Origin: Acidimicrobiia bacterium
Lineage (GTDB): Bacteria; Actinomycetota; Acidimicrobiia; Spongiisociales; Spongiisociaceae
DNA length: 37,829 nt
Reading direction: 5' to 3'
NCBI GenBank assembly: GCA_009841075.1
Contig: VXMP01000049.1
Coordinates: forward strand, 1 to 37,829
The position numbers and the translations under genes were made by a program. The notes below the pieces were generated by a model that worked only from the letters and a program-made list of their open reading frames with translations, had not been told where the DNA came from and made no database searches. Shown here in pieces: positions 1 through 37,829 of this stretch (within the stretch, counting starts at the first letter, position 1; each line of letters begins with the position of its first letter).

Positions 1-3000
1 GCGCGTCGTTTGCCATGTGGAACATAGTCTGGAATCGAACCCCCCACGGATTCCCCCCCCTTTTCTCGTAGTCGCGGACAAACACACCCGCCCGCTCGTA
101 CATTTTTGCTGCGATTTCTTTGTCGCGTCGGGTGCGGAAGGTGGGGCAGGTGCGGGTGTTGGGGTTGAAGAGGGCAAAGTCGGCTTGGGTCAGGGGGTAT
201 CGCCGCTGCGGGTCGGCCATATCCTCCACCTGAAAGAGGAAGAAGGCGAACTCGGCACTGGGAACAGTGTGTTCAGGCCCGCTCAGGTTAAGTAGACAGA
301 ACTTGATCCTGATGTCTATTCCAGGAAATACCTTCGCGCGGTTCTCAAAGTCGTAGAGCGAGACCAGCGACCGGCTGTTTACCAAATCGGAGAAGAAGAA
401 CCGATAGGTGTAGTCGGTGGCGATCCCGCTCGGCACGATCATTCCGGCTCGTCCGGTGGGAGCGATCGAGTTACGCATCAGCTCTGCGAACACCGCGTAG
501 GTGTTGACATCACCTCTCCCGCATAACGGGTAAAACCCACTATTTCGTAATAGGGTGCTTACCCCTTCGGCTTGGCGCGATGCAGCCTGGAACTCTTGGT
601 AGAGAGTCGGATTGTACTCCTGTAAGGCGTCTATGAGCCTCTGTCTGGCCGCCTTGTTGGGTGCGTTGGCTATTTCCGGATCGCGGGCTGCAAACCATTC
701 TTTGGCCTGGAGCTTGACCCGTTCCCAGGGTGGGTTGCCGAGCACTGCGTCGAAGCCCTGGTACTGCTCCTGTACGTCCGGGAAGGCTAGGTGTAGATGG
801 AGGAACTGATACTCCTCGGCTAGTTCCTTGACCCTCTCTACCACTGCACCTTCGACCTCTTGGCCCTCGCCGATGGCGCGCACCGTGCTGTCGGTTATTA
901 CCGGCTCCCCTGGGCGTTTGGGGGCGACGAAGGCGGCGCACCAGGCGTCGGCGGCCAGCTTGGGTGTCTGGTAGGTATCGGAGTGTTGCAGGTCGGCGTA
1001 GATCTCCGACTTGGCGGCCACATCCCCGGCGCTTTCTCCACTTACCGGATCCAGGATCGCCATCTCCTCGGCCAGGGCTTGCACCGAGTCGTAGACCGAA
1101 TATCCCAGGTCGAGTATCCCCTGGTCGCGTTGCCTCAGTTCCATTCGGTTGGTTTTGCGCAGTTTGGTTACCCATTTTTTATCGTCTCCGGTGAGCGCCT
1201 TGAACGCCTCGTTGGGTAACCCCTCATCCAGCAGGTCGGGGGTGGTGCCCAAGAGGCTGTTGCCGCACACGATGTGATGGTCCAAGAACCCGAGCGGACG
1301 GCCGCCGTCGTTGGCCTCCATCCACAGGCTCACCTTGCACAGCTCCACCGCCATCGGGTTGATGTCGATCCCATACAGACAACGACCCACCACCTGGCGC
1401 AGCGCCTCTCGCAGCTCAGGCGGGGCGGGCTCGATTCCGCCGCTGCGCACCCGGGCCAGCCGTCCGGCGATGCGATGTCCCGCCGCCACCAGGAAATGGC
1501 CCGATCCGCAGGCCGGGTCCAGCACCCGCAAGTCGAGCAGGGCTTGCTCGGGATGGTCCGAGGCTTCGGCCGCATCGAGGATCGGGTCGAGCGAATCGTT
1601 CAAAATCTGATTGATCAGGGAGGTGGGGGTGTAGTAGCTGCCGGTGGTCTTGCGTTCGCTACCTCCGGCCGTCGCCAGATTGAACTGTCGGCCCTTCACG
1701 TTTAGCTTGGGGTGAAGCTCCAGCAACGACTCATAAACCGAACCCAGCTCGGCTGAGCCCAGGTTTCGATAGTCCACCAGGCGATGCATTTTGGCTTCGT
1801 CGTCCTTTACCAAGGCCAGGTTGCGTACCACCTTGAGGAGATGACGATTATCTATCGAAGAGTCAGCCAGGTCGGGGATCGCTTCGGGTGACCAGAGAAA
1901 GCTGCCGAGCGGCACCAGACCCAGCTCGGGAACCCCTTCCCCGCCCGCGTCCAGGGCGTTCATGGTGATCCTTAGGCCCTGCCACAGGTCGTCATGGGCG
2001 GTTCCCAGGCGGCGGTCGGCCAGGGTGCGCAGGCGTTGTACCGAGTAGAAATCCTGATAGCGGAGGCGGGCGGTGGGGTCGGCGTCAGGGGCGAGCAGCA
2101 GGTCTCGGCTCTCGGCGACCAGCAGAAACAGCAGTCGGTAGACCAGTCGCAGCAGCTGGCGCAGATAGTCGTCGCCGCTCAGGTCGCCTTCCCTCAGAGT
2201 GGAGCGCAGGGCGGCGTTGTGGCGATGGGCCAGAAACCCCTCTCCCAGGGATTCGATGGCTTTTTCCACCCCCTCCCGAAGGCGGTCCAGGGCGCGGGTG
2301 CCTTCCGAGGCGGCCTGGTTGGTCCACTGCTCCAGGAAGCATTTCTCGGGTGGGTCGCCCTCGAAGCGGCTGCGGTGGGCCACCAGCCATAGCTGCACGA
2401 AGTCGTTGTAGGAGCCGCCGTCGAAGATGGCCGCCAGGTCGAACTCGCAGTAGGCGGGCCGGGTGAGCGATACGTTGTCGCGCAGGATTCGTAGAACCAA
2501 ACCGTTGGAGACCATCCCCCAGAGGTGGTCGTCCGAGCGGTTGAGGAACTCCTGAACCAGGCCGTGGGGGGAGATCCTGGCCGCTCCTCGCACCCCGGGC
2601 GTGCGGCGATCCACCTTGACCCGGCAGCCGAGCAGGTGGATAGGGACGCTGGTGTCCTGCTGATGGCTGATCGGGTATTCCGTGCCGTCAATGGCCAAGC
2701 AGCGTGCCAGAGGAAGGTCGTGGAAACCAAGCTCTTCGAGAAGGGGCCGGAGCCAGCGGTCGCGGGTGAGGCTGGTGGCGGTCTTATCGGAGGGAGAAAG
2801 GTTGGCTTCGGCTCGGCGGAAAGACGACCAAACCCCTACCAGCCGGTTCCAAGATCGGGTGATGGCATCCCGAACCCGCTCTCCCGGCACAAGGTGGTAG
2901 TCGGTAGGATCGAGGCCCCCCAGGGTGACATCGCCCGAAGAACCGATCCGATCCAGCAGATCACGCGGTAGCAGACCCCCCATCGAGACGATGTTGGTGT

Positions 3001-3007
3001 CGCTCAC
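1..3007 (-). CDS. Eco57I-like N6-adenine DNA methyltransferase (DrmMI-like), 3' end missing
   Basis: The frame stays open for about 1000 codons from a GTG at 3007 and runs off the left edge, so the C-terminus is missing. The class I methylase SAM-binding motif DPACGSGHF lies near residue 495, followed by the GIDINPMAVELCKVSLW segment. The catalytic motif IV, NPPW, is near residue 757. This order and the roughly 490-residue N-terminal region fit large Eco57I-type or DISARM DrmMI methylases that modify adenine. The expected role is marking self DNA for the neighbouring helicases. It is the last gene seen of the minus-strand island and starts 121 bp after the ATPase stop. An upstream ATG is closed after four codons, so the GTG is the best start; the ribosome site is weak. 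A type IIL/IIG restriction-methylase fusion is possible, because the C-terminal specificity part is not visible. Confidence 0.9.
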   Translation of the reverse strand, partial: MSDTNIVSMGGLLPRDLLDRIGSSGDVTLGGLDPTDYHLVPGERVRDAITRSWNRLVGVWSSFRRAEANLSPSDKTATSLTRDRWLRPLLEELGFHDLPLARCLAIDGTEYPISHQQDTSVPIHLLGCRVKVDRRTPGVRGAARISPHGLVQEFLNRSDDHLWGMVSNGLVLRILRDNVSLTRPAYCEFDLAAIFDGGSYNDFVQLWLVAHRSRFEGDPPEKCFLEQWTNQAASEGTRALDRLREGVEKAIESLGEGFLAHRHNAALRSTLREGDLSGDDYLRQLLRLVYRLLFLLVAESRDLLLAPDADPTARLRYQDFYSVQRLRTLADRRLGTAHDDLWQGLRITMNALDAGGEGVPELGLVPLGSFLWSPEAIPDLADSSIDNRHLLKVVRNLALVKDDEAKMHRLVDYRNLGSAELGSVYESLLELHPKLNVKGRQFNLATAGGSERKTTGSYYTPTSLINQILNDSLDPILDAAEASDHPEQALLDLRVLDPACGSGHFLVAAGHRIAGRLARVRSGGIEPAPPELREALRQVVGRCLYGIDINPMAVELCKVSLWMEANDGGRPLGFLDHHIVCGNSLLGTTPDLLDEGLPNEAFKALTGDDKKWVTKLRKTNRMELRQRDQGILDLGYSVYDSVQALAEEMAILDPVSGESAGDVAAKSEIYADLQHSDTYQTPKLAADAWCAAFVAPKRPGEPVITDSTVRAIGEGQEVEGAVVERVKELAEEYQFLHLHLAFPDVQEQYQGFDAVLGNPPWERVKLQAKEWFAARDPEIANAPNKAARQRLIDALQEYNPTLYQEFQAASRQAEGVSTLLRNSGFYPLCGRGDVNTYAVFAELMRNSIAPTGRAGMIVPSGIATDYTYRFFFSDLVNSRSLVSLYDFENRAKVFPGIDIRIKFCLLNLSGPEHTVPSAEFAFFLFQVEDMADPQRRYPLTQADFALFNPNTRTCPTFRTRRDKEIAAKMYERAGVFVRDYEKRGGNPWGVRFQTMFHMANDA

Positions 3008-3128
3008 CCTTATTCAGCCCTCATCCAGGCCTGATCTTACAGAAACGCCGGTTCCGATTGAATCGGGGAGACCACTTCCCTTACAGAAGGCCAGATAAGC
3101 CCTGTTCAGAAGAGTTTGGGCAGGGTCC

Positions 3129-4391
3129 TCAGGATTGTGGGGGAGACCACAGGCAGTCGATGGGGCGCACATAGAGGCGGTCACCCATGGGAAGAGAGTG
3201 GTCGCCGGTGTGCAGGAGGAGGCCGGCCCGGAAGGTGCCCGGCGCAACTTTGTCCAGTTTTTCACGGAACCAACGCAGATGATCCAGATGCTGGGAGCGG
3301 GGTGAGGTGGTCGCCTTGATCTCGACCGCCACCAGATTTCCATTGGTTTCGCTAAGGATGAGGTCGATTTCCCGGCCCTTGTGGTCGCGATAGTGGGAAA
3401 GGTTAACCCTCCGTTCTGAGGCCGAAAGCTGTCGGGCTATCTCGCCGATGACGAAGGTCTTCAGGAGGGAGCCGGCGAGGGGCGAGGTGGGCGAACTCAG
3501 GGAGGCGGCATCCGTGCCCTGCATGGCGGCGGCCAGGCCGGAGTCGGTGAGATAGAACTTGGGCCGTCGGCCGACACCTCCGGCCAAACTACGGGACCAC
3601 GGGGGGAGCTGGTGAACCAGGAAGACGGTCAGTAGCCACCCCAGGTAGTAGGTGACGGTGGGACGGCTTATCCCTAGCTTTCGAGAGGCGTCCGATAGGT
3701 TGACCGGCCGTCCGGTGAGCGAGGCGGTCCATCTGAGCAAGGATTCCAGTTCGGAGTCTTTGCGGATGTCGGCCAGAGCCACGATGTCACGTTGGACGAC
3801 CGTATCCAAATATCCCTGAAACCAGCGGCTTCGGCGGCCCAGGGGAAGGTCGACTACTTCCGGGTAGCCTCCCCGGCATACCTTCTTGAGGTATTCGTCA
3901 CGATCAAGTCGGGGTGGAGATATCGGTTCGGGGTGACCCTTGAACCAGCTGTCGATCTGGGTGGGGGAGGTTCCGGTTATCTCGGCTTCCGAGAGTGGCC
4001 AAAGCCGGTAGATTTGGATTCGTCCGGCCAGGGATTCGCTGATCCCCGCCACGGTAAAAAAATTGGTAGAGCCGGTGAGGATGAACCGGCCCGGCGTCCT
4101 CTCCTCGTCCACCATTCGCTTCACAGCCAACACCAAACGGTCGCCGCCCAGCTGAACTTCGTCTATTACCAGGGGGTAGCTTTGATGGGAGAGGAAGGTG
4201 ATCGGGTCTTCCAGGATGCTCGCTCGCAGGACTTCGTCGTCCATTGACACGTAGGTGCCTCCCCGTTCCTGGGCGATCATCCTGGTCAGGGTGGTTTTGC
4301 CGCTTTGTCGGGCACCGTGGATCAGTATTACCCGAGCCCACTCTAAGCCGTCTTCAATCTGGTAACGAAGGTGGCGGTTGAGGGCTTCCAT
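3129..4391 (-). CDS. AAA ATPase with DUF4143 C-terminal region
   Basis: The 420-residue protein has a Walker A (GARQSGKT, residues 26-33) and Walker B (VIDEVQ, 75-80), the layout of the AAA_14 plus DUF4143 family. A winged-helix-like stretch lies in the middle (LSDASRKLGISRPTVTYYL). Near residues 340-357 the C-terminal part has EIDLIL and then VAVEIKA, which resembles the D...ExK core of PD-(D/E)XK nucleases often noted in this family. The molecular role of the family is poorly understood, and I do not assign a reaction. It sits between the SNF2 gene and the methylase with loose spacing on both sides, unlike the overlapping genes upstream. Its 5' leader is made entirely of a 23-bp tandem array that ends 19 bp before the ATG. 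AGGAG and GGAAGG motifs lie between array and start. It may be a later insertion in the defence operon, or its ATPase component. Confidence 0.9.
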   Translation of the reverse strand: MEALNRHLRYQIEDGLEWARVILIHGARQSGKTTLTRMIAQERGGTYVSMDDEVLRASILEDPITFLSHQSYPLVIDEVQLGGDRLVLAVKRMVDEERTPGRFILTGSTNFFTVAGISESLAGRIQIYRLWPLSEAEITGTSPTQIDSWFKGHPEPISPPRLDRDEYLKKVCRGGYPEVVDLPLGRRSRWFQGYLDTVVQRDIVALADIRKDSELESLLRWTASLTGRPVNLSDASRKLGISRPTVTYYLGWLLTVFLVHQLPPWSRSLAGGVGRRPKFYLTDSGLAAAMQGTDAASLSSPTSPLAGSLLKTFVIGEIARQLSASERRVNLSHYRDHKGREIDLILSETNGNLVAVEIKATTSPRSQHLDHLRWFREKLDKVAPGTFRAGLLLHTGDHSLPMGDRLYVRPIDCLWSPPQS

Positions 4392-4410
4392 TGCCTTCCG
4401 ATCCTACTCC

Positions 4411-4778
4411 TAATTTACAAACGCCGCCGCCGCTGGGTTACAGATGCGACGGGGGATAGTTTACAGATCCTTCCCTGGATAGTTTACAAATGCTACTCGA
4501 AGTAGTTTACAAATTCTACCTTGGGTAATTTGCAAACGCGCCTCTGGATAGTTCGCATACCTTACCCTGAGTAGTTTACAGATGCTACTGGGGATAATTT
4601 GCAGATCCTTCCTCGAGTAGTTTACAGATGCGACCGAGGGTAGTTTACAAATTCTACCTTGGATAGTTTACAAATTCACCTCTGGCTAGTTTGCAAATCT
4701 GACTGAAGATAGTTCGCAAATGCCACCGAAGGTAATTTACAAACCTTACCCTGGATAGTTAGCAAACTCCCCCCGCTC
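4411..4778. repeat. Tandem array of 16 x 23-bp degenerate repeats
   Basis: Sixteen consecutive units of exactly 23 bp, with no insertion or deletion, fill 368 of the 411 bp between the SNF2 gene and the ATPase start. Written on the plus strand, the conserved first half of the unit is TAGTTTACAAAT; the remaining 11 bp vary more. Unit positions 1 (T), 5 (T), 8 (C), 9 (A), 11 (A) and 17 (C) are identical in all 16 units. Positions 3, 7, 10, 12 and 18 vary almost only by transitions. The core TTTRCAAA is a dyad and becomes a perfect palindrome (TTTGCAAA) in several units. Because 23 is not a multiple of three, the array is not coding. It could be an operator or iteron array controlling the ATPase gene, or a transcribed structured leader. 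Transposon-end or satellite origin is also possible. Confidence 0.95.
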
Positions 4779-4802
4779 GGGTCCGGTCAGGACTGGTTCG
4801 GA

Positions 4803-7667
4803 TCAGTCGACCGCAGGCAAGAAAATGTAGACGCCCAGCAGGTCGGTGGGATGTTGGGGGGTGACCTTCACCTGACCGCCTCCAGGGGCCGAGCCTCGTA
4901 TCACCTGCCCTCCCCGGCGGCGGTCGGCGGCGCGCACCCGGGCGTGGGTCTCGGCTAGGGCTTCGGCCCGACGGTCGGCCTCGGAATGGATATGGGGCCG
5001 CCAGGTTTCCTCGGCGGACAATACCTCCTCCAGGAAATATCGGGCGGCATCAGGGGAGACATTGCCGGAGGGGGTGGCGGACAGGAGGGCTTCGGCTTCT
5101 GCCTCGGGGAGCCAGACCGGAGAATCGGGCGCGCCGGCGAAGGCGAGCAGAAAGGCTTCCTCGGCCAGCATGGGATGCTGCCTCTGGCGGCTGCCGGTTT
5201 CGAGGGTCATCCGAGAGCGGCACAAAAACAGCGTGGTACGGATGGCTACCTGTCCGGTTCGCATCACCCCGCAGCGGGCGGCGTGGCTCTGGGCGGCGAG
5301 AACCGGATCCAGGGCGGTGTCGAGCACATAACCGGCCAGCCCTCCCACCGCCGGGCTGGTGCGGGACCACAAAACCGTGTTGCCGGATACCGGCGGCTCG
5401 AAGCGGGCGTACACAGAGTCGCTGGTCACAGCCAGGGCGTCCTTGACCTCGGGGGAGATCTCTCTCAGGTCGAACACGGCCTCCACCTCCCTGCCGGAGT
5501 CGTCCTGCACGGACCGGATGAAGGCCCCTTCGCTGCTTAGCACCTCTTTCATGAACCGTTCCGTGTCGGCACCCGAACCGATCGCCTCCCGCATCTTCTC
5601 CAGTTCATCGGCCACGGCGTCGGGGTCGATGGTGTGCTGAGCGAAGAGCGACCTCCGTTTGACCTCGGCCTCTCGGGCCCGCTCCCATTCCAGGTCGAGA
5701 GCCGAGGAGTACGGGCTCATCACCTCTTTCATCCAGTCGAAGCGGCGCTGGGCCGGCATGTTCTCGCCAAGCAGGACGTTTTCCGCCAGCGCCTCGATCA
5801 CCTCGTTGGTGGCACCAGGCACCGGAATCGACACCCCCAGCGCCTTACGGATCGCCGTGTGCTTGTGCAGAAGCACCTTGAGGACGGTCTCGTCGATGTG
5901 GTTGTCCTCGCCCCAGTAGGTGACCACCCGCACCTCCTCAGCAGGTTGGCCGAAGCGGTCCACCCGACCCTCCCGCTGTTCGAGTCGGGTGGGATTCCAG
6001 GGCAGGTCGTAGTGGACAACCGCCGAGCAGTAGTTCTGCAGGTTGATGCCCTCGCTCAGACAGTCGGTGGAGACCAGCACCGGAAAGCTGTGGTCGCGCA
6101 GCTCGGACACCCGGGTTTCGCGTTCGTCGGGGGGTAGCTGTCCGGTAACCACCAGCACCTCGGCACGGGAGGAGCGGAGGCGATCCCGCAGCTCTCGGCC
6201 CACGTATTCGGCGGTTTCGATGAAGCGGCAGAACACCACCGGACGGAAACCGTCTTGGAGCAAATTCCTGACCATCTTGGTCAGCTGAAGGAGCTTGAAG
6301 TCGGATTCGCCGGTCAGGTCGTCGGCTCGGCGGGCGAACTCGCGGAGGCGACGGGGGATGGTGTCGGTCTCGTTGGAACCCGGTATCACGTCTACAACTT
6401 CCTCGCCCTCGTCCAAGTCGAGCAGGGTGCGCCGACCCAGCTCATCGATCTCTTCGGCGGTTTCGGCCTCGGCGGTCTGGGCTCGGGTGCGCATGGTGGC
6501 GGCTGCGGCGGCCGGACTTGAGGCCAGCGCCCGTAGCAGGCTCAGGGCGGACCACCATCTGAACCGCTTCTCCCGTTGGTCGGAGGAGGGTTGTCGCACC
6601 CATTGGCGGGCGTAGGTCAGAACGTCCTCGAACAGGGTCTGATAGTCGGGAGAGAGCAGGTAGGTGGTTTCGCTGTCGTCCCGCTTCGGGAAGGAGGTGT
6701 CGGTCCGCAGATAGTGTTGGATGTCGGACCGACGGCGTTGCACCAAATGGCGGGCCAGACGGTCGCGGTGAGGGCGGTTTTCCTCACCGGCCAGGTCGTC
6801 GGGAAGCTCTTTAAAGTCGGCGTCGAGCAGGCCGAGCAGCGACCGAAACGATTCGTCCTTGCCCGAATGGGGGGTGGCGGTGACCAGGACCAGGTGGCGG
6901 TCGGGGCGTTGGGCCAGTTTGGAGACCAGCAAATGGCGCTGGTGGCGGGCACCGCGGGCTCGTTCGTTGGCGGCGCAGGTGTGGGCTTCGTCCACGATAA
7001 CCAGCTCAGGGCAGGATTTGATGAAGTCGTCCCGGCGGCGAGGGGATTTGATGAAGTCCAAGGACACCACGAAATGGTCGTAGACGTCGAATAGGGACTG
7101 GCCCACCGTCAGTTGGCGTTCCAGTCGGGCAGCGGTGGAAGAGAGCACCAGCTCGGCGTCGATGTGGAACTTGGATAGGAGCTCCTGCTGCCACTGTCCG
7201 GCGAGATGGGGTGGGCAGAGGACGGCCAGCTTGCGGGCTTCGCCGCATTCCAGCAGCTCGCGGGCGATAAGGGTGGCTTCGATGGTCTTGCCCACCCCGA
7301 CGTCGTCGGCGATGAGGAGGCGGACCGGGTCGAGCCGGAGCGCCATGAGCAGCGGCACCAGCTGATAGGGACGGGGCTGCACGGCGATTCGTCCCGCCGA
7401 ACGGAACGGCCCGGCACCGGCCCGGAAGCCGAGACGAAGGGCGTCGCGCAGCAACCGGGCGGAGGAGGCGTCGCCCAGGTGAATGGACGGGTCGGGTGGG
7501 TCGAAACCGGCCGGAGCTACTGCTTCCAAGGAGGTGAGGATCCCGGTTATCTCTTCGTCGGAGCCTCCCAGCGGACGAACCATCACCAGGTCATCGCCGG
7601 ATTCAGGGAGGATCACCCAATCCCGGCCACGGGCTCGAACCAGGGATCCCGGGGAGAAAGAGCTCAT
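4803..7667 (-). CDS. SNF2-type helicase/translocase (DrmD-like)
   Basis: This 954-residue superfamily 2 ATPase has Walker A DDVGVGKT (residues 121-128), DEAH (226-229), TATPHSG near 262 and motif VI (QREGRVDRFGQ) near 566, the arrangement of SNF2/HepA-like helicase-related proteins. The N-terminal 90 residues look like a small beta-rich domain, and the C-terminal third is alpha-rich and charged. Proteins of this build are DrmD in class 1 DISARM and also occur in other defence islands. They translocate along DNA using ATP and do not necessarily unwind it. The ATG follows the stop of the small upstream gene by six bases, with GAGG just before it, so the two are probably translated together. The array and ATPase gene follow downstream. 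The assignment as SNF2-family is firm; the DrmD match is by architecture only. Confidence 0.93.
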   Translation of the reverse strand: MSSFSPGSLVRARGRDWVILPESGDDLVMVRPLGGSDEEITGILTSLEAVAPAGFDPPDPSIHLGDASSARLLRDALRLGFRAGAGPFRSAGRIAVQPRPYQLVPLLMALRLDPVRLLIADDVGVGKTIEATLIARELLECGEARKLAVLCPPHLAGQWQQELLSKFHIDAELVLSSTAARLERQLTVGQSLFDVYDHFVVSLDFIKSPRRRDDFIKSCPELVIVDEAHTCAANERARGARHQRHLLVSKLAQRPDRHLVLVTATPHSGKDESFRSLLGLLDADFKELPDDLAGEENRPHRDRLARHLVQRRRSDIQHYLRTDTSFPKRDDSETTYLLSPDYQTLFEDVLTYARQWVRQPSSDQREKRFRWWSALSLLRALASSPAAAAATMRTRAQTAEAETAEEIDELGRRTLLDLDEGEEVVDVIPGSNETDTIPRRLREFARRADDLTGESDFKLLQLTKMVRNLLQDGFRPVVFCRFIETAEYVGRELRDRLRSSRAEVLVVTGQLPPDERETRVSELRDHSFPVLVSTDCLSEGINLQNYCSAVVHYDLPWNPTRLEQREGRVDRFGQPAEEVRVVTYWGEDNHIDETVLKVLLHKHTAIRKALGVSIPVPGATNEVIEALAENVLLGENMPAQRRFDWMKEVMSPYSSALDLEWERAREAEVKRRSLFAQHTIDPDAVADELEKMREAIGSGADTERFMKEVLSSEGAFIRSVQDDSGREVEAVFDLREISPEVKDALAVTSDSVYARFEPPVSGNTVLWSRTSPAVGGLAGYVLDTALDPVLAAQSHAARCGVMRTGQVAIRTTLFLCRSRMTLETGSRQRQHPMLAEEAFLLAFAGAPDSPVWLPEAEAEALLSATPSGNVSPDAARYFLEEVLSAEETWRPHIHSEADRRAEALAETHARVRAADRRRGGQVIRGSAPGGGQVKVTPQHPTDLLGVYIFLPAVD

Positions 7668-7673
7668 CTGCCT

Positions 7674-7862
7674 CTATTTACCGGCTTTAGAATTACGGAA
7701 CGCCTCGACCGCCTCCGCAATAGCATCCTGGCCCTCGGAGGCTCTGCCAGGGATGCGAGGTCGCGAGCCTGCCTGCGCTATCGAGGACGCCTCGGCTTCC
7801 AGACGTGCCGCTTCCTTGGCCAGCTCCTGCTGTCGCTCCCTTTCCCGTCTCTTGCGAAACAC
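7674..7862 (-). CDS. Small charged helical protein in helicase operon, unknown function
   Basis: A short open frame of 62 codons starts with GTG at 7862, eleven bases after the stop of the large helicase gene, and ends six bases before the SNF2 start. A TTG at 7895, overlapping the upstream gene, would give 73 residues. The N-terminal half is a run of Arg, Glu, Gln and Ala (RKRRERERQQELAKEAARLE) that should form a long charged helix or coiled coil. The C-terminal part is Ala/Glu-rich. No known domain is recognised. Its position inside an otherwise gap-free operon argues that it is a real gene and perhaps an adaptor between the two helicases, but that role is inference. It could also be a non-functional spacer that keeps translation coupled. 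Confidence 0.6.
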   Translation of the reverse strand: MFRKRRERERQQELAKEAARLEAEASSIAQAGSRPRIPGRASEGQDAIAEAVEAFRNSKAGK

Positions 7863-7872
7863 AGCCCTGAGC

Positions 7873-10800
7873 CTACTCGCCCCGGCCTGGCCCAAACACC
7901 GGCGGGTGGTGGCGGATGATTTGGTCCCAGTCGTCCCGTAGGCCGAAGCGGATCACCTGGTAGCCGAGGTTCATCATCCGGCGGTTGGCCTCTTGGTCAC
8001 GTTTGGCCCGTTCGGGATAATCGTGATGGGGGCCGTCAACGTAGATCACGGCGCAGGCATCGTCATAGACAAAGTCGGGCCGGGCCTTGGCCGCCTTGAA
8101 GTAGACCTGAGCCCGATCGGGCATCCGGTAGCCACCCTTCTTAAGCCGGTCCAGGAACTCCTTCTCCAGACCCGATTCGGGTGGCGGCCCCTCCGGTGAA
8201 CGGATGACCTCGGCGTCACGGAGTTGGGCGAGCCGGTCGGCAAGGGTGTCACGATCCAGCAGCTGATGGTCCATCTGGTTCCGGTAGGTGAGCAGGCACT
8301 GGTAGCAGGCCGCTTCGCACCGATCTCCATCCTGAGAATCGCTCATATCTTCGAGCGTGTCGGGATCGAAATGGCAGCGCCGCAAGGCTTCTCGGGCGAC
8401 CCGTCTCCAGATGGGTGCGTCAAGGATTAGGCGGCGCAGCACTCCGGCACCACCCTCCGCCGATTCGTAGAACAGGAGGAGTCGGCGATCATCTCGACTA
8501 GGCAACGGCTCTGCGGCCAGCTCACCGGGTTCCAGCTGGAATACCGCCTCGAAAGAGGCTTTCAGGGCGGCTTCAAGGGAGGCCATGGTTGCCAGGTCCG
8601 GCGGCATAGACGGTTTCACCAGCAGGGCGTTGCGGGTGTCGGTGACGTAGGGAACCACCCGTTGGGTTTGAGCCGAGAGGGGATCGTCCTGGCTCGCAGA
8701 GTCCTTGTCCTGCCTACCCCAGACCCCGCTTTCGACGTCAAGGACGAAACCGTGTTGTTGGGGGTTCTTGCGCCGCCGCCATCCCTGGTTGACCCGCCAG
8801 ACGGTGGCGGTTTTGCCGTAGGCCAGCTCCAAGAGAGGTTTCCCGATTTCCTCCCCACTGAGGCCTGACCCTTCGAGAGACGCTGCCGTCACGGTGGCCT
8901 GGTCAATCTGGTAGCGGCCCGAATGCTCGGCGAACTGCACCCCCGAAATCAGCTCGTATCCGATCCGGAACCGCTCCTCCTCGTCGGAGGTGATGCGGTC
9001 GCGCCGCCTGGTCGAAACGTTTCTCATCCGGATCAGGTTGGTCCAGGTCAGGCCCAGCTCGGAATGGCAGTAATGGCATACGTCCGGCCCGGGCGGGGTG
9101 TTGATCTCGTGCATGTAGCCGCATTCGGTGCAGCGCTTGACCGTCTGGGTGATCAGTCTTCCCTCGTCTCCGGACGCAGAGGTTCCCGAAGCATTATCCG
9201 TCGGGTCGAGGATCACCCGGTCGATCAGGTAGCGAGCCCCCTCGTGATACAGGTAGGAGCGAGGGCCGAACTCGCTGATCGCCAGGAAACGAGGGCGTTG
9301 CAAGAACTCAACTCCCTCACGGCTACGGTTTCGTCTACCAGGGATGAAAGCCGAGAGCGGCAGACGCGGGAAGGAGTAGCCGGGCAGGAATCCTTCGGCG
9401 GCCAAATAGCGGTAGGTGTAGAAATCGGACTGGCCACGCTGGTCTGATTGGGCACGCAACAGGTCGAGTTGCTTTTCCGCTTCGGACCGCAGTCGGCGGG
9501 CTTTGCGGCGGTCCTCCTCGCTGCGGTTGGCGGACATGGCGATCTTGCCCTGCTCCCGCGCCTGGGCCAGAGCCGCCGAGTAGAGCGACAGCCATCTTTT
9601 CAGGGCGTCCTCGAAACGGCGGTGAATCTTATTCAAGGTGTCGGTCAACCAGGTGTCCGACCACCAAGGTGCATCGGCTAGTTCCGAGCCCATGCTTTCG
9701 AGAACCTTTTGGGCGCGAACCTTGGCTCTGGCCTTCAGATTGGGATCGTTCAGACTATCTCGGATCTGGTCGGTTATCTCCGGTTTGGTCTCCCCGTCGG
9801 TGAGGTCGAGGATGTCGCCCATCGACCTGCCCAGATCCAGCCCGCTCTCCGCCAACCAGACGGAATGGACATGGGCTCTAACCAGGTCTTCGTTGGTCAG
9901 GTCCACTCGGGGTGCCTCTACCTGACCGGAGATCATCTCCTCCTGATGGCCGAAAAAGTGCTGGTCGTGTGGGCTGCCAACCGAACAGTAGGTGAAAACC
10001 AGGGCAGGTTGTCCGCTACGTCCGGCTCGACCGGAACGCTGCGCGTAGTTGGCGGGAGTAGGGGGCACGTTCCGCATATTTACCACGTTCAGCTCTGAGA
10101 TATCGACCCCCAGCTCCATGGTCGGAGAGCAGAAGAGCACCGGCAGACGGGCCTCACGAAACTGTTGCTCGCGTTCGATGCGCTGCTCATAGGACACCTG
10201 GGCGGTGTGTTCCCGGGCTTCGATGCCGGATAGCTCCGAGCCGGAGGTCCGATAGCGGTCGACGAAATAAGGGTTGGTCGGCATCTCCTCGGGAGCGCCG
10301 GGCATCCGAATTTGATCAACATAGGGCTTGGTGCCGTCGCCGGACTTCCAGATCAGGGCGGCGGCCGGAATCTGCCACTGGGAGCCGTTTTCTCCGTCAT
10401 CGTCCACCGCCACCAGCAGTCCGTATCGGCGCAGGCGCTCGGCCATCTGGCGGATAATCTCGGTGGTGGAATCGACGGTTAGTGGCTCAGGCGAGAAGTT
10501 GGATAAACCGTCTTGTCTGCGCAGGAACTGGCCGAAGGCGCTTCGACCGGTCATGTATCTCCAGTCTCGGCCGTCGTATCTTTGTCTGGTACGGGTCAGA
10601 AAACGGGTGGAGGGCTCCAGTTGGCGAGAATCATCGGCCAACGACCAGGGACCGATCAGCCGCTGGTCGGCCCGCTGCACCAGCCTTTCCTGGTGGCGGC
10701 GATCCAAAACGTCCACCTTGATTCCCAGTTCACGGCGGATCCAGTCCAGCATCACGGTCAAAATCCGATGACGATGCTCGGGTCCGGCGTCTACCAAGCT

Positions 10801-13038
10801 CGGATGGCAGTCCTTCCAGATCGACTCGTCTTGGGAAAGCTCTTGGAGACACTGATATTCGATGGTGAGGAGGCCGGTCTGTTCCAGGTTGGGTTGGGTG
10901 AGGCGCCAGCCCCGTTTCAGGTCACGGTAGAGGCGATAGGCGAGAACCTCCCGCAGAACCTGGTCGGTATCAAGGGCAGCTCCTCCCCGTAGATCAGGGT
11001 CGAGGGCGTATTGGTCGGCGGGAAGGCCCAGCTTGTCGAACACCTGCTGGGAGAGATCGTCATGCCTAAGTCCGTCTGGTCGGCCCGCCGCTGCCTGCCA
11101 TAGGGCGGAGCGAAGTTGGGTTACCTGGACGAAATCGTTGAAATGGCCTGCCTGGAGGGAGGCGTCTTGGCGGTTGTCGGTGAAAGACAGGAGCTTGCGG
11201 GCCTGGGAGGGGAGGCGGCCATTCTGGCGCAGGAAATGGACCACGGCCAGCGACATGATGGTGGTGGCGGTGGAACGACCCTCCGAGCCGAGGGTGGCGA
11301 GCCGGCTGAAATCACTGCCGAGCCTACTCGGGTAGGACACCCCGCAGGCCAGGCAGAAACGGAAGGGGGTGAGCGTCCACCAGCCGGGCACGCCTCCTTC
11401 TGTAATGGAATCGGGGGAGAGTAGCCGACCATCAGGCATAACCTCCACCCGTTGCGGCACTTCGCCTCGTCGGTTAGGCCGCAGCCGACCGTTGGGGTCG
11501 AGCCAGGTAGGAGGCAGCCGGTCGAGAATGCGGTCGGAATCATCAGGCCAGGGGTGGTCATCGCTGAGATAGAGGAAACCGGACCGGTTCTCTTCTTCAA
11601 ACCGGTCCCTGAGGTCCCGGGGGGTCAGGATTTCTTCTTCGGAATTGTCCGGGGCCTGGCCTCGACGGACCACGTAGTAGTCCTGGCCACAGGCTCGGCA
11701 GAAAGACAACGGTAGGAGCACCCGGGTGCGATCGCCAGGGACGAAGCGCCGCCCTTGCAGGGTCAGGGCACGCTTGCCAGGGCTTTCCGGTGAGGCGTAA
11801 ACGGTGTCGCCCCGGCTGATGAACTGGTGCAGGCGGAAGGCGAATACCGGCATAGCGGTGGTCGGGTTTCGGATTTCGTGTCCGGCCAGCAGGTAGGAGC
11901 GAAGGGCGTTTTCGCAGCTTTCCTGGTCGATGTCGGTTAGCGCGGAAAGGCGAGCCGCTGCTCCCTCGTCTCCCTCCAGAGCCCGGGGAATAGCCCGTAC
12001 CAGACGCCCCTCTTCCTGGCCGATCCCGAATTCGGTTTCGATCCAACCGGACAGGGGGTCGGCGGCAAAGGCTTCAAAATCCTTCGGCGGTCGGTTCCGC
12101 CATATTGCCCGACCCAGCTCCGCCCGGTGGGTCGGATCGGAAAGGTCGGGTTCCGGGGTGAGCCGCCGCAAGGTTTCGCCGATGACATCTTCGGGGTGAA
12201 CCTTGGCACCGAACAGACGGGTGCCCACCTTGGCCAGGCGGGTAAGGCGTTCTTGGTGCCCGCCTTCGGTGGAAAGGGTGGCGGAAGTCCCAACGCAGCG
12301 GATGGCCGCCGAACCGGAGGCCTCCCTAACCCGCCGCACCAGGAGGGCAACGTCGGCACCCTGTCGTCCTCGATAGCTGTGTAGCTCGTCAAGCACCAGA
12401 AAGCGGAGATCGCCCATCGCCTTAACCAGGGCCTTATCGCGATAGCGGGTGAGGATGAGCTCCATCATCACGTAGTTGGTGAGGAGGATGTCGGGCGGGT
12501 CATTGAGGATCAGGTCACGGGCTTCCTGGTCTTCCTGACCTGAATATCTGTTGAAAGTGACCGGCGGGTTACTCCCCGGCAGGAACTTGGCGAGCTCCTC
12601 CATCTGGCTGTTGGCCAGGGCGTTCATCGGGTAGATGACGACTGCTTTAACCCCGGTGCCCGAGCCGGTGCGCAGGACGTGATCGACTATAGGGATTATG
12701 TAGGCGAGGCTCTTGCCGGAACCGGTTCCGGTGGTGAGCACGTAGTTGCGGTCGGCTTGGGCGGCTCGGATGGCCTCTTCCTGATGGCGATAGGGCTTGA
12801 TGGTGCCGAAAATATCCTGGCAATGGGGGTGGAGTAGTCCATCGTTGACCATTGATTCGACAGAGGTGCCGGTTTCAAAGGCCGGGTTGAGCCCGATCCT
12901 GGGGGGAGGCCAGAGCAATCCTTGATCCAGGGCGTTTTTCACCTCGGTGCGGATTCGCTTGTCACGAAGGCGCATGAAGCTGGTGGCGTACCTCCGGTAG
13001 TCGTCCAGAAGTTGGTCGCGGAGCTCAAAGACGTTCAT
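7873..13038 (-). CDS. Giant DEAD-type helicase with DUF1998-like region and C-terminal Vsr/DUF559-like nuclease domain (DrmA/DrmB-like)
   Basis: The 1721-residue protein starts with an SF2 helicase core: Walker A GTGSGKS (104-110), DELH (217-220), a GTSATLS segment, and motif VI (QRSGRAGRSGQ) near residue 1000. Several zinc-binding Cys pairs follow (CRAC near 446, CLAC near 563, CTEC/CHYC near 1300). Near residue 1578 the CYQCLLTYRNQ segment resembles the Cys cluster of DUF1998 proteins such as MrfA and DISARM DrmB. The last 80 residues (VYFKAAKARPDFVYDD, then VIYVDGPHHDY and VIRFGLRDDW) look like a Vsr/DUF559-type endonuclease fold. It therefore looks like DrmA and DrmB functions plus a nuclease in one chain. 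It overlaps the UvrD-like gene by four bases (ATGA). It is expected to unwind or translocate on DNA and possibly cut it. Confidence 0.93.
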   Translation of the reverse strand: MNVFELRDQLLDDYRRYATSFMRLRDKRIRTEVKNALDQGLLWPPPRIGLNPAFETGTSVESMVNDGLLHPHCQDIFGTIKPYRHQEEAIRAAQADRNYVLTTGTGSGKSLAYIIPIVDHVLRTGSGTGVKAVVIYPMNALANSQMEELAKFLPGSNPPVTFNRYSGQEDQEARDLILNDPPDILLTNYVMMELILTRYRDKALVKAMGDLRFLVLDELHSYRGRQGADVALLVRRVREASGSAAIRCVGTSATLSTEGGHQERLTRLAKVGTRLFGAKVHPEDVIGETLRRLTPEPDLSDPTHRAELGRAIWRNRPPKDFEAFAADPLSGWIETEFGIGQEEGRLVRAIPRALEGDEGAAARLSALTDIDQESCENALRSYLLAGHEIRNPTTAMPVFAFRLHQFISRGDTVYASPESPGKRALTLQGRRFVPGDRTRVLLPLSFCRACGQDYYVVRRGQAPDNSEEEILTPRDLRDRFEEENRSGFLYLSDDHPWPDDSDRILDRLPPTWLDPNGRLRPNRRGEVPQRVEVMPDGRLLSPDSITEGGVPGWWTLTPFRFCLACGVSYPSRLGSDFSRLATLGSEGRSTATTIMSLAVVHFLRQNGRLPSQARKLLSFTDNRQDASLQAGHFNDFVQVTQLRSALWQAAAGRPDGLRHDDLSQQVFDKLGLPADQYALDPDLRGGAALDTDQVLREVLAYRLYRDLKRGWRLTQPNLEQTGLLTIEYQCLQELSQDESIWKDCHPSLVDAGPEHRHRILTVMLDWIRRELGIKVDVLDRRHQERLVQRADQRLIGPWSLADDSRQLEPSTRFLTRTRQRYDGRDWRYMTGRSAFGQFLRRQDGLSNFSPEPLTVDSTTEIIRQMAERLRRYGLLVAVDDDGENGSQWQIPAAALIWKSGDGTKPYVDQIRMPGAPEEMPTNPYFVDRYRTSGSELSGIEAREHTAQVSYEQRIEREQQFREARLPVLFCSPTMELGVDISELNVVNMRNVPPTPANYAQRSGRAGRSGQPALVFTYCSVGSPHDQHFFGHQEEMISGQVEAPRVDLTNEDLVRAHVHSVWLAESGLDLGRSMGDILDLTDGETKPEITDQIRDSLNDPNLKARAKVRAQKVLESMGSELADAPWWSDTWLTDTLNKIHRRFEDALKRWLSLYSAALAQAREQGKIAMSANRSEEDRRKARRLRSEAEKQLDLLRAQSDQRGQSDFYTYRYLAAEGFLPGYSFPRLPLSAFIPGRRNRSREGVEFLQRPRFLAISEFGPRSYLYHEGARYLIDRVILDPTDNASGTSASGDEGRLITQTVKRCTECGYMHEINTPPGPDVCHYCHSELGLTWTNLIRMRNVSTRRRDRITSDEEERFRIGYELISGVQFAEHSGRYQIDQATVTAASLEGSGLSGEEIGKPLLELAYGKTATVWRVNQGWRRRKNPQQHGFVLDVESGVWGRQDKDSASQDDPLSAQTQRVVPYVTDTRNALLVKPSMPPDLATMASLEAALKASFEAVFQLEPGELAAEPLPSRDDRRLLLFYESAEGGAGVLRRLILDAPIWRRVAREALRRCHFDPDTLEDMSDSQDGDRCEAACYQCLLTYRNQMDHQLLDRDTLADRLAQLRDAEVIRSPEGPPPESGLEKEFLDRLKKGGYRMPDRAQVYFKAAKARPDFVYDDACAVIYVDGPHHDYPERAKRDQEANRRMMNLGYQVIRFGLRDDWDQIIRHHPPVFGPGRGE

Positions 13039-15326
13039 CGCATGGTCGCGTTAGGTTGGGTGGCTATCGACTCCTGATGATTGAAATGGCCGGTTACCCA
13101 GACCAAGGCTTGGCTGGGTTGGTGGTTGTAGAGGATTACCAACACGTCTCGGGCTCGGGTCATGGCCACGAACAGCTGAGAAATTTGTAGAAGGTGTTCC
13201 TCGTTGGCCTCTTCGACGGTCTTGTGTTTGCTAGGAGGCATAGGGAATTGGTTTTTAGTTAGTCCGGGCAGGAATACCGCCTTGAACTCCAGGCCTTTGC
13301 CACGGTGGAAGGTCCCAACCTTGATGAGAGAGTTACCCCTTCCGTCATAATCGTCCAACGACTGCACCCCTAACCGGGCGGCTTTGATGCGGGCGATGAT
13401 CTTGTTAACCAGCTTCTTATTTGGTGCAAGAACCCCAACGTCACCTGGCCCGATGTTGCTGTCTTGTTTGGTTAGGTCTTCAATCCGCCGCACCAACTCG
13501 TCCAACTGGGCCTCGGTGTTCCCGGCGTCCACCATCAGTGGGCTCGGCCCTCGCCGAACCGGGTCGGCTTTGGCTTCGGCCCGTAAGTAATCTTCGGCCA
13601 AGCCTTGGACAGGGGTGTCCCCGGCCATCGCCATGGCCGCTTCGATTATCTCGCCAGTGTTGCGGTAGTTGATGTTTAGGACAGTGGTGCGTCCCCGAAC
13701 CTCCAGGCCGGCTTGGCGAAGGGTGAAGCCACCGGGATAGATGCGCTGAGCACCGTCGCCGAGGATAAGCAGCCCGTCGGGTCGGTCCTGCTCTGGATGC
13801 GGGGCGTTTACGAGAGCCCGCAGGAACAGGAGGCCGGCCATGGTGATGTCTTGGGCTTCGTCAACAATGATTGACGAGTAGAGCGGCTGTTTAAGCCGGC
13901 GAGCATGGCGAAGGGCGCGCAAGCGGATATCGGGGAAGTCCATCACACCTCGTTCGGACATTTCCTTGTCCCAGGCCTCCCGTAACCGCCACATCTCGGT
14001 CCTAATATTCTGATCCATGGGGACTCGGCGACCGGTACGGGCGATCTGAAGGTATTCGTCTAGCACCTCAATGGCCCGGCCCTTGATGACTGCAGTTATC
14101 TCTTCTCGTATGTAACGCTTGGTAAAACCGCTGCGTTTGAGGCGTGAACCCGGAACTACCACCTGTTGGTAAGCAACCGAGAAGGCTTCCTCTACCTTCT
14201 TTTGGTTGGGACTGGGCCAATCTTGGGCCTCTCGACAGATGCGGTGGGCCAGGCTATCGACATGGTTGAACTCGACTTCGCCTGATAAAGCACTAGGAAG
14301 GCGTAGATACAGCGATTTGAAAACAGGGGGAAGGTTTTTGACGAAAGTGGTGAAAAGGACCGGTCGGGTTTTATCTTCTTCAGTACGGATAAGGCGGTTT
14401 TGGGTTTCTTGTCGTTGAGTGCGATTGCGTTGGGCCAGCCAGGCCGCCCGATGGAGTCCCACAACGGTCTTGCCGGTGCCGGCCGAGCCTCGTACCAGGG
14501 CCGGCCCCTGATAGCTCCGCCGTACGGCGGTCCGCTGGTCGGGGTGGAGAAAGATCATCCAGTCCTCGATCGGCCGACCCATTATTTCTTCAAGGAATGC
14601 GGGTTCGGTGCGGGTGAACCAGGCGGGCATGTTTTCGTCTTGGAGTTGGCGCTCGAAATCCAAGTCTTCCGCGGTGGCCGGCGGTGGGGTCGGGTTTACT
14701 TCTAGTTCTCTGACCCGAGCAGCTTCGGCGGCGGCTTTCTCTCCGTCGGGATGACCGTAGGCGATCAGGTTATAGCAGCGCTCAAAGTGTGTCTCACCCA
14801 ATAAGTCTTCCATTGCCAGGAGTTCGTCATCATGGTTGAGGCGGCGCAGGTGGGTCACCAAGTGGTCAGGAAATCCGAACTCACGGAGCTCTTTATCGGA
14901 CCAAGCCATTAAAAGCTGCCCTGCTCCGTCCGGGCGGCGGCCGAGATGGTAAGGACGATCCTCTCCTGATTCAGGGTTCTGCTCAATGACGGTGAGGGTG
15001 TGCACTTGAGGATCAAATCGGATGCTGATCCCCTTTACACGGTCGTAGACCTTGTGGTTGCCGAACAGAAGTAGGACGATGGTTCGGTTGAACAATTGCC
15101 AAACCACCCGGCGGTCGCTTCTCCGTCCTCCCACATCGGAGGCATAGATCTTGTGGCCGTTTTTTGCCTCGCCCACGCCGTGGGTATTGAGCTTGTTGTT
15201 CTGGAAAGGTCTAAGGCGAAGTTCGGACATTGTGTCTAGAAGGGCGGCCTTATTTTTGAGGGCGTCCTTGCGCAAGGCGTTAACGCTGTCCCAGAAAGAT
15301 TGCGTTTCCACCACGTGGTACGACAT
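13035..15326 (-). CDS. UvrD/Rep-type SF1 helicase with RelE-like N-terminal domain
   Basis: The 763-residue protein carries the SF1 helicase motifs: GSAGTGKT near residue 284, VDEAQDI near 490, NINYRNTGEI near 557, GTFHRGKGLEF near 675 and AMTRARDVL near 723. The first 105 residues do not belong to the helicase. The pattern of a helical start, then KLNTHGVGEAKNGHKIYASD, RVVWQLFNRTIVLLLF and a final HKVYDRV, resembles the RelE/ParE toxin fold. Fusions of this kind are known among UvrD-like proteins of defence islands. Whether the domain is an active ribonuclease is unclear. It is the first gene of the island operon, with GGAGG eight bases before the ATG and a candidate promoter at 15402-15429. 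DNA unwinding is the family activity; a role in phage restriction is inferred from the neighbours. Confidence 0.93.
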   Translation of the reverse strand: MSYHVVETQSFWDSVNALRKDALKNKAALLDTMSELRLRPFQNNKLNTHGVGEAKNGHKIYASDVGGRRSDRRVVWQLFNRTIVLLLFGNHKVYDRVKGISIRFDPQVHTLTVIEQNPESGEDRPYHLGRRPDGAGQLLMAWSDKELREFGFPDHLVTHLRRLNHDDELLAMEDLLGETHFERCYNLIAYGHPDGEKAAAEAARVRELEVNPTPPPATAEDLDFERQLQDENMPAWFTRTEPAFLEEIMGRPIEDWMIFLHPDQRTAVRRSYQGPALVRGSAGTGKTVVGLHRAAWLAQRNRTQRQETQNRLIRTEEDKTRPVLFTTFVKNLPPVFKSLYLRLPSALSGEVEFNHVDSLAHRICREAQDWPSPNQKKVEEAFSVAYQQVVVPGSRLKRSGFTKRYIREEITAVIKGRAIEVLDEYLQIARTGRRVPMDQNIRTEMWRLREAWDKEMSERGVMDFPDIRLRALRHARRLKQPLYSSIIVDEAQDITMAGLLFLRALVNAPHPEQDRPDGLLILGDGAQRIYPGGFTLRQAGLEVRGRTTVLNINYRNTGEIIEAAMAMAGDTPVQGLAEDYLRAEAKADPVRRGPSPLMVDAGNTEAQLDELVRRIEDLTKQDSNIGPGDVGVLAPNKKLVNKIIARIKAARLGVQSLDDYDGRGNSLIKVGTFHRGKGLEFKAVFLPGLTKNQFPMPPSKHKTVEEANEEHLLQISQLFVAMTRARDVLVILYNHQPSQALVWVTGHFNHQESIATQPNATMR

Positions 15327-15401
15327 GTTCTGTCCTCCAAGTTCTGTTATCTACTCCACGGGCGGGCTATTCCGCCGGAGAGAATTGCGCCTTAAGGTGA
15401 A

Positions 15402-15429
15402 AATATAGGCCGCAGGTGGGACATTTGAA
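15402..15429 (-). promoter_or_regulatory. Candidate promoter of the helicase island
   Basis: Read on the minus strand, TTCAAA (15424-15429) and TATATT (15402-15407) are separated by 16 bp and lie about 75 bp before the UvrD-like start. The -10 hexamer matches the consensus at five of six positions, and the -35 at four. A short GGCGG/CCGCC hairpin (15361-15376) lies in the predicted leader. There is no experimental support. Confidence 0.35.
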
Positions 15430-15447
15430 CCAGAGATTGAAGAAACG

Positions 15448-15470
15448 CGGCAAAACCCACCGAGTTGCCG
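15448..15470 (-). terminator. Candidate intrinsic terminator after the UbiD gene
   Basis: The inverted repeat CGGCAA / TTGCCG with an 11-base loop lies 19 bp downstream of the UbiD stop. On the minus strand it is followed by a T-rich run (TTTCTT) after two bases. It would end the amidohydrolase-UbiD transcript before the promoter of the helicase island. The six-bp stem is short, so termination may be weak. Confidence 0.4.
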
Positions 15471-15488
15471 TTTAGGGTGACGCAGATT

Positions 15489-16889
15489 TCAGGTCGAGGT
15501 TCCCCAGGGTTGGTGACGGGACAGGAGATCGGCGGCTCTGTCCTGTGCCGACCGGGAGATTCCGAGCCGGGTGGCGTTGAAATCGGGGCCTCGGGTGGCA
15601 TCCAGCGCCAGGCGGGAGGTAACCCCGGTCAACGACGAGGAAGGGTCTAGGGGGCTGCCCGGAAGTCCGTCCACCACAAACAGGTCGTCGGCGGGCTGGA
15701 AATGGGTGGCCAAAGCCCAGAGCACCTGGCCGTCGTCGGTGATGTCAATGTCCTCGTCCACCGCCACCACCGTCTTGAGATAGGGGTCCCAGCCCAACAG
15801 CCCCAGCATGATCTGGCGGGCCTGGCCGGGCCTACGGGCGCGAACCTGCACATAGCAATGGAAATGACTCCCCGAATTGGGATAGTGCAGGGCGACCACC
15901 TCCGGGAAGCGGGCCTTCAGTTTGTCGGCCATCTCCGATTCCCTAGGGATTCGGGCCAGGTTGAGATGCTCGGCCGAGTTCCCGCCCACTATGTCGAGCA
16001 AGACCGGGTTGCGCCGAGCCGACATGACCTCCACCTGAAAAAGGCTGTTGGTGGAACGATCCGAGGAGTAGCCGGTGAACTCCCCGAACGGGCCCTCCTC
16101 GACATGATGCTCGGGCCGGATCACCCCCTCGAACAGGAAATCGGCGGTGGCGGGTACCTTGATGCCGTATTTCGGGCTTGCAACCACCTCCAAGGGTGCC
16201 CCGAACAGTCCGCCCGCTACCTGGCGTTCGTCAACGTCCATCGGCACCCGGGCGGAGGCGGCCAGCATGAAAAGGGGATGACCGCCCAGCACCATCGCCA
16301 CCCGCAGAGGCTCGCCCCGGGACCGGGCCGCCTTCATCAGACGCCACAGGTCGCCCCGGGAGTGCAGGCTGGTCGCAAAGGAGTTGGAGGAATTGACCAT
16401 GGCCCGGTGATAGCTCAGGTTCCCTACCCCGTTCTCGTCCTCGGCAACGATGATCCCGCTGGTGATGTAGGGGGCGCGATCGGTTTCGAAGTGGGTCAGC
16501 ATAGGGAAGTCCCACAGGTTGATCTCGTCCCCTTCGGCCGTATGATCGAGGAGCGGCCCGTTCGGTTGCTTGGCAGGTTTTATCAGGTTGGTGGCCCGTT
16601 CCTGAAAGGTCTCATGCAAGGTTTTGGTCTCGGTACCCAGAATGCGGGCTACCCGATCACGACAGGCGAAAATGTTGGTCACCACCTGATGGGGAATCCC
16701 TTCGATCTGGTGGAACCACAGCATCTCGCGCCGACCGGTTTCGGCCATCTGCCAGACCATCGCCGCCACGTCTTGCGAATCCTCTACCTGTTCCGACACC
16801 ACCAGCACATCCTCGGGGTGGGCGTGCTGATAGTCCTCCAGGAAGTCGTGCAGGTCCTGGCTAGCTCCGAACCCGTCAGATTGACTCAA
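15489..16889 (-). CDS. UbiD-family prenylated-FMN-dependent decarboxylase
   Basis: The 466-residue length is normal for UbiD/Fdc-type enzymes, which reversibly (de)carboxylate unsaturated or aromatic acids with prenylated FMN. The family hallmark EEGPFGEFTGY near residues 264-275 carries the two catalytic glutamates. An upstream Arg-rich GGHPLF segment and the late DATRG motif also fit. The start is a TTG at 16889: a stop lies eight codons upstream and no ATG or GTG lies between. It follows the amidohydrolase gene by 50 bp and is probably cotranscribed with it. Both are families that act on aromatic or enoic carboxylates, so a joint degradation route is plausible, but the substrate cannot be read from sequence. 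No UbiX-type prenyltransferase gene is in the window, so the cofactor must come from elsewhere. Confidence 0.92.
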   Translation of the reverse strand: MSQSDGFGASQDLHDFLEDYQHAHPEDVLVVSEQVEDSQDVAAMVWQMAETGRREMLWFHQIEGIPHQVVTNIFACRDRVARILGTETKTLHETFQERATNLIKPAKQPNGPLLDHTAEGDEINLWDFPMLTHFETDRAPYITSGIIVAEDENGVGNLSYHRAMVNSSNSFATSLHSRGDLWRLMKAARSRGEPLRVAMVLGGHPLFMLAASARVPMDVDERQVAGGLFGAPLEVVASPKYGIKVPATADFLFEGVIRPEHHVEEGPFGEFTGYSSDRSTNSLFQVEVMSARRNPVLLDIVGGNSAEHLNLARIPRESEMADKLKARFPEVVALHYPNSGSHFHCYVQVRARRPGQARQIMLGLLGWDPYLKTVVAVDEDIDITDDGQVLWALATHFQPADDLFVVDGLPGSPLDPSSSLTGVTSRLALDATRGPDFNATRLGISRSAQDRAADLLSRHQPWGTST

Positions 16890-16939
16890 AGGATCATCCC
16901 AACAAACATCTCAACCAAGGTGCGTGTAGATCAAGCCGC

Positions 16940-17860
16940 TCAGTCGACGGGCCGGCCGTAACTTCCGGCAGCCAGCTGCGCCTTGGCATCCTCGATCGTT
17001 TCCGGGGGTGCGGTCGGCTGGATGCCCACCAGTCGGGCCACGTTGTTGCCCATGTAGTCCTCAAGCTGGTCTTCCCCGATGGCCAGGCCTTGGGGAGGCT
17101 CATGGCATAGCACCTCGAGGTGGGTCAGCCACATGCCCGGGTCGTTGGGCGGTGAGTCGGTCCCGAACACCAGTCGATCACGAGGCATCTCCTTGGCGAA
17201 CTCCACGATCCTGGATTGGAGCAGCCAGCCCGACTCACCGTAGACATTGGGGGAGTCCATGATCATCCAAAAAGCCTCGAAGCAGTACACGCCGCCGGTT
17301 TGCACCCCGAAGTGGGCCAGGATGAACTTGACGTTGGGGAACTCGCGGATGATCGGGTAGAACTGGGTGGGGATGGAATAGGGCCCATCACCGGTGTGGA
17401 TCAGCACCACTACGCCCAGCTCGTCGCACACCTGGAGGGCGGGCCGCAACCAGTCCAGCGCCCGATCCGGACGGTAGGCGTGCATGTTGGCGTGCAGTTT
17501 CATCATCTTGAACCCGTACTCTTTGACGTGGAAGGCCAGCTCGGCGGCACCGTTTTCCGGGCCGAAACGGGGGTTGAAGTTGAAGTTGCCGATAAAGCGA
17601 TCCGGGTACTTCTGGGTTAGCTCGGCGATGTAGGCCATGTAGTCGCGGATGCCTTCCCGACCGGATCGGCTCCCTTCCTGCCAGGCGGTGTTGCCGGGCG
17701 GGGGCTGGATAAAGCCCATGTCGATCCGGCGGGGCTTACCGTTGATCCAGTAGGGGCCGTCCATCATCTTGAGCATGCGCTCCCCGTTAAACGGCTCTCC
17801 GGTGTGGCGCCAAGCCTTGTCGACCACGTTCGTGGGATGGAGATGGGTGTCGATAATCAT
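16940..17860 (-). CDS. Amidohydrolase family 2 TIM-barrel protein (ACMSD/gamma-resorcylate decarboxylase-like)
   Basis: The ATG at 17860 gives a 306-residue protein beginning MIIDTHLHP, the N-terminal metal-binding HxH strand of the amidohydrolase_2 family, with AGGAG eleven bases upstream. The frame stays open further upstream, but that extension has no family similarity. Other expected metal or active-site segments are MKLHANMH, VLIHTGDG near residue 155 and FGTDSPPND near 235 with the late Asp. Members hydrolyse C-O or C-N bonds or decarboxylate aromatic acids such as gamma-resorcylate and aminocarboxymuconate semialdehyde. It is followed by the UbiD-type gene, and the pair diverges from an ABC ATPase gene across a region with paired operators. 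The reaction is uncertain; decarboxylase and hydrolase are both possible. Confidence 0.9.
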   Translation of the reverse strand: MIIDTHLHPTNVVDKAWRHTGEPFNGERMLKMMDGPYWINGKPRRIDMGFIQPPPGNTAWQEGSRSGREGIRDYMAYIAELTQKYPDRFIGNFNFNPRFGPENGAAELAFHVKEYGFKMMKLHANMHAYRPDRALDWLRPALQVCDELGVVVLIHTGDGPYSIPTQFYPIIREFPNVKFILAHFGVQTGGVYCFEAFWMIMDSPNVYGESGWLLQSRIVEFAKEMPRDRLVFGTDSPPNDPGMWLTHLEVLCHEPPQGLAIGEDQLEDYMGNNVARLVGIQPTAPPETIEDAKAQLAAGSYGRPVD

Positions 17861-17927
17861 GTTCCGGGTCGCTCCTGTGATTAGGGCTTTAACTCCAGGT
17901 CCGTTCGCCCAGGATTCTAAGGCCCGG

Positions 17928-17947
17928 ATCCTGTCATCCTTCAGGAT
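17928..17947 (-). promoter_or_regulatory. Hairpin in the leader of the amidohydrolase gene
   Basis: ATCCTG and CAGGAT form a perfect six-bp stem with an eight-base loop, 67 bp before the amidohydrolase start. It may be an operator or a leader hairpin; there is no T-run to suggest termination. Confidence 0.25.
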
Positions 17948-18002
17948 ACCCCTTTGAACATGTGATCCCGGAGCCTGATATCTGAGCCGAGTCCTGGATC
18001 GA

Positions 18003-18014
18003 TAGGTCGACCTA
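18003..18014. promoter_or_regulatory. Operator copy 1 (TAGG-N4-CCTA palindrome)
   Basis: TAGGTCGACCTA is a perfect 12-bp palindrome in the divergent region between the amidohydrolase and the ABC ATPase gene. Its half-sites (TAGG / CCTAAC) are the same as in the second palindrome centred 46 bp away, which points to one repressor binding both. The regulator is not encoded in the window. Confidence 0.5.
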
Positions 18015-18046
18015 ACCTTCGGCCTGTGCGTACAGTACCGTTTTGT

Positions 18047-18062
18047 GTTAGGGTACCCTAAC
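18047..18062. promoter_or_regulatory. Operator copy 2 (16-bp perfect palindrome)
   Basis: GTTAGGGTACCCTAAC is a perfect 16-bp palindrome that shares the TAGG-N4-CCTAAC plan of the copy at 18003. It lies 77 bp before the ABC ATPase start. A further inverted repeat, AGGTGG/CCACCT at 18064-18079, follows directly and could be part of the same control region or a leader hairpin. Confidence 0.55.
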
Positions 18063-18139
18063 GAGGTGGGACTCCACCTACAGATACCCACTTTTAAGCG
18101 CCGGCAAGCATCCCTCCAAAACCCTTGAACTGATGGTTT

Positions 18140-19294
18140 ATGTCACTGGAAGAACACTCGGATAGTTTTTCACCGGAGGTAGCCCGGTCACCTTGGGGAA
18201 CTCGGCCGGAGCAACTTCTGGGGACGCCGACCGTGGTTCGGGAAGACCGAGAAGCACCCCATCACAAGAAACGACTTCCCGCGGTGCAGATCAAGGGTTT
18301 GGTCAAGGGTTTCGGCGAGGTGGAAGTGTTGAAAGGGTTGGATTTGGAGGTCGAGGGCGGTGAGTTGTTGGCCTTGCTGGGTCCGAGCGGATGCGGGAAG
18401 ACCACCTTGTTGCGGGTGTTGTCCGGTTTGGAAACGCCGGAGGAGGGTTCGATCCAGGTCGGGGGAGAGGTTATGGTCGGCGAAGGTGTGTTTCGGGCAC
18501 CGCAATTGAGGCGGGTGGGGATGGTATTTCAGGATTGGGTGTTGTTTCCCCATATGACCGTGGCCGAGAACGTTGGGTTCGGTCTGAACAAGGCGACCCG
18601 GAACGGCGGGGGACGGGTTGGAGAAATGTTGGAGCTGGTCGGATTGAGGGGTTTGGGTAGGCGTTATCCGGAGGAGTTGTCGGGAGGCCAGGCCCAGCGG
18701 GTAGCCCTGGCCCGGGCGTTGGCACCACGTCCTCGGGTTTTGCTGTTCGACGAACCCTTTTCCAACCTGGATGCCGGTTTGCGGATGCAGGTCCGGGCGG
18801 ATGTGGCGGCTTTGGTGAAAGAGTTGGGGGTTACCTCGGTGTTTGTGACCCACGATCAGGAAGAGGCGTTTGTGGTGGGGGATCGGGTGGCCATGATGCG
18901 GGAGGGCCGGATCGTCCAGATCGGTACCCCGGCCCACGTTTATCGCTATCCGGCTTCACCCTGGGTGGCGTCCTTTCTGGGGGAGGCCAACTTCGTTGAC
19001 GCCACCGCCGCCGGAAGCGTAGCTTCAACCGAGTGGGGGACCATTCCCTTGATCGAACCGAGCCAGGGGCGTTGCCGGGTGCTGATCCGGCCCGAACATC
19101 TGTCTCTCCAACCCGGCGGTGGATGGCAGGTAGCCGAAGTCGAGTACTACGGACACGACACCGGCTATCAGATAAAACAGAACGGCTACACCCTCCAAAC
19201 CCGGGCTATAGCGCATCCCGAGTACCGCCGGGGCGACCCGATAACCGTCACCTACATCGGCCCTCCGACCATCGCTTATCCAACCACCTCCTAA
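18140..19294 (+). CDS. ABC transporter ATP-binding protein (FbpC/PotA-type with TOBE domain)
   Basis: All ABC ATPase motifs are present: Walker A GPSGCGKTT (81-89), Q-loop FQDW, signature LSGGQAQR near 179, Walker B LLFDEPFSNLD near 200 and the H-loop THDQEEAF. A C-terminal TOBE-like domain is recognisable from RVLIRPEHLSLQP onward. This is the importer class of FbpC, CysA and PotA. The first 47 residues precede the family's normal start, carry no signal peptide and have no clear ribosome site, so the true start may be internal. No permease or binding protein lies beside it. It could energise the ATPase-less importer at 24.3-27.5 kb, but FbpC-like features do not favour sugars. Codons in the first two thirds favour TTG and GGG or GGT, unlike the last third. 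Confidence 0.92.
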   Translation: MSLEEHSDSFSPEVARSPWGTRPEQLLGTPTVVREDREAPHHKKRLPAVQIKGLVKGFGEVEVLKGLDLEVEGGELLALLGPSGCGKTTLLRVLSGLETPEEGSIQVGGEVMVGEGVFRAPQLRRVGMVFQDWVLFPHMTVAENVGFGLNKATRNGGGRVGEMLELVGLRGLGRRYPEELSGGQAQRVALARALAPRPRVLLFDEPFSNLDAGLRMQVRADVAALVKELGVTSVFVTHDQEEAFVVGDRVAMMREGRIVQIGTPAHVYRYPASPWVASFLGEANFVDATAAGSVASTEWGTIPLIEPSQGRCRVLIRPEHLSLQPGGGWQVAEVEYYGHDTGYQIKQNGYTLQTRAIAHPEYRRGDPITVTYIGPPTIAYPTTS

Positions 19295-19333
19295 ACCCAT
19301 AAAAGGGGGCCGGGGTTGGTGCTCCGGGTTTAG
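19291..19333. terminator. Candidate bidirectional terminator between convergent genes
   Basis: CTAAACCC (19291-19298) and GGGTTTAG (19326-19333) form an eight-bp inverted repeat that includes the stop codons of both convergent genes. The loop of 27 bases is long and G-rich, and no strong T-run follows, so this is a tentative call. Confidence 0.35.
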
Positions 19334-19833
19334 TGCTCTTCGGGGTCCCGGCCGGAGAGCTCGCTTTCGATCAAGGCCAGGCCCACTTCGCTGCCCTCGA
19401 TCCGCCGGATCCGCTCGCAAATGCCACTAACCAGGTCTTCCTCCTCTACCTGTTCCGACAGAAAACCATGCAGGAAGGGCAGGCTTTCCAGGTCGTCCAG
19501 CTCGGTGGCCAGCCGATACAGATCGCGGATCCGTTCGGTGACCATCTCCTCGTGGCGAAGCGCTTCCTCGAAAACGTGTAGGGGGCTGTCGAACTTGTTG
19601 AGCGGGGCGGGTATGGTGCCGATCTCCACCCTTCCCCCTCTGGACAGCAGAAAGTCGATGAACATCCGGGCGTGGCTCGCCTCCTCGTCGGACTGGGTGC
19701 TCATCCAGCTCGCCATGCCTGGTCGATCATCCTCCTCGAAGTGGGCAGACATCTGCAGATAGGCCAGGCAGGCACTCAATTCGCAGGTTATCTGGTCGTT
19801 TAGAGCCGACTCCATCTGCTCGCTAAGTGCCAT
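19330..19833 (-). CDS. Ferritin (FtnA-type iron storage protein)
   Basis: The 167-residue protein is of normal ferritin length. The ferroxidase residues align with those of E. coli FtnA shifted by one: E18, E51, H54, E95, Q128 and E131. It therefore should oxidise Fe(II) and store iron in a 24-subunit shell in the cytoplasm. No heme-binding Met typical of bacterioferritin is evident. The ATG has AGGAG ten bases upstream. It is convergent with the ABC ATPase gene, and its 5' neighbour on the same strand is a cyclophilin gene 84 bp away. An FbpC-like iron ATPase next door would fit an iron theme, but this is only suggestive. Confidence 0.95.
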   Translation of the reverse strand: MALSEQMESALNDQITCELSACLAYLQMSAHFEEDDRPGMASWMSTQSDEEASHARMFIDFLLSRGGRVEIGTIPAPLNKFDSPLHVFEEALRHEEMVTERIRDLYRLATELDDLESLPFLHGFLSEQVEEEDLVSGICERIRRIEGSEVGLALIESELSGRDPEEH

Positions 19834-19917
19834 CGTGGTTTCTCCTGTTGGGTGGGTTGGGGTGCTTGTGAAGGCTTATTCTAAAACAGGTCGGGGCCGA
19901 TAGAACCCGTTCTTGAT

Positions 19918-20916
19918 TTAAGAGGGGTTCTCCTCGATTCTCACCGAGTGGACGGTCACGTCTCGGGAGGGTGACCCGCCCAAAGTTCCGCCGGGAACGT
20001 GCAGGTCGATAATGGATTGGGCCACCTCCAGGCCCGCTTCGTCGGTGTTGCCGAAGACCACATAAACCCCCTGGCCGTCGAGCAGCGAGGCGTTAGGTCC
20101 GGTGGTGATGAAGAACTGGGCACCGGCCGAGTCGAAACCGGCCGAGCGGGCCATCACCAGCTGCCCGTGTTGGTAACGATAGGGCCCGACCGGTTGGCCG
20201 GTGGCGGGGTCGGTAGTGAACCGAGGCTCGTCGGGGATGTTGTAGCCCGGGCCTGGGTCGGAGGGGGTGTTGGTGTGGGGTGAGCCCCCCTGGATGATGT
20301 CGATAGAAGGGTCGGTGCGGAACAGAAGGGTGCCGTCGTAGTATCCCCACCTGGCCAGAGTCACGAAGTTGTTCACCGTTATCGGGGTGGTGTCGGCGGT
20401 CAGCTCGAAGCGGATTTCTCCTTCGCTGGTGTCGAAAACGGCAGTGTATTCGGCCATCGGGTCGATACACATCGGCTGAGGCCCGTCGAAGTCGATCTTT
20501 CTTTCAGGGGCACCTTCCGGTGGAGGGCAACCTTCCGACAGAGATCCTATCGAGGACATGGTGGTGGGGTCGTCAGGGTCGGGTCCGGGGGAGGGTTCTT
20601 CAGATAGGACACCGGTTGTATCAGGGATTTCGTCGGACTGGGCAGCGGTTGGATCAAGGGTTTCATCGGACTGGTTTTCCTCCAGGGCGGTTTCGGTTTC
20701 TTCTGCTTCTGCATCCAGGGTGGGGAGGGCATCGTCAGCCGGCTCCTCCCCTCCATTTTGGATAATCAGGGCGGTAACCCCGGCCCCTACTACCACCACC
20801 AATATGCCTGCCAAGAGGAGGTATCGGTGCCGTCGGGCCCGCCTCTGTTGGGCCACCTTCTCCTCGGCGATTCGCCTGAGACGGTTTTCCTGCTTGCGAC
20901 GTTGCGCCTTGCCCAC
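19918..20916 (-). CDS. Membrane-anchored cyclophilin-type peptidyl-prolyl isomerase
   Basis: The 332-residue protein starts with a very basic stretch (about 30 residues) and one membrane segment near residues 33-53. A linker rich in Asp, Glu, Thr and Pro follows to about 140, then a cyclophilin domain. Domain landmarks are VNNFVTLARWGYYDGT, IIQGG and GQLVMARSAGFDSAGAQFFIT. The catalytic Arg of the usual FHR motif is kept in LLFR, with the His replaced. It should catalyse prolyl isomerisation on the outer face of the membrane and help fold exported proteins. The start is a GTG with AGGAG five bases upstream. The acidic linker is a common actinobacterial design for these proteins. Confidence 0.92.
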   Translation of the reverse strand: MGKAQRRKQENRLRRIAEEKVAQQRRARRHRYLLLAGILVVVVGAGVTALIIQNGGEEPADDALPTLDAEAEETETALEENQSDETLDPTAAQSDEIPDTTGVLSEEPSPGPDPDDPTTMSSIGSLSEGCPPPEGAPERKIDFDGPQPMCIDPMAEYTAVFDTSEGEIRFELTADTTPITVNNFVTLARWGYYDGTLLFRTDPSIDIIQGGSPHTNTPSDPGPGYNIPDEPRFTTDPATGQPVGPYRYQHGQLVMARSAGFDSAGAQFFITTGPNASLLDGQGVYVVFGNTDEAGLEVAQSIIDLHVPGGTLGGSPSRDVTVHSVRIEENPS

Positions 20917-21015
20917 TTATCTCCTCGTGCAGACCGGATGGCGTGTTGCCCGCAATTTTAGGGGCTTCCTTGATTCGGTGGATATAAGGCTGAGATTCAT
21001 GTTTTGAGTCTTCGT

Positions 21016-22482
21016 TCACAGAAATTCCTTCCGGTCATGAGGATATAGGGGCCGAGGCGCATTACGAAAAACCAGATTCTCGATTCGGGGCGAGCTCGGG
21101 CCGGGCAGGTCCAGAGTGACCGCCTCGGAAGCAGACTCGGGAAAGTTGGCCCGATAGTCGCTGCAGGAGCGCACGATCAGCACCTCGGCCTGTTCGGGGT
21201 CCAGTCCGGCATGATGCCAGGTGGCGGGATCGGCGGTGATGCTCGGGGAGGAGTGGATGAGCAGATGATGGGTTCCGGTGACCAGAACCGCCCACTCTCC
21301 CATCGAAACCTCCCGTCCGGTGAAAGACCGACCCGAAAGCCGATAGTTACCCGTTCCGGCACCCGCAACCAGAGCATCTATCCGGGCGCGAGCCAGGTCG
21401 GTCTGGAAGGCTCCTCCCACCGAAAGCCGAACCCGACCGCCCACCTTTCCCTGGCAGAGTCGGGCGGCGGCGGGATCCAGAACCGAATGGAAAACCTTGA
21501 GGCCCGGGCCGTGGCGGGCGGCTTCGCTCACCATCACCGGATCATCTCCCGGGGCTCCGGCGGTGGGACAGTCGGCGGTGTGTGCCATCAGGAAGGGACG
21601 GCATATCGATTGCCGAGCGGCTCGGAACGCCTGCTCGGGATTCATCAATCGGGGAGTGGTCATCCGATCACGGCGGTGCCAAACCTGGTCGGCGAGATGT
21701 TCTGCAACCCGCACCCCATTGTCCTGGTCGTGGTCGGTGACTACCAGGATGCCCAGCCCGAGTTCGGGAACGTCCAGCCAAGGCTGAACCGGGAACAACG
21801 ACACCTCCAGGATGGTGTCGGAGGTCAGGGAATCGGCCAGCTCCCGCACCTCGGCCATCGGGCCTTGATCGGTCCGCATCCCCTCGGCCGGAACCAGCAT
21901 GGGCCGCTTGGCGAGGGCCATCTGCGGGGCGATATCTCCCTTAACGGTCCGATAGACCAGGGAGGCGATCCGGCGGCCGGTCGAAGCCATGTCGATATGG
22001 GGTTCGGTCCGATATCCGAGCATAATGTCGGCCAGTTTCACCATCCGCTCGGTTAGGTTGGCGTGCAGGTCCAGGCATACCCCCAACGGAACGGAACCTA
22101 TTCGACTGCGGGCGGTTTCGATCAGGGCCGATTCGGCGTCAAAGACCGACCGGGTGACCATCGAACCGTGCAGGGAAAGCACCAGACCGTCCAGATGGGG
22201 GGTGCGGCTCAGCTGCCCGTCCAGTAGATCCACCAGGCGGTCAAAGGTTTCGTCGGTAACAGGTCCGGAAGGAAGCGCCCATCCCGCCAGAAGGGGGATC
22301 GGTTCGGCACCCAGCTCCCCCAGCCGCTCAACAGCACCGGCGAACTCGGTGTTGGTACCCACCAGGGACCGATGGGCCTCCAAGTCCGACAGGATGGTGA
22401 AGTCCTCCCAAACGGTGGGCTTGGGACTGAACGTGTTGGTCTCCTGGACCAGCGACACCACCCCGATACGTGGAACGGCCAC
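21016..22482 (-). CDS. M81-family metallopeptidase (MlrC-like)
   Basis: The 488-residue protein matches the MlrC/DUF1485 layout: an N-terminal GVVSLVQETNTFSP start, SLHGSMV, the DLHANLTERM and YRTEPHID metal-site region, a GAPGDD segment and a C-terminal MlrC domain. The family includes microcystinase C, which hydrolyses linear peptide products of microcystin. Most members have unknown substrates and occur with transporter operons, as here. It is the last gene of the operon, starting with GTG five bases after the Gfo/Idh/MocA stop; GAAGAGG abuts the start, an unusually short spacing. A role in amide or lactam hydrolysis of the imported compound is inference. There is no signal peptide, so it acts in the cytoplasm. 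Confidence 0.9.
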   Translation of the reverse strand: MAVPRIGVVSLVQETNTFSPKPTVWEDFTILSDLEAHRSLVGTNTEFAGAVERLGELGAEPIPLLAGWALPSGPVTDETFDRLVDLLDGQLSRTPHLDGLVLSLHGSMVTRSVFDAESALIETARSRIGSVPLGVCLDLHANLTERMVKLADIMLGYRTEPHIDMASTGRRIASLVYRTVKGDIAPQMALAKRPMLVPAEGMRTDQGPMAEVRELADSLTSDTILEVSLFPVQPWLDVPELGLGILVVTDHDQDNGVRVAEHLADQVWHRRDRMTTPRLMNPEQAFRAARQSICRPFLMAHTADCPTAGAPGDDPVMVSEAARHGPGLKVFHSVLDPAAARLCQGKVGGRVRLSVGGAFQTDLARARIDALVAGAGTGNYRLSGRSFTGREVSMGEWAVLVTGTHHLLIHSSPSITADPATWHHAGLDPEQAEVLIVRSCSDYRANFPESASEAVTLDLPGPSSPRIENLVFRNAPRPLYPHDRKEFL

Positions 22483-22487
22483 CCTCT

Positions 22488-23507
22488 TCAGGGCCTCAAT
22501 TTTTCAGGTGTAAGGGTCACCGGCTCATGCAGCCGGGCGGAACGTAGGGCGGCGTCCACCATGGCATGGGCGTTACGGGCCATGTCCAACGTAACCTCGG
22601 GCGGACGGCATTTACGGACCGACCGGATGAAATGATCCAGAGAGTCGGCCAGGTCACCTCGGACCCGGTTCCGGCTCACCGGCCAGTGGGTCAGATCGGG
22701 ATGGGAAAACCCCTCGGTGTCGGCCACTGCCAAACCCTGGTTGGAACCGTCCACGAAAACCCCTCCTCCGGTTCCGACCACCTGCAGCGAAGCGTCCAAA
22801 AGGGCCGGTACGGTGGGGGGTAGCACCCAGCTGGTCTCCAACGACCCGATCACCCCGTTCTCGAACCGCACCAAAACCATTACCGCATCGTCATGGCCGT
22901 ATCGGGCTGACCGGCGGGAGATGGATTCGGCATAAACCCGTACCACCGGAGAGTCGGCCAGCCAGGCCATCACGTCCAGGTCGTGGATGCCCGTGGAGAT
23001 GAGCAGGTCGGTCCAGACACCGTATATGTCAGCCCCCAGGGAAGAGCCCCGGCGACGGACAAAGATGGTGTGGACCTCGCCGGTGCGCCCCGACGAGATG
23101 GCTTGCTTCGCCTCTGAATAGCGGGGGTCGAACCGAAGGATGAAGTTGACCATGGTCAGGACGTCGGTCGCTTTGAGGTCGGCTATCAGGCGGTCGGCAT
23201 CGGACAAAGAAGGTGCCAGAGGCTTTTCCAGGAGCAGGTGTTTGCCCGCTCGGGCCAGCTGCATGGCGATCGGGTAGCGGTGATGCTCCGAGACCGCAAC
23301 AGAAGCGGCCTCAAGATCGCAGCTTTCGAGCAGATCGGAAACTTCGGTGAACCAGGGCACCCCCAGATGGCTACCGACCTCCCGGGCGGTATCGGGGTCG
23401 GCATCCACCACCCCGACCAGGGTGGCCAGCGGATGCTCGGCGTAGATGCGGGCGTGCAAGGAACCGATCATCCCGGTCCCCACCACGGCGGTGCGGAGAG
23501 GTGTCAT
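22488..23507 (-). CDS. Gfo/Idh/MocA-family NAD(P)-dependent oxidoreductase
   Basis: The 339-residue protein opens with a Rossmann nucleotide-binding motif (VGTGMIGSLHARIY), has the family EKP motif (LLEKPLAPSL, near residue 95) carrying the catalytic Lys, and the GIHDLDVMAWL segment with the active-site Asp and His. The family oxidises or reduces sugars, inositols and related compounds. Its ATG overlaps the stop of the upstream MBL-fold gene by four bases, and the M81 gene follows after five bases. This places it firmly in the importer operon as a catabolic step. The substrate cannot be told from sequence; the neighbours suggest a sugar-like or amide-containing nutrient. Confidence 0.93.
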   Translation of the reverse strand: MTPLRTAVVGTGMIGSLHARIYAEHPLATLVGVVDADPDTAREVGSHLGVPWFTEVSDLLESCDLEAASVAVSEHHRYPIAMQLARAGKHLLLEKPLAPSLSDADRLIADLKATDVLTMVNFILRFDPRYSEAKQAISSGRTGEVHTIFVRRRGSSLGADIYGVWTDLLISTGIHDLDVMAWLADSPVVRVYAESISRRSARYGHDDAVMVLVRFENGVIGSLETSWVLPPTVPALLDASLQVVGTGGGVFVDGSNQGLAVADTEGFSHPDLTHWPVSRNRVRGDLADSLDHFIRSVRKCRPPEVTLDMARNAHAMVDAALRSARLHEPVTLTPEKLRP

Positions 23508-24271
23508 GTCCAGGCCTCGGCGGGCGAGAACACCCGATCATGTCCGGGCATGACCCGGGTTGGCTGCAAAGATTGAAGCCGATCCAGGCTGGCGTGGAGT
23601 CCTTTGATCTGATCCTCTGTATACCAGTGGGAGAAGGTTCGCTCCGTGTATTCCCGGCGGGTCATCACCGTGTCGCCCGCCACTATCACCCTATGGCCGG
23701 ACTCGGACTCCACCAGCACGCTGATATGGCCGGGGGTGTGGCCGGGCGTGGAGATCGCCACCACGCCGGGCATCAACTCCAGATCACCACCCTTTGGAAC
23801 CTCGATCAGGTCGTCCATAACCGCCAGGCGGCGCTCGGTCTCTTCCGGGCCGTACAGCTCTTCGCAAAAATCCGCTTCGCCCTCACCCATGACCAGGTCG
23901 GCACCAGGGATGCGGAAGGCGCTGCCCATGTGATCGTGATGGCAATGGGTGCAGACCACATAGTCGATGTCGTCCGGGGTCACCCCGAAACGACGCAGCC
24001 CCAGCCCTAGCTGGCCGTAGAAACCGGTGTGATGGTTGCCCGGATCCACCAACACGTTCTTAGATCCTCTGATCAGAACCGTGGTAGACACCGGCAGGAA
24101 CCCCAGGTTGGAGTCGAACAGGTTGGATTCGGCCGGGTCGATCCCGATCATCTTCTCCATCCGATCCAACACCGCCTCGGTGTCGGAGGCGAAGTGATAG
24201 ACCACTTCGTCGTCGACCAGGCTGAACCGCAATACCACCGGCTGGATTACCACATCGATCTGGTTTGTCAT
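23504..24271 (-). CDS. MBL-fold metallo-hydrolase (lactonase-like)
   Basis: The 255-residue protein has the metallo-beta-lactamase HxHxDH signature (THCHHDHMG, His109, His111, Asp113, His114), the downstream GHTPGHISVL His near 177, and a later AGDTV segment with the bridging Asp. Length and layout fit the AHL-lactonase-like branch, which often opens lactones. In an operon with a Gfo/Idh/MocA dehydrogenase, hydrolysis of a sugar lactone produced by that enzyme is a reasonable guess, not shown. Start ATG at 24271 has AGGGATG just upstream. It begins 49 bp after the permease gene and overlaps the next gene by four bases. Confidence 0.92.
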   Translation of the reverse strand: MTNQIDVVIQPVVLRFSLVDDEVVYHFASDTEAVLDRMEKMIGIDPAESNLFDSNLGFLPVSTTVLIRGSKNVLVDPGNHHTGFYGQLGLGLRRFGVTPDDIDYVVCTHCHHDHMGSAFRIPGADLVMGEGEADFCEELYGPEETERRLAVMDDLIEVPKGGDLELMPGVVAISTPGHTPGHISVLVESESGHRVIVAGDTVMTRREYTERTFSHWYTEDQIKGLHASLDRLQSLQPTRVMPGHDRVFSPAEAWT

Positions 24272-24320
24272 CGCATCCCTCTCTGTTCCGTGTCGAATCG
24301 TACCCGGCGGCGCCGGGCCG

Positions 24321-25163
24321 TCACCGTTCCACTCCGGCGGTTATGACCTCGGTGATGTTCTTCTGGAAGAAGGCGGTGATCAGGATGACCGGCAGCGCGG
24401 TTAGTACGGTCGCGGCGGCCAGCTGGCCGATCGCAATGTCCATGGTGGATCGGAACAGCCCGAGCGTCACCGTCAGCATCGACAGTTTGGAGGTGAACAG
24501 CAGCGGGGTGAGAAACTCCACCCACGCCAAGACGAAGCCCAGCAGCAAACCGGCGAAGATGCCGGGCCGCAGCAGGGGCAGAACGATACGGATGAGCAGT
24601 TGGAACAGGCCCGCACCGTCGATCAAGGCCATCTCCTCCACCGAAACCGGAATGGATCGGACGAAAGACCCCATGATCCAGACCATGAAGGGAAGGGTGA
24701 AGGCAACATAGGGGAGGACCAGCCCGATATAGGTGTCGTAGAGGCCCAGCTGCACCATGGTGATGAACAAGGGCATCACGAACAACAGGGTGGGTAGGAC
24801 GTAGATGGCGGCGAACCCTCCCAGGATCACCCGACCGCCTGGCACCCGCATTCGGTTGAGGGCATAAGCGGCCGGTATGGCCACCAACACCGTGACCAAA
24901 GCCGTGGTTACCCCCACCACCAGGCTGTTGATCATGGATTCGGCCACCGGAACGCCGGATTCGGCGGACAGTACCTCCGAGTAGTGCTTGGTGGTGATAT
25001 AGGTGGGGACGAAAGCCACGTCGGCGGAGCGGATGTCTCGTTCAAATTGAACGCTGGTCAACATTATCCCGTAAAGGGGAAACGCCATGAGGATCAGGAC
25101 CACGCCCGCCGCCAGGTAGGTGATCACTCTCCGCCGGGTAGGACGTGATGACCTTGCCCTCAT
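24321..25163 (-). CDS. Carbohydrate-type ABC permease (MalG-like)
   Basis: The 280-residue protein has six predicted membrane segments, the first at about residues 13-33. The EAA loop (EEMALIDGAGLFQLLIRIVLP) contacts the ATPase and identifies it as the MalG-type partner of a CUT1 importer. The ATG lies six bases after the stop of the MalF-like gene. Together they form the membrane channel for the lipoprotein binding protein encoded upstream. The operon does not encode its own ATPase, which CUT1 systems of Gram-positives often borrow from an MsiK-type protein. Confidence 0.94.
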   Translation of the reverse strand: MRARSSRPTRRRVITYLAAGVVLILMAFPLYGIMLTSVQFERDIRSADVAFVPTYITTKHYSEVLSAESGVPVAESMINSLVVGVTTALVTVLVAIPAAYALNRMRVPGGRVILGGFAAIYVLPTLLFVMPLFITMVQLGLYDTYIGLVLPYVAFTLPFMVWIMGSFVRSIPVSVEEMALIDGAGLFQLLIRIVLPLLRPGIFAGLLLGFVLAWVEFLTPLLFTSKLSMLTVTLGLFRSTMDIAIGQLAAATVLTALPVILITAFFQKNITEVITAGVER

Positions 25164-25169
25164 CGTCTT

Positions 25170-26096
25170 TTAGGTCCCCGCCAACCGACGGGCTCGGGTC
25201 AGCATCCAGCCCAGCCCGGCGATGGCCATCACCGTCAGGGCGGAGAGGAGGTAGGCGGTGGCGGCGGCGCTGCCGAAATCGAACTGTTCGAAGCCCTGTC
25301 GATAGACCAGGTAGTTGAGGGTGGTGGTGCTCCGACTGGGTCCGCCTCGGGTGAGCACATAGATGGTGTCGAACACCTTCATTGCCCAGACGAACAGGAA
25401 GATGACCACCGGAATGACGACCGGCATCATCAAAGGGAGGGTGACGTTGGTGAAGGTGCGCCACGATCCGGCACCGTCTATGGCGGCGGCCTCCTTCACG
25501 GTACGGGGGACCACCTGGAGTCCGGCCAGGAGGAAGATGGTGGCGAATGGGATCCAGCGCCACACCTCGGCGATCAGAACCGAGTGCAGGGCGATGGTCT
25601 GGCCTCCCAGCCAGATCACCTCACCTTCCGCCCCGAGCGCCCGGAGGAGTCCGTTGAGAAAGCCGAACTCGGCGTGGAACATCTGCACCCACAGCACTCC
25701 CGATGCCACCGGCGGCACCGCCCAGGGAAGGAGGACGACCACCCGTAACAGCCCCCGCCCCAAAAAGGTCTGGTTGAGAAGGGAGGCTATGGCGAACGAC
25801 AGGGCCACGGTGAGCAGGCAAAGCATCAGCCCGAAATACAGGGTGATCCGGGTGGCCTCCCAGAAGGCGGCGCTTTGTAGCTGGTTGACAAAGTTGGCAA
25901 ACCAAACCAGCCGGACGATCCGGAACCGGGGCGACAGGTCGATGTCGGACAGGCTGTAGGCGACCGTGGCAACGGCGGGATATAGGTACACCCCGGCCAC
26001 GATCAGAACCGCCGGAGCCACCATTGCAATAGCCGCTCGATGCCCACGGCGATATTTGGTCCGGACCAAGGGGATGGCCCGGACCGGATCGGTCAT
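25170..26096 (-). CDS. Sugar-type ABC permease (MalF/UgpA-like)
   Basis: The 308-residue protein has six predicted membrane segments, a basic N-terminus before the first segment at about residues 22-45, and the EAA motif KEAAAIDGAGSWRTFTNVTLP. These mark it as the MalF-type half of a CUT1 importer. It lacks the large extra periplasmic loop of E. coli MalF, as in UgpA. The ATG at 26096 is 29 bp after the binding-protein stop, with AAAGGAA at proper distance. It pairs with the MalG-like product. Class is firm; the imported solute is unknown. Confidence 0.94.
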   Translation of the reverse strand: MTDPVRAIPLVRTKYRRGHRAAIAMVAPAVLIVAGVYLYPAVATVAYSLSDIDLSPRFRIVRLVWFANFVNQLQSAAFWEATRITLYFGLMLCLLTVALSFAIASLLNQTFLGRGLLRVVVLLPWAVPPVASGVLWVQMFHAEFGFLNGLLRALGAEGEVIWLGGQTIALHSVLIAEVWRWIPFATIFLLAGLQVVPRTVKEAAAIDGAGSWRTFTNVTLPLMMPVVIPVVIFLFVWAMKVFDTIYVLTRGGPSRSTTTLNYLVYRQGFEQFDFGSAAATAYLLSALTVMAIAGLGWMLTRARRLAGT

Positions 26097-26125
26097 TTGT
26101 TGAAGGTTCCTTTATCCCTAAAGGC

Positions 26126-27496
26126 TTATCCGTCGTCTTGGTTGCGGGCTTCGACAGCCGCCGCGGCCGCGTCATCCAGAGCTGCCTTGGGTGTCTTATT
26201 ACCGGCCAAGACCTCATGGATCTCGTCCGACAAAATCTGGGTCCAGCGGGGACGATCCTCCGACCATCCGCCGTCAACCGGGTATTCGTAGGCTTGGGCG
26301 AGGGCCGGGTAGAAGGGGAAGGCCTCGACCACCTCGGGTTCCTGCATAATCCCCGAGTACATCGAACCCCATCCGCCCATGGCTATCGTCCGCTGACCCT
26401 CGCGAGAGGCGATTAGCTCCAGCAGCCGCCAGGCCTCGTCCTTGTTCTCGGCGTAAACCGGGACACCGAAGAACTCGGATCCGTCCACAGAACCGCTGGT
26501 GACCACCGCCGGATTGGGGGCAAAGGCGCTGTGTCCGGCGATCTGCGAAGCATCCGGTAGGGCCGCCACCCCCGCCACGAACGGCCAGGAAATGAACATC
26601 CCCCGAGTACCTTCGAAAAATCCCGGGGTGGCGTCGAATACCCAGGTATAGGTGGTGACGGCCGGGTCTACCACCTGATGGGTGTGGAGCAGATCGTGGA
26701 GCTTCTGGAGCGCCTCCACCCCCTCCTCCGAGTTCCAGCTGGGCTGTTGCTCTTCGTCCAGGAAACTACCGCCGTGCATGTTCAGCATCCCTCCCCAGGT
26801 CCAGAGGACGTGGGGGCCGGCCCAGGCGTCGGTATATCCGTAGTATTGAACACCGTCCCTTTCGCCGGTCATGGCCTTGGCGTATTCGACGAACGTATCC
26901 CAGGAGTTGGGGGTGGAATGCCAGTCGGCCGGGGCATCCGGATCCAGTCCGGCCTGTTCTATCAGCTGCTTGTTCCAGTGCAGCAGCTGGCTTCCCATGG
27001 TCCAGGGCACGGCCAGGGTGTCCTCGCCTTGTTCCACCGCCCCCAGACCACGGGTGAGAAGGTCGGATTCGGTTCGGACATTCTGGTCCATAAAGACGGA
27101 GGCGTTGGTCAACCAACCTCGACTGCCTAACTCGGCACCGAGCTCGGCGGTTACAAACACCGCGTCCCAGGGGGAGCTTTGGGCCAGGAACGAAGTGGTC
27201 AGCTTGCTTCGTAGGTCGGGGGTGGTGATCTCTTCGACGGTAGGGGAGAATCCGACCGCCGACTGGTGCTGTTCCAGCAGGGCTTTGATCGGGTCCATAT
27301 GGGTTCCGATCAGAACACCCAGCGAGCCGGTGAAGTCGTCGCCCGGTTCAGCACCTTCATCAATAGGGTCGCTTTCTCCGCAGGCCGCTACCAGGGCAGA
27401 CATACCCCCCATGGCGGCGAATGCCGCTAACGCCGAACCCCCGCCCAGGAACTGGCGGCGGGTGAACTGATATGACCGATTGGCTTTGGGAACCAT
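26126..27496 (-). CDS. Extracellular solute-binding lipoprotein of ABC importer
   Basis: The 456-residue protein is of family 1 (sugar-type) binding-protein size. The N-terminus has a twin-arginine motif (RRQFLGG, residues 13-19), a hydrophobic stretch and a lipobox LVAAC with Cys39, so it is probably exported folded by Tat and lipid-anchored outside. Internal features such as the WNKQLIEQAGLDPDAPADW segment and a C-terminal ALDDAAAAA helix are typical of sugar-binding lipoproteins. It is the first gene of a six-gene operon, with GGAGG before the ATG. Ligand binding outside and delivery to the two permeases is the family role; the ligand is not known. Confidence 0.94.
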   Translation of the reverse strand: MVPKANRSYQFTRRQFLGGGSALAAFAAMGGMSALVAACGESDPIDEGAEPGDDFTGSLGVLIGTHMDPIKALLEQHQSAVGFSPTVEEITTPDLRSKLTTSFLAQSSPWDAVFVTAELGAELGSRGWLTNASVFMDQNVRTESDLLTRGLGAVEQGEDTLAVPWTMGSQLLHWNKQLIEQAGLDPDAPADWHSTPNSWDTFVEYAKAMTGERDGVQYYGYTDAWAGPHVLWTWGGMLNMHGGSFLDEEQQPSWNSEEGVEALQKLHDLLHTHQVVDPAVTTYTWVFDATPGFFEGTRGMFISWPFVAGVAALPDASQIAGHSAFAPNPAVVTSGSVDGSEFFGVPVYAENKDEAWRLLELIASREGQRTIAMGGWGSMYSGIMQEPEVVEAFPFYPALAQAYEYPVDGGWSEDRPRWTQILSDEIHEVLAGNKTPKAALDDAAAAAVEARNQDDG

Positions 27497-27847
27497 GCTC
27501 TTTGCACCTCCATTGGATGGCCTTCAGATATAAGTTACACCGTTCGATGTTGTGATGCCCCTCAAATAGGGGGTGGAAAGTTGGGGAGGTTTCTGGTCGG
27601 GTCTAGACGGCCCCGGGGCGGGACCACCGATTTTTCGCGCTTTGTGTTACAGGTCTCAGAGCAAAAAGGAGCGATCGGCTCGGAGCGGAGACCTTATACA
27701 ACCCAACCCGGAATCCTATGTAGAAAATCCAGATAAAGCGCCTGCTAGCAAACGGTTTGATAAATTATCATCGGAATTCAGACTATAAGATTTGAAGTAA
27801 TCCTAGACTATCGATGGACTCGATACCTAGCAAGGTTTTTTTATATT

Positions 27848-27877
27848 TTGATTTTTATAAAAATTAAGATTAATAAT
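27848..27877 (+). promoter_or_regulatory. Candidate promoter of the pilus cluster
   Basis: TTGATT (27848-27853) and AATAAT (27872-27877) are 18 bp apart, about 100 bp before the CpaB-like start. Surrounding A/T tracts could act as an UP element. In such AT-rich DNA chance matches are likely, so confidence is limited. TATAGT at 27940 is an alternative -10. Confidence 0.35.
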
Positions 27878-27912
27878 GCTTATTTAATCAAAATAGGAAA
27901 ATATTGATATAT

Positions 27913-27937
27913 CAGGGCCTTAATTTTATTAGCCCTG
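27913..27937 (+). promoter_or_regulatory. Hairpin in the pilus leader
   Basis: CAGGGC and GCCCTG form a perfect six-bp stem around a 13-base AT-rich loop, 38 bp before the first pilus gene. It could be a leader hairpin or an operator; the T-rich segment lies in the loop, so it is not a usual terminator. Confidence 0.3.
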
Positions 27938-27974
27938 GCTATAGTGACTCCATGTTTTATAAAGAAGAGGTTCG

Positions 27975-28691
27975 GTGACATTAAAGGGAAGGCCTGGTAG
28001 CGGACGAACCAAGCCCGCCGGAAGAGGTTCAATAGGTCGGCGCAGCTTGTTCAGCCGCCTTTCATTCGGCCACGCAGTGATGATCATCGCCGGTTTGTTG
28101 GCCTTCTTGCTCAACGTTCTGGTACTCCGCGAAGAAGTTGAGCTGGTCGAGGTTCTGGTAGCCGCCCATAATCTATCGGCCGGCAGCCGGATGGAAAGCG
28201 GGGATATCACCTACCGTTCGGTGGACTCAGACGGTGCCTTTACCGACCGGGCGCTCACCTTGGGAAGGGAGACCACCCTCATAGGGCAGGTCATAGTGCG
28301 GGACATCCCGGCCGGAGCGCCACTGATGGCGAGTGACCTGCGGCCGGTGGCTACGCCCGATGAGCAACGGGCCATGAGCATCGCCATTTCGCCGGATAGG
28401 GCCGTCGGTGCTGCCCTGGATATCGGGGATCGGGTGGACGTTTTGCTGGTCGAGAACCAAGCGAGCCGGTTCATCGTTACCGGCTTAGAAATCTTGGCGG
28501 TCGGTTCAAGGGATCAGAATCGGTCGGGTTGGGGACTGACGGTTGAGGTGAGTCCGGTTCAGGCCATGCTTATAGCGGCGGCACTTGAATCCGGCACCGT
28601 CCATCTACTCAGATCGACCGGACTACCCCCCTACCGGAATTATCCGGCTATCCGAGACCATCGGTTACCTCCCGTCGCGTCAGGATCATGA
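27975..28691 (+). CDS. cpaB: Flp pilus assembly protein CpaB-like (SAF domain)
   Basis: The 238-residue protein has a basic N-terminus and one membrane segment at about residues 35-52. A SAF domain follows (VLVAAHNLSAGSRMESGDITYR ... VIVRDIPAGAPLMASDL), then the CpaB/RcpC-type beta domain (AISPDRAVGAALDIGDRVDVLLV). CpaB proteins belong to Flp/Tad pilus machines and are thought to work in the cell envelope near the pilus channel. The start is GTG at 27975 with AGAAGAGG four bases upstream. Its last codons overlap the next gene (ATGA). It is the first gene of the pilus cluster, next to the AT-rich patch. Confidence 0.85.
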   Translation: MTLKGRPGSGRTKPAGRGSIGRRSLFSRLSFGHAVMIIAGLLAFLLNVLVLREEVELVEVLVAAHNLSAGSRMESGDITYRSVDSDGAFTDRALTLGRETTLIGQVIVRDIPAGAPLMASDLRPVATPDEQRAMSIAISPDRAVGAALDIGDRVDVLLVENQASRFIVTGLEILAVGSRDQNRSGWGLTVEVSPVQAMLIAAALESGTVHLLRSTGLPPYRNYPAIRDHRLPPVASGS

Positions 28692-29848
28692 TCGGGTTTG
28701 AGCCCCTGATAGCCATCGCCGGTTCCCAGCGGGGGTGGGCATCCGAGCTGGTTCGATTTCTTAGTGACTTCGGAGGTGCCCGCCTGAAAGGAACGGTCCT
28801 TACCGCCGCCGAAGCCTTGAATACGGAATACGAGGTCCTGCTGATAGACGACATCGCCAGCTTCCTGAACCCTCGCTTGGTGGCCCGAATCCAGAAGCAG
28901 GGCCGTAAGGTGGTGGGAGTCTTTGACCCGGAGGCCGGTGATCTGGGCCGGGAACGCCTCCTGGCGCTGGGGGTGGACGGACTGGCCACCGCCGACGGTG
29001 ATCCGGAGTCGATTCTGGAGGTGGTGGCCTCCGTTGCCTTCGATGGTTCCGCCTCGTCTACCCCGAGAGCCACAGAGGATCGAAGCGAGTCGGAAACCGG
29101 TCGGATGACCGTGATCGCCGGCGGAGACGTGGGCGGTGATCTGGCAGTCATCCTCGCCGGAGAGTTTCAGGCCCATCAACGCACCACGTTGGTGGTAGAC
29201 GTTGACACCCTTACGCCTATGCTGGCCCAACGGTTTTCCCTGCCGTTGGTTCCCAACCTACTTACCGCCTTGGACGCCCACCTATTACTTCGGGGCGAGG
29301 TGAGCGATTCCTTCCTGTCCGGACCCTACGGGGTAACCGTTCTGACCGGTCTACCCGATCCTTCCGACTGGCACACGATCGGAACCGAGGAGATAGTCGA
29401 TCTGCTCGACACCCTGAGCCGCAGGCATGATGAGTTGATCATCAAAACCTTCCCCTACCTCGAAGACGACCACATCAATGCCCGGCGGGGGCGTTTCGAT
29501 GTCAGCCGGTCGGTAATCGAGCTGGCCACCGAGGTGATCTGCCTGGTCGAGCCCACCCCGATCGGGCTCTCTCGGGCGCTGACCTGGGCGGCCAAGACTC
29601 AAAAAATGACCTCCGCTTCGTTACATATCGTGTTCGAGGCCCGTCCGCTTTCCATGTTCCAAAGGGGCGAACTGAGCGACGAGCTGCTTCGAAACCTGTC
29701 ACCCCAATCCATAACCTGGTTGCCGGTCGACAACGGTATGGAGCGGGCGGTTTGGAACGGGACGGAGGTCCCCAAGGGATCATTCGTCCGAACCGTTGTA
29801 AAGCTGGGGGCCGCCATGCTGAACGGCACCCGCCGGAGTCGTCCATGA
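28688..29848 (+). CDS. cpaE: CpaE-like pilus protein with degenerate P-loop
   Basis: The 386-residue protein has an N-terminal receiver-like region (roughly 1-125) and a MinD/ParA-like ATPase fold, as in CpaE/TadZ, the protein that places Flp pilus machines. The expected deviant Walker A is replaced by AGGDVGGDLAV near residue 142, without the Lys and Thr that bind nucleotide phosphates. The following LVVDVDTLTPMLAQRF strand, equivalent to Walker A', is kept. It therefore may not hydrolyse ATP. It overlaps the CpaB-like gene and the CpaF-like gene by four bases each. The position and fold support the call; the loss of the P-loop is unusual but seen in TadZ-like relatives. Confidence 0.8.
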   Translation: MIGFEPLIAIAGSQRGWASELVRFLSDFGGARLKGTVLTAAEALNTEYEVLLIDDIASFLNPRLVARIQKQGRKVVGVFDPEAGDLGRERLLALGVDGLATADGDPESILEVVASVAFDGSASSTPRATEDRSESETGRMTVIAGGDVGGDLAVILAGEFQAHQRTTLVVDVDTLTPMLAQRFSLPLVPNLLTALDAHLLLRGEVSDSFLSGPYGVTVLTGLPDPSDWHTIGTEEIVDLLDTLSRRHDELIIKTFPYLEDDHINARRGRFDVSRSVIELATEVICLVEPTPIGLSRALTWAAKTQKMTSASLHIVFEARPLSMFQRGELSDELLRNLSPQSITWLPVDNGMERAVWNGTEVPKGSFVRTVVKLGAAMLNGTRRSRP

Positions 29849-31131
29849 CCCTTCGGCCCTATGAGGCGTTGCGTAGACGAGCCGCGGAACGTATCGGCGA
29901 GATGGAACTCGACCCGTTATCGGACGGAGAGAAGATTCGGGCCGAGGTAGACCGTCTTATAGAGGCCTATCAAAGACGTGCGTTCGGTGGCGGGGGAACC
30001 CGACCCTTCCGCGATCCCGCCGAAATCGGCGATCGACTGGTCGATTCCCTGGTCGGCTACGGGCCTTTGACGCCGGTATTCGACCGCCATGACATCGAAG
30101 AGATATTCATCGAAGGCGAGCGCGTGACCTTCATCGACTCCTTGGGTCGGCTCCAGGCGCTGGACACCCCCACCTCCGAGGAGGAGAACCGGCAGATCAT
30201 CACCCGCATTCTGGCCGGAACCAACCGGCGACTTGACGTGTCCAACCCGATCGAGCAGGCCCGGGTTCTGGGCGGCCGGGCCCGTCTAACCGCGGTTATA
30301 CCTCCGGTAGCGGATCGTTTGTCCGCCACACTCAGGAAGTACACGGTGAAAAACTTCGACCTGAGCTTCCTGGTCGAAAAGGAGGCGATATCCCAGACGG
30401 CGGCGAGCTTCCTTTGGGCGGCGGCCCAAGCCAACACCACCATTCTGTTCAGCGGTCCGCCTGGTGCCGGTAAGACCACCATGTTGAGTGCCTATTTGAA
30501 GGCGGTGCCGGCCGACAGGTGCATAAGGGTTTGCGAAGAGATCCGGGAACTGGACTTCCCCCTGCTTCACGGAAGTTTCTACGAGGCCAGCCCGCCCAAC
30601 CTGGACGGAACCAGGAGATACACCCTGCGTGATCTGGTCAAGGTGGTGCTGTCCCAGCGCCCTGACCTGATCTGCGTGGGCGAGGTAAGAGGGTCAGAGG
30701 CGTTCGAGTTGACCCGGGCGGTCAACGCCGGGTGCGGTTTTGCCTGCACAATCCACTCCGATTCGGCAGCGGCGGCTCTGGTGGCGTTGGTGAACGCCGC
30801 GCTTATGGCGGGCGAAAACGTCACCGAACCCATTTTGACCCAGGTGTTCAGCACCGCCATCGATTTCGTGGTCCACATGCGTAGGGATCAGCGCACCAGT
30901 CATCAGGAGGGTATCCAACGCCGGGTCATGGAGATCCTGGTGTTGGATCCCTCCGCCAGGAAGTCGGGTTTCGCCGCCCAACATCTGTTTGCCCGGGCCG
31001 GTATGACCGGACCTCTGGAGTGGACCGGCGTCTATCCACCCGATTCGGTACGACAACGCCTGGAATGGTTTCTTCCGAAGGGAGTCAATCTGGAATCCAT
31101 CCTTTCCAGGTCCTGGCAGGCCCCGCTGTGA
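29845..31131 (+). CDS. cpaF: CpaF/TadA-type secretion ATPase for Flp pili
   Basis: The 428-residue protein is a PilT/VirB11-class ATPase: Walker A SGPPGAGKTT near residues 204-212, acidic box ICVGEVRGSEA near 275, and the TIHSDSAAAAL His box. The N-terminal helical region (residues 1-70) fits CpaF. It should power assembly of the pilus at the inner face of the membrane. The frame is open further upstream, but the ATG at 29845 overlaps the CpaE-like stop (ATGA) and starts where the family starts. The next gene begins with GTG over its own stop. It is the only extension ATPase in the cluster, as is normal for Tad systems. Confidence 0.93.
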   Translation: MTLRPYEALRRRAAERIGEMELDPLSDGEKIRAEVDRLIEAYQRRAFGGGGTRPFRDPAEIGDRLVDSLVGYGPLTPVFDRHDIEEIFIEGERVTFIDSLGRLQALDTPTSEEENRQIITRILAGTNRRLDVSNPIEQARVLGGRARLTAVIPPVADRLSATLRKYTVKNFDLSFLVEKEAISQTAASFLWAAAQANTTILFSGPPGAGKTTMLSAYLKAVPADRCIRVCEEIRELDFPLLHGSFYEASPPNLDGTRRYTLRDLVKVVLSQRPDLICVGEVRGSEAFELTRAVNAGCGFACTIHSDSAAAALVALVNAALMAGENVTEPILTQVFSTAIDFVVHMRRDQRTSHQEGIQRRVMEILVLDPSARKSGFAAQHLFARAGMTGPLEWTGVYPPDSVRQRLEWFLPKGVNLESILSRSWQAPL

Positions 31132-32009
31132 GGTTGATAGCTCCCTTGATGACCGCCGTCTCGGTCTATCTGATCCTGGGACATTTCGCGGGCTACGCAC
31201 CTTCGATTTCCCTGACCATGCCTACCCGTCCCGACCGATCCCGACGGTTTCATCAGTGGCTCCTCCAGGCCGGATCCGACCTGACTCCGCTTCGTTTCTG
31301 GTGCGGGTCGGCCGGGCTGGGTTTGGGGGCACTGGCCTTGTTTACCGTCCTCACCTCGGCCTGGTGGATGGCAGTAATGCCGGCTTTAGGCGTGGCCTAC
31401 CTGCCCTATTGGTACTACTCACGGCGGAGAGGCGAACGGCTCGGCCAAATCCGGGAGGCCTGGCCGGATGCCCTGCGGGATGCGCTGGCCTCGATTTTGA
31501 CCGGTTCGACGCTGACTTCCGCTCTTTGCGATCTGGCCGATCGAGGTCCGGTGCCCCTTCAGCCCGCCTTCGCCCGTTTCCGTCTTATGTCCCGGATGAT
31601 GGGAGTGGTTCCGGCCTTGGAGCTGGTCAAAGAGGAGCTGAGCGATCCCAACTCGGATCGGGTTATCGAGGTGTTGGCCCTGGCCTACGAACACGGGGGA
31701 GGGCTGGTAGCGGAGGTGCTTCATGATCTGATCAGCGAGAACACCGAGGACCTTCGCCTGGGGGACGAGATCCGGGCGGACGGCACCGAGCAGCGCATCG
31801 AGAGTTGGGCGGTGGTGCTGGTTCCTTGGATCATGCTGGCCTTCCTGTCCCAATCCTCCGAGCAGTACCGAGCCTTCTACCACTCGGGGGCGGGCCTGGT
31901 GGTGGTTCTGGCTGCCGGGATTTGGTCCTTGCTCGGGGTGGTCCTGTTGGGATATATCAGCCGTTCCGCCCCCGAACCTCGGGTCCTGGCCGGAGCCGGG
32001 GTGCGATGA
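31128..32009 (+). CDS. tadB: TadB-like type II secretion F-domain membrane protein
   Basis: The GTG at 31128 overlaps the CpaF-like stop (GTGA) and gives about 293 residues. A hydrophobic first segment, a second pair at about residues 65-105, a cytoplasmic F domain (EAWPDALRDALASILTGSTL ... EVLALAYEHGG) and C-terminal membrane segments match TadB. TadB and TadC form the inner-membrane platform for Flp pilus assembly. An open frame runs upstream into cpaF, but the overlap start fits the pattern in this operon. The next gene starts four bases after its stop. Confidence 0.88.
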   Translation: MRLIAPLMTAVSVYLILGHFAGYAPSISLTMPTRPDRSRRFHQWLLQAGSDLTPLRFWCGSAGLGLGALALFTVLTSAWWMAVMPALGVAYLPYWYYSRRRGERLGQIREAWPDALRDALASILTGSTLTSALCDLADRGPVPLQPAFARFRLMSRMMGVVPALELVKEELSDPNSDRVIEVLALAYEHGGGLVAEVLHDLISENTEDLRLGDEIRADGTEQRIESWAVVLVPWIMLAFLSQSSEQYRAFYHSGAGLVVVLAAGIWSLLGVVLLGYISRSAPEPRVLAGAGVR

Positions 32010-32013
32010 CCAG

Positions 32014-32970
32014 ATGATCTCCGGTCTGGCCATAATCGCCGTGGCCTCTTCGGTGGTTTGTGCGGTTGCCGCGGTGTCGATCTGGGTTCGACCGCCCCGC
32101 CGACTCCGGTCAAGGGTGCGTCCCTACTCTTCGGTTACCCGTCTGGAGCCGGGAATGGGTACGGGTTTTCTGGATCGGGCTCGTCCGAGCTCTCCGCTCG
32201 GGAACAGCACCATCCGTCGCCTGCTGGCACCCATGCTCACCGGTGCCGTCTATCCCCTGGCCCGGTTTCTGATGCCGATGGATGACCAGGAACTCTCCCT
32301 TCGTCTCCGCCAGGCCGGATATTTTCCCGAAATGGAGGAGGCGGCCCGTCCCCTGGCCTATCGGATGCGCTCGCTGGGACGGATGGTGGGATACGCCACC
32401 GGTCTGGGGGCAGTAGGTCTCTGGGGTGGAAATTCGGGATTCATGGTGGTTTCCCTGATCGCGGTCGGCGCTCTGGTCGGTGCCTACCAATCTCGCTCCC
32501 GCCTGGCCGAGGCCGTTCGACGAAGGCGGGCGCGTATCCGATCCGAGCTCTACACGATCAACCAGCTGGTGGCGATGTACACCCGGGCGGGTGGCGGTCT
32601 CATCCAGGCCCTGCGCTATGTCGTAACCCGCGCCCGAGGAATCGCCGTGGACGAGCTGGCCGATGCCCTGCATCTCCATGATCGGGGCTGGACCTTTGCC
32701 GATGCCCTGGCCCGGGCGGAGAAGATGACGCCGGAGCCGGAGGCGGCTCGGACCTACCGGCTGCTGGCCACCTCCCAGGAACAAGGATTTGATCTTTCGG
32801 ATGCCCTTCTGAGCCTGTCTAAGGAACTCAGAGAAGGCCGAAGGAACGAGCTGAGACGGATGGCTGCCCGGCGGCGGGTGCTGATCGTCATTCCGGTGGT
32901 GGTGATACTGGCACCCGTCACCATGCTGTTCATGGCGGCCCCGATCCCGTCCATCTTGTTCGGTGGTTAG
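32014..32970 (+). CDS. tadC: TadC-like type II secretion F-domain membrane protein
   Basis: The 318-residue protein has a first membrane segment at about residues 3-25, a central pair near 115-155, a cytoplasmic F domain (ELYTINQLVAMYTRAGGGLI ... LLATSQEQGFDLSDALLSLS) and a final hydrophobic C-terminus. This is the TadC partner of the TadB-like product. It starts four bases after the upstream stop. After it comes an 87-bp spacer with two mutually exclusive hairpins before the pilin gene. No prepilin peptidase, secretin or TadE/F minor pilins follow, so the set here is minimal. Confidence 0.88.
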   Translation: MISGLAIIAVASSVVCAVAAVSIWVRPPRRLRSRVRPYSSVTRLEPGMGTGFLDRARPSSPLGNSTIRRLLAPMLTGAVYPLARFLMPMDDQELSLRLRQAGYFPEMEEAARPLAYRMRSLGRMVGYATGLGAVGLWGGNSGFMVVSLIAVGALVGAYQSRSRLAEAVRRRRARIRSELYTINQLVAMYTRAGGGLIQALRYVVTRARGIAVDELADALHLHDRGWTFADALARAEKMTPEPEAARTYRLLATSQEQGFDLSDALLSLSKELREGRRNELRRMAARRRVLIVIPVVVILAPVTMLFMAAPIPSILFGG

Positions 32971-32978
32971 GGCAGCAA

Positions 32979-33007
32979 CCCCGTTAGAAAGGAGGCGGGG
33001 CCACCCC
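32979..33007 (+). promoter_or_regulatory. Alternative hairpins before the pilin gene
   Basis: CCCCG (32979-32983) can pair with CGGGG (32996-33000), leaving AGGAGG in the loop. The same GGGG can instead pair with CCCC at 33004-33007 across three bases. The two stems exclude each other, as in attenuators or translational switches. No T-run follows. The call rests on sequence alone. Confidence 0.3.
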
Positions 33008-33010
33008 GAT

Positions 33011-33061
33011 ATGAGCAAAACACTTCCCATAGTTCAGAGTAAGAAAGGAAAGAACCGGTGA
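33011..33061 (+). CDS. Possible 16-residue leader peptide
   Basis: An ATG at 33011 opens a 16-codon frame, MSKTLPIVQSKKGKNR, whose TGA overlaps the GTG of the pilin gene (GTGA). This is the same junction style as the other genes in the cluster. A strong AGGAGG lies 16 bases upstream, farther than ideal. It could be a coupling leader for the pilin, or chance. Confidence 0.25.
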   Translation: MSKTLPIVQSKKGKNR

Positions 33062-33267
33062 ACAAAAAGGGCGACAGGAACAAGGCGGGCGGAGGGTTTC
33101 CGTTCTGTCTGAGGGACGAGCGAGGTGCGGCCGAGACCTCCACCGTCCTGGCTTGGATAGTGGTAGGGGTTCTGGTGGTTATGGCGCTTCGGGCGGGCCT
33201 GCAGACCGCAGGCGAAAATGTGATCGACGACCTTCAAACCAGATTGTCGGTCACTACTACCAACTGA
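33058..33267 (+). CDS. Short Flp-like pilin (type IVb prepilin)
   Basis: The 69-residue protein has a basic leader, then DERG followed by AAETSTVLAW and a single hydrophobic helix (about residues 29-45). This is the plan of Flp prepilins: cleavage by a prepilin peptidase after Gly23 would release a mature pilin of 46 residues. The Glu lies at +3 after the Gly instead of the usual +5. The GTG start has AAGGAAAG seven bases upstream. It follows the TadB/TadC genes, where the structural pilin is expected to be. A minor pseudopilin is an alternative. Confidence 0.75.
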   Translation: MNKKGDRNKAGGGFPFCLRDERGAAETSTVLAWIVVGVLVVMALRAGLQTAGENVIDDLQTRLSVTTTN

Positions 33268-33305
33268 TCGGCCATGTGCAGTAATAAAACCCCGGGTATA
33301 GGGTT

Positions 33306-33527
33306 GTGACCATCGGATCGGATCACGGCGGCGAAATGCGGAACTACCCTCCCTTGCTGGATGTCGCCGGCGTGGCGGATATGCTCAGCCTGAGTATGGA
33401 GGAGACCCGCCGACTGATCGGGGAGGGTTGGATCGACCACGCCGGCGTCAAAGGTCGTCAAATATTCCATCGGGACCGGGTGATCGAATGGCTCAAAAGC
33501 CAACGGGTGAATCCGAATGAAATGTAG
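33306..33527 (+). CDS. Small helix-turn-helix DNA-binding protein (excisionase/HTH_17-like)
   Basis: The 73-residue protein contains a MerR-type winged helix-turn-helix: LLDVAGVADMLSLSMEETRRLI, then GWIDHAGVKGRQIFHRDRVIEWL. This is the single-domain plan of excisionase-family regulators and BldC-like actinobacterial proteins. The GTG at 33306 sits just after an AACCC/GGGTT inverted repeat; an ATG at 33336 is an alternative start that keeps the whole domain. It lies between the pilin gene and ruvC on the same strand. It may regulate the pilus genes. No phage integrase is nearby, so an excisionase role is unlikely. Confidence 0.75.
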   Translation: MTIGSDHGGEMRNYPPLLDVAGVADMLSLSMEETRRLIGEGWIDHAGVKGRQIFHRDRVIEWLKSQRVNPNEM

Positions 33528-33579
33528 AAGATACGGTGTTCGCAAAGCGACAGTCCGGGCCTCGCCGGAGGCTATCCTG

Positions 33580-33591
33580 GAACAAATGTTC
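33580..33591 (+). promoter_or_regulatory. LexA box (SOS operator) upstream of ruvC
   Basis: GAACAAATGTTC is a perfect match to the GAAC-N4-GTTC LexA box of actinobacteria and firmicutes, 27-38 bp before the ruvC start. Control of ruv genes by LexA is known in actinobacteria. TATCCT at 33573 could be an overlapping -10. Confidence 0.75.
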
Positions 33592-33617
33592 GTATTGGCC
33601 AACAGTCGTGATCGCCT

Positions 33618-34127
33618 TTGTTCGTGATCGGCATCGACCCGGGCCTGACCACCACCGGTTTCGGCGCGGTTCATAGGAGGTCAAACTCTTACGAGGTGGG
33701 CAAGGCCGGGGTGATCCGAACGGATACCGATCTACCGTTCGCCACCCGACTGGCTACCTTGTTCGACGATATGACCGAACTTCTCGAAGAAGTAGGTCCC
33801 GAGGTGATGGCCATGGAGCGGGTTTTCGTCAATCGAAACCTGCGTACCGCCACCCAGGTGGGAGCGGCCTCCGGGGTGATAATGCTGGCCGCCGCCCGAG
33901 CCGGGCTGGAGGTGTTCGACTACACCCCCACCGCGGTCAAAGCGATCGTAACCGGCAACGGACGGGCCTCCAAAGTCCAGGTACAGCAGATGGTGGCCCG
34001 CCGTCTCGGGTTAGACCGGATTCCCAGCCCGGCCGACACCGCCGACGCCCTGGCGATCGCCCTCTGTCACATCCAAAGCCTGGGCAACCGGCTGGGGCAG
34101 GTCAAGGCAGCTATGGGGACCAATTAG
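33618..34127 (+). CDS. ruvC: Holliday junction resolvase RuvC
   Basis: The 169-residue protein has the RNase H-like fold of RuvC with the acidic residues in place: IGIDPGLTTTG near the N-terminus, AMERVF near 66, and DTADALAIALCH near 138-141. It cuts four-way DNA junctions after branch migration by RuvAB. The TTG at 33618 keeps the family N-terminus (MFVIGIDPG); an in-frame TGA lies nine bases upstream, and GTG at 33624 is the only close alternative. No strong ribosome site is seen. Its TAG is directly followed by the ruvA ATG. The LexA box just upstream implies induction by DNA damage. Confidence 0.96.
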   Translation: MFVIGIDPGLTTTGFGAVHRRSNSYEVGKAGVIRTDTDLPFATRLATLFDDMTELLEEVGPEVMAMERVFVNRNLRTATQVGAASGVIMLAAARAGLEVFDYTPTAVKAIVTGNGRASKVQVQQMVARRLGLDRIPSPADTADALAIALCHIQSLGNRLGQVKAAMGTN

Positions 34128-34715
34128 ATGATCGGACGGATCAGGGGCGTTTTGGTACACAAGGACGAATCGGGCCTGGTGATAGAGGCAGGCGGTTTGG
34201 GTTATGAGGTGAAGGTGACGCCCGAAGACCTGGCCTCCTTGCCTGATCCTGGAGAGGAAATCGTGCTCCATACCCATCTGGTGGTGCGGGAAGACCTGCT
34301 CGCCCTGTACGGATTTGACGGTCGGGCAGGACGGGACATGTTCCGTATCCTCCTTACCGCCAGTGGGGTAGGGCCGGCCCTGGCGCTGGCCCTGCTTTCG
34401 ACCCTACGTCCGGCAGAGCTGCAACAGGCGGTGGCTGCCGATGACGTAGCCGCCCTTTCCCTGACGCCGGGCATCGGCAAACGTAAGGCCGAGAAGCTGC
34501 TGGTGGATCTTCGTCCCAAGCTGGGGACGCTATCCACCATCTCCGCCCCCTCCTCGGAGGTTGTAAAGGTACGGGCCGCCCTGGAGTCTCTCGGCTATCA
34601 ACCCTCCGAGATACAGGTGGCTTTGGAGGGGATTACCGGGAAAGGAACGGCCGAGGAAATGATTCGGGATGCCCTGCGGGTGATGGGCCGGGACCGGGGT
34701 CTCACCGATGCGTGA
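34128..34715 (+). CDS. ruvA: Holliday junction branch migration protein RuvA
   Basis: The 195-residue protein starts MIGRIRGVLVHK and has the OB-fold domain I, the helix-hairpin-helix region (LTASGVGPALALALLS, LTPGIGKRKAEKLLVDL) and a C-terminal UBA-like domain III (VRAALESLGYQPSEIQVAL) that binds RuvB. It forms a tetramer that holds the junction. The ATG follows the ruvC stop with no gap and its end overlaps ruvB by eight bases, so the three are one transcript. Confidence 0.97.
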   Translation: MIGRIRGVLVHKDESGLVIEAGGLGYEVKVTPEDLASLPDPGEEIVLHTHLVVREDLLALYGFDGRAGRDMFRILLTASGVGPALALALLSTLRPAELQQAVAADDVAALSLTPGIGKRKAEKLLVDLRPKLGTLSTISAPSSEVVKVRAALESLGYQPSEIQVALEGITGKGTAEEMIRDALRVMGRDRGLTDA

Positions 34716-35733
34716 AGACGGACTTCTCTCCGCCCGACCTACCGAAGACGATCACGTAGGGGAGGTAATGCTCCGTCCCCGTACCTTGGATCAGTTTGTG
34801 GGACAAAGCACCATCAAAAACCGCCTGTCTATTTCCATGGAGGCCTCAAACAAACTAGGTCGCCCGCTGGACCATTTGCTGCTGTCGGGGCCGCCCGGAC
34901 TCGGAAAGACCACGCTCGCCCGCATCATGGCCGGAGAGATGGGTGCCCAGCTGCGCTCCACCTCCGGTCCGGCGGTGGAAAGGGCGGGAGATCTGGCCGC
35001 CATTTTGTCCGGCCTCGAATACGGGGACGTGCTGTTCATAGACGAAATCCATCGCCTCTCCCGGGTGGTCGAAGAGGTGCTGTACTCCGCTATGGAGGAC
35101 TTCGCCCTCGACATAGTGGTCGGAAAAGGGCCCACCGCCCAATCCCTCCGCCTAACCCTGCCTCGGTTTACCCTGGTCGGTGCCACCACCAGAATCGGCG
35201 TGGTAACCGCCCCCCTGCGGGATCGATTCGGCATGGTGGACCGTCTCGACTACTACATACCGGACGACCTGTGCCAGATCGTGGCCCGATCGGCTTCCAT
35301 AATGGAGGTTCCGATCACCGATGAGGCCGCCCTATATATAGCGGTTAGAAGCCGGGGCACCCCTCGGATAGCCAACCGTCTGCTGATGAGGATGAGCGAA
35401 TACGCCATCGCCCGAGCCGACGGGAAGATAGACGACGAGGTGGTAAGGGCAGGTATGACGCTGTGGGAGGTCGATGATCTGGGCCTCGACAAGGTGGATC
35501 GACTGATCCTCGAGGCCATAGTCATCAAGTTCTCAGGCGGCCCGGTGGGGCTGACCACCCTGGCCATAGCCGTCGGGGAGGAGCCCGAAACCGTAGAGTC
35601 GGCCTACGAACCCTTCCTGGTTCAGCAAGGCCTGGTAGCCAGAACCCCCCGCGGGAGGGTCGCCACCCCGCTCGCCTACCGACATTGCGGCCAACCCCTC
35701 CCCGAATCTGGCCAACCTTCCCTACTGACCTAA
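34708..35733 (+). CDS. ruvB: Holliday junction DNA helicase RuvB
   Basis: The 341-residue AAA+ ATPase has Walker A (GPPGLGKTT), Walker B (LFIDEIHRL), sensor 1 (GATTRIG) and the arginine finger region (APLRDRFG), followed by the winged-helix C-terminal domain ending in TPRGRVATPLAY. It drives branch migration as a hexamer on RuvA-bound junctions. It overlaps ruvA by eight bases. An intrinsic terminator candidate follows at 35745-35772. Confidence 0.97.
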   Translation: MREDGLLSARPTEDDHVGEVMLRPRTLDQFVGQSTIKNRLSISMEASNKLGRPLDHLLLSGPPGLGKTTLARIMAGEMGAQLRSTSGPAVERAGDLAAILSGLEYGDVLFIDEIHRLSRVVEEVLYSAMEDFALDIVVGKGPTAQSLRLTLPRFTLVGATTRIGVVTAPLRDRFGMVDRLDYYIPDDLCQIVARSASIMEVPITDEAALYIAVRSRGTPRIANRLLMRMSEYAIARADGKIDDEVVRAGMTLWEVDDLGLDKVDRLILEAIVIKFSGGPVGLTTLAIAVGEEPETVESAYEPFLVQQGLVARTPRGRVATPLAYRHCGQPLPESGQPSLLT

Positions 35734-35744
35734 GCCCCTAAGCC

Positions 35745-35772
35745 AAACCCACCCCCGATAAAGGGGCGGTTT
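35745..35772 (+). terminator. Candidate intrinsic terminator of ruvCAB
   Basis: AAACC-ca-CCCC and GGGG-c-GGTTT form a nine-bp stem with a small internal loop and a seven-base hairpin loop, ending in TTT, twelve bases after the ruvB stop. A second T-run (TTTTTT) lies at about 35790. Confidence 0.5.
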
Positions 35773-36260
35773 CAGATACTTGAAAGCGTTTTTTCGCGTT
35801 CTATATAAAGGGGGATAAAGGGGGTTGAATTTGTCCCTCGGGCATGATACGTAGTGGGTTGCCAAGCACCGAAGGCCGGGTAAGAGGAATAGGAACCCCG
35901 ATCGGATCCCCGGCCCCAAGGGAACATAAACGTATGGAGCGAACAGCCGAACCGCAGTCTCCCGGCTTCAGTCCGGGCATGGTTGACCACGCTCCAAATC
36001 AGGTGGTGCGAGGTGGGGGCGGGGACCCGGCGTAGCCGGGTGAGGTGTGCGGATTTTGCGATTCGTGTGAGTGTTCCCCCTGCTTATGGCACCTTTTCCC
36101 AAACCTTGGGCGGAGAACTTTATAGGTGAAGTTGGCGAACTTCTAGGTTGAGGAGGTTACTGGTTGGGGCTGCGACCCTTGTGTATGGGTAACGAGCGAG
36201 CGACCTGAGACCTTCCCATCGAAACGGCGGATTCCTGGCTTCCAAGGGGGTCTGATTCGG
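35773..36260. other. Gene-poor stretch with hairpins and possible transposon relic
   Basis: No convincing gene is present. Direct repeats of ATAAAGGGG occur around 35811-35822. An open frame at about 35844-36035 encodes a proline-rich, low-complexity segment (GTPIGSPAPREHKRMERTAE) that resembles translated ends of degraded IS200/IS605-type elements, but I cannot prove it. A CCCGG/CCGGG hairpin at 35961-35977 with a CTTCAGT loop is similar to right-end hairpins of that group. A GAAGTT/AACTTC inverted repeat lies at 36128-36143. Confidence 0.4.
36025..36041. repeat. REP-like perfect palindrome ACCCGGC-GTA-GCCGGGT
   Basis: Seven-bp arms around a three-base loop, flanked by GGGGCGGGG and GAGGTG, give a stable GC-rich hairpin in an intergenic region. 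Such elements are often dispersed in genomes or act as transcript ends. Only one copy is seen here. Confidence 0.45.
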
Positions 36261-36995
36261 TCAGTCCGGTTCGGCCTCTACTACTCCTACGATCCTGGAA
36301 AAGGCCTGGTTTCTCAGGTCGTCTATATCCTTAAGGTTCAGGCCTTCGGTGGGGATCGGTGCCATAACTGCCACCTTGATCCGCCCGGACCGAATCAGTT
36401 TTGAGCCCGGTTCCCAGATGGCCCGGGTTCCGGTAATCGCCACCGGCAGAACCGGCAGCCCCAGGTTACGGGCGATATAGAACGCCCCCTTTTTGAAGGG
36501 CAGCATGGTTCCATCACGGGAACGGGTACCCTCCGGATAGATCATCAGAGACCGTCCCAGCCGCGTGGTCTCGGCGGCACCTTGGTTGACCGCCTGATGG
36601 GCCGCCCTTCCCGCCGCTCGGTCCACCTCCACAATGCCGAATTTGCGCATGGCCGTCCCGAACAGAGGGATCTTGTACAACTCCGTTTTGGCCAGGAATC
36701 GAATCGGGACCGGCATCACCGCGAAGTGGACGAAGATGTCAAAAGAGGATTGGTGGTTCGAAACCACCACATAGGCCCTTCGTCTGTCTATGTTCTCCAA
36801 TCCTTCGATGGTGAGTTTGGCTCCGGCGGTCACACACCACATTCGTCCCCAGAATCTAGGAATCCATTCCAAAATAGGGCCGGTGGGCCGTACCATGGTG
36901 TGGAGGATTATGGCCAGCGCGCATAGAACCGTTACGGGAACCGCCACTGCGAAGACCAGGCCGGTTCGTAACCCGTTGACCAAGAGGGTGACCAT
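36261..36995 (-). CDS. plsC: 1-acyl-sn-glycerol-3-phosphate acyltransferase (PlsC-like)
   Basis: The 244-residue protein has an N-terminal membrane segment (about residues 10-34), the HX4D catalytic motif (NHQSSFD, His81 and Asp86) and the substrate-binding PEGTRS motif (154-159), all of the PlsC family. It should acylate lysophosphatidic acid at the membrane to give phosphatidic acid. The ATG at 36995 has only a weak ribosome site. It diverges from the cyclo-ligase gene with 57 bp between starts. A different glycerolipid acceptor is possible, since several paralogues usually exist in actinobacteria. Confidence 0.93.
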   Translation of the reverse strand: MVTLLVNGLRTGLVFAVAVPVTVLCALAIILHTMVRPTGPILEWIPRFWGRMWCVTAGAKLTIEGLENIDRRRAYVVVSNHQSSFDIFVHFAVMPVPIRFLAKTELYKIPLFGTAMRKFGIVEVDRAAGRAAHQAVNQGAAETTRLGRSLMIYPEGTRSRDGTMLPFKKGAFYIARNLGLPVLPVAITGTRAIWEPGSKLIRSGRIKVAVMAPIPTEGLNLKDIDDLRNQAFSRIVGVVEAEPD

Positions 36996-37052
36996 GGCCT
37001 GGAAGGTTAATCCCCGGCAATCCGGTTTCCGGTTCTCAGGGAGGGCTACACC

Positions 37053-37658
37053 ATGAAATCGGGCTTCGTCAACGAACCGCCGCCTGTCGGAGCGGACAAA
37101 GCCGAGCTGCGGGTTTGGGCTAAGCGGCAGCTGGAGACGGGTATTCCTCGGTATCAGGCGGACGCTACGGTTGAGGGTCTTGCAGAATGGTTTAACCGGC
37201 CCGGCCTGCCGGAAGGGATGGTGGTCATCTTCTTCCCGCTCCCTGACGAAATCGACCTGACCTCACTTATAGATCGTCTGGGCAGGGACTTGGCGGTGAC
37301 CCGTACCCCCCGCCACGGCCCGCTAACCCTCCATCCGGCTGATGGGCCTATGGAGCGACATCGGTTTGGATACCAACAGCCCCGAGCGAACGCCCCGCTG
37401 GTGGATCCGTCCACAGTGGCGGCGGTGTTGACGCCCGGACTGGCGTTCGGACTAAGGGGAGAGCGCCTAGGTAGGGGGGCAGGCTATTACGACCGGTTTT
37501 TCACCAAGATTCCGGCACAGGCTTTGAGAGTCGGGGTTACGGTTTCGCCGCTGGTGGTGGACGAACTTCCCACCGACCCTTACGACGTTCCTATGACCCA
37601 TTTGGCGACCGAGGAGGGAGTCCTTCAGGTCGGTAAAGATGCTCCCTTCCGGCCTTAA
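37053..37658 (+). CDS. 5-formyltetrahydrofolate cyclo-ligase
   Basis: The 201-residue protein carries the family signature GLRGERLGRGAGYYDRF (residues 133-149), the ATP and folate-binding loop of 5-FTHF cyclo-ligase, and an N-terminal KAELRVWAKRQL helix typical of the family. It converts 5-formyl- to 5,10-methenyl-tetrahydrofolate using ATP, returning stored folate to one-carbon metabolism. The ATG has AGGGAGGG about nine bases upstream. It diverges from plsC and is followed after 138 bp by the start of another gene. Confidence 0.93.
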   Translation: MKSGFVNEPPPVGADKAELRVWAKRQLETGIPRYQADATVEGLAEWFNRPGLPEGMVVIFFPLPDEIDLTSLIDRLGRDLAVTRTPRHGPLTLHPADGPMERHRFGYQQPRANAPLVDPSTVAAVLTPGLAFGLRGERLGRGAGYYDRFFTKIPAQALRVGVTVSPLVVDELPTDPYDVPMTHLATEEGVLQVGKDAPFRP

Positions 37659-37796
37659 GGCACGGAGAACGTTATTGGCAAAGGGCACCAAATCAGCCTA
37701 CGGAACCCCCCGGAACGGTCAGGGTTGTCTATAGTAAGACCCTGAGACGATGGCGCGGGATGTTTGTCTCGTGCGTTTGGTGAAAGGATGTGGTTG

Positions 37797-37829
37797 ATGT
37801 CGGATATGTCACGGAGCGTGCGGGGGGGG
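37797..37829 (+). CDS. 5' end of an unidentified gene, cut by the right edge
   Basis: An ATG with AAAGGA about 13 bases upstream opens eleven codons (MSDMSRSVRGG) that run off the window. The last eight bases are all G, which could be a sequencing or contig-end artefact. TATAGT at 37730 is a possible -10 element. Too short to name. Confidence 0.35.
   Translation, partial: MSDMSRSVRGG

Follow-up and report, generated by a model that had tools for sequence, protein, structure and literature searches.

Identification of the locus

At the left end of the window (the whole stretch of 37,829 nucleotides analysed here, contig C2 of a 2.3-Mb Acidimicrobiia genome in 90 contigs), five genes encode three helicases, an ATPase and an adenine methylase, and the question they raise is which defence system they form and how a RelE-UvrD gene came to stand first among them. 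According to the ORF listing of the window, all five are real open reading frames, co-oriented on the minus strand. The first-pass annotation had described a DISARM-related defence operon with an unusual gene order, which was borne out by the ORFs and by the Pfam, PADLOC and NCBIfam domains. The best explanation overall, to which we assign a probability of about 0.78, is a type I ARMADA operon with a recruited RelE-UvrD effector and a DUF4143 gene as a bystander. The gene order is D-C-A-(DUF4143)-B, with the following features.

13035..15326, minus strand: armD-like gene, N-terminal RelE-fold domain and UvrD helicase, 763 aa
15021..15326, minus strand: RelE/YoeB/YafQ-like domain, ArmD residues 1-102 (structural match of the predicted model)
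7873..13038, minus strand: armC, YprA/DruE-type SF2 helicase with MZB/DUF1998 region, 1721 aa
7876..8175, minus strand: Vsr-like PD-(D/E)xK nuclease domain, ArmC residues 1622-1721 (fold of the predicted model)
4803..7667, minus strand: armA, SNF2/RapA (BrxHII/DrmD/DpdE-related) helicase, 954 aa
3129..4391, minus strand: AAA_14-DUF4143 ATPase (PADLOC PDC-S01), 420 aa, between armA and armB
1..3007, minus strand: armB, PglX-like adenine methylase, N-terminal ~1002 codons, running off the window
1..55: contig-end overlap, an exact match to the C89 terminus (locus L004), at which the C-terminal specificity region of armB starts

The reading frames of armD, armC, armA and the DUF4143 gene were open. 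The armD and armC genes meet in an ATGA overlap, which suggests that they are translationally coupled, and the remaining gaps measure 205 bases (C to A), 411 bases (A to DUF4143) and 121 bases (DUF4143 to the methylase). Scans of the locus returned 3 promoter-like sites (2.3 expected) and 9 terminator-like sites (10.9 expected), both about chance; no tRNA was found in the window, and the phage records searched with ArmC gave no match. No empty site that would mark a conserved single insertion site was found in the same-genus genomes, because the genes flanking the operon on the left and on the right lie there on separate contigs. To the left of the operon, a 3386-aa protein (L004 5025-15185) resembled a modular polyketide synthase by eye, and a phosphopantetheinyl transferase gene was located nearby.

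Domains and predicted folds of the encoded proteins

The domain calls obtained with the Pfam, PADLOC and NCBIfam profiles agreed with one another; the PADLOC figures for the cluster proteins refer to the matches listed, which for the methylase were the best 25 of 50 families. In the PADLOC run, the leading profiles were DruE for ArmC, DpdE for ArmA and PDC-S01 for the DUF4143 protein. ArmC carries Pfam DEAD/Helicase_C and MZB domains, the latter corresponding to the DUF1998 region, and matched DruE at 1.3e-99 as against 3.1e-17 for DrmA. ArmA, a SNF2/Helicase_C protein, matched DpdE at 9e-245, DrmD at 1.8e-87 and, more weakly than DpdE, HmaA at 3.6e-62; its NCBIfam DrmD score of 340.8 bits was under the cut-off of 610. 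ArmB contains Eco57I/N6_Mtase domains and matched DrmMI at 1.7e-67 over part of the profile (best 25 of 50 families). The AAA/DUF4143 protein reported at first pass was confirmed by Pfam AAA_14 and DUF4143 and by PDC-S01 (3.9e-139), its sole family among the matches listed. The 763-aa protein, read earlier as a RelE-UvrD fusion, proved to be one, the UvrD helicase being called by Pfam, with weak PADLOC GajB matches (1e-22), and the RelE fold by a predicted model and structure search.

The predicted model of ArmD residues 1-241 was of low confidence (pLDDT 64), and with Foldseek alone its best RelE match had an E value of 5.7e-3. Alignment of residues 1-102 with RelE-family toxins by VIA-align gave a top Z of 10.1 with an rmsd of 2.6 over 96 residues, and nearly all of the best 50 structural matches of the model were RelE, YoeB, YafQ, ParE or HigB. 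Residues R72 and Y94 were invariant in all seven aligned ArmDs, and residues like these are catalytic in RelE toxins. Judged from its modelled fold, the RelE domain of ArmD is a putative RNase. A model of the C-terminal 165 residues of ArmC (pLDDT 82) matched the Vsr endonuclease 1cw0, with a Foldseek E value of 3.5e-4 and a VIA Z of 9.3 (rmsd 2.3 over 91 residues), and the motifs E, PDF and VDGxxH of this Vsr-like domain were kept in most of 20 aligned rows. Residue mapping further showed that the eight E. coli residues mutated in PMC12458937 have the same letter in the window at 8 of 8 positions, namely K127 and D226 in ArmA, K109 and D217 in ArmC, K286 and D489 in ArmD, and N758 (NPPW) and G501 (GSG) in ArmB.

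Probable assignment to ARMADA type I

ARMADA was presented in a 2025 preprint by Bell et al. (PMC12458937), the accessible part of which describes ArmA as a BrxHII/RapA-like helicase, ArmB as a PglX-like methylase, ArmC as a YprA helicase with a terminal Vsr nuclease and ArmD, for type II (A-B-C-D) only, as a RelE-fused GajB-like helicase. In that part of the preprint, type I comprises three genes and type II four, including RelE-UvrD; the E. coli type II defence is non-abortive and requires all four genes, and deletion of armD abolishes it. In the accessible text of the literature, RelE-UvrD in ARMADA was found described only in PMC12458937, where it is tied to type II, and no phage assay was found for any type I ARMADA.

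The proteins of the window were compared with those of the E. coli ATCC 8739 type II island and of the Nocardioides JS614 plasmid C-A-B locus. Identities to Nocardioides were 45% for ArmC, 50% for ArmA and 46% for ArmB, and local identities to E. coli type II were 25%, 28% and 22%, respectively, while ArmD was 30% identical to E. coli ArmD in the helicase part only. In an ArmC tree of 105 rows (104 ArmC-like proteins and E. coli DruE; one FastTree run with SH-like support, four rows shorter than 1200 aa, L052, G236, L143 and L037, having been dropped), the window's ArmC fell inside a 96-row type I clade with a support of 100. In this clade C-A-B loci predominated and A-B-C loci were few, and the nearest named rows to the window came from Acidimicrobiales and Acidimicrobiaceae MAGs. 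The type II ArmCs formed a clade of seven rows, all A-B-C-D, apart from that of the window, and one long-branched row (G013C154) lay outside both.

The locus thus shares with type I the ArmC clade, the C-A-B order (with one extra gene between A and B), the single Vsr-like C-terminal nuclease and the 45-50% identity to Nocardioides JS614, and differs from it in the RelE-UvrD gene placed first, the AAA-DUF4143 gene between armA and armB, and an armB that is truncated in the assembly. With type II (E. coli NCTC 12900 / ATCC 8739) it has in common the A, B, C and D proteins and the eight tested residues; the A-B-C-D order is absent, however, the type II ArmC is longer (2113 aa versus 1721 aa) and in another clade, local identity is 22-30%, and the type II ArmD belongs to a different D lineage. 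These results make it likely that the locus is an ARMADA type I with an added RelE-UvrD gene, the label type I being anchored in gene order and in the E. coli type II sequences, not in the preprint's own type I sequence.

Two other known systems resemble single components. DruE of Druantia type III was the closest PADLOC model of ArmC among the matches listed, but the window is without DruH, and DruE has PLD nuclease domains, not Vsr, according to the accessible part of PMC12458937. The weak GajB matches recall Gabija, from which the locus differs in that no GajA was seen and that the UvrD helicase has a RelE N-terminal domain and other partners.

The truncated methylase gene

Extension of the sequence to the left of position 1, as suggested at first pass, located the methylase end on contig C89, and the PLD nuclease gene drmC, likewise not seen at first pass, was not found among the flanking proteins scanned. 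When armB was joined to C89 across the 55-base overlap, a stop appeared after 1030 codons, just beyond the start of the C-terminal specificity region that continues in intact relatives (1331 aa in Nocardioides). Behind this stop lay a mosaic of diverged C-terminal-region pieces in other frames (L004 17990-18691, C89 41989-42690), which matched residues 1-41, 1-157, 114-150, 115-230 and 262-344 of the L061 ArmB C-terminus and included a perfect (CT)17 tract. No other locus had the armB C-terminal start motif twice. Switching via specificity cassettes was considered and found unsupported, as a search of the genome with the L061 C-terminus returned pieces at C89:41354-42689 only. After exclusion of nine cut or short rows from 77, armB was one ORF in 60 of the 68 type I loci judged and not in the eight others, the window included; in G256 it was split by a DDE transposase gene (L137 2822-4165). 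This armB copy may be broken, and because in the assembly it ends before the C-terminal specificity region, it may not methylate; the state observed may hold for every cell, be a variant within the population or stem from the assembly.

A decaying operon that no longer protects its host would be compatible with the ARMADA I identity and concerns whether this copy works. The early stop with the mosaic and (CT)17 behind it, the eight loci in which armB is not one ORF, the split armB of G256 and the ATPase gene inserted in the operon speak for decay. We nevertheless consider it somewhat unlikely, as the other four frames are open with their motifs intact and the join falls at a 55-base contig-end overlap, so that armB may have an intact end in an unseen population variant.

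The inserted ATPase gene itself is probably incidental, a bystander by its sequence distribution, because the AAA-DUF4143 (PDC-S01) family had 23 matches in the same genome, some with internal stops, but was not matched in the other type I loci whose gene order was mapped; an operon-specific role was rejected on these grounds. Other genes were found in the A-B gap of other type I loci, encoding AAA_21 (L072), Fic (L081), REase-ARP (L082) and Phd-VapC (L051).

Distribution of RelE-UvrD genes in type I loci

A type I-like ArmC was detected in 12 of 296 same-class genomes, and together with G013, which came from a search of 59 relatives, these made up 13 genomes. The RelE-UvrD gene (D) was directly upstream of C in seven of them (the window, G013, G005, G282, G140, G164 and G070, the last with only the end of D on its contig), and G140 had a complete D-C-A-B operon without DUF4143. 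D was not found in the other six same-class type I genomes (G011, G042, G256, G063, G236 and G237) and is therefore not essential to type I. In G042, the gene upstream of armC encoded, instead of RelE-UvrD, an MkoC-like SF1 helicase of 1076 aa that ends in an MTES_1575/DUF559 nuclease domain (L031 5498-8728).

A D profile run on 80 named loci found D in seven, a further match of 70.8 bits in L101 being left out of the count: L064, L075 and L132 had it between C and A (C-D-A-B) and L109 and L119 after B, in L125 it lay 5 kb off on the opposite strand, and in L135 a 298-aa piece of it preceded C. D may be undercounted here, because the sequence around C extends for 2.5 kb or more on its upstream side and 9 kb or more on its downstream side in only 50 of the 80 loci. 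A type I operon with RelE-UvrD, placed first and common to relatives, is new with respect to the accessible text of PMC12458937. The idea of a distinct subtype, raised at first pass, is partly right: the operon belongs to type I, and its RelE-UvrD, of the type II style, occupies a new position that relatives share.

Origins of the RelE-UvrD gene

In the D trees (L165 left out, L213 not included), the window-type Ds formed a clade of their own, separate from the type II Ds. Those of the mycobacterial C-A-B-D loci were nested with type II actinobacterial Ds, and the Ds of L064, L075 and L132 grouped with Thermus genes, one of which (L166) adjoins brxL. A search of 396 phylum genomes with the window's D gave matches at 1e-40 or better in 16 genomes, its own included, and ten of the other neighbourhoods were examined. 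One was a type I C-D-A-B locus with a window-type D (L204, from G462), and two were type II ARMADA (L210, L212). In L206, genes for DrmB, DrmC, an AAA_5 protein and an ORF without assignment were followed by RelE-UvrD, and DrmD and DrmMI lay just upstream (L214), so that class 1 DISARM genes run in one direction down to RelE-UvrD (L214 3085-9833 and L206 1287-11382), and a long ORF lies between the two, where drmA would be expected. In L205, RelE-UvrD and the DrmD and DrmMI genes were divergently oriented, and past these came DrmA, DrmB and a second DrmMI (L215). L207, L208 and L209 fell in the same UvrD clade, and the helicase of L207 (10398-12506) carries an N-terminal NERD nuclease domain instead of RelE, which suggests that the N-terminal domain may be swappable.

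These neighbourhoods also bear on a rival view, in which RelE-UvrD defends on its own, as a Gabija-like gene or as a toxin-helicase acting alone, and shares with ARMADA no more than a defence island. Such independence is suggested by L211, where D is present with no ARMADA gene in the 20 kb fetched, by the divergent D beside DISARM genes in L205, by the opposite-strand D of L125 at a distance of 5 kb, and by the lack of D in six of the 13 type I loci from the same class. It is nevertheless improbable in view of the ATGA overlap of armD with armC, the place of D immediately before C in seven genomes and within the operon, flanked by C and A, in L064, L075, L132 and L204, and the loss of E. coli type II defence upon armD deletion given in the accessible part of PMC12458937.

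That the locus is a class 1 DISARM in rearranged form, or an Hma system, as proposed at first pass, is highly improbable: the locus has a homologous SNF2 helicase and methylase, a distant DUF1998-type YprA helicase, DrmD and DrmMI among the PADLOC matches listed and a RelE-UvrD of the kind that has DISARM genes next to it in L205 and L206, but ArmC scored far better as DruE than as DrmA and is placed elsewhere by its tree, the DrmD score fell below the NCBIfam cut-off when genuine DISARM neighbours of RelE-UvrD reached 2e-261 or 0 for DrmD and 0 for DrmMI in PADLOC, neither a separate DrmB nor the usual PLD nuclease DrmC was found among the flanking proteins scanned, HmaA was well behind DpdE for the same protein, and the DUF4143 protein matched PDC-S01 only among the matches listed. 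The 1721-residue chain in which DrmA and DrmB functions had been thought to be joined is indeed a single chain; it is not a DrmA-DrmB fusion, these being separate genes in DISARM, because in ARMADA and Druantia the YprA helicase is normally a single polypeptide, as stated in the accessible part of PMC12458937.

Returning to type I ARMADA with a recruited effector, we read RelE-UvrD as a repeatedly recruited module because of its varied positions, its D lineages and its DISARM and BREX neighbours, and from sequence it is probably a portable effector. A stronger statement we hold at even odds: rather than a type II gene, RelE-UvrD would be an RNA-cutting effector that is portable across helicase-methylase systems and has a swappable N-terminal domain; its hosts would be ARMADA I (at least three operon positions), ARMADA II, class 1 DISARM and possibly BREX. 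The occurrence of RelE-UvrD at several type I positions and in at least three D lineages breaks the gene-content rule that separates type I from type II, suggests an exchangeable effector role for the RelE-helicase, and raises the question of whether one such gene alters phage range via RNA cleavage. Databases that label such helicases DpdE, DrmD, DruE or GajB will misname these operons.

Proposed mechanism

Following the characterised ARMADA II, we propose that ArmB would methylate host DNA and thereby mark self. ArmA (RapA/SNF2) and ArmC (YprA), as their families suggest, would act as ATP-driven translocases engaging unmodified or replicating phage DNA, which the Vsr-like domain of ArmC, going by its fold, would cut. 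The UvrD motor of ArmD may travel along the exposed single strand and deliver the RelE domain to phage transcripts or ribosomes, where RNA would be cut alongside DNA; this UvrD-guided, RNA-cutting step by RelE is the tentative part of the model. ARMADA I, ARMADA II and class 1 DISARM would each have taken up RelE-UvrD as a portable module, in several separate recruitments of which the window shows one. If this is true, DNA-targeting systems turn into dual DNA/RNA-targeting ones through the gain of one gene.

The same genome contains a second defence-like cluster (G000 C68:22053-31911, L029 8053-17911), which encodes a type IIG-like methylase, an HKD+SNF2-type helicase and a HEC-05-like protein.

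Follow-up and report, generated by a model that had tools for sequence, protein, structure and literature searches.

A sixteen-unit 23-bp repeat array before an AAA_14-DUF4143 ATPase gene is an extreme form of a family-wide arrangement and probably a self-operator

Based on comparative analysis of a 37,829-nucleotide stretch of DNA from an Acidimicrobiia bacterium (contig VXMP01000049.1 of assembly GCA_009841075.1, here called the window), we found that the row of sixteen direct repeats in front of a gene for a DUF4143 ATPase is an extreme instance of a rule that holds for the gene family. Phase-locked arrays of this kind, mostly far shorter, recur directly upstream of homologous genes in other genomes and phyla. 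The array is probably a private cis-regulatory, multi-site operator for the adjoining downstream ATPase gene, bound by the winged helix of the gene's own product and autoregulatory.

The sixteen phased repeats given in a preliminary description of this DNA were borne out, and the register of 23 bp was held across all 16 units. At a lag of 23 the array has 217 matches in 345 comparisons, against 86.7 ± 7.9 (maximum 109) in 2000 shuffles, and unit positions 1, 5, 8, 9, 11 and 17 are invariant, exactly as had been claimed. The units are about 63% alike, and their pairwise identity is flat, with 13.6-15.4 of 23 positions shared at offsets of 1-12 units. Because this identity is even at all unit distances, the units are ancient and not fresh copies; their motif positions have been kept fixed. 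Tandem Repeats Finder gave a slight super-period, which hints at a 6-unit (138-bp) block. The dyad symmetry that had been proposed for TTTRCAAA was upheld in part: this core is palindromic to some extent, whereas the motif as a whole is a direct repeat. The array takes 368 bp of the 411 bp between the stop of the neighbouring helicase gene (4803) and the minus-strand ATPase start (4391), and ends 19 bp 5' of the ATG with GGAAGG in the gap; its GC content is 45%, compared to 61% in the ATPase gene. The features are collected in the table below.

Coordinates of the array and of the ATPase gene in the window
Feature	Position	Strand	Remark
Repeat array, 16 x 23-bp direct repeats	4411..4778	-	Core on the gene strand RTYTGYAAACTA plus variable spacer of about 11 bp
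Candidate -10 element TAAATT	4412..4417	-	Within the gene-proximal unit; sequence reading
Shine-Dalgarno-like GGAAGG	4394..4399	-	Between array and start codon; sequence reading
AAA_14-DUF4143 ATPase, 420 aa	3129..4391	-	PADLOC model PDC-S01; PDC-S01/COG1373 type
Walker A GARQSGKT, residues 26-33	4293..4316	-	
Predicted winged helix-turn-helix, residues ~213-262	3606..3755	-	AlphaFold2; proposed array reader
PD-(D/E)XK nuclease-like domain, residues ~329-410	3162..3407	-	Sequence and AlphaFold2 model

Genome-wide motif checks were made as pattern searches. The core TARTTTRCARA occurred 12 times in the 2.3-Mb assembly, 12/12 inside the window array and on a single strand, and a control pattern occurred twice; the profile is thus not scattered over the genome, in line with the linkage that had been expected. 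Two other classes of repeat were considered for the window array and rejected. A coding tandem repeat does not fit, as each of the six frames is interrupted by stops and a 23-bp unit is not divisible by 3. A CRISPR array, with its unique spacers of about 30 bp and cas genes, does not agree with a 23-bp period, gaps of about 11 bp and units this much alike, and none of the tested neighbours had a Cas protein as its best match, the matches being helicases instead.

In the order to which the window belongs, homologues of the ATPase were detected in 32 of 138 genomes, with up to 16 matches per genome, and the upstream DNA of 114 homologous genes was compared. Between -120 and -4 from the predicted start, identity at lag 23 was 0.409 versus 0.251 ± 0.007 at other lags (22 SD), and the signal was absent within the genes, after the stop codon and beyond -236. 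A score of at least 12 was reached at lag 23 by 80 of the 114 genes, compared to 12 of 114 at the best of 17 other lags. A wider scan covered lags 15-40 with a threshold of at least 14 and added 25 further genes from the phylum; it gave 76 arrays, with a period of 23 in 71, 22 in 4 and 24 in 1, and 0 of 139 shuffles came to this threshold over the same lags. The gene-proximal end of the arrays lies at a median of -19 from the predicted start. Three to four units is the usual size, and the window array, with 16, is the longest.

Similarly, 13 of 18 genes from held-out orders of the class, which had no role in finding the rule, scored at least 14. For 11 of these 13 the best lag was 22-24, and the other two had a best lag of 16 or 36, yet a 23-bp row was visible there as well. 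Plasmid genes of Pseudomonadota carry arrays of 22 or 23 bp, and a plasmid gene of Ruminococcus albus (Bacillota) carries one of 23 bp. A detectable array was absent in about 30-40% of the order members and in most of the 'canonical' PF13635 clade. The idea that the motif forms one contiguous 11-bp block in every array was dropped, since permuted columns look similar, so that units do not divide cleanly into block and spacer in every array.

Some individual loci deserve mention. At L199, outside the window's order but within the class, 5-6 near-identical units of 24 bp (TAGGGTATACGACGTTTCGCGYAG) precede a DUF4143 ATPase gene; this array is a recent expansion with period 24. At L058 (G000 contig 64) a single intergenic array, adjoining the plus-strand gene, is shared by two divergent DUF4143 ATPase genes. 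An inverted repeat at the ATPase start codon and no clear direct-repeat array were seen at L155 (Azotobacter plasmid) and L163 (Moraxella plasmid). Two motif copies 32-33 bp apart precede distant members at L185 (Methanomethylovorans plasmid) and L187 (Bacteroides plasmid), which is weak evidence for what is possibly a three-turn spacing class. Many homologues, including paralogues such as G000:C57:8511-9710, L068 and L083, contain one or two in-frame stops but have kept the array, and the family therefore turns over fast. The DUF4143 ATPase gene TT_P0211 of Thermus thermophilus was reported to be 6.6-fold up with a plasmid plus Argonaute (PMC4406477). Our locus L162 is probably this gene; a 22/23-bp array was looked for there and not found.

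Control of expression by RNA structure, one of the roles suggested previously, would make the array a 5' leader element. The window array does fold better than its shuffles (z -3.8), a score that is unsurprising for 16 copies of a partly palindromic core. However, the mean z over 58 arrays was only -0.88, the well-formed arrays at L100, L048, L103, L094 and L031 were near zero or positive, and no Rfam family matched at the array site. A structural role is thus not general, and we regard the leader reading as very improbable.

Each gene has its own unit sequence. When a window unit was left out and scored against the profile of its own array it gave 22.9 bits, whereas the best site in any other paralogue array of the same genome gave 0.5 bits. 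The other paralogues of this genome mostly showed the same specificity for their own array, L052 and L057 just weakly, and in a genome-wide pattern search the motif of a second paralogue was present in its own array alone. As the motifs are private to each paralogue, a shared host factor as the binder is argued against; a factor other than the ATPase could nevertheless bind the array.

For proteins less than 40% identical, motif similarity was no higher than background (0.26); above 80% identity it reached 0.77, a relation that shared descent alone could explain. Between orthologues, however, the motif columns conserved within the array were 0.84 identical and the variable spacer columns 0.51, with the motif ahead in 95 of 97 comparisons. 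This exceeds what shared descent alone gives, and the motif columns are under selection. Selection on fixed spacing and on a few contacts, as in a multi-site operator, had been proposed from the window alone and is now supported by arrays that recur across genomes and phyla and by motif columns kept in orthologues. Of the relatives whose arrays are readable, those closest to the window protein (61-65% identical) show four units; their cores, GTTTGTCAATTA and ATTTGCAATATA among them, are close to the window core, and relatives at 72% have fewer, degenerate units. The simplest account is therefore that the window array grew out of an ancestor with about four units. The earlier expectation of the same array upstream of related DUF4143 ATPases was hence right as to the presence of arrays, and not as to the exact 23-bp profile, which is not conserved, about four units being usual.

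Differences in unit number among genes, and the near-identical units of the one 24-bp array, are what a neutral tandem repeat expanding through slippage would give. Against this stand a period fixed at 22-24 bp across phyla, motif columns kept beside freer spacers, and the flat identity between units. The common period and position rule out a slippage repeat, to which we attach a negligible probability.

The period follows the protein. On a tree of 153 proteins, arrays with period 22 (or 24) need 6 changes, compared to 14.5 in shuffles. In one clade, formed mainly by Pseudomonadota together with one genome of the window's order, 11 of 13 have period 22, and four Pseudomonadota genes with period 23 are placed beside the window's own clade. 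In a clade of 32 'canonical' DUF4143 proteins arrays are nearly absent. The period goes with the protein clade and not with the host, and this therefore indicates the protein as the reader of the array.

The gene following the array had been called an AAA/DUF4143 ATPase, and rightly so: the protein scored 79.9 bits for AAA_14 and 123.6 bits for DUF4143, above the curated cut-offs of 27 and 28.1, and matched PADLOC model PDC-S01 with an E value of 3.9e-139. An AlphaFold2 model built from 39 input sequences had a mean pLDDT of 92. From its secondary structure and the sequence, the protein is predicted to consist of an AAA+ domain, a winged helix (helices 213-224, 232-239 and 243-255, strand 259-262) and a PD-(D/E)XK-like domain, in which E341 and E357 are invariant and D343 and K359 nearly so. 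The closest solved folds to the model were the archaeal AAA+ ATPases PDB 2qen and 2fna, with a TM-score of just 0.41-0.43 over the query, followed by RuvB and clamp loaders; the CARF nuclease Card1 and the STAND protein Avs5 stood lower down the list. By sequence, solved structures matched the window ATPase in P-loop regions only, and no full-length relative was among them. In one survey (PMC12988326), PDC-S01 ranks fourth in frequency among the defences of prokaryotes and is described as an ATPase that carries a fused PD-(D/E)XK-type domain, with experimental validation still pending for most candidates of its kind.

Self-binding and autoregulation best explain the combination of a winged helix, two-turn sites before the start, a sequence private to each paralogue and a period tied to lineage. 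Features of an operator are present in the form of sites at the gene start, specificity for the cognate gene (weak for L052 and L057) and a predicted DNA-binding domain. Each unit of 22-23 bp, about two turns of DNA, would offer one site of about 11-16 bp plus a free spacer. Copies of the ATPase may dock on consecutive sites by means of the winged helix in their DUF4143 part and so form an ordered, oligomeric row on the DNA. Such a row would cover the promoter and repress, or possibly poise, its own gene, and a separate site sequence for each paralogue would allow ten or more copies in a genome without cross-talk. The usual operator would have 3-4 sites; with its growth to 16 in the window, cooperativity of binding should rise, or a larger store of protein be kept on the DNA.

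Among 14 plasmid genes, 13 have predicted promoters that overlap the array, but most of these score barely above shuffles. In R. albus the two hexamers of TTGACT-17-TATACT occupy equivalent positions in two adjacent units, and at L160 and L174 TTGACT and a -10-like hexamer are 16 bp apart in 22-bp arrays; in these cases the promoter layout fits autoregulation. A general rule by which the -35/-10 spacing equals the repeat period was discarded, as it fits R. albus, L160, L174 and L175 and not most others. A sliding-window partial correlation of protein segment with motif gave at most 0.15 per window and no clear peak at the winged helix.

Recurrence, location and private motifs would equally be expected if the bound array held or licensed the protein, as a tether or nucleation platform for a nuclease acting elsewhere or as a mark of self, with any effect on transcription secondary. 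The PD-(D/E)XK-like domain with its conserved E341, D343, E357 and K359 speaks for such a role, as does an array of up to 16 units, which is beyond the needs of a promoter. However, the arrays lie directly 5' of the start with no downstream signal, which is the position of an operator, and most have 3-4 sites. We consider tethering or licensing unlikely. A more far-reaching and even less likely variant is a private DNA address system, in which an ordered ATPase-nuclease oligomer on its own array would silence the gene and keep the nuclease inactive on self DNA. Disturbance of the row by invading DNA or a phage factor would then free and induce the nuclease, paralogues would act as lock-and-key units blind to one another, and the threshold would depend on how long the array is (4 to 16).

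The genes are present in several copies and are found on plasmids close to transposases, and an AAA+ ATPase and a nuclease-like domain, separate in TnsC and TnsA, are joined here in one protein. The array might on these grounds mark either where a mobile element ends or a locus for replication or partition, in the manner of iterons, Tn7 transposon-end sites or IS21-type ends. This is contradicted by the lack of a partner array 3' of the gene, by the plasmid records examined, where neither a transposase nor Rep is a constant neighbour, and by the different motifs of paralogues in one genome, so that we give it hardly any credence. Tn7-like and IS21-like ends were rejected because there is no downstream array. 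The likeness to iterons put forward in the preliminary description did not hold up either: no replication gene lies at the array, and the flanking genes are the ATPase and a helicase and not a replication initiator.

Upstream of the array, the minus strand (4803-15326) contains three helicase genes: an SNF2/BrxHII-like one (best PADLOC match DpdE), a YprA/DruE-like one with an MZB domain and a UvrD/GajB-like one. By sequence they look like a DISARM/Druantia/ARMADA-type set, and the three together resemble the ARMADA type (PMC12458937); no PglX-like methyltransferase was present among the window ORFs tested. The ATPase had been placed inside a defence operon, and this was not sustained. In the flanks of about 1.5 kb that were fetched around relatives of the SNF2-type helicase, no DUF4143 ATPase was found in any of four genomes (one locus being a contig fragment). 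Conversely, the closest ATPase orthologues have no SNF2-type helicase nearby, the sole helicase match being a partial one of 32% at L019. The ATPase is an independent unit beside the helicase operon and not a fixed member of it.

An upstream array was not described in the open-access literature consulted, in the portions available, on DUF4143, COG1373, AAA_14 with direct repeats, PDC-S01 and MNS/STAND ATPases, although such absence is not proof. Nor did this literature, to the same extent, yield a description of a mechanism for the widespread PDC-S01 candidate defence family. A cis element found family-wide implies that the protein, or something cognate, reads DNA gene-specifically at a two-turn step. 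The arrays supply a target for gel-shift and reporter assays for each gene copy, and specificity switching in a large paralogous family becomes testable.

In kind, the element is a multi-site operator; what appears to be new is that an ATPase-nuclease should have a phase-locked array which is private to each gene and found family-wide. With plasmid iterons the arrays share phased direct repeats of about two helical turns beside the gene of a DNA-binding protein, but they stand at sites without a replication gene, are chromosomal and multi-copy, and differ in motif from one paralogue to the next. With the operators of toxin-antitoxin systems and phage repressors they share sites at the gene start for a helix-turn-helix protein, which are private to the system and overlap predicted promoters. 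They differ from those operators in their long head-to-tail rows of about four to sixteen sites in a locked 22-24-bp phase, and in that the probable reader is an AAA+ ATPase with a nuclease-like domain.
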